Shown here in pieces: positions 1-64,000 of a DNA stretch of 64,000 nucleotides. The notes under the pieces were generated by a model. That model was not told where the DNA came from, ran no database searches, and saw only the letters and a program-made list of their open reading frames with translations. How positions within the stretch are numbered: position 1 is the stretch's first letter; each line of letters starts with the position of its first letter. This stretch comes from Desulfitobacterium dichloroeliminans LMG P-21439 (GTDB taxonomy: Bacteria > Bacillota > Desulfitobacteriia > Desulfitobacteriales > Desulfitobacteriaceae), in NCBI RefSeq assembly GCF_000243135.2, contig NC_019903.1, positions 348,001 through 412,000 of the forward strand, read 5' to 3'. A program made the translations under genes and the position numbers.

Positions 1-1
1 C

Positions 2-283
2 CAAATCGCCAAATATATCTCTAACTTACCCCAGAGTACTTATCTGAGTCGCCAACAGGCTTTCGACCTGCAAGTCGTCCAAAGAATCTTAACCAAACTT
101 AGAGGTCCAGAAGATCAACTGAAGCCACTCCTCGGGGCCTTTAACTCCCGAGTCAATCAGCTAGAAGAGGGGCAATTGTTCCAGCTTTTAGAGAAATACG
201 CAGATGTTTCGGAGTTTGAGCAAACTGATGAGATTATGAGGCTAAAAGCGAAAGAGTTGAAAATGTATGGCTATACCGTTTGA
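2..283 (+). CDS. C-terminal part of an unidentified protein, possibly an McrB-like motor
   Basis: These are the last 93 codons of a gene that enters from the left edge, so no start is visible. The tail is hydrophilic and looks helical, and I recognise no motif in it. Its stop codon lies inside the next gene (17-base overlap, 267-283), which implies translational coupling. Genes for DUF2357/McrC-like nucleases are usually preceded by an AAA+ NTPase of the McrB type. That is the likely identity, but it rests on position only. Confidence 0.6.
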   Translation, partial: QIAKYISNLPQSTYLSRQQAFDLQVVQRILTKLRGPEDQLKPLLGAFNSRVNQLEEGQLFQLLEKYADVSEFEQTDEIMRLKAKELKMYGYTV

Positions 284-2066
284 ACAACTGCCCTTTGAGG
301 TTGTCTTCCATCAATTCGAGGTAGCTCTCCGGCCACAATTTTATGCCACAGAAGAGGAAGCTTACTTGGAACAAGCGTACCTAAAACTTCGAGAAAATGT
401 TATGCTCCAGTTGGATTTTCTAGCTGAGGATAGGAATGCCCGTTTTCATATGGATGGTCTTGATGCCCTGCCGGAAAGATTCCTAGAAATTGATGAGCAG
501 GGTGAAGCCTTTATTTATCCCTGTACCGACTTTATTATCTTGAAGGAAAACTATTATCCGCTAATTCCAGGCTTGAATCTTATTAGAGTGAGAATACAAG
601 AACAGAGTTATTATGCTATGGTGGAGATTGTACCCACTCAATTATCTTCCTTTGAGTGGCAGCTTATGATCTCCGATCTGGAAAATATCCTTAATGGTCT
701 TTCCATGGACTTAATACGCAAAAATATTGCCTTGGGGGAATATCACCACAAGTCGATACCCCCAGCCCTTTTATATCGGTTTATGGTTATCAAAAAGTAT
801 TTTCCTGATACCATGTCTGCTTTAAGTGATCTTTTAAACAAAATCAACTCCCGGATTAAAAAAGAGTATCTGATGGTTCCTAATGAGCGAGCAAAAACCA
901 TCGACCTGGTGACCATCCGCTATAGGTCCACCCACCCGGAGAACAACCAATCCCTTAAAGTCCCCAAGCCTACAGTGGATTATGACTTGCCGGAGAACCG
1001 CTGGATTAAGTTCATAATTCGCACTCTTATCCGAACCATCGAGGACTTTATCGAGGCTACTGGCGAGCTATGGCGGGAACTGGAGCAGGAGATTTCTCAC
1101 TTAGCTCAATGGTCAACAAATGAGTTCATTGTGGACCAAAAACAAAAAGTTCTCTCTAACTTGCTCGCTTACAAGGAAGTAGCAGAAAAAATGAAAAAGG
1201 GGCTAGAGATTATTAAATATGCCCCTTGGTATGGTCAAGTATCGCCTGTCAGACCCACCTCCATCTCCTCAGTATTGCTGACGGATTCTCGCTATCTGAC
1301 CCTCTTTAAACTCTATAAGGCTCTCCAGCGGGAAGAATTTAATGTAGCCATCGATCCAGCTTATGCTTATCAATATAAGCGGACGGATAAACTCTATGAA
1401 ATATGGGGTTTTCTGCAGATGAGTGAGGCGGTCAAAGAGTTAGGTTTTGAACCGGTTAAGGGCTGGATCTATGATCAGAACTTTAACTCTGAACAGATTT
1501 TGATTCCGACCCTTCCAGCAGGGAGTGTGATCTCTTTTCGAAGGGACGAACTGGAGCTGAGAATGACCTATGATGGGCAACTCCCCTATGAAAGCTCCAA
1601 AACATCCCCGGAAAGTCCTATCTATGCCGCTTCTGAAAAAAATAACCCCGATGGTCGAATCGATGTCTACAAGAAAGGTATCTATATCGGCTCTTTGATT
1701 TTTGATATGAAGTGCCGGAATCTGAGTAGCTTTTTCCGTGAAGACTATTTGCGTTCGGCCTATCGCACTCCAGCAGTTAATCAACTGATTTCCTATGGCA
1801 CCCAATGTTTATCCCTTTTCATCTTCGGTCACCATAAGCGAGCTCAAGATATCAACCCAGTCCGAGAAGTCTGGGCCATTCATCCAAAAAGTTCGGATAG
1901 CTCCAACCACAACAAGCTCAAAGACGATCACAAGCTGAGACTGCTTAAATTAGCACCAGGGGATGATATCGATATCCTCGTTAAGCAATTGAGAATCTTT
2001 ATCACAGGAATTCTGGAGTGGTATGAGGATATGCTAAAGGGCTTTGGCCAGGAGAGCAAACGGTAA
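267..2066 (+). CDS. DUF2357 / McrC-like PD-(D/E)XK restriction nuclease subunit
   Basis: This 599-residue protein has the layout of DUF2357 proteins: a long N-terminal region followed by a C-terminal nuclease-like core. The core shows the PD-(D/E)XK signature, with RID (D466), a strand, then FDMK (D480, K482) and nearby RN. Family members act with an AAA+ partner as modification-dependent restriction or phage-defence complexes, with the nuclease chain as the McrC equivalent. The start at 267 overlaps the upstream gene, fitting a two-gene operon. The assignment to DUF2357 is by pattern recognition. Which DNA it attacks cannot be told, and there is no methyltransferase nearby in the window. Confidence 0.75.
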   Translation: MAIPFEQLPFEVVFHQFEVALRPQFYATEEEAYLEQAYLKLRENVMLQLDFLAEDRNARFHMDGLDALPERFLEIDEQGEAFIYPCTDFIILKENYYPLIPGLNLIRVRIQEQSYYAMVEIVPTQLSSFEWQLMISDLENILNGLSMDLIRKNIALGEYHHKSIPPALLYRFMVIKKYFPDTMSALSDLLNKINSRIKKEYLMVPNERAKTIDLVTIRYRSTHPENNQSLKVPKPTVDYDLPENRWIKFIIRTLIRTIEDFIEATGELWRELEQEISHLAQWSTNEFIVDQKQKVLSNLLAYKEVAEKMKKGLEIIKYAPWYGQVSPVRPTSISSVLLTDSRYLTLFKLYKALQREEFNVAIDPAYAYQYKRTDKLYEIWGFLQMSEAVKELGFEPVKGWIYDQNFNSEQILIPTLPAGSVISFRRDELELRMTYDGQLPYESSKTSPESPIYAASEKNNPDGRIDVYKKGIYIGSLIFDMKCRNLSSFFREDYLRSAYRTPAVNQLISYGTQCLSLFIFGHHKRAQDINPVREVWAIHPKSSDSSNHNKLKDDHKLRLLKLAPGDDIDILVKQLRIFITGILEWYEDMLKGFGQESKR

Positions 2067-2080
2067 TGACGACGTCAAAA

Positions 2081-2116
2081 AGGAGACCCTCAGCCCCAAA
2101 AGGCAAAGGGTCTCCT
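2081..2116 (+). terminator. Hairpin after the nuclease gene, possible terminator
   Basis: AGGAGACCCT (2081-2090) pairs perfectly with AGGGTCTCCT (2107-2116) across a 16-base loop, 15 bases after the stop codon. No T-run follows, so it may work weakly or stabilise the mRNA end. Confidence 0.45.
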
Positions 2117-2159
2117 ATGCAAAGCTGTTGATTACAAAAACTGAATGGGCCACCGGCGG

Positions 2160-2207
2160 AACATTAGCTATTATTTTCTTGAAATAATAGCTAATGTTTA
2201 TTATAAT
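2160..2207 (+). promoter_or_regulatory. Promoter with embedded 17-bp-arm palindromic operator for the Phd-Uma2 gene
   Basis: A perfect inverted repeat has arms at 2160-2176 and 2182-2198 (AACATTAGCTATTATTT and its complement) around a 5-base loop. It covers a -35 box TTGAAA (2179-2184), which stands 17 bases from a perfect -10 TATAAT (2202-2207). A protein bound to the palindrome would block RNA polymerase. Antitoxins with Phd/YefM N-termini normally repress their own promoters at such palindromes, so autoregulation by the gene at 2243 is the obvious reading. Confidence 0.75.
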
Positions 2208-2242
2208 AGTACCCAAAATAGACTGCGAGATGGGGTGAATCT

Positions 2243-2983
2243 ATGCGTGTTAATACCACAGATATGCAAAATGCTTTTGGGAAATATCTTTCTCTTGTAG
2301 AGAAGGAAGATATTATTATTACCAAAAACGGCAGAAGTGTTGCTAAACTAACTCATTATAAAGAACCGGACTATTTTATTGTTCATGAAGAAGCACATCA
2401 ATATCAAACAATGAAAAAGGTGAGCTATGAAGAATATATGGAGCTGGTTGATTCCTCTGATCAAAGATACGAGCTCATTGAGGGCGAGATTTATCTGTTA
2501 GCTTCGCCTTCCTTTACCCATCAGGTGGTTGTTAACGAAATATCATGGCATTTCAATAACTATTTTAAGGGAAAACCTTGTCGATCCTTAACTGCCCCGT
2601 TGGATATACGTCTTTTCGGTTATGCGACCAAGTTTGAAGAAGAACCGAATGTTGTCCAGCCAGATGTAGTCGTGATTTGTGATGAAGAAAAGGTTAATGA
2701 GAAGAACAAATATGAAGGGATACCGACATTGATTGTCGAGGTCTTATCTCCATCGACTAAGAATAAAGACTTAGTTGCTAAATTGAATCTTTACATGAAA
2801 AGCGGTGTCTCAGAATACTGGGTTGTAAACCCGGAGAACAAAAGTATTCTTCAATACTCTTTTTCGAAAGAAAGAGAAATTGATTACCCGCAAAGCCACC
2901 GACTGGAGGATACAATACAATCGACTGTCTTCCCGGGTTTAGAGATATTTGTACAGGATGTTTTTTCTGAAATCTCCCTTTGA
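2243..2983 (+). CDS. Phd/YefM-type antitoxin domain fused to a Uma2-family nuclease-like domain
   Basis: The protein has 246 residues. Residues 1-42 look like a Phd/YefM DNA-binding antitoxin: a short RVNTTDMQ start, a helix, then IIITKNGRSVAKL. Residues 60-246 are a Uma2 (DUF820) domain, with YELIEGEIYLL, PDVVVICDEEK, EVLSPSTKNKD and a late SEYWVVNPE. The spaced PDVVV and VEVLSPST elements form the PD-(D/E)XK core that defines this family. Uma2 proteins are abundant in cyanobacteria and some Firmicutes but their function is unproven. A palindrome over the promoter supports autoregulation through the N-terminal domain. There is no separate toxin gene beside it, so the Uma2 part could be a built-in toxin or simply a partner-less nuclease. 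Confidence 0.85.
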   Translation: MRVNTTDMQNAFGKYLSLVEKEDIIITKNGRSVAKLTHYKEPDYFIVHEEAHQYQTMKKVSYEEYMELVDSSDQRYELIEGEIYLLASPSFTHQVVVNEISWHFNNYFKGKPCRSLTAPLDIRLFGYATKFEEEPNVVQPDVVVICDEEKVNEKNKYEGIPTLIVEVLSPSTKNKDLVAKLNLYMKSGVSEYWVVNPENKSILQYSFSKEREIDYPQSHRLEDTIQSTVFPGLEIFVQDVFSEISL

Positions 2984-3098
2984 GTTTGCCACATACTCCG
3001 CTCAGCTCCCTTGGCATGATAACCGGCATCCGTACATGGATAATGGAGATAATTCCTCTGCTGAGCCTACAAATCAAAGTGTCTGAATATTCCTTGAG

Positions 3099-3124
3099 AG
3101 CCGTGATTTGAATCACGGCTTTTT
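3099..3124 (+). terminator. Intrinsic terminator of the Phd-Uma2 gene
   Basis: AGCCGTGA (3099-3106) pairs with TCACGGCT (3113-3120) around a TTTGAA loop and is followed by four more T. It lies 115 bases after the stop. Confidence 0.75.
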
Positions 3125-3241
3125 GCCGTGTCACAAAGTATTCTTAGCTGGAGTAGGTTAGGGGTAGGGTCTTCTTTTTCTATTGCAAAAATATAGTTAG
3201 GTAATACAGAAAAACAAAAGTGATGGACTGGAGTGAAAAGA

Positions 3242-5827
3242 GTGGAAAAAAACAAGGCGAAACTATCGCGACGCCAATTTCTAAAAGGGACAGCGGCTAC
3301 AGGAGCAATGGTGGGTACCATGGGAGCCGTGGGCTTCGCCAACAAAGCCATTGCTGATGAAGTTGTTTCTGGGGAGAGCGGGAGCGCTCCTGAGCTCAAG
3401 ACTGTGCGCACGACCTGTTCGCCCAACTGTACAGGGGCCTGTGGATTGAATGCTATCGTCGAGAATAACGAGATCAAGGCTATTGTGCAGGCGGCAGATT
3501 ACCCGGAACAAGAATATAACCCGCGTGGCTGTCTTAAAGGGCTATCTATGATGAACCTAGTGTATGGTCCGGATCGCCTACAAACCCCCTTGATTCAAAA
3601 GGGAAAGCCCGGTGTCGATGAGTTGCAGAAGGCCACGTGGGAGGAAGCTCTTGATTATACTGCCCAAAGGCTGAAGGAAATCGCCGCAAAATACGGCCCA
3701 GAATCTATTGGGGTCGCCTTCCAAGTGGGAGGGACCAGCTATGTACATAAGGGAGCCATGTCGCGTCTGGCCACTCTAGCCGGATGGAATATCCATCACG
3801 CCTATGATCAAAACGGCGACCTGCCGATGTTTTGGCCCATGACCTTCGGGGTCCAATCAGAAGAACTTGAACCCAGTGAATGGCTGAATGCCCGCTATAT
3901 GGCGGTATTTGGTTCTAATATTTTGGCTACCCGTTTGCCGGATGCGCATTTTCTCGTCGAGGCGAGAAATAAAGGGACCAAGGTTATCGTCTTTGACCCG
4001 AGTTATAGTCCGACTGCCGCCAAGGCCGATGAGTACATAGCCATTAATGGAAGCAGTGATGCTGCCGTAGCCTTGGGAATCTGCAAGGTTATCCTCGAGG
4101 AGGGGCTTTACGATCAGAACTTTATTAGCACCTTTACAGATATGCCTTTACTGGTGCGCCTAGATAATGGGAAACGTCTCAAAGCCGATGAAGTGGAAGG
4201 CTTGACCAAACCAACCGATACCCCGACCTATCGGGAAGCCTTTGTTGCCTACAATGGGAATTTCTTGACAGTTCATTCAGAAAGGCTGGACCTGCCTGAA
4301 AATCTTCTGCTAGAAGGAGAAGTGGAGGTGCCACTCAAAAGTGGGGAAAGGGTTATCGCTAAGCCTGTCTTCCAGCTTCTCAAGGAAAGCTTAAATCACT
4401 ATACCCCTGAGGCCGTAGAGAAAGAATCGGGAATGAAGCCAGATGATTTGGTGCGCATTGCCCGGGAGATGGCGACAATCAAGCCTCTTCATATCGTCTA
4501 TGGGGCTAGCAATTATCAATGGTATCATGGGGATCTTAAGGGACGGGCTCTGGCCTTGATCAATGTACTGACGGGAAACATCGGGCAACCGGGGGCAGGA
4601 ATCTCAACCTATGCCGGACAATACCGGATTCGCCTTAAGGTGGGTGAATGGTGGGTCCCGGAAGGTCGTAAGCAAAACTGGCTTCCCTTCCTTTATGTGC
4701 TCAATGGTCCGACAGAAAATATGAAGGCCAAGTATCCCAAGGATGGCATCAAGGCCTTAATCACCGGCTGGGGAAATCCCTTTGATCAACATAATATGTC
4801 GAATATCCTCCGGGAGCGGGTTCAATCAGGGGAATTAGAATTCGTGGCCAACATTGACTTCCAAATGACCACCAGCTGTGAGTATAGTCATGTGGTTTTG
4901 CCGGGGGTCACTTGGTATGAAAAGACGGATCTCACGGCGTCGCCGGTGCATCCTTATCTCCAGCTGCAACAGCCTGCCATCACCCCGGTTTATGAGGGAA
5001 GACCGGAGCTTTGGATCTTTAGAGAATTGGCCAAACGCCTCAATCCGGAGTTTGAAAAGTACTTTTTCCCCGGACTGGAACCGGATCAGGCTGCGGAAGA
5101 AGTTATCAAGCTTTTGCTGAAAACCGGCGGGCCAAATTGTGCAGGAATCACCCTTGAACAGCTCAAGCAAGGCCCCGTCCGCTTAAAGTCAGAAGTGCCG
5201 GGTGATCGGCAGATTCCTTTTTATGAGCAAGTCCATGGTAAGCGACCCTTCCCGCCCCAAAGCCTTCCGGCAAAACTCGAGCAAACGGCTCAATTCGTAA
5301 AAAGCGGGCGGATTGAATTCTATAAGGATGAGGACGCCTTCATAGAAGCAGGAGAGCAGCTGCCGGTCCATAAACCGCCCTTTGAAGAAAGCGAATATGC
5401 TCTAAACCCCGCAGCGCGGGAGAAATACACCTTCAACTTCGTTACTCGTAATGCCATCTACCGGGTACACTCCACCCATTCGAATAACATCTGGATGAAC
5501 GAGCTTCAAGAGGGCAAAGCCCATATTTGGCTCAATCCCACGGATGCAGAGGAAAAAGGGATCAAACAGGGCGATGAAGTTGAGGTCTATAATGATCGAG
5601 GCAAGCTCTTGGTCTATGCTGTGGTAGATGCCGGGGTTGGCCGGAAGGTCGCCATGTTCGAGCAGGGTTGGTGGAGTCGTTATCTGAAAGAAACTTCCTA
5701 TAACAGCTTAACCTATCCCTTTATTAAGCCTACCCACGAGGTCTACTTCGTGCCGGGAATGTGGGCGCCCAATACCGCGTGGAATGAATGTCTTTGCGAT
5801 GTTAAAAAGGTGGGTGATCAGCTATGA
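3242..5827 (+). CDS. Tat-exported molybdopterin oxidoreductase catalytic subunit (DMSO reductase superfamily)
   Basis: About 861 residues. The N-terminus has a twin-arginine signal (SRRQFLKG) and an Ala-rich hydrophobic stretch, so the enzyme is exported folded. A [4Fe-4S] site follows: C62, C66, C70 and C100, numbered from the GTG at 3233, in the spacing C-x3-C-x3-C. The stretch around residue 196 (NGDLP, then PMTFGV) and the later TRLPDAHFL resemble the NarG/ethylbenzene-dehydrogenase branch, where an Asp binds molybdenum; D196 is the candidate ligand. GTG 3242 is preferred to GTG 3233 because a GGAG lies nine bases before it. The gene overlaps the ferredoxin gene by four bases. The substrate (an oxyanion, sulfur compound or organic) cannot be told from sequence. 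Confidence 0.9.
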   Translation: MEKNKAKLSRRQFLKGTAATGAMVGTMGAVGFANKAIADEVVSGESGSAPELKTVRTTCSPNCTGACGLNAIVENNEIKAIVQAADYPEQEYNPRGCLKGLSMMNLVYGPDRLQTPLIQKGKPGVDELQKATWEEALDYTAQRLKEIAAKYGPESIGVAFQVGGTSYVHKGAMSRLATLAGWNIHHAYDQNGDLPMFWPMTFGVQSEELEPSEWLNARYMAVFGSNILATRLPDAHFLVEARNKGTKVIVFDPSYSPTAAKADEYIAINGSSDAAVALGICKVILEEGLYDQNFISTFTDMPLLVRLDNGKRLKADEVEGLTKPTDTPTYREAFVAYNGNFLTVHSERLDLPENLLLEGEVEVPLKSGERVIAKPVFQLLKESLNHYTPEAVEKESGMKPDDLVRIAREMATIKPLHIVYGASNYQWYHGDLKGRALALINVLTGNIGQPGAGISTYAGQYRIRLKVGEWWVPEGRKQNWLPFLYVLNGPTENMKAKYPKDGIKALITGWGNPFDQHNMSNILRERVQSGELEFVANIDFQMTTSCEYSHVVLPGVTWYEKTDLTASPVHPYLQLQQPAITPVYEGRPELWIFRELAKRLNPEFEKYFFPGLEPDQAAEEVIKLLLKTGGPNCAGITLEQLKQGPVRLKSEVPGDRQIPFYEQVHGKRPFPPQSLPAKLEQTAQFVKSGRIEFYKDEDAFIEAGEQLPVHKPPFEESEYALNPAAREKYTFNFVTRNAIYRVHSTHSNNIWMNELQEGKAHIWLNPTDAEEKGIKQGDEVEVYNDRGKLLVYAVVDAGVGRKVAMFEQGWWSRYLKETSYNSLTYPFIKPTHEVYFVPGMWAPNTAWNECLCDVKKVGDQL

Positions 5828-6510
5828 AATTAGGAATGGTCATTGATTTAGATAAATGTATCGGGTGTCGTACCTGTGCTGTAGCATGCAAATCCCACAA
5901 TGCCCAGCCTCCGGGAACTTGGTGGAATCGGGTCTTTACTCCCGGCAGCCCTTATCATCAAAGCGCTGTGGGGGAGGAAGGGAACCTACAAATGAACTTC
6001 CTGCCGGTTTCCTGTCAGATGTGTGATAACGCTCCTTGTGAAAAGGTCTGTCCCGTAGGGGCGACCTATACCGATGAGCGGGGCGTCGTTCTTGTGGATT
6101 TTGAACGATGTATTGGTTGTCGCTATTGCATTGCAGCTTGTCCCTATAATGTGCGGCAGTTTAATTGGGAAGATCCCAAGGAAGTTAAGAAGCGGGCCGG
6201 CTACAAAGAAGGGTATGAATATGGATACCCAGCAGAGGCTAGGGACAAGGATGGACGGTTAGTTTATACGCCCAATCGCCCGGTAGGGGTGGTAGAGAAA
6301 TGTACTTTTTGTTTCCAATACACTTCCCAAGGGGAAGAACCGGCTTGTGTTCAGTCCTGCCCTTCTCAGGCGCGGATCTTTGGAGATCTGGAGGATCCGG
6401 ACTCAGAGGTGAGTCGCTTGATCCGCGATCGTCAGGCTTTCCGTCTGAAGGAGGAATTAGGAACTCAGCCTAAAGTCTATTATCTGCCGGCAAGTAAGCC
6501 CAACCGATAG
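5824..6510 (+). CDS. Four-cluster ferredoxin subunit of the molybdoenzyme (DmsB/PsrB type)
   Basis: This 228-residue protein carries four cysteine groups typical of DmsB/NrfC/PsrB: CIGCRTCAVAC, CQMCDNAPCEKVC, CIGCRYCIAAC and a last group CTFC...CVQSC with an 11-residue gap. Together they bind four [4Fe-4S] clusters that pass electrons between the membrane subunit and the molybdenum site. There is no signal peptide, so it is probably carried out with its Tat-exported partner. ATGA overlap (5824-5827) with the catalytic gene shows tight coupling. The last codons form the first of three tandem 17-bp repeats. Confidence 0.93.
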   Translation: MKLGMVIDLDKCIGCRTCAVACKSHNAQPPGTWWNRVFTPGSPYHQSAVGEEGNLQMNFLPVSCQMCDNAPCEKVCPVGATYTDERGVVLVDFERCIGCRYCIAACPYNVRQFNWEDPKEVKKRAGYKEGYEYGYPAEARDKDGRLVYTPNRPVGVVEKCTFCFQYTSQGEEPACVQSCPSQARIFGDLEDPDSEVSRLIRDRQAFRLKEELGTQPKVYYLPASKPNR

Positions 6511-6549
6511 GGATACCCAACCGTTAGGGATGCCCAATCGATAGGGATA
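6499..6549 (+). repeat. Three tandem 17-bp repeats over the end of the ferredoxin gene
   Basis: Units CCCAACCGATAGGGATA (6499-6515), CCCAACCGTTAGGGATG (6516-6532) and CCCAATCGATAGGGATA (6533-6549). Unit 1 contains the stop codon TAG of the gene, so the array arose by copying the gene end. The rest of the gap to 6742 holds only short TGACAAG-type direct repeats (about 6696-6716) and no gene. Confidence 0.85.
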
Positions 6550-6742
6550 CATAGTGAGCCACGATGTAAATATTTATTTGACCCAAGTAAAGGGTGTTAG
6601 TGAAGAAAATTAAGCAGAAATTTAATTGGTAGAAATCGAAAGTTAAAGGCTAAAAATCTAGAGGACAAATAACAAAAAACAAAGACAAAGACCAATGACA
6701 AGTGACAAGTGACAAAAGAATAATAGAGTAGGAACGGAAAGG

Positions 6743-8050
6743 GTGAAAATTTTGGCACAGAATAATGTGGTCACTACACGGACGATCCCTGTTGCCCGTA
6801 AGCCAATCAACGGAATGCTTGTGCTAGGGGCAGTTCTATTGCTGATAGCCTTGAGTGCCTGGGGTTATCAATTAAAGGAAGGCCTCATTGTCACCAATAT
6901 GCGGAATTCCTTCAGTTGGGGACTCTATATCGCCACCTTTGCCTTCTTTGTGGGCATTGCGGCAGGAGGACTGATTGTCTCTTCCTCCGTCTACCTCTTT
7001 AACTTAGAAAAGCTAAAGCCCTTGACCAGGATTGCTTCCTTATCAGCCTTTGCCTGTTCTCTTGGGGCAGGTGCCATGATTTTGCCAGATATGGGTCGGA
7101 TTGACCGAATCTATCAGATGCTCCTCCATCCCAACTTCAGCTCTCCTCTGGTATGGGACGTTATAGTTATTAGTGCTTATATTGTGGTCACCTTCTTGAG
7201 TGTCTATGTTCAACTTTTGCCTGATTGGCAAAGAGAGGGTCGAGGCCTTTTAAATGGGTGGACTAAGAAGTACTCCCCAGAAGAAATTCAGTTTTTCTCC
7301 AAGAAATGGTCCAAGCGCGTAGCCATCATCGGCCTGCCCTTTGCGGTGCTGATCCATACGGTAACCGCTTTGATTTTTGCCACCCAAGCCTCACGAGGTT
7401 GGTGGAATACAGCCATTTTACCCCCGGACTTCATTGCGGTGGCAGTGGCCTCCGGAACGGCGCTGGTGCTTTTGATCTCTCTTCTCTATGTGGGTAAAGA
7501 GGGCTTTGCCGAATATCAGGAGGCGTTTAGGACCCTAGCGGTCATTGTCGCCGGTGCCTTGATCGTTCATTTCTTCTTTGTAGCTGTGGATCTTTTGGTT
7601 CATGGTTGGTGGGGAAGCGCGGAAGGTCATGAGCTTTTTGCTCTGCTTTTTGGCGAATATAAGTTTTTATATGGCACAGAGCTCCTTTTGCCGGCCTTTA
7701 CCATGATCTTTTTCTTTACCAAAAAGGGAAATAGCTCCCGTAAATCTCTCATCCTCGGCTGTATCCTGCTCTTTATCGGGGTTTTCGCCCATCGGATGAT
7801 GCTGATGTTTCCTTCCTTCAACGCCATTCCCTTGACCTTAAACATCAACGGGACAGGAATTGAGGCCTGGGCTTATCCCGTAGCAACCGGTGCTTATCAA
7901 GAAGGGGTATCTTCCTTTGTCAGCTCGTGGCCCTATTTCCCCACTCTTTTGGAGATGGCTTTAGGGTTACTCCCCTTTGGGGTGGTTATATTCGTTATCT
8001 CGCTTGCCTTTAGGTTGTACTTCTTTTTGCCCAACTCTTCGAAGAAATAA
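6743..8050 (+). CDS. NrfD/PsrC-type membrane subunit of the molybdoenzyme
   Basis: A 435-residue protein with about nine to ten hydrophobic segments (for example LVLGAVLLLIALSAWGY and FAFFVGIAAGGLIVSSSVYLF) and the WGLYIATFAF/GGL pattern of NrfD/PsrC proteins. These anchor the ferredoxin subunit and exchange electrons with the menaquinone pool. The GTG start follows AGGAACGGAAAGG. It lies 232 bases after the ferredoxin gene with no visible terminator between, so it is probably co-transcribed. A long hairpin with a T-run closes the operon at 8083-8127. No TorD-type chaperone gene is seen beside it. Confidence 0.9.
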   Translation: MKILAQNNVVTTRTIPVARKPINGMLVLGAVLLLIALSAWGYQLKEGLIVTNMRNSFSWGLYIATFAFFVGIAAGGLIVSSSVYLFNLEKLKPLTRIASLSAFACSLGAGAMILPDMGRIDRIYQMLLHPNFSSPLVWDVIVISAYIVVTFLSVYVQLLPDWQREGRGLLNGWTKKYSPEEIQFFSKKWSKRVAIIGLPFAVLIHTVTALIFATQASRGWWNTAILPPDFIAVAVASGTALVLLISLLYVGKEGFAEYQEAFRTLAVIVAGALIVHFFFVAVDLLVHGWWGSAEGHELFALLFGEYKFLYGTELLLPAFTMIFFFTKKGNSSRKSLILGCILLFIGVFAHRMMLMFPSFNAIPLTLNINGTGIEAWAYPVATGAYQEGVSSFVSSWPYFPTLLEMALGLLPFGVVIFVISLAFRLYFFLPNSSKK

Positions 8051-8082
8051 GCTGGCCTCTGGCGGAAGCAAGGTCATAAGAG

Positions 8083-8127
8083 AAGACCGTGGTAACCTGC
8101 AACTGTGCGGATTACTGCGGTCTTTTT
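8083..8127 (+). terminator. Terminator of the molybdoenzyme operon
   Basis: AAGACCG (8083-8089) pairs with CGGTCTT (8118-8124), with inner GTAA/TTAC pairing, and ends in TTTTT. It sits 33 bases after the NrfD-type gene. Confidence 0.75.
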
Positions 8128-8183
8128 ACATAATTAATAGCTCAGTATATCATTTCTGCATCACAGGTACTGCGATGGACAAG

Positions 8184-8213
8184 CCCAAATTCCCAAGCGC
8201 TTGGGAATTTGGG
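8184..8213. repeat. 30-bp perfect palindrome, copy 1 of a dispersed repeat
   Basis: CCCAAATTCCCAAGC followed directly by its exact reverse complement, with no loop. A 28-bp relative with one altered central base pair on each side lies at 35228-35255. There is no T-run after either. The rest of 8128-8345 holds no gene. Confidence 0.8.
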
Positions 8214-8345
8214 TTGTCTAAGCTTTCCTGGAGGTAATCACCATCCTTTGAGAGTGCTTGTGCACTAATATTTAAGCATTTTAGCTGTCATTTTGCTGGA
8301 ACCCGCAATAAGATAACATACAAAAACATTGAGGGGGAAGGCGAG

Positions 8346-8522
8346 ATGACAAAGATAGAGAAAAGGTTCGACAGCCTCGTGTGTGAAGTTTGTGGGGGTA
8401 ATGAAACAGTTCAAGTGGTGACGGCGATTAAACCAGACTGGTCTGAGTCTTTGTATGTTCAAGAGGTTTACTGGTGTGTCTGTCGTGAATGCTCGGATAA
8501 AGGAACCTTTCTCCATGAGTGA
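8346..8522 (+). CDS. 58-residue zinc-ribbon-like protein
   Basis: A short gene with an excellent ribosome site (GAGGGGGAAGGCGAG before ATG 8346). The product has two cysteine pairs, CEVC near residue 13 and CVCREC near residue 46, spaced as in zinc ribbons, and a Trp-rich middle (PDWSESLYVQEVYW). I do not recognise the family. It lies between the molybdoenzyme operon and the promoter of the lyase gene, and its own promoter is unclear. Codon use looks genuine and the cysteine pattern argues against chance. Confidence 0.6.
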   Translation: MTKIEKRFDSLVCEVCGGNETVQVVTAIKPDWSESLYVQEVYWCVCRECSDKGTFLHE

Positions 8523-8578
8523 TTTTGGGTAAGTAGAACGGTGGTAGAGGTTCTAAGAAATACGTTTGAACTTTAGGT

Positions 8579-8607
8579 TTTACAAAAGCTGATGAGTGAC
8601 TTATAAT
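8579..8607 (+). promoter_or_regulatory. Sigma-70-type promoter of the lyase operon
   Basis: TTTACA (8579-8584), 17-base spacer, perfect TATAAT (8602-8607). The predicted start near 8614 leaves a leader of about 195 bases before the lyase gene, containing a short peptide frame and a terminator hairpin. Confidence 0.7.
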
Positions 8608-8684
8608 GTTAATGTAGAATGGGTAGAACAGTAGGATGCTTTGCATAGTAGGATTTTAATTGAGTAAGTTAGTAGGTCAGTAGG

Positions 8685-8714
8685 ATGGTAGATAGGCCAA
8701 GATGGCTATGTTAG
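8685..8714 (+). CDS. Candidate nine-residue leader peptide with a Trp codon
   Basis: ATG GTA GAT AGG CCA AGA TGG CTA TGT TAG encodes MVDRPRWLC. An AGTAGG (8671-8676) lies eight bases before the ATG. The stop is five bases before the terminator hairpin at 8719. Short Trp-containing peptides control tryptophanase operons in enterobacteria (TnaC), so ribosome behaviour here could govern the hairpin. It is an inference from position; nine codons can arise by chance. Confidence 0.35.
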   Translation: MVDRPRWLC

Positions 8715-8718
8715 TCCT

Positions 8719-8741
8719 GCACTCCTATGGGGTGCTTTTTT
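8719..8741 (+). terminator. Terminator hairpin inside the leader, possible attenuator
   Basis: GCACTCC (8719-8725) pairs with GGGGTGC (8729-8735, one G-U pair) around a TAT loop and is followed by six T. It lies between the promoter at 8579 and the lyase start at 8810, so transcription must read through it. Confidence 0.7.
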
Positions 8742-8809
8742 ATTTGTCAGAGGTTCCATCCAACTGAACAGCTCCCATCATCTACATAAAAAAGAGAAGG
8801 AGTGTTCAA

Positions 8810-10258
8810 ATGTCTAATGTAAAATTTTATTCAGGTGAAAATATCCCCCTCGAAATGCACAAGGTTCGGATTGTGCAAAAATTAAATATCATGCCGATTG
8901 AGCGGCGCTTAGAGGCCTTGAAGGAGGCCGGGTTTAATAATTTCCTCCTGAAAAACCGGGATGTCTTCATGGATATGCTCACCGATAGTGGGGTCAATGC
9001 CATGAGCGACAAGCAAATGGCAGCCATGATGGAGGCAGATGACAGCTATGCTGGTTCTGAAACCTTTACGAAGTTAGAAACTAAAGTCGGTGAGATTTTT
9101 GGTAAAACGCTCTACCTGCCAGCCCATCAAGGGAGAGCTTGCGAAAATATTATCGCTCAAACCTTCGTTAATCCCGGTTCAACCGCTATTATGAATTATC
9201 ACTTCACTACGACAAGATCCCATATCGTTAGAAATGGTGGGACGGTTGAAGAATTACTGAATGAAGAAGGTTATCAGGTCAATAGCGAATGTCTCTTCAA
9301 AGGTAATATGGATATTCCCAAGTTAAGAGCATTAATCTCAGAAAAGGGCGCAGAAAACATTTCCTTCGTTCGCTTTGAAGCAGGGACCAATCTTATTGGC
9401 GGGCAACCCTTCTCTCTGGCTAATCTGATGGAAGCCCGTAAGGTCTGTGATGAATTTGGGGTGATGCTCATATTAGATGCCAGCCTTTTAGCTGATAATC
9501 TTTATTTCATCAAGGTTCGTGAAGAGCAATGCCAAGATATGAGTATTCGCGAGATTACTCGAGCCATCGCCAATCAGGTGGATATCATTTATTTTTCCGC
9601 ACGGAAGCTGGGATGTGCCCGGGGAGGCGGAATTTGCACGAACAATGAAGAGCATTTCGTTAAAATGCGTGAGCTGGTTCCCCTTTACGAAGGGTTTCTT
9701 ACCTATGGTGGTATGTCGGTCCGCGAGATGGAGGCCATGGCTGTAGGTCTTGAAGAGACGATGGATGAAGACATGATTAACCAAGGCCCTCAGTTTATTG
9801 CCTATATGACGGAAGAGCTTCAGAAAAAAGGAGTTCCTGTAGTCACTCCAGCAGGAGGATTAGGATGTCATTTAAATGCAATGGAGTTTGTTAAGCATAT
9901 TCCTCAGCAAGACTATCCGGCAGGTGCTCTAGCAGCAGCCCTTTATCTAGTGAGCGGTGTTCGCGGAATGGAAAGAGGGACGATGTCTGAGGAAAGGGAC
10001 GACAATGGAGTGGAACCCTTTGCCGATATGGAGCTACTGCGCTTGGCGATGCCACGCCGAGTATTTACACTTTCCCAAGTCAAGTACGCTGTGGACCGGA
10101 TTGCTTGGCTCTACGAAAACCGCAATCTCATTGGCGGTCTGAAATTCGTTGAAGAACCAAAGATTTTACGTTTCTTCCTAGGAAGATTGGATACGAATAG
10201 TGATTGGCCCACAGCCCTTGTCCAGAAGTTTAGAAGTGATTTCGGAGATAGCCTATAA
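8810..10258 (+). CDS. Tyrosine phenol-lyase / tryptophanase-family PLP lyase with altered active site
   Basis: This 482-residue protein aligns along its length with tyrosine phenol-lyase (TPL) and tryptophanase, fold-type I PLP enzymes that eliminate the side chain of an aromatic amino acid. Retained: the PLP lysine (SARK, K266), the PLP aspartate (D223 in LDAS), the TTTR loop, SYAGSE, the C-terminal PRRV that binds the carboxylate, and MERG (R389). MERG matches the Arg381 region of TPL rather than the VEIG I recall in E. coli TnaA. Changed: the conserved Arg after DAT/DSA is Leu226, and the GGH histidine is Leu351. The substrate is therefore uncertain. It is co-transcribed with the MoaE-like gene and preceded by an attenuator-like leader. 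Confidence 0.85.
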   Translation: MSNVKFYSGENIPLEMHKVRIVQKLNIMPIERRLEALKEAGFNNFLLKNRDVFMDMLTDSGVNAMSDKQMAAMMEADDSYAGSETFTKLETKVGEIFGKTLYLPAHQGRACENIIAQTFVNPGSTAIMNYHFTTTRSHIVRNGGTVEELLNEEGYQVNSECLFKGNMDIPKLRALISEKGAENISFVRFEAGTNLIGGQPFSLANLMEARKVCDEFGVMLILDASLLADNLYFIKVREEQCQDMSIREITRAIANQVDIIYFSARKLGCARGGGICTNNEEHFVKMRELVPLYEGFLTYGGMSVREMEAMAVGLEETMDEDMINQGPQFIAYMTEELQKKGVPVVTPAGGLGCHLNAMEFVKHIPQQDYPAGALAAALYLVSGVRGMERGTMSEERDDNGVEPFADMELLRLAMPRRVFTLSQVKYAVDRIAWLYENRNLIGGLKFVEEPKILRFFLGRLDTNSDWPTALVQKFRSDFGDSL

Positions 10259-10320
10259 AGAGTGCTCAAGAGGAACCTATAAAGAGAGCCTGAGAGAAAT
10301 AGAATAGAGGTGTAGCGGCA

Positions 10321-10728
10321 ATGACTAATGGAAACACGAAGAAAAAATCACCATCAGTTGATGAGTGGCTTAAAGAAGCAAAGGCTAGTCCGGCTGCTTT
10401 ACAGGAAGGGATGTTCTTAGTTCATAATGGAGTGGTGCGCCAAACACCCAAAGCTAAGGTGCGCCAAGGACTTGATGATGGTTCGGTGGTCAAGGGCATG
10501 GAATTTGCTTATGATGAGGCAAAGGTTGAGGCGGCGATTGCCGAGACCAAAACCATGGCGGGGATTTTCCATGTTAGGGTATGGCTAAATGAAGGTCAGC
10601 TTGAGCTGGGTGACGACATCATGTATGTGCTGATCGGTGGCGATATCCGACCCCATGTAGTGGATGCCCTACAATTCTTGGTTGAAAAGATTAAAACCCA
10701 ATGTGTGACTGAGATCGAACAAAAATAG
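10321..10728 (+). CDS. MoaE-like protein lacking the catalytic C-terminus
   Basis: 135 residues. The middle and C-terminal parts (HNGVVR, VRVWLNEGQLELGDD, GGDIRPHVVDALQFL) follow the pattern of MoaE, the large subunit of molybdopterin synthase. MoaE ends in a WKKE-type segment with the catalytic lysine; here the chain stops at CVTEIEQK, so true MoaE chemistry is unlikely. It follows the lyase by 62 bases, with no MoaD partner beside it, and a strong terminator closes the unit. Its constant company with the lyase here suggests a shared job, possibly ligand binding or regulation. Confidence 0.65.
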   Translation: MTNGNTKKKSPSVDEWLKEAKASPAALQEGMFLVHNGVVRQTPKAKVRQGLDDGSVVKGMEFAYDEAKVEAAIAETKTMAGIFHVRVWLNEGQLELGDDIMYVLIGGDIRPHVVDALQFLVEKIKTQCVTEIEQK

Positions 10729-10737
10729 GGATTCACG

Positions 10738-10773
10738 ACCCCCCAGGCAATGCCGGGGGGGTTGCTATTTTTT
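10738..10773 (+). terminator. Strong terminator of the lyase/MoaE-like operon
   Basis: ACCCCCC (10738-10744) pairs with the G7-T run at 10755-10762, with inner GGC/GCC, and is followed by TATTTTTT. Confidence 0.85.
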
Positions 10774-10890
10774 GGACGTTAAACTCCACCCCTAAAGGGC
10801 GCTATACCCTATCTTTTAGACCACATTTCTGCTAGACTATATTGAGCATTAGTACAAAGTATCGGTTTCATGATTGAGGAGGATTATCGA

Positions 10891-12090
10891 TTGAGCAATC
10901 AACGGGTTCACCACTCAAATAAATGGGTCGTCTTAGCTATTTCCTTTGCTATGATGATGTGCTTCGCCCTGTCTTTGCAAGCTCTGCCACCCCTATTTGA
11001 GCAGATCATGAAGGATGTACCGTTTTCTAATTCTCAAGCTGGGATTTTAATGGGATCTTATGCTATTCCCGGGATTTTCCTCCCTTTTGTCGTGGCATAT
11101 TTAGCCAACCGCGTTGACATTAAAAAGTTAATCATCGGTGCTTTAATTATTATGATGATAGGCTTGGTGGCCTTTTCCTTTGCGGGTTCCTTTTCACTCT
11201 TAGTAGTGTTTAGATTAGTGGCGGGGATAGGGGCTACGGTGTTAGTAGTACTTTCTCCCCTTTTAATCACCATGTATTTTGATCAAAAGAATATCGGGAT
11301 TGCGATGGGTATCTTTAACATAGCTGTGCCCCTAGGGACTGTCTTAGCGGCCAATTTTTTTGGCTCCTTGGGACGACTCCTGGGTTGGAGAGTAATATTG
11401 GTGGGTGTTGCGGGCTTTTTGGGGGTAGTTTTACTTTTAGTCATCTTCGCGCTCTTCTTGCAAAAAGGGGAGGCTTCTACCCATTCCCCTGACTTAGATA
11501 AAAAGTCAGCCCCAAGGTTCAGAGGTAGTTTGAGCCTTTGGCTGCTTACTGCTATTTGGGCTTTAGCTAATTTCCAGCTTATAGCTTATGTCACTTTTGG
11601 TCCCCAATTTTATCAGTCGCTCGGTGTATCTGTGCAACGGGCAGGATTCTTGACAAGTCTGGTCATGCTTGCATCGCTTTTCCTGGCGCCGCTCATTGGG
11701 GTAGCTTTTGATAAGACCGGTCGTAAAAAGCCCTATTTGATCATCGGAATTGCACTTATCTTAATTTCTTTCGTGGCCTTAGCTACGCATTTTCCGGGTC
11801 TACCCCTATGGGCGTTTGCTTTGGGGATAGGCTTTACTCCGATAGCTGTTTTTGCCTTTGCGCATATTCCTGAGACAGTTAGACCTCACGAGGTGGGAAT
11901 GGGCATGGGGATGCTGACCGTTGCCTCGAATTTGGGCACAACAGTTGGGCCGTCTGCGTTTGGTTCAATTCTTGATCAAACACAGGGTAATTTTACCGTT
12001 ACATTTATGTTTTTGGCAGCGATATCTCTGATACTTATCGCTTTTTCTTTGGGGTTAAAATCGGGGAATTCGCGTAGCGAAAGTAGGTAA
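10891..12090 (+). CDS. Major facilitator superfamily transporter
   Basis: Twelve hydrophobic segments and MFS loop motifs (for example AYLANRVDIKK between helices 2 and 3 and FDKTGRKKPY between helices 8 and 9) mark an MFS carrier of about 399 residues. TTG 10891 is the better start: GAGGAGG (10876-10882) lies eight bases before it, whereas ATG 10870 has no ribosome site. The substrate is unknown; the family resembles CynX/NarK-like anion or organic-acid carriers. It is followed 26 bases later by a VOC protein gene, perhaps in one transcript. Confidence 0.88.
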   Translation: MSNQRVHHSNKWVVLAISFAMMMCFALSLQALPPLFEQIMKDVPFSNSQAGILMGSYAIPGIFLPFVVAYLANRVDIKKLIIGALIIMMIGLVAFSFAGSFSLLVVFRLVAGIGATVLVVLSPLLITMYFDQKNIGIAMGIFNIAVPLGTVLAANFFGSLGRLLGWRVILVGVAGFLGVVLLLVIFALFLQKGEASTHSPDLDKKSAPRFRGSLSLWLLTAIWALANFQLIAYVTFGPQFYQSLGVSVQRAGFLTSLVMLASLFLAPLIGVAFDKTGRKKPYLIIGIALILISFVALATHFPGLPLWAFALGIGFTPIAVFAFAHIPETVRPHEVGMGMGMLTVASNLGTTVGPSAFGSILDQTQGNFTVTFMFLAAISLILIAFSLGLKSGNSRSESR

Positions 12091-12116
12091 ACTATCTTAC
12101 AAGGAGGTAATGTATC

Positions 12117-12482
12117 ATGGATTTTTGTTGGATAACTCTGCATGTTCGTAATTTAGAGGAATCGATCAAGTTCTATCATGAGCTTTTAGGCCTGAAAATC
12201 GCCCAACGTTTCAAAGCAGGGGAAGATACGGAGATTGCTTTTCTTGGTGAAATGGATAAGCCTAAAATTGAATTGCTGCATAATAAAAAGGATGACGTCG
12301 TAGCTCAAGCTGCGGGACTTTCAATCGGCTTTCAAGTAGACTCGCTGGATAAAGCGATGGAGTATCTTAAGGAAAAGAATATCCCCATTAAAAGTGGACC
12401 GATTTCACCTTCACCAAAGACTCGATTTATCTTTATTGAAGATCCAAATGGTATCGTGGTTCAAATCGTGGAGCAAAAGTAA
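12117..12482 (+). CDS. VOC (glyoxalase/bleomycin-resistance) family protein
   Basis: 121 residues with the paired beta-alpha-beta-beta-beta modules of the vicinal oxygen chelate fold: an N-terminal ITLHVRNLEESIKFYHELLG and a C-terminal FIEDPNGIVVQIVE. The late Glu of the IVVQIVE strand and the early His are candidate metal ligands. An AAGGAGGTAATG ribosome site precedes ATG 12117. VOC proteins range from glyoxalase I to drug-binding proteins, so no reaction is assigned. It follows the MFS gene closely. Confidence 0.88.
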   Translation: MDFCWITLHVRNLEESIKFYHELLGLKIAQRFKAGEDTEIAFLGEMDKPKIELLHNKKDDVVAQAAGLSIGFQVDSLDKAMEYLKEKNIPIKSGPISPSPKTRFIFIEDPNGIVVQIVEQK

Positions 12483-12514
12483 GAGCAATTGACGGGATTT
12501 TTCTTCAAGAAATG

Positions 12515-12550
12515 AGATGATTCGTGCATTACCATGGATCATCTTGTTTT
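12515..12550 (+). terminator. Probable weak terminator after the VOC gene
   Basis: AGATGAT (12515-12521) pairs with ATCATCT (12538-12544) and is followed by TGTTTTT. Confidence 0.45.
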
Positions 12551-12553
12551 TAC

Positions 12554-12582
12554 TTGAAAAATAAGCCCGGTTGACCTAGTAT
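12554..12582 (+). promoter_or_regulatory. Possible sigma-70 promoter of the first YeiH-family gene
   Basis: TTGAAA (12554-12559), 17-base spacer, TAGTAT (12577-12582). It stands 34 bases before ATG 12617 and is quite unlike the sigma-54 element of the second copy. Confidence 0.45.
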
Positions 12583-12616
12583 TGTATATATTAAAAAGGT
12601 AAGGGAGAACTAATAG

Positions 12617-13969
12617 ATGAGTAAAATCACCCTCTCAAGGAAACGAACTACTCCTAAAGAGGGTTTTTCGGCGCTTTGGAAGACAGAGGAATATTGGGCG
12701 GTATGGCTAGGTATAGTAGTTGTACTATTTGCAATCATGCTTTTTTACCAAGGAAATACTCTATTATCTTGGCTCGTTCTCAAAGTGCCGCACTATGATG
12801 ATTTCAAAATAGCTAATCAGTATATGACGGAACATATTGGCGCATTGCTGGTGCTCTATTTGTTTTTCCTTTGTTTGTTTGGGCTGCCGATAAGAGCTCT
12901 TAAGCAAAAAATGTGGCCTTTTGCCTTAGGATTTACGGTTCTTTTTATCCTAAGTGTGGGAATCACTGTCTTAGGTTCCTGGGAGGTTATGAGGAAATAT
13001 AATATTGAAACGCCTGTACTAGCTTTGATTATTGGACTTATTCTCGGTAATATTATGAGGGTTCCTCATTGGATGAATAACGCTCTTAAGACTGATTTCT
13101 ATGTCAAAGTGGGTATTGTTTTGATGGGGGCTTCCCTGCCAATCAACCTAATTCTCCAAGCGGGTTTTACGGCGTTTGCCCAAGCCACAATTATTGCCGT
13201 AGCGACCTTCATGACCATTTATTGGACAGGGACAAGGTTTTTCGGGTTAGATAATCGTTTTGCAGCAACATTAGCGGCGGGGGGCTCCATCTGTGGGGTC
13301 TCGGCTTCTATCGCTATTGGTGGAGCGGTTAAAGCTGAAAAAAAACAAGTATCCATAGCGATTTCGCTGGTGGTCATGTGGTCTATCGTCATGATCTTTG
13401 TTTTACCGTTAGCGATTAACTTTTTGGAGATTCCACCAGGTCCGGCTGGAGCATGGATTGGTACAGCCGAATTGGCGGATGCCCCTGGAATGGCTGCGGC
13501 CGCAGCCATCAATGAGCAAGCGATAAAAACCTTCACCTTGATGAAAGTCGTTGGCCGCGATATGTTTATTGGATTTTGGTGCTTTATCATGGCCTTGTTC
13601 TCGGTAACGACTTGGGAGAGACGATATGAAGGTTCAAAGCCTGATGCCGCCGAAATTTGGATTCGTTTTCCTAAGTTTGTCCTTGGCTTCATAATTGCAT
13701 CTATAATTATTACAGTGTTAACTTCCTTCGCAAATTCCTTAAGGATTAAAGATATATCGACCTATATTATCAGCCCCATAGTGGAATTAAGAAATTGGAC
13801 GTTTATCTTTACATTTCTTTCGATTGGATTAACTAGCCGTTTTCGTGACCTTACATCCATAGGCTGGAAACCGTTTGCAGCATTTACTACGGGGATTCTA
13901 ATCAATGTACCATTAGGATATCTTTTATCCGTTGTCGTTATGGGTAACTATTGGATGACGGTAAGATAA
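12617..13969 (+). CDS. YeiH-family membrane protein (UPF0324), copy 1
   Basis: 450 residues with about ten to eleven hydrophobic segments and the family signature around AAGGSICGVSASIAIGGAVKA and DAPGMAAAAA. YeiH/UPF0324 proteins are putative anion exporters; a relative (TauZ) occurs in taurine degradation and is thought to export sulfate or sulfite, but the activity is not proven. The long N-terminal segment LSALWK..EYWAVWLG is shared with copy 2 at 14775, and the two are clearly paralogues. The small gene at 14018 follows it closely. AAGGGAGAAC precedes the ATG. Confidence 0.85.
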   Translation: MSKITLSRKRTTPKEGFSALWKTEEYWAVWLGIVVVLFAIMLFYQGNTLLSWLVLKVPHYDDFKIANQYMTEHIGALLVLYLFFLCLFGLPIRALKQKMWPFALGFTVLFILSVGITVLGSWEVMRKYNIETPVLALIIGLILGNIMRVPHWMNNALKTDFYVKVGIVLMGASLPINLILQAGFTAFAQATIIAVATFMTIYWTGTRFFGLDNRFAATLAAGGSICGVSASIAIGGAVKAEKKQVSIAISLVVMWSIVMIFVLPLAINFLEIPPGPAGAWIGTAELADAPGMAAAAAINEQAIKTFTLMKVVGRDMFIGFWCFIMALFSVTTWERRYEGSKPDAAEIWIRFPKFVLGFIIASIIITVLTSFANSLRIKDISTYIISPIVELRNWTFIFTFLSIGLTSRFRDLTSIGWKPFAAFTTGILINVPLGYLLSVVVMGNYWMTVR

Positions 13970-14017
13970 AGGAAACCGGTGAGTCATCGGGAAAACATGA
14001 GGAAAGGGGAATGCGCT

Positions 14018-14386
14018 ATGCATCCAGATAATGTGACATGTGTTCAAAGAGCTCGATTTATCTTTCGTTTTTTTGAGAAGAAAGATTGGCAACCAGGGGA
14101 AAGACCGCCCCTTAATGATATTGTTAAAGTAAAAGATGTTTCATCTGAAGCGGTTCGTAACTTTAATAAATTTTTGAATTGGCGACTAGAGCGTATCGCC
14201 CAGATGATGGACTTACTTAAAAATGCTCATGATGACTGGGCAATCACTGGCTGGAAGGACCATATCTTAATGGAGACCGAATCCTTTGAGTTTAATAAGG
14301 CTTGCAAGATTTTAGAGGAGAATGGTTTTGGAGATGATGAGTTTTTCTTAGATGTGGAATATACCCGTCTTTGGGGCGTTCTTTAA
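14018..14386 (+). CDS. Small uncharacterised soluble protein in the YeiH region
   Basis: About 122 residues, helical, rich in charged and aromatic residues (RFIFRFFEKKDW, FNKFLNWRLERIAQMMDLL), with no membrane segment. I do not recognise the family. ATG 14018 is preferred because GGAAAGGGG lies eight bases before it; GTG 13979 would add 13 residues. It lies just after the first YeiH gene and before a clear terminator, so it is probably co-transcribed and may assist that transporter. Confidence 0.75.
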   Translation: MHPDNVTCVQRARFIFRFFEKKDWQPGERPPLNDIVKVKDVSSEAVRNFNKFLNWRLERIAQMMDLLKNAHDDWAITGWKDHILMETESFEFNKACKILEENGFGDDEFFLDVEYTRLWGVL

Positions 14387-14411
14387 GCTTATATCCTAGA
14401 ACTTGATAAGA

Positions 14412-14452
14412 AATCTCTCAGGGAATTAGATTTAACCTGGGAGATTTTTTTG
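14412..14452 (+). terminator. Terminator after the first YeiH unit
   Basis: AATCTCTCAGG (14412-14422) pairs with CCTGGGAGATT (14436-14446, one G-U pair) and runs into seven T. Confidence 0.85.
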
Positions 14453-14461
14453 TCTAATTAA

Positions 14462-14506
14462 TTGACATTTTGTCATGACATTTTGGCTATTTTGTCATTT
14501 TGTCAA
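14462..14506 (+). promoter_or_regulatory. Cluster of TTTTGTCA-type repeats, likely enhancer-binding-protein site
   Basis: A perfect TGACA-TTT-TGTCA palindrome (14463-14475), a half copy TGACATTTTGG (14476-14486) and a doubled TTTTGTCATTTTGTCA (14490-14505). They lie about 100-145 bases upstream of a sigma-54 promoter, the usual place for an NtrC-type activator. The activator is most likely the product of 18500-19891. Confidence 0.7.
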
Positions 14507-14605
14507 AAAGAATGGTGTTGGGTAGCTAAAACTTGAACAAGCATTTAAAGCATAAAAATAATCTATCAACCGCATTTGAAATTGTTTTTTTCATTTTCTG
14601 AGACT

Positions 14606-14621
14606 TGGCATGGTAATTGCA
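14606..14621 (+). promoter_or_regulatory. Sigma-54 (-24/-12) promoter for the second YeiH gene
   Basis: TGGCATG-GTAA-TTGCA matches the sigma-54 consensus TGGCACG-N4-TTGCW at every position but one, with GG (14607-14608) and GC (14619-14620) exactly 12 bases apart. Transcription would start near 14632, some 140 bases before ATG 14775. Confidence 0.85.
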
Positions 14622-14774
14622 TTCAATAGGACAGTGAGTACTTATAGTGAAGCTATAGTGGTGCTAGATTTCATATTCACATAGGAGGTGGTATTGACAA
14701 TTAAAAAATAGGGTTCGTTCTGTAGTATTATATTTGGTTTAAAAGTTTTAATAGGTAATGGAGGTTTAGTAGTT
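14622..14774 (+). other. Leader of the second YeiH mRNA
   Basis: About 140 bases of leader. It contains a perfect ribosome site AGGAGGTG (14683-14690) in front of a five-codon frame TTG ACA ATT AAA AAA TAG (14694-14711), and a second ribosome site (ATGGAGG) just before ATG 14775. No other structure seen. Confidence 0.4.
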
Positions 14775-16121
14775 ATGGCTGTAGAAAAAGAAAAAAAGGT
14801 CACATCACCTTCTGGAGGATTATCAGCTCTCTGGAAAAAGGAAGATTATTGGGCTGTTTGGCTTGGACTGGGTATGGTACTTATCACAATCCTTTTATGG
14901 GCATCGGGAAGTTCATTCATGAAGGCGATAGCAATTAAAGTGCCTACTTGGAGTGAATTCGGTACTGCAACAGAGTATCTGGGTAATAATGTCCCTGGAA
15001 TTATTGGTTTATTCTTAGGCTTTTTGCTCCTTTTTTCCATCGCGATCAAGATCTTAGGGCATAATGTTTCTAAGTTTGTAGTTGGTTTCGCGGCTCTTTT
15101 CATCTTTAGTCTTTTTGTAACAGTAATGGGCTCTTGGACTGTCGCTAAAAGTTTTAACTTGGAAGCTCCGTTGCTCGCACTTGCATTTGGACTTATCATT
15201 GGAAACTTTGTGAAGATCCCTGCTTGGCTTGATGCCTCGCTAAAAACAGAGTTTTTTGTAAAAACCGGTATCGTTCTAATGGGTGCAACCCTCCCCTTTA
15301 CCCTTATTATGAAGGCTGGTCCTGTAGCATTTTTACAAGCTACTATAATTTCAATAACCACCTTCGCAACAATTTATTTCGCAGGAACAAGATTATTCGG
15401 ACTTGACCGCCGTTTTGCATCAACTTTAGCAGCAGGTGGTTCCATCTGTGGTGTATCTGCCTCAATCGCTATCGGTGGTGCAGTTAAAGCAGATAAAAAC
15501 TATGTGTCTGTAGCAATCTCACTGGTTGTGGTATGGGCTGTCGTTATGATCTTTAGCTTACCCATCCTCATTAAAGTATTCGGTATCGATGCTGGCCCTG
15601 CTGGGGCATGGATCGGAACTTCGGAGTTCGCCGATGCAGCCGGAATGGCCGCTGCAGCAGCTATTGGTGAGCAATCTATTAAGACCTTTACCTTAGTGAA
15701 AGTTGTTGGCCGTGATATGTTCGTTGGAATTTGGGCCTTTCTTATGGCCATTATCTCTGTTACCCAATGGGAAAAGAGAGTTGATGGAAGTAAGCCAAAC
15801 GCTGGTGAAATCTGGGGACGTTTCCCTAAATTCGTTCTCGGTTTCTTCGTGGCCTCAATTATTGTAACCATCTTAGTTGCCTCCAATGGTGACGCTGCGC
15901 AAGCAGACATTGACTCAGTTGTCATTAAACCCCTAAAAGAGTTAAGAAACTGGGCCTTTATCTTTACCTTCTTGTCCATTGGCTTTACGACGCGTTTCAA
16001 AGATCTAACCTCAGTGGGTTGGAAGCCTTTTGCAGCATTTACCACAGGTGTATTAGTGAATGTTCCCCTTGGCTTCCTCTTATCAGTAATCGTTATGGGA
16101 AATTATTGGGCGAACGTTTAA
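14775..16121 (+). CDS. YeiH-family membrane protein (UPF0324), copy 2, sigma-54 controlled
   Basis: 448 residues, a close paralogue of the protein at 12617: the same N-terminal LSALWKKEDYWAVWLG, the AAGGSICGVSASIAIGGAVKA core and the ending PLGFLLSVIVMGNYW. About ten hydrophobic segments. The family is a putative anion (sulfate/sulfite?) exporter. Unlike copy 1 it is driven by a sigma-54 promoter with upstream activator repeats, and a histidine kinase/NtrC-type activator pair lies just downstream. That suggests the transporter is induced by whatever the kinase senses. A perfect terminator follows at 16148. Confidence 0.88.
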   Translation: MAVEKEKKVTSPSGGLSALWKKEDYWAVWLGLGMVLITILLWASGSSFMKAIAIKVPTWSEFGTATEYLGNNVPGIIGLFLGFLLLFSIAIKILGHNVSKFVVGFAALFIFSLFVTVMGSWTVAKSFNLEAPLLALAFGLIIGNFVKIPAWLDASLKTEFFVKTGIVLMGATLPFTLIMKAGPVAFLQATIISITTFATIYFAGTRLFGLDRRFASTLAAGGSICGVSASIAIGGAVKADKNYVSVAISLVVVWAVVMIFSLPILIKVFGIDAGPAGAWIGTSEFADAAGMAAAAAIGEQSIKTFTLVKVVGRDMFVGIWAFLMAIISVTQWEKRVDGSKPNAGEIWGRFPKFVLGFFVASIIVTILVASNGDAAQADIDSVVIKPLKELRNWAFIFTFLSIGFTTRFKDLTSVGWKPFAAFTTGVLVNVPLGFLLSVIVMGNYWANV

Positions 16122-16147
16122 TTAAAAATGAAAAACTAACGAGAAAA

Positions 16148-16182
16148 GGATGTAGACTGTAAAAAGTCTACATCCCTTTTTA
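16148..16182 (+). terminator. Terminator of the second YeiH gene
   Basis: GGATGTAGACT (16148-16158) pairs perfectly with AGTCTACATCC (16165-16175) and is followed by a T-run. The kinase gene therefore has its own transcript, though its promoter is not obvious in 16183-16318. Confidence 0.9.
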
Positions 16183-16318
16183 TTTACATGATAAACTAGA
16201 ATATAGGAATGAGGACAACCGATATAACCTTAAGGGGGCGTACCGGTGTGCACCAGCTAGACTTTGTGGTTAATCTTGGGGCTGAACGGATATGGGTAAG
16301 TAGAAAGTAGGTAAGTGC

Positions 16319-18499
16319 GTGAAAGCCAGCAATAATCCTTGGTGGATGCGAATAAGAGTTCATGTTCTTCTCTTTGGGGTCAGCATGTCGATACTTCCCG
16401 TTTTTTTCTTAGGGTATCTAAGCTTTACCTCTGTGAAGCAACACTTAGAAGAGAATATTTATGAACAAAATTATCAACAGATAACAATGCTAGCCAGTGA
16501 GATAGAAGAGCGCTATACAAATCTAGAGAATACCTTAGCACAGACAACAGAGGTCAACGCAAGGACCCTCTTAGGCCAAGACCAAAGTGTGCGTCGAATT
16601 GTCTTAGGTACCCTGATGCGAACGGAGCCCTTTATTGATGAAATAAAAGTGGCAAATCTAGATTTCACTACTATTGACCAGGTAGCACGCACAGAGACCG
16701 TACCAAAGAACTTTCCTTCGGGAGAAATCGAGCATCAACTCAAAGAAGAAGAATCGATCGGTTCGAGCCCCATATTTTTTTTCCAGGATGGCCGACCGGC
16801 TATGTATTTGACTTTGAAACTAAAAGATCCTCTAACGCATCTGCCCATAGGGTATCTGCAAGCTAAAATTGACCTGAAGAAAATCAATAGCAGGGTAGAA
16901 AGCACCCTGCTTGATCCTTTGGAGTATATTTATCTCATTGACGAATCGGGGAATCTAATCGGACATACTGACTTTAGCCTTGTAGTTCAGAAGGCTAAGG
17001 TAAATAATGCTTCTATTCAAGACTTTTTTGAGGGACAAAACGATTCTTTTGGAAGTCGGTATAAAAATATCCAAGGGATCTCTGTCATTGGGTCTTTTGT
17101 ATCCTTAGACAACCTTGGATGGGCTATCTTTATTGAACAGCCTAGCAGCGAAGCCTTTAAGACTATTCATACCTTAGCCCTACAGCTTATAGTGATAGCC
17201 GTTTTAATTATGGTTATTGTCCTTATCTTAAGTATTGGATTTGGGCTAAAACTTGTAGATCCGATCGAAAACGTGGAAAGTCGAGTTAGAGAAATCATTT
17301 CCACGGGTAACTTAGATAATCATTTGCCTATTGAAAATTGGAATGAGATAGGACGATTGGTCCAATCGTTCAATCAACTACTGAATTACTTAGATCAGAA
17401 AAATCTAAATCTGAAAGAGGAAAAGGAACTTTTGACTACCGTTGTCGACGGAATCGGAGCGGGGATGATCCTTTTAAACTCTGAAAGAAAGATTATCTGG
17501 TGGAATCCAAAGTTTACGGAATGGTTTGGCAATGAAATTATCAATTTATCTTACGAGGAGGTTGTAACGAGGGCTTCAGAGGACGGGGCAATGTATGAGA
17601 ATGGTCGTAATGTTACCCTATCCTCTCATGGTGTAACTCGCCACCTTCGCCAGATGGAGTATAAGTTGTCACCTGATAACCCAGAGAATGCAGCATACCT
17701 TCTGCTCATTGAAGATGTTACTCAAGAGGTGGAATTAGAGGCTAGAATGCTCAAAACGGATAAGATGGCTGCGATTGGTCTTCTTGCTTCGGGTGTTGCC
17801 CACGAAATCAATAACCCCTTAGCTATCGTAGCCGCTCATAGTGAAGATCTGCTTGATCGTCTTGAGGAAAAAGACCCTGAGCTTACCGAAGAGGAGATTA
17901 CAGAAGGTTATCATGTTGTTTTAGAACAAATTGCCCACTGTAAAAAAATCACTTCTAATTTATTAGGCTTTGCTCGTAAAAATCCAACTGAAGAATTGGT
18001 GGATCTGAAATCAGCAACTTTAAAAACATTAGAACTCTTAGCCTATAGGGCAAGACAAAACAATGTCCGCCTTATAGATGAGCTTGAAGAAGATTTATTA
18101 GTATGGGGAAATGAAAATGAGTGGCAACAAGTCGTTCTTAATATTGTAACGAATTCTTTAGATGTATCAGATAGAGATAGTATCATAGAAGTCAGAGGAT
18201 ATAGGGAGATAGAAAAGAGCAACCTTAATACGATGGATGATTACGATAGTACGGATGGGGAGAAGGAAGTCATCAAGATTGAGATAAAGGATTATGGTCC
18301 TGGCATTTCAGCACGGGATCAAAAGAGTATTTTTGACCCCTTCTTTACCACGAAATCCGTAGGTAAAGGAACAGGATTGGGATTGTTTGTGTGTTATGAA
18401 ATTATTCGAAAAATGCATGGTACAATAGAAGTTAAAAGTGTTGAAGGTGAAGGAACCCTTGTTACAATTACTTTATTCGTTCAAAAAGAGGTGGCTTAA
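16319..18499 (+). CDS. Membrane sensor histidine kinase, partner of the sigma-54 activator
   Basis: 726 residues. A first membrane segment (about 14-36), a large external sensor domain of the double-Cache type (about 37-280), and a second membrane segment (about 284-310). Then come a HAMP helix pair, a PAS-like domain (GAGMILLNSERKIIWWNPK), a HisKA domain with H495 in ASGVAHEINNP, and a C-terminal ATPase with N box (NEWQQVVLNIVTNSLD), DYGPGIS and GKGTGLGLF. The external domain implies a small-molecule ligand outside the cell. GTG is the start; the stop touches the ATG of the regulator gene at 18500. Confidence 0.92.
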   Translation: MKASNNPWWMRIRVHVLLFGVSMSILPVFFLGYLSFTSVKQHLEENIYEQNYQQITMLASEIEERYTNLENTLAQTTEVNARTLLGQDQSVRRIVLGTLMRTEPFIDEIKVANLDFTTIDQVARTETVPKNFPSGEIEHQLKEEESIGSSPIFFFQDGRPAMYLTLKLKDPLTHLPIGYLQAKIDLKKINSRVESTLLDPLEYIYLIDESGNLIGHTDFSLVVQKAKVNNASIQDFFEGQNDSFGSRYKNIQGISVIGSFVSLDNLGWAIFIEQPSSEAFKTIHTLALQLIVIAVLIMVIVLILSIGFGLKLVDPIENVESRVREIISTGNLDNHLPIENWNEIGRLVQSFNQLLNYLDQKNLNLKEEKELLTTVVDGIGAGMILLNSERKIIWWNPKFTEWFGNEIINLSYEEVVTRASEDGAMYENGRNVTLSSHGVTRHLRQMEYKLSPDNPENAAYLLLIEDVTQEVELEARMLKTDKMAAIGLLASGVAHEINNPLAIVAAHSEDLLDRLEEKDPELTEEEITEGYHVVLEQIAHCKKITSNLLGFARKNPTEELVDLKSATLKTLELLAYRARQNNVRLIDELEEDLLVWGNENEWQQVVLNIVTNSLDVSDRDSIIEVRGYREIEKSNLNTMDDYDSTDGEKEVIKIEIKDYGPGISARDQKSIFDPFFTTKSVGKGTGLGLFVCYEIIRKMHGTIEVKSVEGEGTLVTITLFVQKEVA

Positions 18500-19891
18500 A
18501 TGAAACGCATACCGAAGGTATTGATTATAGATGATCAGGACGCTTTACGTGAGATAATCGCCAAAAGATTAAAACGCAATGGTTATGAAGTAATACAAAC
18601 AGGGACGGCTGCAGAAGGGCTAGCCTATATAAAGGACATCTTGTTTGATACGATTTTGTTAGACATCAAGTTACCGGATGGAGATGGACTGAAGCTTCTG
18701 CCCCAGATTAAAGAGCTCCAACCCGACCTTCAGGTTGTGATGCTTACTGGGCATGGGACCATCGAGTCAGCGATAGATGCCATGAAGCTTGGCGCCTATG
18801 ATTACCTCACAAAACCTTGCAATTTATCAGAACTGGAATTGACACTGCAAAAGGCCTTGGAAAAAAGGGAATTGCTCCTTGAAAATACTGGCCTTAGGCA
18901 GGTTGTGCGTCGCCAGGCTTCCGGATTTACCCTTATTGCTAAAAGTCCTAAGATGCTAGAAGTCCTCGAACTCACTCGAAAGGTAGCCCAGACGGATGCG
19001 TCAATCCTCATTCAAGGGGAGAGCGGTGTAGGCAAGGACTTAGTGGCCCAAGCGATTCATGCCTGGAGTGCACGATCAAATCGCCCCTACATCCCCCTTA
19101 ATGCAGGCGCTATTCCAGAGCCCTTGATGGAAAGTGAACTTTTTGGGCACGAAAAAGGAGCCTTTACCGGAGCGGGAGCTCAGAAGATTGGCCTTGTAGA
19201 AATGGCAGACCAGGGCACCCTTTTTCTCGATGAAATTGGGGATATGCCTTTAAGCTTACAGGTAAAGCTTTTACGATTTTTAGAATCGGGTGAGTTTCGT
19301 CGTGTAGGGGATACTAGGCTCAGACGCGTTAACATTAGGGTCATTGCCGCCACTAATCGCAACCTTCACGAGGAGATAAAGGAGGAGCGTTTTCGGCAGG
19401 ATTTTTATTATCGCTTAAATGGTGTGACCCTGGGAGTTCCGTCCTTGCGTGAACGGAGTGAGGATATCCTGCCCCTTGCTGAATATTTTCTAGAAAAAGC
19501 CAATAAAGAAGAATTATCTACAAAACCCTCAGTGCTAGCTCCAGAAACAAAGAAAAGCTTGTTAGCTTATGACTACCCAGGAAATGTACGAGAGCTTTCC
19601 CATCTTATAAAAAGAGGACAAATACTTGCCAGCGATGGGGTCATTAATCCCTCAGATATTTGGCCCGAAAAAGTCGAAGTCAACTTAAAGCCCTCGAAAG
19701 CGCTTGATCCTATCAATGAACTTAACTCTATTGCCCAGAGTGACAATCTCCTCAAGCTAGAAGAAGTAGAGAGACTTTATATTCTTGCTACGCTAGAAAA
19801 GCTTAACGGCAATAAACCACTAGCTGCCAATCTTTTGGGAATTAGTCTTAGAAACCTGTACCGTAAGCTTCAGAGTTATGATAAAGATTAG
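18500..19891 (+). CDS. NtrC-family sigma-54-dependent response regulator
   Basis: 463 residues in the classic three parts. The receiver has D11/D12 and phospho-acceptor D55. The central AAA+ domain has Walker A GESGVGKD (about 173-180), the sigma-54 contact loop GAFTGA (about 220-225) and Walker [10 protein letters not shown] Fis-type helix-turn-helix ends the protein ([20 protein letters not shown]). GAFTGA shows it works with sigma-54. The only sigma-54 promoter I found in the window is that of the YeiH gene at 14606, so that is its probable target, through the TTTTGTCA repeats. It is co-transcribed with the kinase gene. Confidence 0.94.
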
Positions 19892-19924
19892 GGAAGAATA
19901 AGCTCATTTTTCGTTTGCCTGAAT

Positions 19925-19947
19925 TTGTTTGTTCTAAATACAAACAA
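19925..19947. promoter_or_regulatory. Inverted repeat between the regulator and selO
   Basis: TTGTTTG (19925-19931) and CAAACAA (19941-19947) around nine bases. It could be a weak terminator or an operator; no T-run follows. Confidence 0.3.
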
Positions 19948-19994
19948 TAGATAGGTAAATATTTAGGGCCCATCATTTTTAAAAGGAGATAACT

Positions 19995-21467
19995 ATGATA
20001 AATGAGCGAGAAATAGTAAAAGCCGGATGGAATTTCGACAATACCTACCCTGATCTTCCTGATTCTCTTTATACGAAGCTCGGCCCAGTCCCCGTCAATT
20101 CGCCGAAGTTAGTTATTCTCAATGAAAGCTTGGCAGAGAGCTTGGGGCTTGATGCTCAGTTGTTAAAAAGCGATGAAGGTGTAATGGTGTTTGCCGGGAA
20201 CATGCTTCCTGAAGGTGCTGAACCTCTGGCCCAAGCCTATGCCGGGCATCAATTCGGTCGTTTTACCATGTTAGGTGATGGCAGGGCCTTATTGCTGGGC
20301 GAACAGGTGACACCCGAGGGTGAGCGCTACGATATCCAGCTCAAAGGTTCAGGTAAAACACCCTACTCGCGCGGAGGGGACGGTCGGGCGGCACTTGGCC
20401 CCATGCTTCGTGAATACATCATTAGTGAGGCAATGTTTGGGTTGGGGATTCCTACAACTCGCTCCTTAGCGGTAGTTACAACCGGTGAGACAATTGTTCG
20501 TGAAACTATGTTGCCGGGTGCGATACTCACCCGTATAGCCGCTAGTCATATTCGTGTGGGTACCTTTCAATATGTTTCACAGTGGGGTACCGTCGAGGAT
20601 CTCCGGACCCTAGCCGAATATACTTTAAAACGTCATTTTGGACCAAGGGAAGCTGAAAACCCCTACCTAATGTTGCTTCAGGGAGTCATTAAACGTCAAG
20701 CTTCACTCCTTGCTCACTGGCAGCTGGTTGGATTTATTCACGGGGTAATGAATACCGATAACATGGTGGTTAGTGGGGAGACCATTGATTATGGTCCTTG
20801 CGCCTTTATGGATACTTATGATCCTGCCACCGTCTTTAGTTCGATTGATCGTCAAGGTCGGTATGCCTATAGGAATCAACCCTATATGGCCGCTTGGAAT
20901 CTCGCCAGATTGGCTGAAACCCTTATGCCATTACTCAGTGCAGATGAGGAGGAGGCTCTTAAAATTGCAGAAGCCGAGGTTTCCCAGTTTTTTGAACTGT
21001 ACGAGAAAAATTGGCAGGCTGGGATGAGGGCTAAGCTGGGGCTATTTAATGAAGAGGCGGAGGATGAGTCTCTAATTAAGGACCTTCTTGATTTAATGGA
21101 AAAGCATCAGGCAGATTATACGAATACCTTCCTTGCCCTAACCTTTGATAAACCGGGGGATTCAACTTTATTTAACAGTGGGGAATTCGTCGAGTGGAAG
21201 GAAAAGTGGCTAGGGAGAATAAACAGACAACAGGAATCGACGCAGTCCTCACACCAGTTGATGAGAAACAGCAATCCTGCTGTCATCCCACGTAACCACC
21301 AGGTAGAGGCTGTCTTGCAAGCTGCAGTGGAAGAGGGAGATTATCGCAGTTTAAGACAACTTCTCCAGGTTCTTGCGCAACCTTATGCTCACTTGCCGGA
21401 ACAACTTGAATATAGTAACCCGCCGGAGCCTTCTAGCTGCGCTTATCGCACCTTCTGTGGCACCTAA
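19995..21467 (+). CDS. selO: Protein adenylyltransferase SelO (YdiU/UPF0061)
   Basis: 490 residues, full family length. SelO is a pseudokinase-fold enzyme that transfers AMP to Ser/Thr/Tyr of proteins in redox stress. Signatures present: [51 protein letters not shown] and DYGPCAF. The extreme C-terminus is the usual YRTFCGT, with Cys where eukaryotic SelO often has selenocysteine. AAAAGGAGATAACT precedes ATG 19995. It stands alone between the two-component genes and a methyltransferase. Confidence 0.93.
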
Positions 21468-21542
21468 ATCGCCCAGCATACATACGAAGGATTCGCATAC
21501 TTCAGATTGAATTGATTTTAAAAACGGAGTTGGGGGTAAACA

Positions 21543-22103
21543 ATGGACAAGAAGCAAATGAAGTTGGAAAATCCAAAACGGCTTGAGGAGCTGAATCCGC
21601 AAGGAACTTTGAAGCGAATCGGGTTTCAAAGAAGTCATGTCTTATGTGACATTGGAGCAGGAAGTGGTATTTTCACACTTCCCGCCGCAAAAATGACCGA
21701 TGAGGTTGTTTATGCAGTAGAGGCAAATTCTGAGATGTTGAAGATCATTGAAGGAAAAGCTAAGGATGAGAAGATTAATAATATTAAATATGTCTATGTC
21801 GAGGATGACCATTTTGATATAAAAGGAAAATCAGTCGATTTTGTTTTATTGGTAACCGTTTTACACGAAATTGAAGGCAAATCCGTCTTTATGAAAGAGA
21901 TCGAGAGATTGTTAAACGATCAGGGTAAGATTGCGGTAATCGAGTTCCACAAACGCGAGACTCCCATGGGCCCTCCCATCCCCCATCGAATCAGTAAAGA
22001 AGACGTTTTGAGTGCCTTAGCTGATATAGATTTTGAAGTACAGGATGAGTTCGAGTTAGGGGAAAACTTTTATTGCCTCACTTTTGCCAGAAAAGACAAA
22101 TAA
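21543..22103 (+). CDS. Class I SAM-dependent methyltransferase
   Basis: 186 residues. The N-terminal half has motif I LCDIGAGSGIFTLPAA and the acidic end of strand 2 (YAVEANSEML); motif IV is VDFVLLVTVLHEI. The C-terminus (GKIAVIEFHKRETPMGPP) is like UbiE/arsenite-methyltransferase-type enzymes, but the cysteines of ArsM are absent. The start is unusual for such enzymes: KRLEELNPQGTLKRIGF is a helix often seen in small-molecule methyltransferases of anaerobes. No terminator is evident before the glutaredoxin gene 51 bases downstream. Confidence 0.88.
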   Translation: MDKKQMKLENPKRLEELNPQGTLKRIGFQRSHVLCDIGAGSGIFTLPAAKMTDEVVYAVEANSEMLKIIEGKAKDEKINNIKYVYVEDDHFDIKGKSVDFVLLVTVLHEIEGKSVFMKEIERLLNDQGKIAVIEFHKRETPMGPPIPHRISKEDVLSALADIDFEVQDEFELGENFYCLTFARKDK

Positions 22104-22154
22104 AAATAGGATAAAACGTCATACTAAATACATCTCATGAAAGGAGAATTTAGT

Positions 22155-22385
22155 ATGAAGAATGTAACCATGTTTACAACCAAAACCTGACCGCATTGTA
22201 CAATCGCGAAGAAGTTTCTTTCGCAGAACAATATTCCCTATGTTGAAAGGGATGTCAATGTAGATTCTGAGGCGCTTATGGAACTGCAACGAAGAAAAAT
22301 AGGTGGAGTACCCACGTTCTTTATTGACGAAGAAGTTGTGGTAGGATTTGATAAGAATAAAATTCTAGAGCTAGTTGAGCACTAG
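22155..22385 (+). CDS. Selenocysteine-containing glutaredoxin (UPHC active site)
   Basis: Read with UGA at codon 12 (22188-22190) as selenocysteine, this is an intact 76-residue glutaredoxin: MKNVTMFTTKT-U-PHC, then KKFLSQNNIPYVERDVN, the cis-proline GGVPTFF, VVGFDKN and a last helix. The normal motif is CPxC, so UGA stands exactly at the catalytic first cysteine. AAAGGAG lies eight bases before ATG 22155. A SECIS-like hairpin follows the UGA. Such proteins reduce disulfides. The stop TAG overlaps the stop of the convergent methyltransferase gene. The alternative, a nonsense-mutated pseudogene, is less likely because everything else is intact. Confidence 0.85.
22191..22232 (+). promoter_or_regulatory. 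Candidate bacterial SECIS hairpin
   Basis: Starting just after the UGA: ATTGT (22195-22199) can pair with ACAAT (22228-22232), and GCGAA (22206-22210) pairs with TTCGC (22220-22224) around a GAAGTTTCT loop with G-T near the top. Bacterial SECIS elements lie immediately downstream of the UGA and show a G in the apical loop, as here. Confidence 0.6.
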
Positions 22386-23008
22386 GAAATCGCCCGGCAT
22401 ACATACCATGACGAACGGGACCCCGTGGGGATGATGTCAACTTGGTCAAAAACTTCTTTAAGCTCGGGCTCTATTTGCTTAATAAAGTTGAAGTAATCAC
22501 CGCCCTCTAGGGTCTCTGCCATATCCGTAATAAAGGAACGGTTTTGGTTATAATCGATAAGAATGACATACCCTTTTGCTACCCTGTTCATCTCTTGGTA
22601 CATTGCTATTCTCTGCTGGGCATTTAACCCATGGGCAACAAAGGATGCTAGGGATACGTCAAAGCTATGGTCCGGAAAGGGTAGACCGGTAAGCACATCG
22701 GCTCGCACAAGGGGAATCTCCTTCTTGGCGAGCCTTTTTGTAGCCACCCCAAGCATACCCCGGCTGGGCTCCGCTCCGGTAATTTTCCATCCCGCATTAT
22801 GCAATACAAAGCATAAAGCACCGGTGCCACAGCCCACGTCTAATGCTGTTGGGTAAACTGGTAAGGGGAATTCTTGCTTAACCTTTTCTAGATCACTCTT
22901 ATACCTACGGGTTTGGTACTTGAAAAAAAGCCCATACATCGGTGCGATACGGTCAAATAAAGTTATCCCCCGGTCGTCGGTAGTCCTGCTCTTCTTTTTT
23001 TGCTCCAT
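22382..23008 (-). CDS. Class I SAM-dependent methyltransferase
   Basis: 208 residues from ATG 23008, chosen because AGGAGGC lies nine bases before it; an upstream in-frame ATG at 23068 has no ribosome site. Motif I is ALDVGCGTGALCFVLH, the acidic loop is ITGAEPSRGML, and PFPDHSFDVSLASFVAHGL marks motif IV. This is the general UbiE/Methyltransf_11 type; the substrate is unknown. It converges on the glutaredoxin gene, and the stops of both genes share the bases around 22382-22385, so there is no room for a terminator. Confidence 0.88.
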   Translation of the reverse strand: MEQKKKSRTTDDRGITLFDRIAPMYGLFFKYQTRRYKSDLEKVKQEFPLPVYPTALDVGCGTGALCFVLHNAGWKITGAEPSRGMLGVATKRLAKKEIPLVRADVLTGLPFPDHSFDVSLASFVAHGLNAQQRIAMYQEMNRVAKGYVILIDYNQNRSFITDMAETLEGGDYFNFIKQIEPELKEVFDQVDIIPTGSRSSWYVCRAIS

Positions 23009-23305
23009 CGAATTTTGCCTCCTATTCCGCCACCTAGAGTTATGTTCACCGGCAATATTCCCTTCCATTTTATCTGAGGCGAATCTCCACTAAGTTAGAG
23101 AAAAAGGTAGCACCATTGCCCATATCGGAAAGGCGACTGGGGGTGAGGGAATTTATCCCGCCACGAATAGACAGATTGTCTAGCATTAAACTAATCTTAT
23201 ATTTCGTTTGTGCTACCCTGAATTCCTACATAGTGATTTAGGAAACTTGGCTTGTGTGAAGAATGAGCAGAAGCGATAACAAAAGAGGCCTTTACAAAGT
23301 GAACC
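23009..23305. other. Intergenic region, no gene seen
   Basis: Divergent spacer between the methyltransferase (leftward) and the GntR operon (rightward). A promoter for the operon starts at 23291. No other gene or RNA is recognised. Confidence 0.5.
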
Positions 23306-23351
23306 TTATAGCATAAACTATAACCACAGTACATTACATGACTAATGTACT
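23291..23351 (+). promoter_or_regulatory. Promoter and palindromic operators of the GntR/ABC operon
   Basis: TTTACA (23291-23296), 17 bases, TAAACT (23314-23319). The -10 lies in an inverted repeat TTATAG-N6-CTATAA (23306-23323), and a second repeat AGTACATTA-N6-TAATGTACT (23328-23351) covers the transcription start. YtrA-type GntR proteins repress their own operons at such sites. Confidence 0.65.
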
Positions 23352-23380
23352 AATGGACTCCTAATAAAGGAGGTAGGGTC

Positions 23381-23776
23381 ATGATCTTTAAACCAGATAG
23401 CATTAAGCCAATCTATGTGCAAATCGCCGAGTGGTTGGAAACAGAAATATTAAGCGGTCAACTGGCCGAGGATGAGCGAGTTTATTCTCAATATCAATTG
23501 GCGGAGATGTTTACTATTAATCCTGCCACAGCTGCCAAAGGGCTTAATCTTCTGGCAGAGGAAGAAATCGTTTACAAGAAGCGGGGTCTGGGCATGTTCG
23601 TGTCTACCCAAGCGAAGGAATATATATTAACCAAACGCAAGCAGCAGGTCCTCGGTCAGATGATCAAGGATGTGGTGGCCGAGGCCCAACGTTTAGGGGT
23701 AGAGGAAAAGGAATTGCTCCAGATGATGAAGCAGGCACGGGAAGAAATCTATCGGGGAGGAGATGGAGAAAGATGA
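23381..23776 (+). CDS. GntR-family regulator, YtrA subfamily
   Basis: 131 residues. A winged helix (PIYVQIAEWLETEILSGQL, then SQYQLAEMFTINPATAAKGL) is followed by only a short helical tail instead of a large ligand domain, which is the YtrA pattern. YtrA-like proteins control the ABC genes they sit beside. AAAGGAGGTAGGGTC precedes the ATG. The end overlaps the ATPase gene by four bases, and palindromes lie over the promoter. Confidence 0.92.
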   Translation: MIFKPDSIKPIYVQIAEWLETEILSGQLAEDERVYSQYQLAEMFTINPATAAKGLNLLAEEEIVYKKRGLGMFVSTQAKEYILTKRKQQVLGQMIKDVVAEAQRLGVEEKELLQMMKQAREEIYRGGDGER

Positions 23777-24699
23777 GTGTAATAGAAGGTTTGCATCTAA
23801 CGAAGGGCTATGGAGCGCTTCATGCAATTCAAGATTTATCCTTCACGATTGAAGCCAACACAATCACCGGGCTCATCGGCAGAAACGGGGCGGGGAAGAC
23901 TACCCTTTTAAAGTTGATTGCCGGTCATCTTAGACCCACCCAGGGGGAGCTTAAGGTCTTTGGCCAAAAGCCCTTCGACAATCTAGCGGTCGCTGGAAAC
24001 ATGATCTTCGTGAGTGACAGCATGACCTTTCCGGACTCCTTTACCTTGCTCAATATTTTAAAGGAGGTCGCTGATTTTTATCCTAACTGGAGCCAATCGA
24101 TTGCCCAAGGTTTATTTGATTATTTTCAGCTCAATCCCCATCAGCGGTACAGCAATCTCTCCAAAGGAAGCAAAAGCACGTTCCAGGCTATTATCGGGAT
24201 TGCCTCGCGGTGTCCTTTAACCCTCATGGATGAACCCACCACCGGTATGGATTCGGCGGTGCGTAAGGATTTTTACCGAGCCTTGCTTAAGGATTATATT
24301 GAGCACCCTCGCACGGTGATTTTATCCAGTCACTTGTTAGGTGAGCTGGAAGATATTTTAGAGGATATTCTCCTCTTAGACCAAGGAACTAAGAAACTGC
24401 AGATGTCTACCCTAGACATGAAGCAATACGCCCTAGGCTTCCGTGGTAATGCCCAGGCCATCGAAGATCTCCTTCAAGAACACCTCCAGGGAAGCTCACC
24501 GGGGGAAGGGATTCTTCGCCGCGAAGAGTTTGCTAAGGGAAGTCTTTACGTAGTGGTCAAGGCAGAGCATCTTGTGGCTGGTTATGAGCGGATTCGGCAG
24601 CACGATGTGGAAGTGGTGCCCATAGCACTGGATGATCTTTGTATTTATCTCACAGCCAAGACCAAAGGAGGGATCGATGATGTCTTTAAACGAGGTTAG
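23773..24699 (+). CDS. ABC transporter ATP-binding protein (YtrB/BcrA-like)
   Basis: 308 residues. Walker A GRNGAGKTT near residue 39, a signature segment degenerate as LSKGSKS, Walker B LTLMDEPTTGMD and the H-loop ILSSHLLGE. The last 80 residues are an accessory domain as in drug and lantibiotic ABC ATPases. It overlaps the regulator gene by four bases and the permease start by about 20, so translation is coupled. The set of GntR regulator, ATPase, permease and anchored protein resembles the ytr and cell-envelope stress transporters; the cargo is unknown. Confidence 0.92.
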   Translation: MSVIEGLHLTKGYGALHAIQDLSFTIEANTITGLIGRNGAGKTTLLKLIAGHLRPTQGELKVFGQKPFDNLAVAGNMIFVSDSMTFPDSFTLLNILKEVADFYPNWSQSIAQGLFDYFQLNPHQRYSNLSKGSKSTFQAIIGIASRCPLTLMDEPTTGMDSAVRKDFYRALLKDYIEHPRTVILSSHLLGELEDILEDILLLDQGTKKLQMSTLDMKQYALGFRGNAQAIEDLLQEHLQGSSPGEGILRREEFAKGSLYVVVKAEHLVAGYERIRQHDVEVVPIALDDLCIYLTAKTKGGIDDVFKRG

Positions 24700-25444
24700 G
24701 CTAGCACCCGTCAGTTTGAAGCAGATTACCGCAAAGCAATATCTTTATAAGCTCAAGGGACATTCAGGGTTGATCCTTACTCTTGTCTTTATCCAACTAT
24801 TGAGTCTCCTGTTTTCCCTAGGGTCCCGTGGAGGTATGTCTTCAAGTAATGAATTCCTGCAGGTCGTTGTCAACACGTATTCCGGAGATGTCTTCTTAGT
24901 CTTCTCGTTTATTTGGATGGTGGTAGTCTCTTCCTTTCTGATTTCCCAACCGTATCAAAGCATAGAGTTTTCAGTAGTAAATAACCGGGTTACCAGCCAT
25001 CTCTCAAATATCCTGCTGATATTGACCTATGCGGTCTTCGCCGGCATAACCGCCACTTTAATGACAATACCCCAACGCTTTCTCCTGCTTATGACCCTCA
25101 AAGAATCGGAATTCCTCTTTGGTGGGTTGCAGATTGTACCCGGGGATCTCCTCTTGGGCTCCTTGGTCGCCTGTTTGTATTTGCTGCTCTTGGGGGCAGG
25201 TGCCTATTTTATTCAGACGGTTAGCCAGTCCTTGAGCAAGAAGCTGGGGATCATTCTTTGGATCACTCTCTTCGCTTTTGGCTTCGGTTATATACGCATC
25301 CTTGCTTTTCAAATGGGCAATCTCCTGAGCTTTTATACAGGGGAAAGTTCTTTGGGACTCTTTGTGGGTAAAGTGATCGGCAGCATCGTTCTACTTTTTG
25401 GGCTAAGTATCCTTATCTCACGGCAAACGGAGGTAAAAAGATGA
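24677..25444 (+). CDS. ABC transporter permease
   Basis: About 255 residues with six hydrophobic segments (for example LILTLVFIQLLSLLFSLGS and VIGSIVLLFGLSILIS). AAAGGAGGG lies just before the tandem ATG ATG (24677/24680); the second has the better spacing. It overlaps the ATPase gene and the next gene (four bases at 25441). It is the membrane partner of the ATPase at 23773. I cannot name the family more closely. Confidence 0.88.
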   Translation: MMSLNEVRLAPVSLKQITAKQYLYKLKGHSGLILTLVFIQLLSLLFSLGSRGGMSSSNEFLQVVVNTYSGDVFLVFSFIWMVVVSSFLISQPYQSIEFSVVNNRVTSHLSNILLILTYAVFAGITATLMTIPQRFLLLMTLKESEFLFGGLQIVPGDLLLGSLVACLYLLLLGAGAYFIQTVSQSLSKKLGIILWITLFAFGFGYIRILAFQMGNLLSFYTGESSLGLFVGKVIGSIVLLFGLSILISRQTEVKR

Positions 25445-26166
25445 AGGACATCAATCCGAAGCTGAATAAAAGAAGCAAATGGAAAAGCAATCTATTGACG
25501 GCAGGTGTCTACTTCGGTGTGCTGGTCCTCATGGCCCTCTTCGCAGCTTTTCTGAATCAAAGTGAAGGCTTTCAATCACCCAATGCAAAAGGTAAGGAGC
25601 TCTTAGCAGAAGCACCCAGTGATTGGTCAGCGGGTGGGTGGGAATATGATCTTCCCGAGGGTGGGCGCTTCGAGGAGCAAGATGGGGTATATAAGAACGG
25701 TACGTTGACCTATAAGGTAGAAGAAGTAAATGCACCACAATTAAAAATTAGTAAGATAGGCTATACGGGCTATGAGCAAATCTATCTAGAGCGCAAAGCC
25801 AGTGCCGATGGTATCATCGAAGTCAATACCTATGTTGCGCCTCATTATGTCAGGACCGTTGATGGCAGATCCATTGATTTCACCAAGCTGGTTGCCCCGC
25901 CTAGGATATCCTTAGAGGAGGGGACACTTAAGATCGAAGCTTCGGCAACAGACCCCTCCCTTGACCGGCAAAAGATCGTGTTTAAGAATTTTAATGACAA
26001 TTTTACCGTGAGTCAGTTCCAACCCGAGCTAAGAAATCCCCACGAAAGCAGCGCGATGCATATGGGCGCAGGAGGGATTCTGATTCGAATTCCCTCAGAC
26101 TTGGAAATCTTCGATGAAGATGCCAGCCAATTCTCCTGGGTAATAGAATCCCCTTCTCATCAATAG
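25441..26166 (+). CDS. Membrane-anchored protein of the GntR/ABC operon
   Basis: 241 residues. A single N-terminal membrane segment (about 15-37) follows a basic start; the rest is an external beta-rich domain with no motif I recognise. It ends the operon, overlapping the permease gene by four bases. Its place suggests an accessory that helps the transporter sense or deliver its substrate at the outer face of the membrane. Confidence 0.8.
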   Translation: MKDINPKLNKRSKWKSNLLTAGVYFGVLVLMALFAAFLNQSEGFQSPNAKGKELLAEAPSDWSAGGWEYDLPEGGRFEEQDGVYKNGTLTYKVEEVNAPQLKISKIGYTGYEQIYLERKASADGIIEVNTYVAPHYVRTVDGRSIDFTKLVAPPRISLEEGTLKIEASATDPSLDRQKIVFKNFNDNFTVSQFQPELRNPHESSAMHMGAGGILIRIPSDLEIFDEDASQFSWVIESPSHQ

Positions 26167-26181
26167 AATATCTATTTAAAC

Positions 26182-26214
26182 AAAAAATAGATGTCGATAA
26201 GGCATCTATTTTTT
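26182..26214 (+). terminator. Terminator of the GntR/ABC operon
   Basis: AAAAAATAGATG (26182-26193) pairs perfectly with CATCTATTTTTT (26203-26214), giving a T-run at the 3' side. Confidence 0.9.
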
Positions 26215-26248
26215 AATGTTATTTTTTATCACTATATTTTTGGTCCTC

Positions 26249-26277
26249 TTGGAGAAAAATAGTATGAATCATATAAA
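26249..26277 (+). promoter_or_regulatory. Probable promoter of the FtsX-type permease gene
   Basis: TTGGAG (26249-26254), 17-base spacer, TATAAA (26272-26277), 15 bases before ATG 26292. The ribosome site AAAGGAGGGG follows the -10 at once, so the leader is very short. Confidence 0.5.
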
Positions 26278-26291
26278 AGGAGGGGTGATGG

Positions 26292-27464
26292 ATGCTGCTG
26301 GAAAGTATCAAGATGTCTTATGAAAACATTATTAGAAATAAACTGCGTTCTTTTTTGACTATGCTAGGAATTGTCATCGGAGTTGCTTCGATCATTGCGT
26401 TGATTACTATTGTACAGGGAGCAACTAACAGTATCAGCAATCAGGTCACGGAGCTGGGTGCAAACAAAGTCACCGTCAACGTCATGGGTACTCCGCTAAA
26501 ACAGGGACTAAATGATGAAGATTTAAAGAGCATTTCCCAAGTCGGAAATATTAGCGGGGTATCACCAACGATCTCAGGAAGGACTGGAATTATCTCTAAC
26601 GGAAAGGTCCTGGAGAATGTAACCATTCAGGGTAAAAACGAGGTTTATTTTAAAACGGATGCAAGCCTGCTGCAAAGTGGCAGGCCCATTAATGTTTTGG
26701 ATTTAGAGAGTAAAAATCAAGTTGCGGTTCTCGGTAGTGATATTGTCGAGAAACTTTATTATGGGGTTAATCCTCTGGGTCAAGAGCTGGTTGTGAACGG
26801 GACGACCTATACGGTGATTGGCACCTTAGAGGCTTCCAGTGGATTTAGCTTGGGGTCCAATAATGACTCCGTGGTCATCCCCTATACCACGGCTTTGCGC
26901 AGTTTAGGGGTCAAGAGTATTTCTAGTTTAGATGTTTTCCTGAAAGATACCACCCTCGCTGATGATACCGTCACGGAAATCAAGGGGGTACTTAATCCAG
27001 CCTTTAACTATAAGGAGAATGCTTACACCATCTTTAATATGGGAGATATGATTGAATCCTTCCAAACGATGATGGCCATGATGTCCATGCTCTTGGCCGG
27101 AATCGCTGCGATATCCTTGGTGGTGGGGGGCATCGGTATTATGAATATGATGCTGGTATCTATCACGGAACGAACGATGGAAATCGGCTTGCGCAAGGCT
27201 TTAGGAGCCACACCCAACCGAATTCAGCTTCAGTTTGTGATCGAATCCATATTCCTTTCCATTGTGGGTGGCATGATTGGCTTAATACTGGGGGCCCTCA
27301 TTGCCTATGTTGCATCTATTTTTATTGGTACAGAATTCTCCATTTCAATTTCCACCATTCTACTGGCGGTAGGCTTTTCTGGATTAGTGGGCATTGTCTT
27401 TGGTTATGCCCCAGCGAGGAAAGCAAGTCAGCTGAATCCGATCGATGCCCTGCGTAGCTTATAA
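26292..27464 (+). CDS. MacB/FtsX-family ABC permease
   Basis: 390 residues. An N-terminal membrane segment (LTMLGIVIGVASIIALITI), a 200-residue external MacB-PCD domain, then three membrane segments (AGIAAISLVVGGIGIMNMM onward), ending PARKASQLNPIDALRS, the standard FtsX close. ATG could be 26292 or a few codons later. No ATPase or membrane-fusion gene adjoins it, which is unusual: the partner must be encoded elsewhere. It has its own promoter and terminator. Confidence 0.9.
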   Translation: MLLESIKMSYENIIRNKLRSFLTMLGIVIGVASIIALITIVQGATNSISNQVTELGANKVTVNVMGTPLKQGLNDEDLKSISQVGNISGVSPTISGRTGIISNGKVLENVTIQGKNEVYFKTDASLLQSGRPINVLDLESKNQVAVLGSDIVEKLYYGVNPLGQELVVNGTTYTVIGTLEASSGFSLGSNNDSVVIPYTTALRSLGVKSISSLDVFLKDTTLADDTVTEIKGVLNPAFNYKENAYTIFNMGDMIESFQTMMAMMSMLLAGIAAISLVVGGIGIMNMMLVSITERTMEIGLRKALGATPNRIQLQFVIESIFLSIVGGMIGLILGALIAYVASIFIGTEFSISISTILLAVGFSGLVGIVFGYAPARKASQLNPIDALRSL

Positions 27465-27544
27465 GGATAGGCGTCCATACCAATCGTGCTGCTGGCGGGA
27501 TAATAAGGCTGCTTATTTCTACTATTATATTTCCCGACCTACAA

Positions 27545-27581
27545 AAGACGACTCAAAATTCATCTGATTTTGAGTCGTCTT
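27545..27581 (+). terminator. Strong hairpin after the FtsX-type gene, probably a terminator
   Basis: AAGACGACTCAAAAT (27545-27559) and its exact complement (27567-27581) around a seven-base loop. Only a weak T content follows, so efficiency is uncertain. Confidence 0.7.
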
Positions 27582-27665
27582 CTCGTTAAATCCATAGGGG
27601 TAGGGGGGCTATTTGCTTTAGTACATCTGACGGACCATCTCGGGTCGCACCCTATCAATTGGTCC

Positions 27666-27935
27666 TTACTGCGGTTTTTTCATTTCTATCACCAAGTTGT
27701 GGGATTTGCTCTGGGCGGTTATGGTGATATCCTCTTCGAGGATTTCAAGGGCGTCCCTTTCCTCAAGGTGTACATCAATAACGACGGAGGAACCCTCGAT
27801 TTGGACTAAATAAGCCTGTCTGCTTTTGGCTACTGGAAAATCGATTTTTCCGCCAGCATCCAGTTCAACCACATAGAAGTTAACATCTTGGTTAATCTCT
27901 ATGGGGGTGTTTCCTTCTTTACTGGAGAGATGTCA
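27666..27935 (-). pseudogene. C-terminal remnant of a pirin-family gene
   Basis: The leftward frame reads about 85 residues, including IEINQDVNFYVVELDAGG, AYLVQIEGSSVVIDV and ITAQSKSHNLVIEM, the pattern of the C-terminal cupin of pirin/YhhW proteins. A TGA stops the frame upstream near 27932 and nothing pirin-like lies beyond it, so the N-terminal two thirds are lost. No ribosome site precedes the possible GTG start at 27872. Confidence 0.65.
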
Positions 27936-28099
27936 AGATAAATTTAGAATGTTTATAAACAATTGAATCGGCGACCTGTTTATAAGGTTTATTACGTATT
28001 CGAATGACCGCACCCTGCCGTTACGGTGGCATTATTTCAATGAGGTTCTCTCTGAAGAATAATACTCCTGCCATATTGAATTAATCTAGAATATATATT
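27936..28099. other. Spacer with no supported gene
   Basis: Between the pirin remnant and the BASS-gene operator. Short open stretches exist, but none has a ribosome site or recognisable product. Confidence 0.4.
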
Positions 28100-28122
28100 A
28101 TTATACCCCTAGGGGGTATAAT
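28100..28122 (+). promoter_or_regulatory. CsoR-family-like operator overlapping a -10 box
   Basis: ATTATACCCC-TAG-GGGGTATAAT is a perfect 10-bp-arm palindrome. Its core TACCCC...GGGGTA matches the operators of CsoR/CstR/FrmR-type regulators. The right arm ends in a perfect TATAAT (28117-28122), so binding would shut the promoter of the gene at 28216. No CsoR-family gene lies in this window. Confidence 0.7.
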
Positions 28123-28215
28123 GTTCTCATCTAGAAGCAAGTAAAAAAATAAGTTAAGTAAAAGAAAAGAGTTATGTAAATAAAAAGTAAAAGACTAGAG
28201 GAGGAAGGATTAAGA

Positions 28216-29208
28216 ATGAGTACAAATGAACCTAGCTTACTAAAAAGATGGTTCTTTTGGCCATCAGAGAACATCGCTTTAGCTATTCCAATGATGCTGA
28301 TACTTGGGTTTTTGATAGGGATATGGGTGGATACAAGCCTCCTCAAACAATTCGTGCTGCCTATTACCATGTTCATGATCTATCCGACAATGATAGGATT
28401 TAAGGGTAAAGAAGTTTTCAATTTGTCTCATGGTAAACTTTTTCTAACTGTCATGGGGTTAAATTTCTTAGTTATTCCCGGGGTCGCGTATTTGCTGGGA
28501 ACGGGATTCCTGTTAGAAGACCCCCAGCTTTTTGCAGGTCTTGCAATTACCGCATTGCTACCGACGAGTAATATGACCATTGCCTTTACTATGCTGGCAA
28601 AAGGGAATGTGCCTGCAGCTATTCAATTCACTACTTCAGGATTACTTCTTGGCTCGGTTCTGGCTCCGGGATATCTCTATCTTATGGTAGGCAAGTATGT
28701 CCCCGTCGATGTTCTCCTAACCCTTAAAACGATTGCCTTAGTCATTTTAATTCCCTTGATTTTTGGAATGCTAACGTATAAATATCTCATGAAGCGATAC
28801 ACTCAGGAGCATTTTCAAAAGCAGATTAAACCCTTTTTGCCTGCTTCAAGTACATGGGGGATGCTGCTGATTATTTTTATCAGTATGAGTATGAACGCGA
28901 AACGAATTGCTCAACATCTCGATATTTTTATGATGGCTTTGGGTGTTCAGCTAGTGTTCTATGCAATCAACTATCTCTTGGCGATACTCATCGGACGAAG
29001 ATTCTTCAACGAGAAAGAGGCCTTAACCTTAGTGTTTTCTACCGTTCTTCGCAACCTTTCTATTTCGATTGGCTTAGCAGCGACGGCCTTTGGGTCGAAT
29101 GCAGCGTTAATGGTTTCTCTCGCCTTTTTAATTCAAGGGCAAGTGGCCGCCTGGTTTATAAAATTGAACGAGAAATATGGTCTCTTAAAAAAGAGGTGCG
29201 TCGATTAA
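28216..29208 (+). CDS. BASS-superfamily (bile acid:sodium symporter/ArsB-ACR3-like) membrane transporter
   Basis: 330 residues with about ten hydrophobic segments. The TPLLPTSNM-like segment LLPTSNMTIAFTMLAKGN resembles the crossover region of BASS and ACR3 proteins, and SISIGLAATAFGSNAAL the second. ACR3 arsenite pumps carry a conserved Cys in helix 4 that I do not see, so arsenite export is not supported. AGAGGAGGAAGG precedes ATG 28216. Control by a CsoR-like operator hints at a metal, sulfide/persulfide or electrophile signal. A serpin fragment begins 13 bases after its stop. Confidence 0.85.
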   Translation: MSTNEPSLLKRWFFWPSENIALAIPMMLILGFLIGIWVDTSLLKQFVLPITMFMIYPTMIGFKGKEVFNLSHGKLFLTVMGLNFLVIPGVAYLLGTGFLLEDPQLFAGLAITALLPTSNMTIAFTMLAKGNVPAAIQFTTSGLLLGSVLAPGYLYLMVGKYVPVDVLLTLKTIALVILIPLIFGMLTYKYLMKRYTQEHFQKQIKPFLPASSTWGMLLIIFISMSMNAKRIAQHLDIFMMALGVQLVFYAINYLLAILIGRRFFNEKEALTLVFSTVLRNLSISIGLAATAFGSNAALMVSLAFLIQGQVAAWFIKLNEKYGLLKKRCVD

Positions 29209-29220
29209 AGCAGCAAAGGA

Positions 29221-29366
29221 ATGACTTTAAATGGTGCCGAGGGAGCGTCCAAGGATGCTTATGCTCAAGGCGTCTAAAAGAAGTGAATAACATTCAGCTC
29301 TCCTTGCCGAAGCTTTAGAGCAGTTATGAGGATGAAGTGAAGGATGAATGCGATTGGCCTTTGTAA
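29221..29366 (+). pseudogene. Decayed serpin gene fragment
   Basis: Two stretches match the intact serpin gene at 35351: 29221-29274 matches 35618-35669 (ATGACTTTAAATGGTGCCGA shared), and about 29285-29366 matches 36264-36356 (CATTCAGCTCTCCTTGCCGA shared). About 590 bases between them are missing, and stops (TAA, TAG) break the frame. This is a partial, internally deleted copy or relic. Confidence 0.85.
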
Positions 29367-29383
29367 AAACATCCATAAGGTTT

Positions 29384-29439
29384 AATGCAGAACCCCCGTG
29401 TAAAAGTGGTAATTAACATGGAGGCTCTGCATTTTTTGT
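29384..29439 (+). terminator. Probable terminator between the converging genes
   Basis: AATGCAGA (29384-29391) pairs with TCTGCATT (29426-29433) and runs into six T in the rightward direction, suiting the BASS gene. The flavoprotein gene arrives from the right at 29444. Confidence 0.6.
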
Positions 29440-29443
29440 TGAA

Positions 29444-31066
29444 TTATTTCTTAGCTAACTCTTCCCAAGGAGTCTCGTTGACGGCATTGTCTGCTGCGAG
29501 CTGACCGGAAGTGACGCATTCGCAGATGTTCCATCCGCCGCCGCTGTACAGGAAGCCCAGAATGGAGCCCATTTCGCCAGTACCGTAGAGGTGTGGGATT
29601 TCGGTACCATCCGGACGAACGATTTGGCTTTTCGCATTGCGGCGTGGGCCACCAAAGGTATTGACACCACCGGGATACAGTTTCAGTGCATAGTAGGGTG
29701 CTTTTGTGATTGCTTTCAGGGTTGCAGTGCTGCGGCCAAAATCGGGATCTTTACCAGCTTCAACATATTTATTATAGGTGGCAAGAGTTTCGGCAAGGAC
29801 TGCGGGATCCATGCGGCTGCCAACATCTGGATCAGCCGCCATCTTTCCGGCAAGCTCCTCAATGGTATCGCCCTTCAAAATCCAGCCCTTCTCGATTTCG
29901 GCACTATTATCTTTGCTCCACTGGTATTGGCCGATTTTTAGTAAACCCATGGATGTACCAACAACAGTGCCAGCATCGACTGCACTCTGATCAAAGAGAG
30001 AGAAGCAGGGGGCATTCGGAAAATCGCAAAGATCGGTGCTGAAGACAAAGCTTTCAAGTACAGCAGAATGAGACTTCCAGTTCTCACGCATAAAGCGTTT
30101 GCCGTACTTGTTGACCAGAAAGGAGGGAGTAGGAGTGCCGCCCATAACGCCGTGACCAAGTTCATCGATGAAGGGAATCAATCGACCACCTATTAAGTAC
30201 ATATGCCAAAGATCTGCACCGGCTATCTGTGCCATCCTAATGCCGTCCCCAGTATTGCCGGGGTTGGCATAGAAGCGTACAGGTTTGCAATATACATACT
30301 GATTAAGCATCTCGAAATCATACTCGAAGCCACCAGTTGAAAGGATAACGGCTTTGGTGGCCTTGATATAGATATCTTGACCATTTTGTGTGGCAACAAC
30401 GCCCACGACTTTGCCGTCGTAATCTTGGATAAGGTTCTTTGCAGGTGTTTCGAATACTACTTGAATATTGCGGTCTTTACAGGCCTTGTCGATTACTTCC
30501 CACATCTCCAAGCCCCTATTGGCAAACATGTACTGGTCATAGGTGCGAGCGGACGGGAGAAGTTCCTCAGGATATTCGCTGGTTTTGTCGCCGTTATTTC
30601 GCGGATTGCCACCGAGGCTTTTAAGATAATCGGCAGTCCTGGTAGCGTATTTAGCCCAGGACTTTATTACGTCATCAGGAGTGCGGCCGAAGGAAGTCTC
30701 GGTGAGGTAATCAATGGCTCCCTGTTCGGTTTTGAAGGACATCATAGCTGATGCTGACATCCGAAAAGAGTTGGTTTGATGGATTGGACCTCCTTCGATA
30801 TCTTGCTTCTGCTTCTCAATAATCAGTACCTTTGCGCCATTATCGGTAGCTCTGATTGCAGTGATGGCACCGGAACCACCATATCCACAGACGAGTATCT
30901 CGGTTTCGTAATCCCATTTAGGAGGCATCCAATCGGGAACAGAGGTTTCCTTCGAGGCGCTGCTAGACGTAGCGTTGCTACAACCAACAAGTCCTGCAGT
31001 CATGACAGCGGTTGCACCCAGTGCAGCGTTCCTAATAAATTCTTTACGAGTCATGTTTGTACTCAT
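29444..31066 (-). CDS. Exported fumarate-reductase-like flavoprotein (FAD_binding_2)
   Basis: 540 residues. The N-terminus TRKEFIRNAA plus a hydrophobic run ending LVGC looks like a Tat-type signal with an RK pair and a lipobox (Cys near residue 29), so the protein is probably a lipoprotein outside the membrane. Next comes an FAD site (VCGYGGSGAITAIRA, then VLIIEKQ), and the C-terminal GTGEMGS and LYSGGGWNICECVTSG typical of FAD_binding_2 reductases acting on fumarate, urocanate, acrylates or similar enoates. It lacks its own heme or FMN domain, so electrons come from another carrier. It is divergent from an AraC-type membrane regulator, its likely controller. Confidence 0.9.
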   Translation of the reverse strand: MSTNMTRKEFIRNAALGATAVMTAGLVGCSNATSSSASKETSVPDWMPPKWDYETEILVCGYGGSGAITAIRATDNGAKVLIIEKQKQDIEGGPIHQTNSFRMSASAMMSFKTEQGAIDYLTETSFGRTPDDVIKSWAKYATRTADYLKSLGGNPRNNGDKTSEYPEELLPSARTYDQYMFANRGLEMWEVIDKACKDRNIQVVFETPAKNLIQDYDGKVVGVVATQNGQDIYIKATKAVILSTGGFEYDFEMLNQYVYCKPVRFYANPGNTGDGIRMAQIAGADLWHMYLIGGRLIPFIDELGHGVMGGTPTPSFLVNKYGKRFMRENWKSHSAVLESFVFSTDLCDFPNAPCFSLFDQSAVDAGTVVGTSMGLLKIGQYQWSKDNSAEIEKGWILKGDTIEELAGKMAADPDVGSRMDPAVLAETLATYNKYVEAGKDPDFGRSTATLKAITKAPYYALKLYPGGVNTFGGPRRNAKSQIVRPDGTEIPHLYGTGEMGSILGFLYSGGGWNICECVTSGQLAADNAVNETPWEELAKK

Positions 31067-31276
31067 TGCTTAGTAGTCTCCTTTCTATTTTAACCAAATC
31101 GAAAGTTTTCACTTTCACATTCATTTAATCTTAGATACAATAAAGAGAAAAGACACAAAAATTTCACAATTTTGATTATTTCATTATGAAGACAGATTCT
31201 CAAGGGTAAAATGGGCCGAGCTGAAAAATTGTTAATAGGTGAATAAATGCAAGTACTAAGTTAGGTGGCTAAACTG

Positions 31277-33508
31277 ATGAGAATAAATATATATGGAAAG
31301 CTGCATAAAGGGAAGTCCTTTTATACTCTTCTTGTGCTGTTGATAGCATTCATCGTGATACCTGTGCTAGCGGCGCTGATTGTTAGTCTTAATGCGTTGC
31401 AACATGCCGGGATAGCAGAACAAGCCACACTTTCCGTTGCACTTGAGTCGCAGATTCAGTATTCGCAAACCATAAGTCCTGCCCGTGGACTTTCCGTCCA
31501 GGTAAGAGCGTTGAAAAACGAGTATGTGCTTCTCTCAAAGCTGGGAGAACTAAATACATTGAACTATAGCCCCGATGTAGGACGTGCCGAACAACTTTTG
31601 ACTTCTCTGAAAGCTGCCGATCCTTCTGATTTACGCAGTTGGTATCTTTATTTCGAGAATAGCGACTATCTGATGGGAACAGAAAAAAAGAGCATGGATG
31701 CCCGCAACTATGCCAATCCTATCGTATTCGAGGCAATCGAAGGGATAAAGGCATCGGATATTGACTATTCTTACAACCGATACATTACAGACAAAAATGG
31801 TGATCACCACGCAACCTTCGTTTCTGCTATTACGCCGGAGGTCCATTTCCTGCACGTACGCTCCTACGGTCCCAAAGGACGGCCTAATTCATATCTTTCG
31901 GATGATCTTACGAAGTTATTGCCCGACTATGAAGTAACCTATTATGACATCTTTGGGAACAGTCTGCCGGTTACGGAAAAGCAGACGTTGAGTCAGTTAT
32001 ACGACTACAATTTGCTGGAAAATGAAGATAAGGGAACCTTTTCCTTTGTACATAATGGGCACAGTTATCTATGTTATTACCTCTATAATGCAGACAATCA
32101 TACCAAGTTTGTGCTTTATACCAGGGATGTGATCGACGAATCGCAGCGTATGGCAATCTTATTTCTTTGTATCGGTGCATTCTGCGTGTTGGTTATATGT
32201 TTTACTTTTGCCCTGCTTTTCGTGAAAAGAACATATAATCCCCTTGATGCTCTGATATCACGACTACCACATAATAACAGCGGCGTGATAAGGGATGACT
32301 ACCGTATTCTTGCCGATGCACTCGATTCAATGGACACTAAAATAAAAACGCAAAATCTAACGATATCCAGAAATTGTATATTGCGCTTGCTGAAAGGGCA
32401 AAGCATTGAAGGCTATGAAGATTGTTTGCCTGATATGTTGATCAATGACAACGGAAGCACCTTGGCGGTGGCGGCTATCCGTATTGACACAGCTGAAAAG
32501 GGTGAATTTCCGGAGGAAAGCGATTTCGAGGGTAAAGTAATGGATGAATTCTATCGGGTAGGCTACGATGCTCTCCAACCCACTTGGGAGGACGATCTTC
32601 TTTATCTTGTTTTTAGACTTGATGAAAAGGATTGCAATGACCTAACTTCCGAGTTTCTTAAGCTACAAGCAAAAGTGAAATATAGCATTTCCGTCTATAT
32701 CAGCAAACCCCATCAATCCGTCCGGCAATTACGTCGTAGCTACAGTGAGGTCAAGGCTGTGGCGGAATACTGCACACTCCTAGAGAGATATGGTACTATC
32801 CAGCGCTACGATGAGATACAAGATATCCTACACGAGAAAAAATCCACGGTCCCAAATTTATTACAACTACAAAGACTGTCCGACTATACCGTAGCACTTT
32901 CGCTCAAAAATACTTTGAATCAGTACGATCTGATACTTTATCAATTTTCGGAGCGTGCAGGACGATCTTTAGAAAAAGAAGATATAGAATTCTCCGTTCT
33001 GGTCGATACGATTGCATTAGCATTTTATGATATAGCCCTGCCGGGCGACATCCGTAAGGAAATCATTCATGGCTACGTTGAACAGATCAAGGAAGCACAA
33101 AACTCTAAGCAACTGCGTGAATTGCTGAAAACCTGTCTGGATAAATTCTGCAAATTAGGCGATAATCGGAATTCTGACTCACGCTTTGAGCAGATTAAGG
33201 CATTCATAAAAGAGAACTTCCAGGATCCTAACCTCAGTTCAGCCTCGGTCGCAGATCGTTTTGGCACAAGCCCGTCCAACATTACCAGGATGTTCAAAAA
33301 GTATAATCAGACTGGCTTTTTGGAATATGTGCATCATCTAAGAGTAACAAAAGCGACACAATTGCTGAAAGAAACGGACCTGCCAGTCGCTGAAATTGCA
33401 ACGAGAGTAGGCTATACGAACGTCATTACCATGTCTCGTGTGTTCAAATCCTACGCCCACTCTACACCTGGAATGGTTCGAAAACTGCATTCTTCAGACA
33501 ATGAATAG
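31277..33508 (+). CDS. Membrane-bound AraC-family transcription regulator
   Basis: About 743 residues. A first membrane segment (about 15-40), an external sensor region of some 250 residues, a second membrane segment (AILFLCIGAFCVLVICFTFAL), a long cytoplasmic linker, and a C-terminal AraC double helix-turn-helix (SSASVADRFGTSPSNITRMF, then AEIATRVGYTNVITMSRVFK). ATG 31277 is preferred over GTG 31265 because AGGTGG stands eight bases before it. The plan suggests it senses an external compound and switches on the divergent flavoprotein gene; promoters for both must lie in 31067-31276. Confidence 0.9.
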   Translation: MRINIYGKLHKGKSFYTLLVLLIAFIVIPVLAALIVSLNALQHAGIAEQATLSVALESQIQYSQTISPARGLSVQVRALKNEYVLLSKLGELNTLNYSPDVGRAEQLLTSLKAADPSDLRSWYLYFENSDYLMGTEKKSMDARNYANPIVFEAIEGIKASDIDYSYNRYITDKNGDHHATFVSAITPEVHFLHVRSYGPKGRPNSYLSDDLTKLLPDYEVTYYDIFGNSLPVTEKQTLSQLYDYNLLENEDKGTFSFVHNGHSYLCYYLYNADNHTKFVLYTRDVIDESQRMAILFLCIGAFCVLVICFTFALLFVKRTYNPLDALISRLPHNNSGVIRDDYRILADALDSMDTKIKTQNLTISRNCILRLLKGQSIEGYEDCLPDMLINDNGSTLAVAAIRIDTAEKGEFPEESDFEGKVMDEFYRVGYDALQPTWEDDLLYLVFRLDEKDCNDLTSEFLKLQAKVKYSISVYISKPHQSVRQLRRSYSEVKAVAEYCTLLERYGTIQRYDEIQDILHEKKSTVPNLLQLQRLSDYTVALSLKNTLNQYDLILYQFSERAGRSLEKEDIEFSVLVDTIALAFYDIALPGDIRKEIIHGYVEQIKEAQNSKQLRELLKTCLDKFCKLGDNRNSDSRFEQIKAFIKENFQDPNLSSASVADRFGTSPSNITRMFKKYNQTGFLEYVHHLRVTKATQLLKETDLPVAEIATRVGYTNVITMSRVFKSYAHSTPGMVRKLHSSDNE

Positions 33509-33531
33509 TCATATTTTCCACCACTCCTCAT

Positions 33532-33590
33532 AAAGGGCATAATCAAAATGAAAACTTGAATTTCGTTTTGATTATGCCCTTTTTTTTTCC
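33532..33590 (+). terminator. Terminator of the AraC-type gene
   Basis: A perfect 17-bp stem: AAAGGGCATAATCAAAA (33532-33548) with its complement at 33566-33582, then a long T-run. Confidence 0.92.
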
Positions 33591-33737
33591 TAACTTTCAC
33601 CGTAAAAAACTAATTACCGCCTCATGAACTCCTTTGTGTTACGGAATAATGTCATAATTGATTAAAACTAATGACAAAGTCTTGCCACATTCACTCCCTA
33701 TAATAATGAACATAAGTACAAAAGTTTAATTGAGGGA

Positions 33738-35162
33738 GTGTTTATGATGAGTCTGAATACGAAGCTAGACACGAAGACGAGCTTCAATCTTAACAAGGTC
33801 GCTAAGTGGCTTAGGATGTTGGTTTTGATCGGTATACTCGGGTTAGTTACTTACGAATCCATTATGCATCAGGTTCTTGGCGGGGGTAAATCGCCATCCG
33901 CCCATGCTTTATGTCCTCTCGGAGGATTAGAAAGTCTTTATACCCTTCTTTTTATGGGAAGCTATATCCAAAAGATATATTCCGGAACTGTGGTTATGCT
34001 CGTTCTAACCGTTGTCTTAGCTCTTCTTTTTAGACGGAGTTTCTGCGGTCTCCTTTGTCCTTTTGGAGCGCTGCAAGAACTATTTGCTCGTTTGGGGATA
34101 AAGTTATTCAAGAAACGCCGAGTTGTACCACAAGTGATTGACCGACCCTTAAGATATCTGAAGTACTTTATTTTAATCCTGATGGTCGGCATGGCATGGT
34201 ACTATGGCACGCTTTGGATATCTCCTTATGACCCCTATGTTGCCTATGGGCACATTACAACGATTCCTGAAGCGATTGAAGAGGACCCCAAAGCGATTAT
34301 TGGTTTTATTTTGCTCGGGATAACCGTAGTTGGTTCATTGATTTATGACCGATTTTTTTGCAAGTATCTATGCCCGGCTGGTGCCCTATATGGAATCTTA
34401 GGGAAGTTCAGCCCCACGAAAGTCGTGAGAAATGATAACCTTTGTATAAACTGCAAAAAATGCAATAAGGCCTGTCCAGTTAATATTGATGTAGAAAAAG
34501 CCGTCAAAGTTACGGATGCGGAGTGTATCAGTTGTAATGAATGTGTTCTCGCGTGTCCCAAAAAGGGTGCCTTGGAGGTTAAAGTCGCTCATAAGGTCAG
34601 CCATCCCTTGCTAACACTGGCAATGGTCGCTGGTTTATTCTTTGGCACGGTTCTCGTAGCCGATGCGACGGGGAACTTTCAGACGATACCTGCTCCGTTA
34701 AAAGAAGGAGAGACTATTCCCGTTTCTGAGGTTAAAGGGTATTACACCATTGAGGAGGCGGCATTAGCTACAGGTTTATCTTTGCCTGAAGTTTATGAAA
34801 GGCTCGAAATACCAGAGCACGTTTCCAAGCTGACAAAAATGAACGAAATTTCTGGGGAAGCTCCGGATTATGACTTTGATGCTGCGAAAGAGAAGGCTGA
34901 GTTAGAGGAGAGTGCTGCAGCTGTCCCAGAGGGGACCGAAGGTGAACCAGAAGGGAGTAAAGAGGAACCGGGGGTCGATGTGAGTGGCATTAAAGGTTCG
35001 ATGACCATACGCGAAGCGGCCGAGGGCTTAAAGATGGACCTGACAGAGTTCTATCAATTTTTTGAAATCCCGGAAGGAGTTCCTGCTCAAACACAAATGA
35101 AGTCGATTGAAATGGTGTCCCCTGGATATAGTTTCAGTCAGGTTAAGGAATCAAAACAATAA
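33738..35162 (+). CDS. NapH/YccM-like membrane polyferredoxin with two C-terminal repeats
   Basis: 474 residues (ATG 33744 or 33747 is also possible). Four to five membrane segments carry the paired motifs of NapH/NosR/YccM proteins (FCGLLCPFGALQELF and FCKYLCPAGALYGILG), then two ferredoxin sites (CINCKKCNKAC, CISCNECVLAC). After a last membrane segment comes an outer region with two related blocks of about 55 residues beginning GYYTIEEAALATGLS and GSMTIREAAEGLKMD, joined by an acidic linker. Such proteins pass electrons from quinol or ferredoxin to periplasmic enzymes. It may serve the exported flavoprotein nearby, but no gene link is seen. Confidence 0.88.
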   Translation: MFMMSLNTKLDTKTSFNLNKVAKWLRMLVLIGILGLVTYESIMHQVLGGGKSPSAHALCPLGGLESLYTLLFMGSYIQKIYSGTVVMLVLTVVLALLFRRSFCGLLCPFGALQELFARLGIKLFKKRRVVPQVIDRPLRYLKYFILILMVGMAWYYGTLWISPYDPYVAYGHITTIPEAIEEDPKAIIGFILLGITVVGSLIYDRFFCKYLCPAGALYGILGKFSPTKVVRNDNLCINCKKCNKACPVNIDVEKAVKVTDAECISCNECVLACPKKGALEVKVAHKVSHPLLTLAMVAGLFFGTVLVADATGNFQTIPAPLKEGETIPVSEVKGYYTIEEAALATGLSLPEVYERLEIPEHVSKLTKMNEISGEAPDYDFDAAKEKAELEESAAAVPEGTEGEPEGSKEEPGVDVSGIKGSMTIREAAEGLKMDLTEFYQFFEIPEGVPAQTQMKSIEMVSPGYSFSQVKESKQ

Positions 35163-35227
35163 TCATCACCTAAAAAGCACAGCCCCAAAATTGCCCTCCT
35201 AAGGTGTATTCTTGATATCATCTTTCG

Positions 35228-35255
35228 CCAAATTCCCAAACGTTTGGGAATTTGG
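35228..35255. repeat. 28-bp perfect palindrome, copy 2 of a dispersed repeat
   Basis: CCAAATTCCCAAAC followed by its exact complement. It differs from the copy at 8184-8213 only in the central bases (AACGTT in place of AGCGCT) and the two outermost bases. It sits between genes, not followed by a T-run. Confidence 0.8.
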
Positions 35256-35350
35256 GTGCTACCAAATGTAAGTAATTTGACAGACCCTCATCTTCTTTGC
35301 CAAGTTTCACCTCGTAATTACGTCTTAATAGCAAAAGGAGGGCGAAGTCT

Positions 35351-36622
35351 ATGAATCGTAAACAGCAATTTATAATAACTTGGCTATTAGTGGCATTGAT
35401 GTTAGGGATGACGTTGACTGGCTGTACCACGAATTCAGCGGTTGGGTCTGGAGATTTGATGAAAGGAATCAAGGGAAACAATGTCCAATTGCCGCCTAAG
35501 ATGGATGCCGAGTTAAATCAGGCTTTGGTGGACTTTACCTGGAATATGTTCAAGGAAAGCAAGGAAAATGAGGGCAATGTGATGATCTCAGCCCCCTCTA
35601 TCTACCTTGTTTTAGGGATGACTTTAAATGGTGCCGAGGGGGCGACCAAGGAGGCCATGCTCAAGGCGCTGTCTGCCCAAAACCTAAAACTGGAGGATCT
35701 TAACGCCGGACTCGCTACTTGGAGCAATTCCTTGATGAATAAAGATAGTAAGGTCGCGGTAAATATCGCCAACTCCATCTGGGTTCGAGAAGGCTATGAA
35801 GCGGACCAGAATTTTTTACAAACCAATGGGGATTATTATCAGGCGGGGATCAGCACCCTTGATTTTAGTGATCCCTCAGCACCTAAGGTAATCAATAAAT
35901 GGGTGGAGCAAAAGACAGAAGGGACCATCGATAAGATCCTCGAGGAAACAAATGAAGATCTCATGATGTATCTGATCAACGCCATCTACTTCAAAGGGGA
36001 CTGGAAGGATCAGTTTAAGGCGGATAAAACCCACCCAAGTAGCTTCACTACCCCCACCGGCAGTGTCGAAGTTCCCTTTATGAACAGACGCGGAAATATC
36101 GATTATTTTCAAGGGAAAGAAGCAACCGGAATCATTTTACCCTATGTGGATGAACGCTTTGCTTTTGTCGGGATATTACCTGAGTCAGGCCAATCTCCCC
36201 GGGAATTTATCGATCAGCTATCGGTTGCCGAAATGTTTAAATTAATCAATAGCAAAGAAATGAAGAACATTCAGCTCTCCTTGCCGAAGTTTGAGAGTCG
36301 TTATGAGGATGAGATGAAGAATGAACTAGCCACTTTAGGGATGGAAATCGCCTTTGATCCCAATCAAGCGGATTTTTCCTTGATGAGTAAGCAACATACG
36401 AAGGATCTTTTTATCGGGGAAGTCAAGCATAAGACCTTTATCAAAGTAGATGAGAAGGGCACGGAAGCGGCTGCTGTGACAGGAGTAGGAATGGAGGCGA
36501 CCAGCGCCCCCATCGACCTCACCCAAGTCGTCTTTGATCGACCTTTTGTCTATGCCATCGTCGATTGGGAGACCAATAGCCCGCTCTTTATGGGGATTAT
36601 GGAGGATCCGACGGCGAAGTAG
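35351..36622 (+). CDS. Serpin (serine protease inhibitor) lipoprotein
   Basis: 423 residues. A lipoprotein signal ends at LTGC (Cys25), so it is tethered outside the membrane. The serpin core is complete: NVMISAPSIYLVLGM, NAIYFKGDWKDQF, IQLSLPKFE and the C-terminal DRPFVYAIVDWETNSPLFMG. The hinge DEKGTEAAAVTGVG has the small residues needed for loop insertion, so it should be inhibitory. Counting 17 from the hinge Glu gives P1 about Thr in MEATSAP, pointing to an elastase- or subtilisin-like target. AGGAGGGCGAAG precedes the ATG. A decayed partial copy lies at 29221. Confidence 0.94.
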   Translation: MNRKQQFIITWLLVALMLGMTLTGCTTNSAVGSGDLMKGIKGNNVQLPPKMDAELNQALVDFTWNMFKESKENEGNVMISAPSIYLVLGMTLNGAEGATKEAMLKALSAQNLKLEDLNAGLATWSNSLMNKDSKVAVNIANSIWVREGYEADQNFLQTNGDYYQAGISTLDFSDPSAPKVINKWVEQKTEGTIDKILEETNEDLMMYLINAIYFKGDWKDQFKADKTHPSSFTTPTGSVEVPFMNRRGNIDYFQGKEATGIILPYVDERFAFVGILPESGQSPREFIDQLSVAEMFKLINSKEMKNIQLSLPKFESRYEDEMKNELATLGMEIAFDPNQADFSLMSKQHTKDLFIGEVKHKTFIKVDEKGTEAAAVTGVGMEATSAPIDLTQVVFDRPFVYAIVDWETNSPLFMGIMEDPTAK

Positions 36623-36662
36623 GCTGTAGACTTAAAAATAGTACGAATAGTGCTAGAGTAGT

Positions 36663-36712
36663 AAAGGGCATCATCAGCGGAAACCTAGGTTTCTCTTGAT
36701 GATGCCCTTTGA
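36663..36712 (+). terminator. Terminator of the serpin gene
   Basis: AAAGGGCATCATCA (36663-36676) pairs perfectly with TGATGATGCCCTTT (36697-36710). The 3' T content is modest. Confidence 0.75.
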
Positions 36713-36750
36713 TGTTTTAAGGCGACTTTGAAATCTTGATGGGATAAAGT

Positions 36751-37734
36751 TCAATAGATAGGCTCTATCTTATTTTTCCCCTTCTTTTTGGCCTCATATA
36801 ATTTCATGTCTGCAGAATGAATAAGCTCTGTAAGATCTTCTCCTTTGTACTGCTCTACACCGCCGCTTATTGTTATTTTCAAATCGTTTACAAAGAAATA
36901 ACCTTCGACAGACTGTCTAATCCGGTCTGATATTTTTGCCGCTTTGGCCAGATCGGTGTCCGTAAATATAACCATGAATTCCTCTCCGCCATATCTTCCT
37001 GCAAAATCGGTATCTCTTATGGTTTTCTTAAAAAGAGCTGCAACATCAGCAAGTACCTGATCGCCGCATATGTGGCCGTTACAGTCATTTACTTTTTTGA
37101 AATCATCTATGTCAAAAATAGCTATAGACAAAGGCTTAGCCATTCTGCTCGCATCGGCTATCTCAGATCTTAAGCGATCAATTAGTGACCTGTGATTATT
37201 GATTTTTGTTAGTACATCAATTGTGGCTTGCTCTGCTAGAATCTCATTTTTGATTTGTAGCTCCAGTTCCAACTCTTTCTTTTCAGAAATATCAAAAACA
37301 ATTCCGGCAAGAAATTTTGGTTTGCCACTATCGTCATATTGTGTTATTTTGCCGCGATCATAATACCATCTATATTTTCCGTCTTTAGCGAGAATCCGAT
37401 ATTCAGCCTCATATACATTTGCTTTTCCATGTAAGTGGTTAAGCATAGCATCCATCGTCTTTTGGAAATCTTCCGGATGAAGTTTATCAGTAAAAAACTG
37501 ATAAGTAACATGCTCTGGTATTTCGCTTTTGTCATAGCCCAAATTAGTTACTTTGAGTGGATTAAATGTCACTGTATTAGTCTTGATATCCCAATACCAA
37601 TGTCCAAGATTGCCGCTCCAAGCGTACTCTAGCTTGGTTTCCTGCTCTTTTTCCCTCAGCAATTCACTATTCAGTAGCTCTACGGCCTCGATACGCTCCA
37701 GAAGCTGTTCCCTTGTGAAATTGATATATTTCAT
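36751..37734 (-). CDS. PAS-GGDEF diguanylate cyclase
   Basis: 327 residues from ATG 37734, chosen because GGAGGGG lies nine bases before it; the upstream in-frame ATG 37788 has none. An N-terminal helix, a PAS/PAC domain (WSGNLGHWYWDI ... EAEYRILAKDGKYRWYYDRG), then a GGDEF domain with the active-site GRYGGEEF and DIDDFKKVND, so it should make cyclic di-GMP. No membrane segment or EAL domain, so the signal is sensed in the cytoplasm. It stands alone between the serpin and the two-component genes. Confidence 0.93.
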   Translation of the reverse strand: MKYINFTREQLLERIEAVELLNSELLREKEQETKLEYAWSGNLGHWYWDIKTNTVTFNPLKVTNLGYDKSEIPEHVTYQFFTDKLHPEDFQKTMDAMLNHLHGKANVYEAEYRILAKDGKYRWYYDRGKITQYDDSGKPKFLAGIVFDISEKKELELELQIKNEILAEQATIDVLTKINNHRSLIDRLRSEIADASRMAKPLSIAIFDIDDFKKVNDCNGHICGDQVLADVAALFKKTIRDTDFAGRYGGEEFMVIFTDTDLAKAAKISDRIRQSVEGYFFVNDLKITISGGVEQYKGEDLTELIHSADMKLYEAKKKGKNKIEPIY

Positions 37735-37846
37735 TGTTTCAAACCCCTCCGTTAAGATTACTAGAAGGTGAAATCTTTTTATAATCATACCATAAAGATA
37801 TTGTTAATCCTATCACGATCGCCGCAATCTGAAGTCACACCCTTTG

Positions 37847-38914
37847 TTATATTAACTTCGGCGGCGAGACACTCGCTGCTTTAGGTAGGGTGACCTGAAA
37901 GCTTGTACCCAAACTCTCCTCACTAGCAAAGGAAAGGGTACCTTGGCAGATCTCCACAATCCGTTTGACGATTGCCAGTCCTAGGCCGTTGCCGACCTCC
38001 GAGCGCGAGGTGTCGCTTTTGTAGAACTTCTCGAAGATATGAGGTTGAATCTCCTGCGCCATGCCGATCCCTTCATCCTTGATCACTACCCTAACAGAAT
38101 CCGGGGATTTCTGCAGAGTAATGGTGAGGGTCCCTTCAGGATGAGAGAACTTAATGGCATTGCCGATGAGGTTGATCCATATTTGCTGGATGAGATCCTC
38201 ATCTCCTTCGTAGTTGACCTTCGCCAAATCGATATCCAAGTGGATAGACTTAGCCGACCAATGCTCCTCTAAGAGCAGGAGGGTTTTGCGGATCTGTTCG
38301 TCCAGAGAAAAAATGACTTTTTTATCTGGAATCACCTGATAGTCAAGCTTAGACAAGCGCAGCATATTTGCGGAAAGGTTATTCAATCTGCGTGATTCTT
38401 GGATGATAATATCTGTGTATTCCTCGAACTTATCCCGAGGGAGGTTCTCGTCTTTAATCATTTCGGCGAAGCCCTGAATGGACACGATGGGGGTCTTGAA
38501 TTCATGGGAGACATTGCTAATAAAATCCTTGCGGAGATACTCCATACTCCGGAGTTCTTGGGTCATGAGGTTGAAATTCTTTGCCAGGATTCCGATCTCA
38601 TCTTCACTCTTATACTGGATTTCCACATCAAAGTTCCCTTTGGCAACCACCTTAGTGCTGTCGCTAATAAGCTTGATTGGTCCCGTAAAGTGTTTTGAAG
38701 CAAAAATCATCAGTATCGAACCGATAACCACACAAAGAACAACTGTCGCCGTTAAAAGAAAGACCATACTTCCTTGGTGGCTGATGGTTCCTAACCTATG
38801 AAAATGATAGGCTGCAACAATCATAAAGGTTAAGGAAACGAGGCAGGATAAACATAGAATACTGATAAATAAGAGAGTGAATTTCGCTCGTATGGACGTT
38901 GTAAAACTTTTCAT
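37847..38914 (-). CDS. Sensor histidine kinase of the ABC-linked two-component system
   Basis: 355 residues. Two membrane segments (about 13-35 and 46-68) with only a tiny external loop, a HAMP domain, HisKA (ISNVSHEFKTPIVSIQGF, His near 151), then the ATPase boxes (IWINLIGNAIKFS, DEGIGMA, GNGLGLAIV). Kinases with almost no outer domain often sense stress in the membrane or through a partner transporter. It overlaps the regulator gene by four bases (ATGA). Confidence 0.93.
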   Translation of the reverse strand: MKSFTTSIRAKFTLLFISILCLSCLVSLTFMIVAAYHFHRLGTISHQGSMVFLLTATVVLCVVIGSILMIFASKHFTGPIKLISDSTKVVAKGNFDVEIQYKSEDEIGILAKNFNLMTQELRSMEYLRKDFISNVSHEFKTPIVSIQGFAEMIKDENLPRDKFEEYTDIIIQESRRLNNLSANMLRLSKLDYQVIPDKKVIFSLDEQIRKTLLLLEEHWSAKSIHLDIDLAKVNYEGDEDLIQQIWINLIGNAIKFSHPEGTLTITLQKSPDSVRVVIKDEGIGMAQEIQPHIFEKFYKSDTSRSEVGNGLGLAIVKRIVEICQGTLSFASEESLGTSFQVTLPKAASVSPPKLI

Positions 38915-39585
38915 ATTTTTTTCTCCGCCTTATAGCCTAAGCCCCGAATGGTCATAATCTTGAATTCTTCTAGGTATTCAAATTTCTTGCGTAGTTTTTT
39001 AATGTGACTGTCCACGGTTCGCTCGTCCACATCCGTATCCATCCCCCAGATCTCATCCAATAAATGCTGGCGGGTAAAAATCTGCTTCGGATAACTCAAG
39101 AGCTTGAACAAAAGATAAAACTCTTTCTTGGGTAATTCATGAACAGTATCCTTGGTGGTGACGGTCAGGGTGTCGTAATCAAGAACAATATCTCCCATAG
39201 TGATTTTACGTTCCGTGGAGATGCGGGCCCGCCGGAGGAGGGCGGCGACTCTGAGGACCAGCTCGTTCAGGTTAATGGGCTTGACCATATAATCATCTGA
39301 GCCCAACTGGAAGCCTTTCTTTTTGTCCTCAAAGCTCTCCTTGGCAGTGACCATAAGGATCGGAGCCGTATAATCCGCCTCCCGCAGGCTTTGGGTGAGT
39401 TCATAACCATCCATCTGCGGCATCATAATATCGCAGATGATTAAATCAATATGCTGTATATCGAGAATTTCTAGAGCTTTTCGGCCATGATCCGCCTGAT
39501 AGATGACATAGCCTTCTTGCTCAAGACGAGCGGCCATCAGCTTTCGAATGTTGGCATTATCTTCAACAACCAGTATGTGAAACAT
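38911..39585 (-). CDS. OmpR-family response regulator
   Basis: 224 residues: a receiver (VVEDN with the acidic pair, D53 in IICDIMMP, Thr in MVTAKES, K in YMVKPI) and a C-terminal winged helix (ELPKKEFYLLFKLLS, VDERTVDSHIKKLRKKFE). It is divergent from the ABC operon at 40124. Two sets of 11-bp-spaced direct repeats in the shared region (39774-39802 and 40040-40078) are likely binding sites for it, the second directly at the ABC operon promoter. Confidence 0.95.
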   Translation of the reverse strand: MFHILVVEDNANIRKLMAARLEQEGYVIYQADHGRKALEILDIQHIDLIICDIMMPQMDGYELTQSLREADYTAPILMVTAKESFEDKKKGFQLGSDDYMVKPINLNELVLRVAALLRRARISTERKITMGDIVLDYDTLTVTTKDTVHELPKKEFYLLFKLLSYPKQIFTRQHLLDEIWGMDTDVDERTVDSHIKKLRKKFEYLEEFKIMTIRGLGYKAEKKI

Positions 39586-39773
39586 AATCTGCCCCCTTTA
39601 TCACGGGAAAACGTTACTTCTCTATGTGAATGCTTGTTTATTCGTGTAAAAACTATTTCTGTAGATGCTAGTTTATTGGGGTAAGTATAAGTGTGAACTT
39701 GTATTTAATGTATTCGTGGTTTGAGACTAGTTGCGGCATATGACTGACTGTAAATATTAGTGTCTCTGGCGTA

Positions 39774-39802
39774 TGTGACCTCAGTGTGACCCCAGTGTGA
39801 CC
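39774..39802. promoter_or_regulatory. Three TGTGACC repeats at 11-bp spacing
   Basis: TGTGACC at 39774, 39785 and 39796, one helical turn apart, the usual arrangement for OmpR-type regulators binding as head-to-tail dimers. Read leftward, a TAATAT (39754-39759) could be a -10 for the two-component genes. Confidence 0.55.
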
Positions 39803-39838
39803 AGATGAAGATTAGATCGAACATAAATAGTATTACCA

Positions 39839-39862
39839 TATAGTGCCGGAGTCGGCACTATA
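39839..39862. promoter_or_regulatory. Palindrome TATAGTGCC-N6-GGCACTATA
   Basis: Nine-bp perfect arms in the region between the two-component genes and the ABC operon. No T-run follows, so an operator or mRNA structure is more likely than a terminator. Confidence 0.45.
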
Positions 39863-40039
39863 GAAATCAAAGGCAGCTGGAATGTCGAAAGGGTTTAGAT
39901 AGTCTTGGCTCTATACTATTTTAACTTACTTAATTGTCATTGTTAATTTTTGCTGTTTTACGGTACTTAACCGTCACTGCATAGTGATACCCTTTGCTTC
40001 CCTAAAGACAAGCATACTATGATTGCCTATAAAATTTCA

Positions 40040-40087
40040 ATCAGGAAGCGTTCAGGACACATTCAGGTCATATTCCGGAGCTATACT
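40040..40087 (+). promoter_or_regulatory. Promoter of the ABC operon with four TTCAGG-type repeats
   Basis: ATCAGG (40040), TTCAGG (40051), TTCAGG (40062) and TTCCGG (40073) are each exactly 11 bases apart. A -10 TATACT follows at 40082-40087 and there is no proper -35. This is the layout of a promoter activated by an OmpR-type regulator. Confidence 0.65.
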
Positions 40088-40123
40088 ACACTTGACCCAT
40101 TAAGAAACGGAGGGATTCCATCC

Positions 40124-41191
40124 ATGAAGAAAAAGCTTCTCATCACAGTTTCCATAGCATCCGCCCTAGCGCTGGTTGCTTTTGTAAAACCAGTCCAGAC
40201 CTTAGCCGTGGAGGTTTTGTCAGTTTTTCGCGTTAATGATGTGCAGACCATTCAAATCACTCTGGCTGATCTGCAAGAAGGCATGCAAAACATGGCCCAT
40301 CTCCAAGAGGAGCTCAAGGCAAAGTACCCCGAGGGGTTCAAGGAAGAGGGGATTGAACATAGATCTCCCATCAATGTCGTGTCGCAACCCCAGCATCAGG
40401 TAGTGGAGCTGGCGAAGGCGGAGGATTTCAAGGCCTTTAGACTGCGCCTGCCTAAGGAGTTGGAGGGACAGACTCCGGCAATCTCAGCCCTCGAGGCCAG
40501 TGAGTTCAAGTTCACTCTAAATGTGCAGGGAATCAACGCGATGCTGGCTACCCTGAAGAGTCCGAAACAGCTGACCCCTGCTTTAGACAATGCCGAGATG
40601 ACCTTAAAGTCTTCAGGGGCGGCTTTGGTGAAGTATGAGGATGTTCTTTTTACAGCTTCGCAAAAATCCCATCTGGATGCTCCGGAAGCAGCCAAGACAG
40701 AGCTGCGAGAGGTAATGCTGAATCTGCCGGTTCTTCCCACCCATCTGCGTCAGCAATTAGCAGAGATTGAATCGGATAGCAACCATATTTATCTGCCTGT
40801 TTTCGAAGGTTTTGGTCGTGTAGTGGACTTAGGCAATCAAAAGGGCTATGTCTATACCTTAACCGATTTAAAGGGTATGATGGAGGGCTTTTCTCAAGAT
40901 ATGCCTATGACCCAGACCGGAACGGAAGCCCCTAGCAAGTACCTAAACCATGCTCAGGGAGAAGTTGATGAAGCTAAAGTAGCCGAGTTTAAAGCTCAGT
41001 TTATTGCTAAGCACGGTGAAGATCAATATACGGCCTTTTTGGAGGCCCATAAAAAGGCTATGGAAGATATGTCCACTATAGATTATGAGAACGCTTCCCT
41101 ACTGATTTGGACTAAGGATGGCAACCTCTATACCTTAACAGGTAATAAGACAGATACTGAGCTGGCAAAAATCGCTAGGAGCGTACGTTAA
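40124..41191 (+). CDS. Exported or membrane-anchored protein of the two-component/ABC operon
   Basis: 355 residues from ATG 40124, which has GGAGGG nine bases before it; the frame stays open upstream to 40019 but without a ribosome site. A basic N-terminus and one hydrophobic segment (LLITVSIASALALVAFV) form a signal or anchor, and the rest is outside. I do not recognise a domain. It heads the operon under the repeat-array promoter, and its stop touches the ATPase gene (41192). It may be the sensor or accessory lipid-side protein of the transporter. Confidence 0.8.
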   Translation: MKKKLLITVSIASALALVAFVKPVQTLAVEVLSVFRVNDVQTIQITLADLQEGMQNMAHLQEELKAKYPEGFKEEGIEHRSPINVVSQPQHQVVELAKAEDFKAFRLRLPKELEGQTPAISALEASEFKFTLNVQGINAMLATLKSPKQLTPALDNAEMTLKSSGAALVKYEDVLFTASQKSHLDAPEAAKTELREVMLNLPVLPTHLRQQLAEIESDSNHIYLPVFEGFGRVVDLGNQKGYVYTLTDLKGMMEGFSQDMPMTQTGTEAPSKYLNHAQGEVDEAKVAEFKAQFIAKHGEDQYTAFLEAHKKAMEDMSTIDYENASLLIWTKDGNLYTLTGNKTDTELAKIARSVR

Positions 41192-42085
41192 ATGATCATC
41201 GAAACACAGGGATTGACCAAGGTCTATGGTAATAAGACCGCTTGTGACCACATCAATCTGGAGGTGGAAGCAGGTCAGGTATATGGTTTTCTGGGTCGTA
41301 ATGGGGCAGGGAAGAGTACCTGTATCAAAATGCTCCTGGGCCTTATTTTTCCCACCTCCGGAGGGGGCACCGTCTTAGGAAAACCCCTAGGAGATGTGAC
41401 AGCCCGCGAAAAGCTCGGCTATCTTCCCGAACTCTTTCGATACCAGGACTGGATGACGGGCTTAGACCTTCTGAACTTCCATGCTCAGTTAAGCCGCCTT
41501 AAGAACAAAAACGAGAAAATCTCCAGGGTTTTGCAGCTCGTGGGTTTGGAAGGACAGGAGAAGTATAAGGTAGGTTCCTACAGCAAAGGGATGCAACAGC
41601 GCATTGGCTTAGCCTGTGCCTTGCTCCCCGATCCCCAGCTGATTTTTCTTGACGAACCGACTTCGGCTCTTGATCCCATCGGACGCAAAGAGGTGCGGGA
41701 CATCATATTTTCCCTCAAAAATGAAGGAACCACCGTGTTCCTCAATAGCCATCTACTCAGTGAAGTGGAAGCAGTCTGCGACAGTGTGACCTTTATTCAT
41801 AAGGGCAAGGTCGTGAAATCCTCTTCCATGGAAGAACTGCTCAGGGGTGAAATCTCCCTGACCCTGCGGGCCAAGGGTGTAAGTGAAGAGACCTTAATGG
41901 GTGAGGGGAAGCAATCTGTGGAACGCATAGGTGAGGATACCTTCCTCGTCGTTCTCCGAGACTACGGAGAAATTCCGGTCCTCGCCAACCGTCTTATAGC
42001 CCAAGGGGCAACTCTTTATGAACTGACTCCCCGCCATGAAACCCTCGAATCAGTGTTTTTGCAGCTTGTGGGAGAGGAGGAATAA
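41192..42085 (+). CDS. ABC transporter ATP-binding protein
   Basis: 297 residues. Walker A GRNGAGKST (about 36-44), signature YSKGMQQRIGLA, Walker B LIFLDEPTSALDP, H-loop LNSHLLSE, then a C-terminal accessory domain as in ABC-2 exporters (CcmA/BcrA type). It starts right after the stop of the gene at 40124 and is followed in the same reading frame by the permease after one stop codon. Confidence 0.94.
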   Translation: MIIETQGLTKVYGNKTACDHINLEVEAGQVYGFLGRNGAGKSTCIKMLLGLIFPTSGGGTVLGKPLGDVTAREKLGYLPELFRYQDWMTGLDLLNFHAQLSRLKNKNEKISRVLQLVGLEGQEKYKVGSYSKGMQQRIGLACALLPDPQLIFLDEPTSALDPIGRKEVRDIIFSLKNEGTTVFLNSHLLSEVEAVCDSVTFIHKGKVVKSSSMEELLRGEISLTLRAKGVSEETLMGEGKQSVERIGEDTFLVVLRDYGEIPVLANRLIAQGATLYELTPRHETLESVFLQLVGEEE

Positions 42086-42088
42086 GCC

Positions 42089-42943
42089 ATCACTGCGATT
42101 ATTGTTACAACACTCCAAGAAGCCATTCGTAAAAAGACCTTCATTGTGATGGGGATTGTCTCTCTTCTTTACTTGGTATTCTGGACAATCATGCTCAATT
42201 ATTTTCCTAATTCTCCAGTGACCCATGGGATGGGGCAAGAGCAATTCCGACCCTTTGCCCTGCAGATGGTCACGCGGATGGGTTTTCAATTCTCCTCGAT
42301 GCTAATCGCTTTGCTCACCATTATGTTGGGCTCCGGTGCCATCGCTTCCGAGCTGGAGTCCGGGCTAATTCATGGCATTCTGGCCCGCCCGATTCAGCGC
42401 TATGAATACATTCTGGGTAAGCTTTTCGGCTTAGTCATCTTAGCTAGCCTTTATGCGACAGTGCTTTTCACCTTGATCCTGGTGATTGGCTCCTTCTATG
42501 GTCTTGACACGATTCTAAGCCTGACCTTTGGGCAGATTCTCAAAGGCTGGTTGCTCTATCTTTTGCTACCGGTGGCCCTGCTCTGCCTCACGGTCTACGG
42601 CTCGGTATCCTTAAAGGCAGTGGCTAATGGTATCGCGGTCATCTTCATCTACATCTTAGGGAATGTGGGCGGCATGGTCGAGATGATAGGTGGCTATTTG
42701 AATAGCGATTCCATCATCAGTACAGGGATTTTCATCAGCCTAATCTCTCCCTTTCAAACCATCTATACCACCATGGAGAGAGTCATGGTCCCTAATTCGG
42801 AACTGGCGGGAAGTGCCATGTCCGCCGCCAGCCTTTCCGGTAGCGGTCAACCGGCCAGCCCCTGGATGTTTATCTATATCGCTCTCTATATGCTGACCTT
42901 TGTGGCCCTCGCCACCTGGAAGTTCTCGAAGAAGGATATCTAA
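42089..42943 (+). CDS. ABC-2 type permease with apparent ATC start codon
   Basis: About 284 residues, six membrane segments (for example MGIVSLLYLVFWTIML and LYMLTFVALATWKF). The N-terminal segment TAIIVTTLQEAIRKKTFIVMG is typical of ABC-2 permeases, but the first ATG (42146) and GTG (42143) lie inside it. GAGGAGG (42074-42080) stands eight bases before ATC 42089, where a start is expected. Either ATC is used, or the ribosome starts again at ATT 42098/42101, or the true ATG was lost. From ATG 42146 the protein would lack 19 residues. Confidence 0.75.
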   Translation: MTAIIVTTLQEAIRKKTFIVMGIVSLLYLVFWTIMLNYFPNSPVTHGMGQEQFRPFALQMVTRMGFQFSSMLIALLTIMLGSGAIASELESGLIHGILARPIQRYEYILGKLFGLVILASLYATVLFTLILVIGSFYGLDTILSLTFGQILKGWLLYLLLPVALLCLTVYGSVSLKAVANGIAVIFIYILGNVGGMVEMIGGYLNSDSIISTGIFISLISPFQTIYTTMERVMVPNSELAGSAMSAASLSGSGQPASPWMFIYIALYMLTFVALATWKFSKKDI

Positions 42944-43020
42944 GACAAGGTAATTAGATTCCCTTGCAATCAACCAAAGGCATTCTAAGAGTGAGGGTCA
43001 TATAAGGCTGAAGGTTTTAA

Positions 43021-43055
43021 ATAGGTGAAGTGGAGAGGTTAGAGGTTAGAGGTTA
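43021..43055. repeat. Short tandem GAGGTTA repeats
   Basis: Three GAGGTTA units in a row near 43032-43052, of the kind found at slippage points. No gene in 42944-43130 otherwise. Confidence 0.6.
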
Positions 43056-43130
43056 AAGAATTGTCTAGAAAACTAGGCTTTTGGCAGAAAGGGATTAGAG
43101 ATTGATGTTATGGTGACAAAAGGGATTTTA

Positions 43131-43595
43131 ATGACAGGTCCTATCTTGGCATCCGTGATGATGGTTGTTATGGCCAATCTGATCCGGGCCAAAAGCATGA
43201 GCAAACCTGTGGAAGCCAAGAAGCTTATTTTGCCTCCCCTGTTCATGGCGACAGGAACGAGTATGTTTATCCTGCCCATGTTCCGTCCTACCCAGGCCGA
43301 GTTGATCTGTGCCGTGGCGATGGGGATGCTTTTTTCGATACTCTTGATTAAAACCTCTAAGTTCGAGGTGCGGGACAATCGAATCTATCTCCAGCGTTCA
43401 AAGTTGTTTTTAGTGGTGTTGTTCGGCTTAATGGTGATCCGCATGGTCGGGAAGATGGTCTTGCCGGATGTGATCCTCATCGAGCCTGCTCAGATGAGCG
43501 GAATCTTTTTCATCTTAGCCTTGAGCATGATTTTTCCATGGCGGATTGCCATGTATGTAGGCTTCCGAAGACTAGAACAGCAACTTCATTCGTGA
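43131..43595 (+). CDS. CcdC-like membrane protein (DUF1453)
   Basis: About 154 residues with four membrane segments. The pattern of a basic loop KSMSKPVEAKKLILPPLFMATG after the first segment is typical of CcdC/YneN-type proteins linked in Bacillus to cytochrome c maturation; the function is not established. ATG 43131 (AAAAGGG seven bases before it) is preferred to ATG 43110. It lies after the ABC operon but has a weak connection to it. Confidence 0.75.
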   Translation: MTGPILASVMMVVMANLIRAKSMSKPVEAKKLILPPLFMATGTSMFILPMFRPTQAELICAVAMGMLFSILLIKTSKFEVRDNRIYLQRSKLFLVVLFGLMVIRMVGKMVLPDVILIEPAQMSGIFFILALSMIFPWRIAMYVGFRRLEQQLHS

Positions 43596-43600
43596 TACAC

Positions 43601-43642
43601 AATAAGCTTTGCCTAAGATGATTTAGGCAAAGCTTATTTTTT
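43601..43642 (+). terminator. Terminator of the CcdC-like gene
   Basis: AATAAGCTTTGCCTAA (43601-43616) pairs perfectly with TTAGGCAAAGCTTATT (43623-43638), followed by further T. Confidence 0.92.
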
Positions 43643-43792
43643 GGGGAGAGCAAGTGTAGATTCAGGGATATGGATTGCCTTGAATGGGATAATTTGCACT
43701 TTAAGGTAGGATTCGGGAGGAGAGTGTCGAAGTAGAGTTACAATGCGTTTTGGAGGGTATGTTATTGAGGTAGTACGTATTAGGGTCATTAA

Positions 43793-43822
43793 AATAAAAA
43801 AGGGCATCCATTCGGAGCCCTA
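43793..43822 (-). terminator. Terminator of the toxin-antitoxin operon
   Basis: Read leftward, GGGCTCC and GGATGCCC pair around GAAT with one bulge, and a T-run follows. It lies just past the toxin stop. Confidence 0.7.
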
Positions 43823-43826
43823 TGCG

Positions 43827-44162
43827 TCAGTTATTCTGAGTAATGAATCGTATGAATGCTTCTTGAATATTTGCATAATCAATAGGATGAAGTGTTCCAA
43901 TCTTAAAGTCAAGCTGTGAGGGGTTCAATATTATAGCTTTTGATACTCTAGCGGTAGATTTGAATCTTAAGTTAGTATATTGCCAATAATTTATTGGAAT
44001 ATCATATTTATCATTTTCGCGAGGCTGGGTTTTTGTTACCTTTATTACTAAAACTTCAAGACGCTCAATGTTTAGAATTATTACTGGTCTAGGGAGGAAC
44101 TGAGAAGTATCTTCTTCAAGAGGAAACTTTGCAAACCAGACATCACCATTATTAATGATCAT
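43827..44162 (-). CDS. PemK/MazF-family toxin
   Basis: 111 residues with the MazF/PemK pattern: NNGDVWFAKFPLEED at the start, RPVIILNIE next, then VIKVTKTQ and a C-terminal helix. Such toxins are endoribonucleases that cut mRNA. The divergent middle (RENDKYDIPINYWQY) resembles the 'type II toxin PemK/MazF, PF02452' proteins. It overlaps the upstream antitoxin gene by four bases, as usual in these operons. Confidence 0.85.
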   Translation of the reverse strand: MIINNGDVWFAKFPLEEDTSQFLPRPVIILNIERLEVLVIKVTKTQPRENDKYDIPINYWQYTNLRFKSTARVSKAIILNPSQLDFKIGTLHPIDYANIQEAFIRFITQNN

Positions 44163-44386
44163 TTCTTCTTTAGATTGTTGTACATCTCATCCCACTCTGT
44201 CTCGTCAAGCCAAGTATCATCTTTTGGGATTACTGTGAGACCGGATTTATTAATTCTGGTATTAGATCTCGCAATCTTATCAATAACATCTTTATTTTTG
44301 CTTATAAATTCAGTAAAGGTTGTGTCCTCTTTTTTTTGAGGTATTGGCATTTTATCCATCTCCTCACCATGATACTTCTTATCCAT
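44159..44386 (-). CDS. Antitoxin of the PemK/MazF-type pair
   Basis: 75 residues, highly charged, with no recognised DNA-binding motif. The C-terminal part (WLDETEWDEMYNNLKKK) is acidic and probably wraps the toxin. ATG 44386 has AGGGATGG before it; ATG 44350, with GAGGAG nine bases before, would give 63 residues. It is called an antitoxin from gene order and the overlap with the toxin. Confidence 0.75.
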   Translation of the reverse strand: MDKKYHGEEMDKMPIPQKKEDTTFTEFISKNKDVIDKIARSNTRINKSGLTVIPKDDTWLDETEWDEMYNNLKKK

Positions 44387-44877
44387 ATCATACCATCCCT
44401 AACGAGTTAGTTTCAATAAATATTATGTCCATTTTACAGAATATAGAAGGTTATTGTCGGATGTGCATGGAATCAATTGTAATTCTCTGGAGCACGGAGT
44501 ACAACACGCCGTTCCCGAAACTTAGAATATATGAATGCAGTAAGAGGCTTCGGGAACCGCTGGACGTTAGGGGAAATGTTCACCAGAAAGAATTAAAGGT
44601 AAAGGATGACTGAATTATGCTGTCAAAGAAACCCACTCCCTTTGATAGAAAAAGAGATGAAAACCCTTAATAAAAATGCTAATTCATATAGATTCATTTA
44701 TTGATGAAATAATATCTGATGAAACGACAATTACGTCCTTGCTTAAGTTGAGAAAAATTCCCTATTTTACAGATAGTAGTTATGCCTACTAAGAATCAGC
44801 GAATGATTGACTATTTGCAAAAAATGTCTATTGAATTGCTGTAAACAGGTACCTTTTAAGATTTAAGGGGGATAAAT
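44387..44877. other. Spacer with a possible AbiTii-like fragment
   Basis: No intact gene. A 38-codon frame from ATG 44678 (LIHIDSFIDEIISDETTI, then SLLKLRK) faintly resembles the N-terminus of AbiTii abortive-infection proteins but breaks at a stop, and it has no ribosome site. It could be a relic; chance is also possible. Confidence 0.3.
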
Positions 44878-45294
44878 ATGGTTTTAATAGTGCTCTCGCT
44901 AATAATGGGGTTCATAGGTTTGAACATTGGAGGAATCATTGGTGGGGCAGAAATCTATGCGTATTTGTTTGGTTTAGTAGGAGTTTTAAGCCCCGGTCTT
45001 TATACGTTAGAACGAGTATATAAAGGATCAAAAATAAATAAAGCTGATGAGCGATTATTTACGAAAGAAGATGAATCAGGATTGATTAAGTTGAGAGACA
45101 TAGAGGTATTGAGTAATTCTCAACTTGAAGAAGTAATCGAGATACGCAAGAAGAAAGCTGATAAAAATGAAAACCACGAGCTGTATCAGAAATATAAGAA
45201 AATGCTAGATGGATTAAAGCAAGATGGATTTTTAGATGAAGGAGAATATTTCACTAGTCTGGACAAACTTGAGGAACATTATAGAGTTTATTAA
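44878..45294 (+). CDS. Small membrane protein with SHOCT-like end
   Basis: 138 residues. Two N-terminal membrane segments (VLIVLSLIMGFIGLNIGGII; YAYLFGLVGVLSPGLY) and a charged helical C-terminal half ending MLDGLKQDGFLDEGEYFTSLDKLEEHY, like the SHOCT motif (short C-terminal domain). The family is not recognised. AAGGGGGATAAAT precedes the ATG. It stands alone. Confidence 0.7.
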   Translation: MVLIVLSLIMGFIGLNIGGIIGGAEIYAYLFGLVGVLSPGLYTLERVYKGSKINKADERLFTKEDESGLIKLRDIEVLSNSQLEEVIEIRKKKADKNENHELYQKYKKMLDGLKQDGFLDEGEYFTSLDKLEEHYRVY

Positions 45295-45638
45295 TCTTAA
45301 GGGGCCGCAGATGGAGACCTCTAAATTTGAAGGCGCTCGGCATCGCATAATAGGGATGATCGACTGGGTGTAAGCCAAATTTCGCACCAGTGCCAAGTTT
45401 TATTTGCCATTGAGGATTTCCGCTAGGATGCTCTGAATGACTGCTGCATCTGCCCTAATGGCTGTACGCTGCGTTACATATATCCGCGTATTGGGCTGAT
45501 GATGTTGGGTCTGCAGAAAAATCTCTCGGTTAACTTTGCTAATTGTTCTTAATAGCCATTATTTACCGCGTTTGTCAACAGACCCCTGGTGACGAATTTG
45601 GGGGAGCAAGATTAGCCCTTCGAATGGCATATATTTTT
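45295..45638 (-). other. Spacer holding a decayed coding fragment
   Basis: Leftward, 45400-45561 reads about 52 codons without stops, including LLRTISKVNREIF and TAIRADAAVIQSILAEILNG, then TAA; the upstream side breaks at a stop. The peptide looks protein-like but I cannot name it. No start or ribosome site is seen. Confidence 0.35.
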
Positions 45639-45998
45639 TCATTGTAAAAGCCATGCTTCTGCTTCTTCTCTACTGGCAACCATTCGGAAATGAGGTCCTT
45701 TGTTCATTTCGAGAGCTAACTCACGAAATCTTCCTTTTTGGATGATTTCATCAGGGATAACGGCAACTGCTTTGATGCGGTAATTCATCAGTTTCTGGAG
45801 AATATCACCGGCAACTTTTGTTTTTAGCTCGAAGAAGTCTTCGGACAAAGCGGCGTAGTGGATCATAACCAGATCGGTATCATTTTCACCGCATAGAGAC
45901 ACCAGCTCTAAGGCATCGCTTTCTGAACGCATGGGAGTGGTGCTAGAGATTATTTCTAAATATTTTTTATCATTACTGCTAATAATTTGATAGTCCAT
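45639..45998 (-). CDS. DUF4180 protein
   Basis: 119 residues from ATG 45998 (GAGGTGAAAGAAGA before it). Features of DUF4180: VSLCGENDTDLVMIHYAALSEDFFELKTKVAGDI and IKAVAVIP. Its function is unknown. It follows the PadR regulator gene by 13 bases, and both sit behind a very long palindrome, so it is probably the target of that regulator. Confidence 0.85.
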   Translation of the reverse strand: MDYQIISSNDKKYLEIISSTTPMRSESDALELVSLCGENDTDLVMIHYAALSEDFFELKTKVAGDILQKLMNYRIKAVAVIPDEIIQKGRFRELALEMNKGPHFRMVASREEAEAWLLQ

Positions 45999-46011
45999 TC
46001 TTCTTTCACCT

Positions 46012-46554
46012 CTATACTTCATTCTCAAATAGTTTTTGTCTGACTTGGTTGATCCAGTCTAATTCTGCTTGATATGAGGATATTAAATTCTGATATAGCA
46101 TATCCCATAAAAAGGTTTCCCGGTCATTTCTGTTGGGTGAGTTAAGGGACCGTCTGCTTTTTTCCTGTTCTAAGAGTAACTGTACTCTTACGGTATCTTC
46201 ATATCTTGAGAGCTGTTCATTCAATTCCTGATTGTTCAAAACGTCCGACCAGGCTAGTTGGATCAGAAACGTCTTTTTAAATTCAGGAGCTTCTGGGGAT
46301 GACAGTACCCATTTTTTTAATTCATCCAATCCTTCTTTTGTTATCCGGTATAATTTTTTAGAGGGTGCACTATCCTGATGGATAACTTCGGGGTTAACCA
46401 ATCCCTCATTCTGCATCTGAAGCAAGGCTTTATAGATTTGATTATTATTGCCGGACCAATACATAAAGGAAGATTCCTGAAACACCTTCTTCAACTCATA
46501 GCCGGTAGATGGCTTCCAACTGAGGATGCCAAGTATTGCAAATGAAATTGACAT
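46012..46554 (-). CDS. PadR-family transcription regulator
   Basis: 180 residues. The N-terminal winged helix (ILGILSWKPSTGYELKKVF, then IYKALLQMQNEGLV) and the long C-terminal helices of the PadR-s1/Vir_act_alpha_C type (HQDSAPSKKLYRITKEGLDELKKW). PadR proteins sense phenolics, drugs or metals and repress their own operon. The perfect 19-bp-arm palindrome just upstream (46569-46610) is the likely operator. Confidence 0.93.
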   Translation of the reverse strand: MSISFAILGILSWKPSTGYELKKVFQESSFMYWSGNNNQIYKALLQMQNEGLVNPEVIHQDSAPSKKLYRITKEGLDELKKWVLSSPEAPEFKKTFLIQLAWSDVLNNQELNEQLSRYEDTVRVQLLLEQEKSRRSLNSPNRNDRETFLWDMLYQNLISSYQAELDWINQVRQKLFENEV

Positions 46555-46568
46555 AACGACACTCCTTT

Positions 46569-46610
46569 ACATTCATAACATAGGTTAATAGTAACCTATG
46601 TTATGAATGT
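46569..46610 (-). promoter_or_regulatory. Operator with 19-bp perfect arms upstream of padR
   Basis: ACATTCATAACATAGGTTA (46569-46587) and its exact complement (46592-46610) around ATAG. It contains the ATGT...ACAT core common to PadR operators and lies 15 bases before the padR ATG. Confidence 0.8.
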
Positions 46611-46708
46611 AGTCAATAGGATTAATTAGAATTCAGCTCCAATTTGCACAGGGTAATCAACGTAAAGGATTATCCCAAAAATATTAGTCGCTAAATTGCC
46701 AAGCAGGG

Positions 46709-46760
46709 TTGACAGCAAGGAAAAGATATACTATTCTTACTTATAGACCGACGGTCGGTC
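46709..46760 (+). promoter_or_regulatory. Promoter and TetR operator of the efflux operon
   Basis: TTGACA (46709-46714), 17 bases, TATTCT (46732-46737). Directly at the expected start is the palindrome GACCGAC-G-GTCGGTC (46746-46760), which matches operators of many TetR-type repressors. Confidence 0.75.
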
Positions 46761-46783
46761 GATATATAATTGGAGTGAACGAT

Positions 46784-47413
46784 ATGAGAGTTATAAAAGA
46801 GTATGATGAAAGACGAAGTGAGATTCTGGATGCGGCGGAGAGGCTCTTTCATGCAAAAGGCTATGACAAGAGTACTGTTAATGACATCTTGAATGAAGTC
46901 GGCATTGCCAAAGGTACTTTCTATTACTACTTCAAGTCCAAGGAGGACGTGTTGGATGCGATAGTAGAACGAGTCACGGAGGTTCTGGTCAGCAGGGCTC
47001 AAGGTATCCTTGAGAAAAGTGAGTTCAGTCCGGAAGAAAAACTGATGCACACGTTCTTGGCCATGCGAGTCGAGGATCAGGTCAACGGTGAACTATTAGA
47101 TGAATTGCACAAAGGGGAAAATGCCTTATTGCATCAGAAGTCCTTGCATGAGATGGTTACAGTCATCGCTCCCGTTCTGGTCGAGATTATTGAAGAGGGT
47201 ATTGAAAAGAAGGTTTGGAGCTGCAGATATCCTTTAGAGTACATGCAGATTTTCCTAGTAAGCACATTAACTTTAACGGATGAAGGGATTTTTCCCACGG
47301 ACGATGCCGATGCTCAGGGGAAGATGATGGTGGCCTTAATTGCCATGCTGGAGAGGATGTTGAATGTCCCTGAAGATTACTTTACTCAAATGTATCTCCA
47401 AAACTGGGGATGA
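46784..47413 (+). CDS. TetR-family regulator
   Basis: 209 residues from ATG 46784 (GGAGTG before it). The N-terminal helix-turn-helix is ILDAAERLFHAKGYDKSTVNDILNEVGIAKGTFYYYFKSK in pattern, then a helical ligand domain. The palindrome at 46746 is its likely operator. The downstream MFS gene begins 20 bases after its stop; the set TetR, MFS, FtsX-type permease and ATPase is one operon by spacing. Confidence 0.94.
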   Translation: MRVIKEYDERRSEILDAAERLFHAKGYDKSTVNDILNEVGIAKGTFYYYFKSKEDVLDAIVERVTEVLVSRAQGILEKSEFSPEEKLMHTFLAMRVEDQVNGELLDELHKGENALLHQKSLHEMVTVIAPVLVEIIEEGIEKKVWSCRYPLEYMQIFLVSTLTLTDEGIFPTDDADAQGKMMVALIAMLERMLNVPEDYFTQMYLQNWG

Positions 47414-47433
47414 TTTAATTAGGGGGGAGCAAG

Positions 47434-48714
47434 TTGAAACAGTTTATGATCTTATGGATCGGTCAACTAATCTCCAGCATTGGCAGTGGGATGACGGCGT
47501 TTGCGGTGGCGATTTATGTGTACCAGTTGACAGGGAGTGCTACTTGGGTGTCGGTGGCAGCACTCTTGGCCTATCTGCCGACGATTCTGCTGAGTCCGCT
47601 GGGCGGTATTCTTGCTGATCGTTATGATAGAAGGTTGATGATGATTCTTGGTGATTCATTCTCTGCCTTAGGCCTGCTTTCAATTCTGATTAGCATCCAG
47701 ACGGGCCATGGGGGAGTTCGGCCAGTATTTATTGGTGTAACCATCAGCTCCATTTTCTTAGCTTTGCTTGAACCGGCTTATAAGGCTACGGTTACAGATC
47801 TTCTTTCCGAAGAGGACTACGCAAAAGCAAGCGGCTTGGTGCAGATGGCGGGAGCTTCTAAGTATTTGCTATCACCTTTTATAGCAGGGGTTATCCTCTC
47901 GGTTTCAGACATCAGCGCCATTTTATTGATTGATATGGCGACGATTCTGATTACCGTCGTGGCTGTAGGGTTCGTTCGGAAGAGGATTCAAGTAATGAAG
48001 CCCTCTACGAATAACTTTAATTTCTTCCGGGAGTTCGCAGAAGGGATGAAGAGCATTACTCGCGACGCAGGGGTAAGCAGTTTAGTGGTGTTGATGTTTT
48101 TCATGTGTTTCTTTGTCGCGTTTATTCAGACGCTCATGGTGCCCATGATTCTGGCTTTTACAGATGCGAAGACCCTGGGGATTATGGAGTCAGTGAGTGC
48201 AGTCGGCATGCTCATCGGGAGTGTGCTCATTGGTGTTTTAAATATACGGGGCAATTATGCTAGAATTCTGATGATTTCACTGATGGTTGCGGGTATCTTT
48301 ATGGCCATGACTGGGACAACAACGAATAGCTGGTTACTGGTGGTGTACTGCATGCTGTTCTTTACAGCATTGCCTTTTGTGAATACTTCTGCCGATGTGC
48401 TGATCCGTAAGAGGATACCTAATGATGTACAGGGCAGGGCTTGGGGAATGATCAGTGTACTTACTCAGACGGGTTATGTGGTGGCCTATGCGGTCTGTGG
48501 GGTACTGGCGGATTATGTGTTTGGCCCGCTCTTGATGGATGAGGGACTGCTTGCCGGGAGTATCGGACAGCTCATTGGTACAGGAGAAGGACGGGGCATT
48601 GGCCTTATGCTCATAATTACAGGAATAGTCATGTTTGCTTTTGCCTTTATATTTGGCTCGCGTAAGAGCATCCAAGGGATGGAGAGGAGTACCTATGAAC
48701 TGGCTCATCATTAA
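47434..48714 (+). CDS. MFS efflux transporter
   Basis: 426 residues, about twelve membrane segments, with MFS motif A (GGILADRYDRRLMM). It is of the enterobactin-exporter/macrolide-efflux type (FMILWIGQLISSIGSGMTAFAV at the start). TTG 47434 follows AGGGGGGAGCAAG. Under a TetR-type repressor it is most likely a drug or metabolite exporter. The ATG of the next gene lies 20 bases before its stop. Confidence 0.92.
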   Translation: MKQFMILWIGQLISSIGSGMTAFAVAIYVYQLTGSATWVSVAALLAYLPTILLSPLGGILADRYDRRLMMILGDSFSALGLLSILISIQTGHGGVRPVFIGVTISSIFLALLEPAYKATVTDLLSEEDYAKASGLVQMAGASKYLLSPFIAGVILSVSDISAILLIDMATILITVVAVGFVRKRIQVMKPSTNNFNFFREFAEGMKSITRDAGVSSLVVLMFFMCFFVAFIQTLMVPMILAFTDAKTLGIMESVSAVGMLIGSVLIGVLNIRGNYARILMISLMVAGIFMAMTGTTTNSWLLVVYCMLFFTALPFVNTSADVLIRKRIPNDVQGRAWGMISVLTQTGYVVAYAVCGVLADYVFGPLLMDEGLLAGSIGQLIGTGEGRGIGLMLIITGIVMFAFAFIFGSRKSIQGMERSTYELAHH

Positions 48715-51049
48715 AAACGATTTTTTAAGAAACAAAATTATCAATCTTACCTTGCTTTTGTTCATGATGTTTTCGGCCTGTCTGGCGGTGTTATCTGTGG
48801 TGATGGCGGTACAAACCTTTACAGCGATTTCGGAGCTCTATGCAACGGCCCAACCGCCTCATTTTTTGCAGATGCACAAGGGAGAGATCCAGCAGGAAGA
48901 AATTACGGAATTTATGTCAGGATACGAAGGCCTCACGGATGGGCAGGTTGTCACCATGGTGAATGTATACGGTGAAAGCCTGACGATCGTGGGTCGCGAG
49001 GGTACTTACGATCTGGCCGACTGCCGTCTCGATATTGGTCTGGTCAAGCAAAATGAGGCCAAGGATTTGCTTCTGAATGCTGAGCATGAGAAGGTCAGCC
49101 TGGCTAAAGGTGAAGTGGGGATGCCGATTCTTTTAAAAGGAATGTACGGCATGGAAATCGGGGATCAGGTCATTTTATCCAGTAATAATATCACGCAAAA
49201 ATTTGTCATTGCCGAGTTTGTTTTGGATGCGCAGATGAATTCAACCATGACCTCCTCCACAAGAATTTTGTTAAACGATGAAGATTTTGCTGGGCTGGAA
49301 GGTCAGATTGGCGAGAATGAATACCTGATCGAAGGGTATTTTAGCGATACGAAAGAGGCTGCCAATTTCCAGACTGCCTATGAGAATGCCGGTCTGCCGC
49401 AGAATGGGCAGGCTGTAACCTATACCATAATCTTTATGCTGAGTGCTTTGACGGATATCGTGACGGTTTTTGTCTTGCTACTGGTCAGCCTCCTCTTAAT
49501 CTTAGTGGCCTTTATCTGCGTTAGATATACCATCATGGCGGCTTTGGAGGAAGATATCGGTGAGATTGGCACCATGAAAGCCATCGGGTTATCCTTCAGC
49601 AATATTCGGGACCTTTATCTACATAAGTACCGTGCCTTAGCTGTGGTCGGGGTAAGTGCCGGAACGATTCTAGCCTTCGTTCTGAGCGGAATATTTACTA
49701 AGCATATCAGTACAACCTTTGGGAATGTAAGGCTTTCGCTTTTCACAATCCTCTTAGCCCTTGTTGTGGGCGGGCTTGTTTTCCTGCTTATCAACGTTTA
49801 TTGTGCCAGGGTGTTGAAGAAAATCAAAAAGGTAACTGTTGTTGATGCACTGGTGAGGGGAAAAGGATTTGAAAACGAGCAAGGCGGTAGCAAGGACGGA
49901 CTGCATCGGGCCAAGAGACTGCCAATTAACTGGCAGCTGAGCCTTCGCGAGGTATTCTACCATTTTAAACAGTGGGTCATTGTCTTTGCCGTCGTGATGA
50001 TAGCATTTATGATGATGATGGTTCCTGTAAATCTCTTGAATACCTTTGAGGCTCCTGAGTTTATAACCTATATGGGTAGCTCCTTAGAGGATATCTTGAT
50101 CGAAGTAGAAAATGGTGAAAAGCTGGAAAGCAATTATGCTCGTGTCAAACAGGTTTTGGTCAATGATGCTACGGTGAAGAATTATTATGAATATGGTCGA
50201 GTGCGTGTCCAGACTACAGATGCTGATGGGGAGCTTATGAATCTGCATATCGACAGAGGTGACAACTCAGGAAATGAACTGAAGTATCTACAGGGACGGG
50301 CCCCTGAGGGGGAAAAGGAGATTGCAATCTCCTATCTCAATGCCAGTAAAATCGGAAAAGATGCCGGGGAGACCATGGTGCTGTCCTTTATCGACAAACA
50401 GCAGGAATTCGTGATCTCCGGAGTTTATCAGGATGTGACCAGCGGCGGTTTTACAGCCAAGTCCCATTTTGACTTCTTGGGAGTTCCGGCTGAGAAATAT
50501 ACATTTTCCGTTCATCTTCAGGACCCTGAGCAAGTCGAGGCCAAGGCTCAGGAATGGTCGGGAATCTTAGGAACTGGGGTAACAGTGGATCCCATGGAGG
50601 AATTTATCGACCAGACCTTGGGTGGTGTCTCAAGACAGTTGAGGACGATTGTTTTGGCCACGGTCCTGATGGGCGCTTGTTTGGCTATGCTCATTATCGT
50701 GTTGTTTTTGAAACTACGCTTGGCCAAGGATGGATCGGCAATCGCAATTTTAAAAGCCCTTGGATTTTCTGAACGGGATATCCGTGTGCAATACCTGATA
50801 AAGATTGGAGCCGTTTCTCTAATCGGTATTCTGGCAGGGATTCTCTTCACGGATATCCTAGGAGAGAAGATTGTGAACGCTGCCTTGAGCCTAGCTGGAT
50901 TGGGGATTAAGCAAGTAGAACTGATGAACAACCCAATCATCGAATATATCTTGTGTCCATGGGGATTGTTGGCACTCATCCTGCTGGTGACCTGGATAGT
51001 TCTGGGTTCTATCCGCAAATACACCATCGTGAAGTACATTAATGAGTAA
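48695..51049 (+). CDS. FtsX-family ABC permease
   Basis: About 784 residues from ATG 48695 (GAGAGGAG before it). Two FtsX cores: one around residues 260-380 and one at the C-terminus, with a membrane segment near the start. It resembles permeases of antimicrobial-peptide and lipid-type (LolCE/BceB-like) exporters. It overlaps the MFS gene by 20 bases and its ATPase follows at 51166. No external partner protein is seen. Confidence 0.92.
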   Translation: MNWLIIKNDFLRNKIINLTLLLFMMFSACLAVLSVVMAVQTFTAISELYATAQPPHFLQMHKGEIQQEEITEFMSGYEGLTDGQVVTMVNVYGESLTIVGREGTYDLADCRLDIGLVKQNEAKDLLLNAEHEKVSLAKGEVGMPILLKGMYGMEIGDQVILSSNNITQKFVIAEFVLDAQMNSTMTSSTRILLNDEDFAGLEGQIGENEYLIEGYFSDTKEAANFQTAYENAGLPQNGQAVTYTIIFMLSALTDIVTVFVLLLVSLLLILVAFICVRYTIMAALEEDIGEIGTMKAIGLSFSNIRDLYLHKYRALAVVGVSAGTILAFVLSGIFTKHISTTFGNVRLSLFTILLALVVGGLVFLLINVYCARVLKKIKKVTVVDALVRGKGFENEQGGSKDGLHRAKRLPINWQLSLREVFYHFKQWVIVFAVVMIAFMMMMVPVNLLNTFEAPEFITYMGSSLEDILIEVENGEKLESNYARVKQVLVNDATVKNYYEYGRVRVQTTDADGELMNLHIDRGDNSGNELKYLQGRAPEGEKEIAISYLNASKIGKDAGETMVLSFIDKQQEFVISGVYQDVTSGGFTAKSHFDFLGVPAEKYTFSVHLQDPEQVEAKAQEWSGILGTGVTVDPMEEFIDQTLGGVSRQLRTIVLATVLMGACLAMLIIVLFLKLRLAKDGSAIAILKALGFSERDIRVQYLIKIGAVSLIGILAGILFTDILGEKIVNAALSLAGLGIKQVELMNNPIIEYILCPWGLLALILLVTWIVLGSIRKYTIVKYINE

Positions 51050-51053
51050 AAGT

Positions 51054-51090
51054 GCGAACTGGGGTCAGGCCCCATTTCACACTTACCTCT
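51054..51090. repeat. REP-like inverted repeat with GGGGTCAGGCCCC core
   Basis: AAGTGCGAACTGGGG and CCCCATTTCACACTT face each other around TCAGG with 13 of 15 bases paired. Similar GGGGTCAGRCCCC elements recur between genes in many bacterial genomes. Position is about 51052-51088. Confidence 0.5.
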
Positions 51091-51165
51091 TAAAAGCATA
51101 TTCAAAGCATATATGAGCATATCTGAGTAATCCATGTAAATCAAAGGGAAAGAAGTGGTGTTATT

Positions 51166-51942
51166 GTGAAAGTGCTAATGAACAATGAACCCCTATCCAT
51201 CTTAGAGGTTAAGAATTTATCAAAACATTTTGGGGAGACCCAAGTGCTGAACGATATCAATCTAAATGTTGAGAGAGGAGAATTCTTGGCCATCATGGGG
51301 CAGTCGGGTTCGGGAAAATCTACTTTACTATATTGTATCAGTGGTATGGATCGGCCTTCTTCCGGTCAGGTGGTTTTTAGTGGTCAAGATATTGCCCGGC
51401 TGGATGATAAAAGAATCAGTGAAGTAAGACTCAACCGGATGGGATTTATCTTTCAGCACTCCTATCTACTCAAAAATTTATCAATTCGGGATAATATTAT
51501 CCTGCCGGGATTTAAGTCGGGTAAGCTTCCTCGGGAACAGGTCAATCAAAAGGCCGAGAAGCTTATGAGCAAGACGGGGATTGCCGGGGTGGGGAGTCAT
51601 GATATTAAAAAGGTCTCTGGAGGGCAGTTGCAAAGGGCCGCTATCTGTCGGGCCTTGATCAATCAACCCGACATTCTGTTTGGGGATGAACCGACCGGCT
51701 CCCTGAACAGCAGTACCACCAAGGAAGTCATGGATAGTATCAATGGGGTCAATGGGGAAGGGACAACCGTAATCATCGTGACCCACGATGCCAAGGTGGC
51801 TGCCCGGGCGAGTAGAGTAATCTTCCTGATGGATGGAAGTATAAATGATGAACTAAACCTTGGCCAATACGAGATTGATGACGGGAAGCAAGTATTGCGT
51901 GAGAAAAGGCTTGCTGAGTGGTTAGAAGGGCAGGGATTTTAG
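51166..51942 (+). CDS. ABC transporter ATP-binding protein (MacB/LolD type)
   Basis: 258 residues. Walker A GQSGSGKST, signature VSGGQLQRAA, Walker B ILFGDEPTGSLN and the H-loop VTHD. The extra insert typical of MacB/LolD ATPases is present. It is the natural partner of the FtsX-type permease at 48695. GTG 51166 is the track start, with ATG 51178 as an alternative; neither has a strong ribosome site. Confidence 0.94.
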   Translation: MKVLMNNEPLSILEVKNLSKHFGETQVLNDINLNVERGEFLAIMGQSGSGKSTLLYCISGMDRPSSGQVVFSGQDIARLDDKRISEVRLNRMGFIFQHSYLLKNLSIRDNIILPGFKSGKLPREQVNQKAEKLMSKTGIAGVGSHDIKKVSGGQLQRAAICRALINQPDILFGDEPTGSLNSSTTKEVMDSINGVNGEGTTVIIVTHDAKVAARASRVIFLMDGSINDELNLGQYEIDDGKQVLREKRLAEWLEGQGF

Positions 51943-52042
51943 GCGGAGGATTTAAAGGAAATAAGCAACTATTTGAAGAAGTATGTCATAGAATTCATAG
52001 GGCACACGAGCTGTTCAACAGAACGAGACGGGAAGGAGCTAT

Positions 52043-53299
52043 ATGGCATTATCTATGTCTAAAAGTGGTTTCTCCAAGTATCGCTGGGGAATACTGATTC
52101 TGCTTATTTTATTACAGCTGGCCAGCACATTTAATTGGCTGGGACCTTCACCGCTATTGACCACAATTAAGACGGAATTAACGATTGACTATTCTTCAGC
52201 CGGTTCCCTCATGTCGATAATATCCTTGATGCTGGCGTTTTTTATGTTCGCCGGCAGTTTTATCATTGACAGGTTCGGTGCGACTAAGGCCATGATTTTA
52301 TCGGCGGTTTTGGCCGGGTTGGGAGGGGTCGGAGGATTATTTGTCCGGGACTATCTGTTTTTGATGATTACGCGTATCGCCATCGGAGCAGGCTTGGGCA
52401 TAGGAACTCCTGCGGCATCTGTATTAATCTATCAATGGTTCCCCCCGAAGGAACATCAGTTTGTCAACTCGCTTTATACGGCTATGGGCTATTTAAGTAT
52501 GGCCATTGCCTTCATGATCACGATACCTTTATTCGTCTTTTTTGGTAGCTGGCGCGTTGTGTTATCATTTTATGGGGCATGCGCCTTGGTTCTTGCCGTT
52601 GTCTGGATGGTGTTATTGCATTGTAAGAGTGAGTTATCAGTAATAAGAAAACAGACTAAAGTAAAGAAACAGTCTTCAGTAAATAAACAGATGGGACTCA
52701 GCCTAGCCCTGAAGAAAAAGGAGGTTTGGCTTTTATTTGCTGCACACTGCGGGGCAGTATGGACATTTCAAGGATTCATGACCTTTTTGCCTTCGTTTTT
52801 TCAACAAGTCAAAGGTCTTGATATAGCGACGGCCAGCTCCATAACCGGATTCATGCCATTAATCGGAGCCTTCGGAAGTATTGCCTGCGGAATTGTGTCA
52901 AGTGCTATTGGTTTACGCAAGCCGTTTACTTGGCCGATGCATCTCCTCATGGTGCTTGGGGGAATAGGCTGCATTGTTTTACCCTTCGGTCCACTTCTTT
53001 ATCTTAGTGTGGGCGTTTTTGGTTTTGGAATGGCTTCATGGTTTTCTGTGATGATTACAATACCGATGGAATTAGAAGGAGCAACTGCGGAGTTTGTCGG
53101 TGGAGCCATGGCTGTTATTATCGGAATTAGTAATCTTGTCGTTTTTGCTTTTCCAGTTGCATATAGTGCAATTCCGGCAAGTTTAGGTGAATGTACTTCC
53201 ATGCTGATTTTTACATTCATTCCGTTGCTATCAGCTCTAGGAGCCCTGTTCCTTCCGGAAACAGGGTGGAGGAAACTTGATCAGAAACAGGGTCAATGA
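52043..53299 (+). CDS. MFS transporter
   Basis: 418 residues, about twelve membrane segments (LLILLQLASTFNWLGPSPLLT first), with the RFGATKAM-type loop after helix 2. It resembles NarK/oxalate-type carriers of small anions rather than drug pumps. AAGGAG precedes ATG 52043. The polyferredoxin gene starts 90 bases after its stop, suggesting a transport step linked to a respiratory reaction. Confidence 0.88.
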   Translation: MALSMSKSGFSKYRWGILILLILLQLASTFNWLGPSPLLTTIKTELTIDYSSAGSLMSIISLMLAFFMFAGSFIIDRFGATKAMILSAVLAGLGGVGGLFVRDYLFLMITRIAIGAGLGIGTPAASVLIYQWFPPKEHQFVNSLYTAMGYLSMAIAFMITIPLFVFFGSWRVVLSFYGACALVLAVVWMVLLHCKSELSVIRKQTKVKKQSSVNKQMGLSLALKKKEVWLLFAAHCGAVWTFQGFMTFLPSFFQQVKGLDIATASSITGFMPLIGAFGSIACGIVSSAIGLRKPFTWPMHLLMVLGGIGCIVLPFGPLLYLSVGVFGFGMASWFSVMITIPMELEGATAEFVGGAMAVIIGISNLVVFAFPVAYSAIPASLGECTSMLIFTFIPLLSALGALFLPETGWRKLDQKQGQ

Positions 53300-53389
53300 T
53301 CACAATCTGGGATGACTCTAATAAAGATGTAGTGTTTTACCTTCGGGTAGCCTCATCCATATGCGGATTCTAGAAGGAGGATTAGTTGG

Positions 53390-54124
53390 ATGAAAAGGCA
53401 GAAAATCAGAAGCATTTTATTGCTTATCTCGTTTCTCCTCTTCCCGATTACAATTTACTACTTTTCACCGGCTCTGATCATTCAAGGTGCCAGCCAAGGG
53501 GTGGTTGTCGGCAGCTTTATCGTGTTTGGATTAATGTTTATTAGTTCACTGTTTTTGGGGAGAGGCTTTTGCGGTTGGGTATGTCCGGCCGGAGGCCTCC
53601 AAGAAGGTTGCACACTGGCGGTAGATAAAAAGTGTGCTGGGGGAAAGCTAAACTGGATCAAGTATTTTATTTGGGTGCCGTGGATCCTAGCCATTATCGT
53701 TTTGGCAATACTGGCAGGCGGATTAAGTTCTATCGACTTCTTCTATCAGATCCAAGATGGGATTTCAGTCTCAGACAAGTATGGCTATATCGTCTACTAC
53801 TTTTTTGTGGGGCTTATTGTAGTATTGGCGCTGACTGCCGGTAGACGAGCTTTTTGCCACTATGTCTGCTGGATGGCTCCTTTTATGGTCATAGGCTCAA
53901 AGATTAAATCAGTTCTACCCATCCCATCCCTGAAGCTCCGTCCGATTCAAGACAAATGCACAAGCTGCAAGTTGTGTGAGAGAAAATGTCCCATGAGCCT
54001 TCCGGTTTCAACCATGGTAGAACAGGGTTCTATGGAGAACTCGGAATGTATATTATGTGGTCAGTGCGTTGATGTATGTGCAAAAGGTGCCGTGAAGTTT
54101 TCATTTGGACTCTCCCAAAAATAG
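53390..54124 (+). CDS. NapH/YccM-like membrane ferredoxin
   Basis: 244 residues. Four membrane segments and paired cysteine motifs FCGWVCPAGGLQE and FCHYVCWMAPFM, then two ferredoxin sites (CTSCKLCERKC and CILCGQCVDVC). It is shorter than the protein at 33738 and lacks its C-terminal repeats. Such proteins pass electrons from the quinol pool to a periplasmic reductase. It pairs with the MFS gene upstream. Confidence 0.9.
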   Translation: MKRQKIRSILLLISFLLFPITIYYFSPALIIQGASQGVVVGSFIVFGLMFISSLFLGRGFCGWVCPAGGLQEGCTLAVDKKCAGGKLNWIKYFIWVPWILAIIVLAILAGGLSSIDFFYQIQDGISVSDKYGYIVYYFFVGLIVVLALTAGRRAFCHYVCWMAPFMVIGSKIKSVLPIPSLKLRPIQDKCTSCKLCERKCPMSLPVSTMVEQGSMENSECILCGQCVDVCAKGAVKFSFGLSQK

Positions 54125-54217
54125 GTTTGTACCCAATAGATAGATCTGTGCCGACGTAATGATCCCCATATTATCGGGGTTGTGGCTGACGACCGGATTG
54201 TATAAGGGAGATGATAA

Positions 54218-54982
54218 GTGATGCAATCAAAAGAACTAGGCCGCTATATTCGATCAATTGAATTAGATAGAGATAAGGTTCCTTCGTTCTCTCAGTATCC
54301 CTTTAATTTGCCGGTTCTAAGAGATTTAGATACGTTATCGCTCCATCCAAAAGTGACATTCCTTGTGGGTGAAAATGGTTCTGGGAAGTCGACAGTTTTG
54401 GAAGCCATAGCTGTTGCCTGTGGTTTCAACGCTGAGGGGGGAACGAAAAACTTTAATTTTTCTTCTCGAGCTACTCATTCTGACTTAGCTAACTATGTGA
54501 AGGTAGTTAAAGGTGTACGCAAGCCTCGGACCGGGTTTTTCTTCCGAGCAGAAAGTTTCTATAATTTAGCTTCCAATATTGACGATTTGGATACGGAGAT
54601 AGCTTTTGGACCGCGCATCATCGATTCCTATGGCGGTCTTTCTTTACATAAACAATCACACGGAGAATCCTTCTTTGCTGTATTTCTTAATAGGTTCAGT
54701 GGTGAAGGGATATATATTCTGGATGAACCCGAATCTGCGCTGTCCCCATCTCGGCAAATGTCGATGCTCACGAGGATGCATGAATTAGTAAAGGAGGGGT
54801 CTCAATTTATAATTGCTACCCACTCCCCAATAATCATGGCCTATCCAGACGCAGTACTCTATGAAATTACAGATAAGATTGACCAAGTGAGCTATGAAGA
54901 AACAGAGCATTATCAGATAATGCGCACCTTTTTAAATAAACCTCAGAAAATGCTTAAGCTGTTATTGGATGAAACATACTAG
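54218..54982 (+). CDS. AAA-type ATPase (RecF/AAA_21-like)
   Basis: 254 residues. Walker A GENGSGKST (about 48-56), a signature-like segment LSLHKQSHGESFF, Walker B GIYILDEPESALSP and an H-switch ATHSP. There is no coiled-coil insert, so it is a stand-alone AAA_21/AAA_23 protein, not an SMC. These are often linked to defence systems or cobalt/nitrogen metabolism, but here it is alone. Confidence 0.88.
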   Translation: MMQSKELGRYIRSIELDRDKVPSFSQYPFNLPVLRDLDTLSLHPKVTFLVGENGSGKSTVLEAIAVACGFNAEGGTKNFNFSSRATHSDLANYVKVVKGVRKPRTGFFFRAESFYNLASNIDDLDTEIAFGPRIIDSYGGLSLHKQSHGESFFAVFLNRFSGEGIYILDEPESALSPSRQMSMLTRMHELVKEGSQFIIATHSPIIMAYPDAVLYEITDKIDQVSYEETEHYQIMRTFLNKPQKMLKLLLDETY

Positions 54983-54998
54983 AAACTAACAATATGAA

Positions 54999-55331
54999 TT
55001 AATGGGTGTAATCGATTATTTTTATGGTGTCGCCTACTTTTCTGACAATTGCTTGCTTCATTTGGTCAGCATGAGGGCAGGGAAAACCAATAGGACTTCC
55101 TTTAGTAATACAGGATGCGATGGCAATAGTGTCAGCACCTCGTTTAACCATTTCTGCGGCTCGCGTAACTGCTTTTTTTCCAGGACAGCCACCACAGGTA
55201 TTTACCCCAACGACCTCGATATCCTCTTCTACTTCGGCAAAGGTAAACTTTTTTTCTTTCATAACCTTTAGACAGGTCGTAGCAGGGCACATATCCTCGG
55301 TTTGCAGACAGCGAATTAATCCAACTTTCAT
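54999..55331 (-). CDS. CGGC-domain protein
   Basis: 110 residues with CGGCPGKK, CPATTCLK and the final FPCPHADQM, the cysteine pattern of the CGGC domain (PF08821), probably a metal- or cluster-binding protein of unknown role, common in anaerobes. ATG 55331 follows a clear AGGAGGAAG. It converges on the ATPase gene (16-base gap). Confidence 0.9.
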   Translation of the reverse strand: MKVGLIRCLQTEDMCPATTCLKVMKEKKFTFAEVEEDIEVVGVNTCGGCPGKKAVTRAAEMVKRGADTIAIASCITKGSPIGFPCPHADQMKQAIVRKVGDTIKIIDYTH

Positions 55332-55468
55332 AAACTACTTCCTCCTCTATATTTCTATGAGGAAATTATACCCCCTACACGTACCTCCCGCAAACGCTAT
55401 TTGAAATTTTTATACGGCAAAGATGAAGACCCACAAGAATAAGAAATAATGGTACCAGGAGGTTTCAT

Positions 55469-56035
55469 ATGACAAACATGAAAAGGGAGTTATCACCAGA
55501 ACAACAAGAAGAACTAATCGGTATCCTAAAAGTCCGTTTTGCGAAGAACATGAATCTCCATCCAAGTCTTGAGTGGGCAAAAGTCCAAACGAAACTGGAA
55601 GGAAATGCTGGTAACCTGTGGTCACTCAATGAAATGGAAAAAACCGGCGGTGAGCCGGATGTGGTCGGTTACGATGAAAAGACGAGTGAATACATTTTTT
55701 GTGATTGTTCTGCAGAAAGTCCTAAAGGGCGCAGAAGTGTTTGTTATGATCGTGAAGCCTTGGAGTCAAGAAAAGAACATAAACCACAGACTAGTGCTGT
55801 TGATATGGCTGCAGACATGGGCATTGAGCTTTTAACAGAAGAAAAATACAGGGAGCTGCAGGAACTTGGTAAGTTTGACACGAAAACATCAAGTTGGCTA
55901 AGCACACCTGCTCATATTAGGAAGCTTGGTGGAGCTATCTTCGGTGATCGTCGCTACGACACGGTCTTTGTGTACCACAACGGAGCGGAATCCTACTATG
56001 GTGTTAGGGGCTTCCGTGGCTTGCTCAGAGTCTAG
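55469..56035 (+). CDS. DUF4256 protein
   Basis: 188 residues: LSPEQQEELIGILKVRFAKNM at the start, EKTGGEPDVVGYD, and the GRRSVCYDREAL segment that defines DUF4256. Function unknown. CAGGAGG precedes ATG 55469. It is followed by the small gene at 56065 30 bases later. Confidence 0.88.
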   Translation: MTNMKRELSPEQQEELIGILKVRFAKNMNLHPSLEWAKVQTKLEGNAGNLWSLNEMEKTGGEPDVVGYDEKTSEYIFCDCSAESPKGRRSVCYDREALESRKEHKPQTSAVDMAADMGIELLTEEKYRELQELGKFDTKTSSWLSTPAHIRKLGGAIFGDRRYDTVFVYHNGAESYYGVRGFRGLLRV

Positions 56036-56064
56036 GGGAACAGCTAATAATTGGAGGAGATTTT

Positions 56065-56421
56065 ATGAAGAAATATATTATGTTAAAACCTGAAGAAGAA
56101 GCGGTAGCGGCTGCGGCATCAACCCTTGAATTTATGGTTTATTTTGGTGAGAACTCTACAAATTATCGTTTCCCAGAGATCGAAGTCAATGACGATAATC
56201 AGGCAAAACTGCAGAAGCTAGTGAATGACTATCATGCTCTGATCAAGAAAGAAAATGATAAGGATCTGGATCTAAAGACGTTCTTGGCTGAGAAACAAAT
56301 CAAGATCGAGAATGTAGATGAGTTTGAAGAGCCGCGGGATATGTTTATTCTGCTAACCTACTTTAAAGAGGTCTGTACACTTGATGATTTCGCGCCTTTA
56401 GCAGTAGTTGAGAAACTATAA
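56065..56421 (+). CDS. Uncharacterised small protein downstream of DUF4256
   Basis: 118 residues, acidic and soluble (MVYFGENSTNYRFPEIEVND). I do not recognise it. TTGGAGGAG precedes ATG 56065, and it follows the DUF4256 gene by 29 bases, so the two are probably co-transcribed. The 3' end overlaps the stop side of the converging homocysteine methyltransferase gene by six bases. Confidence 0.8.
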   Translation: MKKYIMLKPEEEAVAAAASTLEFMVYFGENSTNYRFPEIEVNDDNQAKLQKLVNDYHALIKKENDKDLDLKTFLAEKQIKIENVDEFEEPRDMFILLTYFKEVCTLDDFAPLAVVEKL

Positions 56422-57258
56422 TACTTCGCGGATGGCTCGTATAAACTCAGGAGTTGTTCCGCAGCACCCACCGAACCATTTTACCCCGAGGTCGGCCATG
56501 GCTTTGATGAACTGGGCAAATTCCTGAGGTTCAATATCATAGACGGTTTGGCCGTCAATTATCTTCGGCAGGCCGGCGTTGGGCTGAACCAAAATCGGTA
56601 GTTGGGTGGAGGAGACTAGGGTTTCAATGAAAGGGAGCATTTCACTGGGACCTACAGAGCAATTGATGCCAATCGCATCAGCGCCATACGACTCTAAGGT
56701 AGTGGCAACAGTCTTGACGTCGTGTCCCATCATGGTTTTTCCTTGCTTTTGGAAGGTGAAAGTACAGATAACCGGTAGGGAAGAATGATCTTTAACCGCT
56801 TGGATCGCCGCTTTTGCTTCTTCTAAATCGAAGAAGGTTTCGATTAAGACAAGATCGACTTCGCCGGTTGAGGCGGCAGCCTTGACTTGACGTGCAAATA
56901 CATCATAAGCCTCTTCGAAGGTTACATCGCCGATTGGTTCTAGGAGCTCGCCGGTTGGCCCTATATCAAGAGCAACCAAATGGTTTCCAGCCGCCTTGCG
57001 GGCAATGGCTACAGCCGACTGGATGACTTCCTCTACGGAATATCCGGTCGGTTTTAATTTGCTTTCCAGCGCACCAAAGGTGTTGGTGGTAATGACCTGG
57101 CTACCTGCTTGGATGTACTCACTATGAATCCTTTCAATAACTTCCGGCCTCGTGATATTAAATACCTCAGGGGGTTGGCCAGGGTTAAGGCCGTATTTTT
57201 GCAGCATGGTGCCCATAGCCCCATCAAAAATCATAAAAGTCTCACTGTCTAGTTTCAT
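56416..57258 (-). CDS. Homocysteine S-methyltransferase family protein
   Basis: 280 residues of the MetH N-terminal/BHMT type: FDGAMGTMLQKYGL, NTFGALESKLK, INCSVGPSEM and the zinc-binding GGCCGTTPEF; the three cysteines bind zinc that activates homocysteine thiol. At this length it is the homocysteine domain alone, with no folate or cobalamin domain, so it may act with S-methylmethionine/betaine-like donors or a separate corrinoid protein. GGGAGGTACACACA precedes the ATG. Confidence 0.9.
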   Translation of the reverse strand: MKLDSETFMIFDGAMGTMLQKYGLNPGQPPEVFNITRPEVIERIHSEYIQAGSQVITTNTFGALESKLKPTGYSVEEVIQSAVAIARKAAGNHLVALDIGPTGELLEPIGDVTFEEAYDVFARQVKAAASTGEVDLVLIETFFDLEEAKAAIQAVKDHSSLPVICTFTFQKQGKTMMGHDVKTVATTLESYGADAIGINCSVGPSEMLPFIETLVSSTQLPILVQPNAGLPKIIDGQTVYDIEPQEFAQFIKAMADLGVKWFGGCCGTTPEFIRAIREVL

Positions 57259-57426
57259 TGTGTGTACCTCCCAGCATAGTATTGATTGACCGTTGTAGAT
57301 TTTTTAATTCTACTATAACAGGACAATTATTGCACGACTTGTTTTAGTAAAGGGAGGTTGGAGGAATAATCCTCTACATATAGAACTAAAAGTAGATGAG
57401 AAAAAAGATGTAACTAGGGGGTCAAT

Positions 57427-58341
57427 ATGAAAAAGAATCTTGTGCCAATGTTAATTATCCTCCTCATTGTTTTACAGGCCATGTCGCTTTCTCGCCTAGG
57501 AGATTTGCAGAATGATTTGAGGAATACCCAGAATCAGCTTGCCTCTATAGAAATGAACCAGTCAAGAGAGATGAGCACTATCTACACAAATATTGATTCC
57601 ATGCTTAAACGCCAATCAAGCATTCTCGATAGCTATGACTATTCATTGGGGAAGCTTGATCGCGACAAGCTAACCGTTCCTATAACCTTCAAAATTACAC
57701 CAAAGGAAACCAAGGCAGATACCCACGTCACCCTCTATATGTCAGATGAGAGTGTGGACATGAGCAAAAACGGAACAACCTTTACCGGCACGCTAGGAGC
57801 AGATTTATTTGAGCCTATAGAAGCTAAGGTCGTATTGGTAGACAGTGGTATTGAGAGAACAGAAAAGATGGAGATTGCTGAAAACCTACGGGGGAATGTA
57901 TTGCCTGATGTTTATGCTCGATTTGAGCGGAGAGGTGAGACGAAGATATACAGTAAGCAACCCAATCAATTATCGGGTGAATATAATTTCGAAGGAAATT
58001 TGAGCCTCGACGTAAAGCCAGTACGAAACAATACTATCGAGAAAGCACGCCTTATCATCGATGTTGACGGAAAAGTTGTTTCTGAAGAACCATTAAATAC
58101 AGGAGGCCAATGGACTGAGATTGATAAGCAATGGATTCTTTCCGCTGGGGAAACCTTGACCATGTCCGTTATAGCAACAGATACTCTAGGCCTCAACCAC
58201 AAGAAAATCCTTGATAAATTTGCCTTAGATGAAAATGCGGAGCCTGCGCATGAAGATGAATGGATGTGGATGGATGAGGTTATCATTACCGATCAAGCGG
58301 GCAAGGTCCTTTATGCCCCTCAGTACGGTAAGGTGAACTAA
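57427..58341 (+). CDS. Uncharacterised membrane-anchored protein
   Basis: 304 residues. A single N-terminal membrane segment (MLIILLIVLQAMSLS), a short coiled coil (LQNDLRNTQNQLASIEM), then an external beta-rich region with Ig-like strands (VTLYMSDESVDMSKNGTTFTG). The family is not recognised. AGGGGGTCAAT precedes the ATG. It stands alone between the methyltransferase and the DUF2680 gene. Confidence 0.75.
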   Translation: MKKNLVPMLIILLIVLQAMSLSRLGDLQNDLRNTQNQLASIEMNQSREMSTIYTNIDSMLKRQSSILDSYDYSLGKLDRDKLTVPITFKITPKETKADTHVTLYMSDESVDMSKNGTTFTGTLGADLFEPIEAKVVLVDSGIERTEKMEIAENLRGNVLPDVYARFERRGETKIYSKQPNQLSGEYNFEGNLSLDVKPVRNNTIEKARLIIDVDGKVVSEEPLNTGGQWTEIDKQWILSAGETLTMSVIATDTLGLNHKKILDKFALDENAEPAHEDEWMWMDEVIITDQAGKVLYAPQYGKVN

Positions 58342-58429
58342 GGGTAGAACTTAAAGAGCTACTTATTAAAAAACTAGTCTTATTAAAAACTAGTAAAGTT
58401 TTGTGAAAGAACGCCCTAGAAACACACTT

Positions 58430-58446
58430 TAAGTTAACCTTAAGTA
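58430..58446 (+). promoter_or_regulatory. TTAAG direct repeat at 11-bp spacing upstream of the DUF2680 gene
   Basis: TTAAG occurs twice, 11 bases apart, within CTTTAAGTTAACCTTAAG (about 58430-58446). This spacing suits an OmpR-type regulator. It lies about 100 bases before the start codon. Confidence 0.35.
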
Positions 58447-58538
58447 AGCACTCAGCTTATTTTCAGCTGCGGCGGTTATCTTATGAGTAGAGCCTCATGA
58501 GTTAAGTGGCTCAAAAATGGAACGGGAGGTTTTTATTC

Positions 58539-59171
58539 ATGAAGAAAAAAATTGTCGTCGGAGTGCTTAGTGCAGCCATGTTGCTGGGGGGTGCCGCTGT
58601 GGCCTGGGGTGCTGAAGCAGTAGATTCCACGAAGCTCGCAGAGATCAAGGCCCTGACTCAAGAGATGTTCAGTATTCATCAGCAAATCGTGGACAAAGAA
58701 GTTGAAGCTGGGCTACTTACCCAAGAACAAGGGGATAAAATGAAGGAGTTCATGGAAGAACGTCAGCAACGATCAGAGGAAGCACTGGACAACGGTCAAG
58801 TCGAAGGATTTGGCATGGGAATGGGACCGAGATTGGGAATGATGGACCGTGAAAACATAAAATTCAACGAGGGTGAACCTCTAACTGAGGAACAGATTGC
58901 CACATGGGTGGAAAACGCTCAAACCCGGCTTAATGCTCAAGAAGAAGCCATGAGAAGTGAGGGTAAGCTGACCGAAGAACAGATTAAGACCTGGGTAGAT
59001 GCTGCAGCAGCTCAATTAGAGGTACAAGAGGAAGCCTTACGGCAAGGGACTTTTTTACCGGGCGGTATGGGAATGCACGGTGGAAAGATAATGATAAAAG
59101 GTGAAAAGATGATTGATGGAGAAAAGATGCTAAACGCTGAAAAGGGATTACGGTTCTCTATAGGACTATAA
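58539..59171 (+). CDS. Exported DUF2680 protein
   Basis: 210 residues from ATG 58539 (CGGGAGG before it). A clear signal peptide (IVVGVLSAAMLLGGAAVAWG, cut near AWG-AEA), then helices with the motif LTQEQ / LTEEQI in near-repeats (LTEEQIATWVENAQ; LTEEQIKTWVDAAA), and a Met/Gly-rich tail. DUF2680 proteins are exported, helical and of unknown role, sometimes linked to metal stress. Up-regulation by a two-component system is suggested by the TTAAG repeats upstream. Confidence 0.88.
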   Translation: MKKKIVVGVLSAAMLLGGAAVAWGAEAVDSTKLAEIKALTQEMFSIHQQIVDKEVEAGLLTQEQGDKMKEFMEERQQRSEEALDNGQVEGFGMGMGPRLGMMDRENIKFNEGEPLTEEQIATWVENAQTRLNAQEEAMRSEGKLTEEQIKTWVDAAAAQLEVQEEALRQGTFLPGGMGMHGGKIMIKGEKMIDGEKMLNAEKGLRFSIGL

Positions 59172-59252
59172 TTCAGCCCATTACATAGAGGAAATATTTC
59201 CTTGTAGCCCCATAAGATAAAGATTTTGGGCCGTAAGATACCGTTGAGATAT

Positions 59253-59286
59253 AAGAAAGGAGAGCCTTCAGCAGCTCTCCTTTCTT
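59253..59286. terminator. Bidirectional terminator
   Basis: AAGAAAGGAGAGC (59253-59265) and its exact complement (59274-59286) around an eight-base loop, between the DUF2680 gene and the leftward small gene. Confidence 0.8.
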
Positions 59287-59291
59287 GCATA

Positions 59292-59444
59292 TCAAGTTGG
59301 ATACTTAGCGCTTTTTTGTTCCTTGGCGGTGTCACCTAAGCGTTCATGGGGGCCATTGATCTCGGATTTAAGCTCTTGAAAACGTTGGTCCATTTCGGGA
59401 AATTTATTGGCTAATTCTTGTCTTCTTGCTTTGCCCTTACTCAA
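59292..59444 (-). CDS. 50-residue hydrophilic protein
   Basis: Starts at TTG 59444 with AAAGGAGGG eight bases before it, encoding a basic, Gln/Lys-rich helix (SKGKARRQELANKF, then QRFQELKSEINGPHERLG). No family recognised. The strong ribosome site and the terminator beyond its stop support it as a real short gene. The remaining spacer up to 59673 holds no further gene. Confidence 0.6.
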   Translation of the reverse strand: MSKGKARRQELANKFPEMDQRFQELKSEINGPHERLGDTAKEQKSAKYPT

Positions 59445-59673
59445 GAATAATCCCTCCTTTAATTCAATTGGGTCAACTCTAGGTTTTCCAAAGGGAGAAG
59501 CATTGATGATGCCAAATCAATCCAATAATTTAGCTTTCTCCTGGAATCAGCAATTTTGAATGATTAGGATAGTCTTTAGAGAATTCAGGGAGGTATGATC
59601 AACAAGGGGACAACTCTCTATGGTATAATTTGTTGGAGACGGTTTAAAGAATGGCTGAGAAAGGGAGAGGCTC

Positions 59674-60195
59674 ATGGAAATTACGTATTCTTTGTCCGAA
59701 GAGGATTATTTGAAGTTTAACCTATTTCATATTAAAAACTCCGAGCCGGCTAAACAGGCCTTGAAAAAGCAACGCTTTTTAGGACCGGTCATTTTTATGG
59801 CTTTCGCGGCCTTTTTATCCCTAACTGGGAACCGACCCACTGAAGAAGTCTTTATTGTGTTTGCTCTACTTAGCGTTTTATGGTTTATTTATTATCCTAA
59901 ATACTTTTACCGTTATGTTACGCGCAATAGCAAAACACTTCTAAGAGCGGGTCGCAACGATGACCTATTCTGTGAACATCACATGGATTTGGCTGACGAG
60001 GGAATCGTTGATACAACAGCTCGGGGTGAGACAAAATTGAACTGGGCAGGTATTCAAGCTATTAGAGAGGATGAAGATAACCTCTATCTTTATAATAGCT
60101 CTATTAGTGCCTATATCCTACCGAAAAGGGATTTGGATAATCCGGATGAATTGAAACGGATTCTTGAGGAAAATACCCAAAAAGCTTTATCTTAA
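59674..60195 (+). CDS. YcxB-family protein
   Basis: 173 residues. Two membrane segments near the N-terminus (LGPVIFMAFAAFLSLTG and EEVFIVFALLSVLWFIYY), then a soluble C-terminal part containing ETKLNWAGIQAIREDEDNLYLY, the core of YcxB-like proteins (PF14317). Function unknown. GGGAGAGGCTC precedes the ATG. The polymerase gene begins 50 bases later. Confidence 0.85.
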   Translation: MEITYSLSEEDYLKFNLFHIKNSEPAKQALKKQRFLGPVIFMAFAAFLSLTGNRPTEEVFIVFALLSVLWFIYYPKYFYRYVTRNSKTLLRAGRNDDLFCEHHMDLADEGIVDTTARGETKLNWAGIQAIREDEDNLYLYNSSISAYILPKRDLDNPDELKRILEENTQKALS

Positions 60196-60245
60196 AAATA
60201 ATCATGTGGAAGATATTTGATCACGATGGGAAAGAAGGGAATATG

Positions 60246-61499
60246 ATGTCAGCGGACAGCTCACCACAGCCCCTCGATATCGTCCTCTTCGATGCTAATA
60301 GTTATTTTGCCAGCTGCCATCAGGCAGTGGACCCCGAGCTACTAGGGAAGCCTTTGCTGGTAGCGGGAGATCCAAAAAATCGGACGGGTATCATCCTGAC
60401 GGCCAGCTACGAAGCTCGGTTGTATGGGGTGAAAACAGCGATGCCTCTGTTTCAAGCTAAGAAGCTTTGTCCAGAGGCTATCGTTCTTTCACCGGATTTT
60501 CGATTATATCTTGAGCTTAGCGAAAAGATGTGGCAGATCGTCGGCCGCTATACAGATGATGATCATATCGAGGTCGTCTCTGTAGATGAGTGTTTTGCAG
60601 ATTTCCGAGGCTCTCATTTGCTTTTCGGAAGTACGGAGGAAATAGCTCGCAGGATACAGAAGGAGATTTTCGAGGAATTAGGCCTCGGAGTATCGGTGGG
60701 AGTAAGCTATTGCAAGGTATTTGCCAAGCTAGCTAGCGATTACCGGCGCGATGCGAAAACTCGAATTAAGATCCCTCGTAGCTTTACAGTTCTTGCTTCC
60801 CCTGATCTGCAAACAAAGGTTTGGCCCATGCGGGTGGGGGAAATGTCCGGAATCGGTGCGCAGACAGAAAAGCAATTGGAGGCCATGGGAATTAGGACCC
60901 TAGGCGATTTGGCGCAAGCCTCTGGGGACGCTCTACAGAAGCGCTTTGGCATCTATGGGAAGAAGATTCACGCCTGGGCCAATGGACGAGATGAGCGGAC
61001 TGTAACTCCGGTAGACCAGGTCAAGGATCATTCCATTGGGCGTTCGTTAACCTTACCGCAAGATATAACTGATTCTGAGCAGGTAGCTGAGGTCTTGCTT
61101 TCCCTAGCAGACAGTGTGGGAAGGAAGGTCCGCCAGGAGAAGGCTAGGACTCAAACCATAACCTTATCAATCAAGGATCCGGAGTTTAAAACCCGTACCT
61201 ACTCTACTACTTTGTTTGAACCAACGGAGCTCACCGATGTGATTTATCAAGAGAGCCTCAAGCTCTTCGAAAAATGGCCCAAGGGTAAACCGATTCGTTT
61301 GTTAGGCATAACTGCCAGCCGTTTGCAAAAAGGTATGGAACAGCTATGTCTCTTCCAAGAAGATGTCCAAGAGGCGACTGAGTTAGACCGCACCGTGGAT
61401 GAAATCCGTAATAAGTATGGGGCGGAGATCCTCATGCGTGGGACCCAGCTCCTCTCCTTAAGCCGCAGGCTAAGTCAGAGGGAGACTAAAAATAAATAA
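60246..61499 (+). CDS. Y-family DNA polymerase (DinB/UmuC-like)
   Basis: About 417 residues from ATG 60246 (GAAGG seven bases before; ATG 60243 and 60204 are alternatives). Palm motifs FDANSYFASCHQAV and catalytic VDECFAD (Asp/Glu for the metal ions), the helix-hairpin-helix SGIGAQTEKQLEAMGI and a little-finger domain. It should copy past damaged bases. The C-terminal end lacks the clamp-binding QLSLF-like tail typical of PolIV, though QLLSLSRRL is near the end. It is closest to the Bacillus UvrX/YqjW type. Confidence 0.92.
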   Translation: MSADSSPQPLDIVLFDANSYFASCHQAVDPELLGKPLLVAGDPKNRTGIILTASYEARLYGVKTAMPLFQAKKLCPEAIVLSPDFRLYLELSEKMWQIVGRYTDDDHIEVVSVDECFADFRGSHLLFGSTEEIARRIQKEIFEELGLGVSVGVSYCKVFAKLASDYRRDAKTRIKIPRSFTVLASPDLQTKVWPMRVGEMSGIGAQTEKQLEAMGIRTLGDLAQASGDALQKRFGIYGKKIHAWANGRDERTVTPVDQVKDHSIGRSLTLPQDITDSEQVAEVLLSLADSVGRKVRQEKARTQTITLSIKDPEFKTRTYSTTLFEPTELTDVIYQESLKLFEKWPKGKPIRLLGITASRLQKGMEQLCLFQEDVQEATELDRTVDEIRNKYGAEILMRGTQLLSLSRRLSQRETKNK

Positions 61500-61505
61500 A
61501 TGGGA

Positions 61506-61865
61506 CTAACCTTCTTTGTTAACATTAGGAACACTTTCAGACTTCTCATTAACATCACCTATGTTGGCAAGTACTATGCCACCAATAATCAATACTAGAC
61601 CTACTACAGCCATAGGTGAAATACTCTCATGATAGGCAAATACTGATAAAAGGGCTGCTATTCCCACAGCGGCACCATACCAAGTTGCATAGGCAACGCT
61701 CATTTTTATTGTAAATAATGACTTTGCTATGAAAAGATTACATACAATATAAGATAGCACACATAATACGGTAGGAATTAGGACTGAAAATCCGGAAGAG
61801 CTTTTTAAAAAGGCTGTACCTGCTACTTCTCCTAGAAGACCAAATGCCAAATATAAATATCCCAT
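61506..61865 (-). CDS. SMR-family efflux subunit with the active-site glutamate
   Basis: 119 residues, four membrane segments. YLAFGLLGEVAGTAFLK carries E13, the equivalent of EmrE Glu14, followed by the GA.YATWYG of helix 3. It is encoded 13 bases after the partner subunit at 61879, and the two surely form a heterodimer like EbrAB/YkkCD. The C-terminus (IGDVNEKSESVPNVNKEG) is a longer soluble tail than usual. Confidence 0.9.
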   Translation of the reverse strand: MGYLYLAFGLLGEVAGTAFLKSSSGFSVLIPTVLCVLSYIVCNLFIAKSLFTIKMSVAYATWYGAAVGIAALLSVFAYHESISPMAVVGLVLIIGGIVLANIGDVNEKSESVPNVNKEG

Positions 61866-61878
61866 TTTTCATCACCTA

Positions 61879-62193
61879 TCAAAAAATATTCATAAGAACC
61901 ATACCAACGATAATTAAGCCCATGCCATATAGGCTGGGTCTTGAAGGTTTTTCATGAAACAAAATATTTCCCAAAACCGCTGCCAGTATAATACCTAGTC
62001 CCGACCATGTTGCATAAGCTATACTTAATTTAACCGTTAATACGGACAGAGATAAAAGCCATAGACTCAAAAAGAAACCTATCAGGTTTCCTATTGTGGG
62101 TAATGGCTTTTTAAATCCGTTTGAATACTTAAGACATATAGTGGCAAATGTGCCTACCAATATAGATCCTATTAAATATATATATCCCAACAA
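61879..62193 (-). CDS. SMR-family subunit lacking the essential glutamate
   Basis: 104 residues, four membrane segments, starting at TTG 62193 or TTG 62190 (AGGTG before). Aligned with EmrE (YIYLGGAILAE against YIYLIGSILVG), position 14 is Gly instead of Glu. The rest of the fold, with SIAYATWSGLG of helix 3, is intact. It should therefore need its partner (61506), which has the Glu, for proton-coupled transport. Confidence 0.88.
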   Translation of the reverse strand: MLGYIYLIGSILVGTFATICLKYSNGFKKPLPTIGNLIGFFLSLWLLSLSVLTVKLSIAYATWSGLGIILAAVLGNILFHEKPSRPSLYGMGLIIVGMVLMNIF

Positions 62194-62244
62194 TCTTCAC
62201 CTGCCAAATCATAATAAAGAGCTTTTAAGGATAGTGAAAGAACT

Positions 62245-62264
62245 CCTATACACACACGTGTGTA
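62245..62264 (-). promoter_or_regulatory. Short palindrome upstream of the SMR genes
   Basis: ACACACGTGTGT lies about 60 bases upstream of the SMR start, in a promoter-sized interval. It could be a repressor operator. Weak evidence. Confidence 0.3.
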
Positions 62265-62433
62265 TTTTAACATGGCGAGGGCGCTTTGAATATAGTTTCT
62301 AAAAAGTTAAATTCGATACGAATTGTAGGCCAGGCTTTTATCTTGCACAATGAAGGATTTCCCCAAGCTTTCGCGAATCACATTAGCATAAATATAAATC
62401 TTTGCGAGGAATATAATAGTGGAGGGATAGATA

Positions 62434-62970
62434 ATGGATTTTCTGGAACTTGTTCAAAAGAGACGGAGCTTGCGATCTTATAAACCCGATCCTGTCGAGC
62501 AGAAGAAGCTGGACTACGTTCTAGAGTGTGCTCGTTTGGCGCCCTCTTGGAAAAACCTCCAATGCTGGCGCTTTATCGTTGTAGAGGGTGAAGCTCAGAA
62601 GCAAGCCTTGACCACAGCCTATGCAGAGACAAATCCTGGTCGTAAAGCATTACTCCAAGCGCCACTCATCATCGTACTCTGTGCGGTTCCTGCGGAGTCG
62701 GAAGTATACGAAGGCAAGGACTACATGATGCTGGATGCGGGATTGGCCATGGAGCATTTGATCTTAGCAGCAGCAGAACAAGGGTTAGGCACCTGCTGGC
62801 AAGGGCTGTTTTCAGAAGAAAAGGTACGGGAGATTTTAAGGGTTCCCCAAGATGTTCGTGTTCTGGCCATGACTCCCTTGGGCTACCCGGCTGAGGAAAG
62901 AAATCCTCGCCCAAGGAAAGACCTGTCACAAATCGTCTTTAAGGGAAGCTGGGGATCAAGTGATTCGTAG
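62434..62970 (+). CDS. Nitroreductase-family protein
   Basis: 178 residues with the FMN-binding pattern of nitroreductases: MDFLELVQKRRSLRSYKP at the start, ARLAPSWKNLQCWRF, the LDAGLAMEHLILAAAEQGLGTCW helix and PLGYPAEERNPRPRK. AGTGGAGGGATAGATA precedes the ATG. These enzymes reduce nitro compounds or quinones with NAD(P)H; the substrate is not known. The metallopeptidase gene follows 50 bases later. Confidence 0.93.
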   Translation: MDFLELVQKRRSLRSYKPDPVEQKKLDYVLECARLAPSWKNLQCWRFIVVEGEAQKQALTTAYAETNPGRKALLQAPLIIVLCAVPAESEVYEGKDYMMLDAGLAMEHLILAAAEQGLGTCWQGLFSEEKVREILRVPQDVRVLAMTPLGYPAEERNPRPRKDLSQIVFKGSWGSSDS

Positions 62971-63020
62971 GTTCAGCTGAAATCTGCCTATGAGTATTAA
63001 ATTATTAGGAGCAGGATAAA

Positions 63021-63746
63021 ATGCCTTCTTTGAAGCTAGGAAACACTGTGATTCCTTATGAAGAAAGAAGAAGCCGACGAATCAAGCGGATTTCGATTCG
63101 AGTGACGCCGGAAAAGGTCAGAGTGTCAGCGCCTGCTCGTACATCTAAATCAGAGATCCAAGCCTTTATCGATAAGAATCGGGACTGGATTATTCAGAAT
63201 TGGACCAAGCTTCAAGAGACAATGGTTAAACCCCAACGGGTATATGAGACAGGGGAGAAGATTCCCTTTGTGGGAAAAGAGCTAACCCTAGAGATCATGG
63301 ATACCCCTCAGAAAATGATCCGTGCCTTATATAAGAAGGAAAATGAAGTTTTAGAAATCAAGATCCCCCAAGAACTCCAGGGGGAACAGCGGCAAGAGGC
63401 CCTTCGAGAAATCATTGAGAAGTGGTATAAGCAAAAAGCCCGAACTGTGTTTCTCCAGAAGTTAAATAACTGGAGCCAGCAAATGGGGGTAAGCTATAAC
63501 CAGTTCCGCTTAAAAGAGCAAAAAACCCGCTGGGGAAGCTGTTCCAGCCTTGGTAATATTAATCTGAACTGGCGGGCCATCATGGCTCCAGAGCCGGTGT
63601 TGGATTATTTAGTGATTCATGAGCTTTCTCATCTTCGGCATATGGACCATTCCTCGGAGTTTTGGGAGAATGTAGCCTGTTATTGTCCAGAGCACGCTCT
63701 CCATCGCAGATGGTTGAAGGAAAAGGGGCATGGCTTAGTTATTTGA
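63021..63746 (+). CDS. YgjP-family zinc metallopeptidase (UPF0 M48-like)
   Basis: 241 residues. The YgjP pattern: RRSRRIKRISIRVTPEK at the start, RWGSCSSLGNINLNWRAIMAP and the zinc motif VIHELSHLRHMDHSSEFW (HExxH, plus a third His). Function in proteolysis is inferred. TTAGGAGCAGG precedes ATG 63021. It is probably co-transcribed with the nitroreductase gene, and a terminator follows. Confidence 0.94.
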   Translation: MPSLKLGNTVIPYEERRSRRIKRISIRVTPEKVRVSAPARTSKSEIQAFIDKNRDWIIQNWTKLQETMVKPQRVYETGEKIPFVGKELTLEIMDTPQKMIRALYKKENEVLEIKIPQELQGEQRQEALREIIEKWYKQKARTVFLQKLNNWSQQMGVSYNQFRLKEQKTRWGSCSSLGNINLNWRAIMAPEPVLDYLVIHELSHLRHMDHSSEFWENVACYCPEHALHRRWLKEKGHGLVI

Positions 63747-63770
63747 TTTGTAAATAAAGGTATACTCTAT

Positions 63771-63803
63771 AAAAACCAGTAGGTTTACCCCTGCTGGTTT
63801 TTC
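63771..63803 (+). terminator. Terminator of the nitroreductase/YgjP unit
   Basis: AAAAACCAGTAGG (63771-63783) pairs with CCTGCTGGTTTTT, with one mismatch, and ends in T. Confidence 0.8.
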
Positions 63804-63898
63804 TGGTTATGTCTAGGGACTTTAATCCAAGGGCCGGAGGATAATACAAGTTCGATTGGCTAATAATGAGAGGGAAAGCGGCAAAAGAGGTGAAGTGT

Positions 63899-64000
63899 TT
63901 TGAAAAAGAAGGCCACCCCTGACGATAAAGCTCAACCCAAAAGTCAATCTAGCCAAAGAACTAAAGATCAAGAGACGATTGAAACTGGCTCACCTGAAGA
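63899..64000 (+). CDS. Start of an unidentified hydrophilic protein
   Basis: From TTG 63899 (GAGGTG six bases before) to the right edge, the 33 readable residues are Lys/Gln/Ser/Thr-rich (KKKATPDDKAQPKSQSSQRT). It is a low-complexity N-terminus with no motif; the rest of the gene lies outside the window. Confidence 0.5.

Follow-up and report, generated by a model that had tools for sequence, protein, structure and literature searches.

A glutaredoxin-like reading frame interrupted by TGA exactly where the catalytic cysteine is expected raises the question of whether it is a pseudogene or an intact gene in which UGA is read as selenocysteine (Sec). The frame was found in the genome of Desulfitobacterium dichloroeliminans LMG P-21439 (NC_019903.1). 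The window, i.e., the whole stretch of DNA analysed, comprises 64,000 nucleotides (positions 348,001 to 412,000 of the forward strand), and the following features are numbered from its first nucleotide:

22155–22385, + strand: putative selenocysteine glutaredoxin gene, 76 aa plus the TAG stop (Pfam, homologues, AF2 model)
22140–22146, + strand: Shine–Dalgarno-like AAAGGAG, 8 nt before the ATG (sequence)
22188–22190, + strand: TGA at codon 12, the first residue of UPHC, predicted to be read as selenocysteine (TGA and Cys codons in the family)
22197–22199, + strand: TGT, resolving cysteine of UPHC, residue 15 (invariant alignment column)
22206–22224, + strand: bSECIS hairpin with apical stem 22206–22212/22217–22224 and loop AGUU 22213–22216 (folding and family comparison)
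22311–22313, + strand: cis-proline codon of GGVP53TFF (invariant P53)
22383–22385, + strand: TAG stop of the glutaredoxin, overlapping the TAG of a convergent methyltransferase

The conceptual translation of 22155–22385 (+) is MKNVTMFTTKT*PHCTIAKKFLSQNNIPYVERDVNVDSEALMELQRRKIGGVPTFFIDEEVVVGFDKNKILELVEH*, and the TGA at 22188–22190, which occupies the first position of the CPxC motif (UPHC), is the only internal stop in the 76-residue frame. The first-pass annotation had reported these coordinates, the single in-frame TGA, the GGVPTFF segment, the last helix, the stop and the ribosome site, and all of them are as it described. A GGAG resembling the ribosome site of the window gene precedes most homologues. 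At the other end, the methyltransferase gene on the minus strand terminates with TAG at 22382–22384, so both stops share the CTAG at 22382–22385. The frame exceeds the gathering cut-off of the Pfam Glutaredoxin family (PF00462; 57.9 bits against 22.9), and it is the top match to the glutaredoxin family in its own genome, with one TGA inside.

The AF2 model of the protein (pLDDT 93.3) has the secondary-structure order E-H-E-H-E-E-H. The best PDB match found by Foldseek is the dithiol form of glutaredoxin-1 (cGrx1) of Clostridium (Alkaliphilus) oremlandii (7c10; 49% identity, TMq 0.93), for which structures 7c10, 7c12 and 7c13 are available. cGrx1, the nearest known protein, is a native selenoprotein with a U/CPXC site (PMC7642778). 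The two proteins share the U/CPHC active site and the short single-domain form, and the clostridial Sec-glutaredoxin parallel drawn at first reading was thus borne out. The protein combines a thioredoxin-type fold (AF2/Foldseek), a CPxC-type site and cis-Pro, and its in-frame UGA is aligned with Cys of homologues. Judged on all sequence criteria, the window gene is a glutaredoxin and a bacterial selenoprotein.

Homologues were surveyed in 74 genomes of the taxonomic order, 42 of which had a match; nearly all of the strongest matches contain one TGA. In the collected set of 42 sequences from the order, which includes the window gene, codon 12 is TGA in 38 sequences and TGT or TGC (Cys) in four, and no other residue occurs at the catalytic position in the alignment that the first-pass annotation had suggested. 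Together with the Pfam score of 57.9 bits, this distribution indicates that the frame is not a chance one. No internal stops other than the codon-12 TGA were found in the collected sequences; the disrupted frames in close homologues that were expected if the first reading had been wrong are therefore not seen. Residues P13, C15 and P53 are invariant. With an E-value limit of 1e-10, a phylum-wide draw yielded matches in 130 of 398 genomes, and many of these matches contain a single TGA.

If the TGA had arisen by mutation and inactivated what was once a Cys glutaredoxin, the interrupted frame and the absence of the gene from the three congeners examined, one of them 82% complete, would be easy to understand. 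However, the identical TGA recurs throughout the collected set, the window frame has no other lesion, and the genome possesses complete Sec machinery (see below). Moreover, dN/dS is approximately 0.16 after the TGA versus 0.24 before it (Nei–Gojobori, ratio of medians), these figures being rough because synonymous sites are near saturation. The segment downstream of the TGA is under purifying selection. We consider a pseudogene extremely improbable; very probably, what standard gene calling may take for a pseudogene with one stop is a functional selenoprotein gene.

All four Cys forms (L055, L056, L057 and L058) are paralogues of the long type described below, in which CPSC or CSSC replaces UPxC. 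Genomes G009 and G014 each carry both Sec and Cys forms. These four paralogues, which lack the SECIS element, offer a natural Sec-to-Cys comparison.

The genome, represented by one contig of 3,624,449 bases (99.99% complete), was scanned for Sec machinery, whose absence had been named in the first-pass annotation as evidence against its reading, in particular that of selC or selB. All four genes are present. The tRNA-Sec gene (selC) is located at 3028665–3028757 of the genome (71.3 bits; anticodon tca by ARAGORN) in the same cluster as selA (605 bits) and selB, whose score is over the cut-off, and selD (382 bits) is outside this cluster. A formate dehydrogenase-like (FdhA-type) gene has an in-frame TGA where such genes usually encode Sec (DHCART-U-HAPTV). 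A second FdhA-like gene, L054 (around 3033368–3034126 of the genome, minus strand), contains an in-frame TGA in the context EHQARI-U-HAPTV and lies close to the selA–selB–selC cluster. With these two genes, the Sec machinery has conventional clients, and the organism very probably makes use of selenocysteine. As for selD, it was ruled out as a selenoprotein gene itself, there being no stop inside its frame. Another molybdopterin oxidoreductase match, at G000:C1:1711076-1711882, has one TGA inside.

A SECIS-like hairpin directly after the UGA had also been claimed. The hairpin is indeed present; its position was misjudged, as 22 nt separate the AGUU loop from the UGA. The criterion applied was that of a published bSECIS model (PMC13188914): a loop of 3–9 nt with G in one of the first two positions, a stem of 4–16 bp, a distance of 16–37 nt from the UGA and an MFE of at most −7.5 kcal/mol. 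The hairpin of the window gene (−7.7 kcal/mol) agrees with this model in full, with a background pass rate of 9.7% (234 of the 2409 TGAs in the window). On folding, its stability proved ordinary when this gene is taken alone (z from −0.28 to −1.13 against dinucleotide shuffles). Given this and the background rate, the hairpin was dropped as stand-alone evidence. An Rfam search gave no relevant match.

The RNA evidence is strong only family-wide. At the strict cut-off of −7.5 kcal/mol, 19 of the 38 Sec forms and none of the four Cys forms pass the bSECIS model, and at a cut-off of −6, 37 of the 38 Sec forms pass, versus a background of 12.9%; all such family-wide counts are inflated by shared ancestry and are not independent tests. 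When synonymous codon replacement serves as the reference, the Sec forms average a z of −1.54 and the Cys forms one of +0.54. Codon usage within the hairpin region is correspondingly uniform: of the 36 forms with alanine at codon 18, 35 use GCG; all 38 Sec forms have TTT at codon 21; and TCG encodes the serine at codon 23 in 35 of the 37 forms that have one there, versus 11 of the 144 serines elsewhere in these genes. RNAalifold kept seven pairs, one of them compensatory, for the order-level set and predicted no consensus structure for the phylum-wide diverse set; for this reason, the covariation counts are based on the hairpin as defined above. Among 26 diverse Sec sequences, stem pairing is 86%, falling to at most 71% when the partner is slid, and compensatory changes affect four pairs (10 cells), a level matched by none of 500 shuffles. 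Pair 20–36 is broken in all four Cys forms. Across the family, codon choice and compensatory changes thus maintain the hairpin, and each of the four Cys forms has lost it. The analysis contributes well over thirty Sec-glutaredoxins belonging to a single family, with an aligned SECIS element and measured covariation.

In principle, the sequence on its own would also allow the ribosome to pass the TGA by near-cognate suppression, with Trp or Cys inserted instead of Sec. Against this stand the position of the TGA, which is the catalytic Cys/Sec site, and the conserved SECIS-type hairpin, which is lost in the Cys forms. In addition, the true stop of the gene is also TGA in 11 relatives, which argues against general read-through. 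The terminal TGA is followed by a hairpin passing the bSECIS model in two of these 11 genes. Thus, the hairpin is one likely discriminator between Sec and stop, although the surroundings of the terminal TGAs do not provide a clean negative control. Each of these eleven genes contains one UGA for Sec and another for termination, which gives studies of recoding a useful internal control. Read-through without Sec can practically be set aside; the UGA at 22188 very probably encodes selenocysteine at the active site of an intact gene.

As for the placement of the protein among known families, Sec-glutaredoxins have been listed for Geobacter, Moorella and Alkaliphilus (PMC1794560) and recorded from the Sargasso Sea (PMC1088965). 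The window protein resembles them at the level of the UxxC site, and since they already constitute a recognised bacterial selenoprotein family, the Sec reading is less surprising. The best NCBIfam model is TIGR02196 GlrX_YruB, which covers nearly the whole length of the protein with 73.6 bits, under the curated cut-off of 88.55. NCBIfam NF041212 Uxx_star and the UXX-star selenoprotein families 1–3 likewise comprise glutaredoxin-like proteins, whose first active-site residue is Sec; the window protein scores 47.9 bits with the former (66 required) and is far under the cut-offs of the other UXX-star families. Unlike the Uxx_star families, it retains the resolving Cys (UxxC). Because its scores are under the YruB and Uxx_star curated cut-offs, the protein is not filed in those models.

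We are almost certain, on sequence grounds, that the locus encodes a selenoprotein glutaredoxin of 76 residues, of the same type as C. oremlandii Grx1, with Sec12 inserted by means of the hairpin and SelB. The computational results establish the frame, the fold, the machinery and the conservation of the hairpin; for Sec insertion, chemistry, substrate and reductant we infer the following scheme. The mRNA hairpin at 22206–22224 would recruit SelB carrying Sec-tRNA at the UGA at 22188, and selenocysteine would be inserted at position 12. The protein would then adopt the small glutaredoxin fold (beta-alpha-beta-alpha-beta-beta-alpha), in which Sec12 would attack a disulfide or another oxidised thiol in the substrate and Cys15 would resolve the mixed selenosulfide. 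A glutamate–cysteine ligase of the PF04262 type was not found in the genome, the search having covered the PF04262 route to GSH; a flavoprotein disulfide reductase may therefore recycle the glutaredoxin in place of glutathione. In clostridia, YruB-like proteins receive electrons from thioredoxin reductase-like flavoproteins and supply them to peroxiredoxins. Plausible candidate substrates are a peroxiredoxin or the MsrA–MsrB fusion protein of the window genome. The latter consists of a Cys-type MsrA with an MsrB-like part following in frame, the MsrB label coming from the sequence and not from a model search, whereas the partner proposed for cGrx1 is a selenoprotein MsrA (PMC7642778).

The genomic context gives no indication of function, since no conserved gene neighbourhood was found across 27 loci. 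A SelO-family gene (PF02696, 385 bits) is located at 19995–21467 (+) of the window, 0.7 kb upstream of the glutaredoxin gene and in the same direction; it is not a conserved neighbour of Sec-glutaredoxins elsewhere. The glutaredoxin GrxA is a target of AMPylation by SelO in E. coli (PMC12663964).

When comparing the relatives, two architectures can be noted: proteins of 75–78 residues and proteins of 110–117 residues with an added CxxC...CPxC segment. The match of this segment to Pfam Zn_ribbon_4 (E 2.4e-6) is just below the cut-off (27.8 against 30.3 bits), for which reason it is labelled zinc-ribbon-like. The window protein ends with LVEH, where the long forms run on as LVDHR. In the tree, the window gene is nearest to the long forms and outside the short clade of Desulfosporosinus; however, the topology test did not reject a single short clade (p-AU 0.314). 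No zinc-ribbon remnant was found after the glutaredoxin TAG in any forward frame. That the window lineage lost the zinc ribbon independently is not established, because one short clade also fits; ribbon loss in this lineage is a reasonable but unproved assumption.

It could further be supposed that Sec is inserted but that the short form is a truncated vestige of the fused one, its function lost. This would agree with the long forms being its neighbours in the tree and with the frame ending exactly where the ribbon would start, in an overlap with the convergent gene. Nevertheless, ribbonless forms of 75 residues are common and are conserved in Desulfosporosinus, cGrx1 is likewise short, the topology test leaves room for a common short clade (AU p 0.31), and the window domain exhibits no decay. 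A vestige is thus very unlikely, and a functional short glutaredoxin is the preferred reading. A more tentative idea, which we regard as possible but rather doubtful, is that the gene belongs to a clade of Sec-glutaredoxin/ribbon fusions in which the selenol acts on, or is controlled by, a metal-bound thiolate cluster (e.g., as a redox/metal switch), the window gene having lost its ribbon by rearrangement against the convergent methyltransferase.

A full-text search of a limited literature collection found no published description of a Sec-glutaredoxin/zinc-ribbon-like fusion. Such fusions, with the zinc-ribbon-like segment at the C-terminus, were observed in L062 (6291–6635), L063 (6893–7228), L069 (6883–7218) and others, from many genomes across the order and the phylum, and they provide a lead for selenoprotein annotation.
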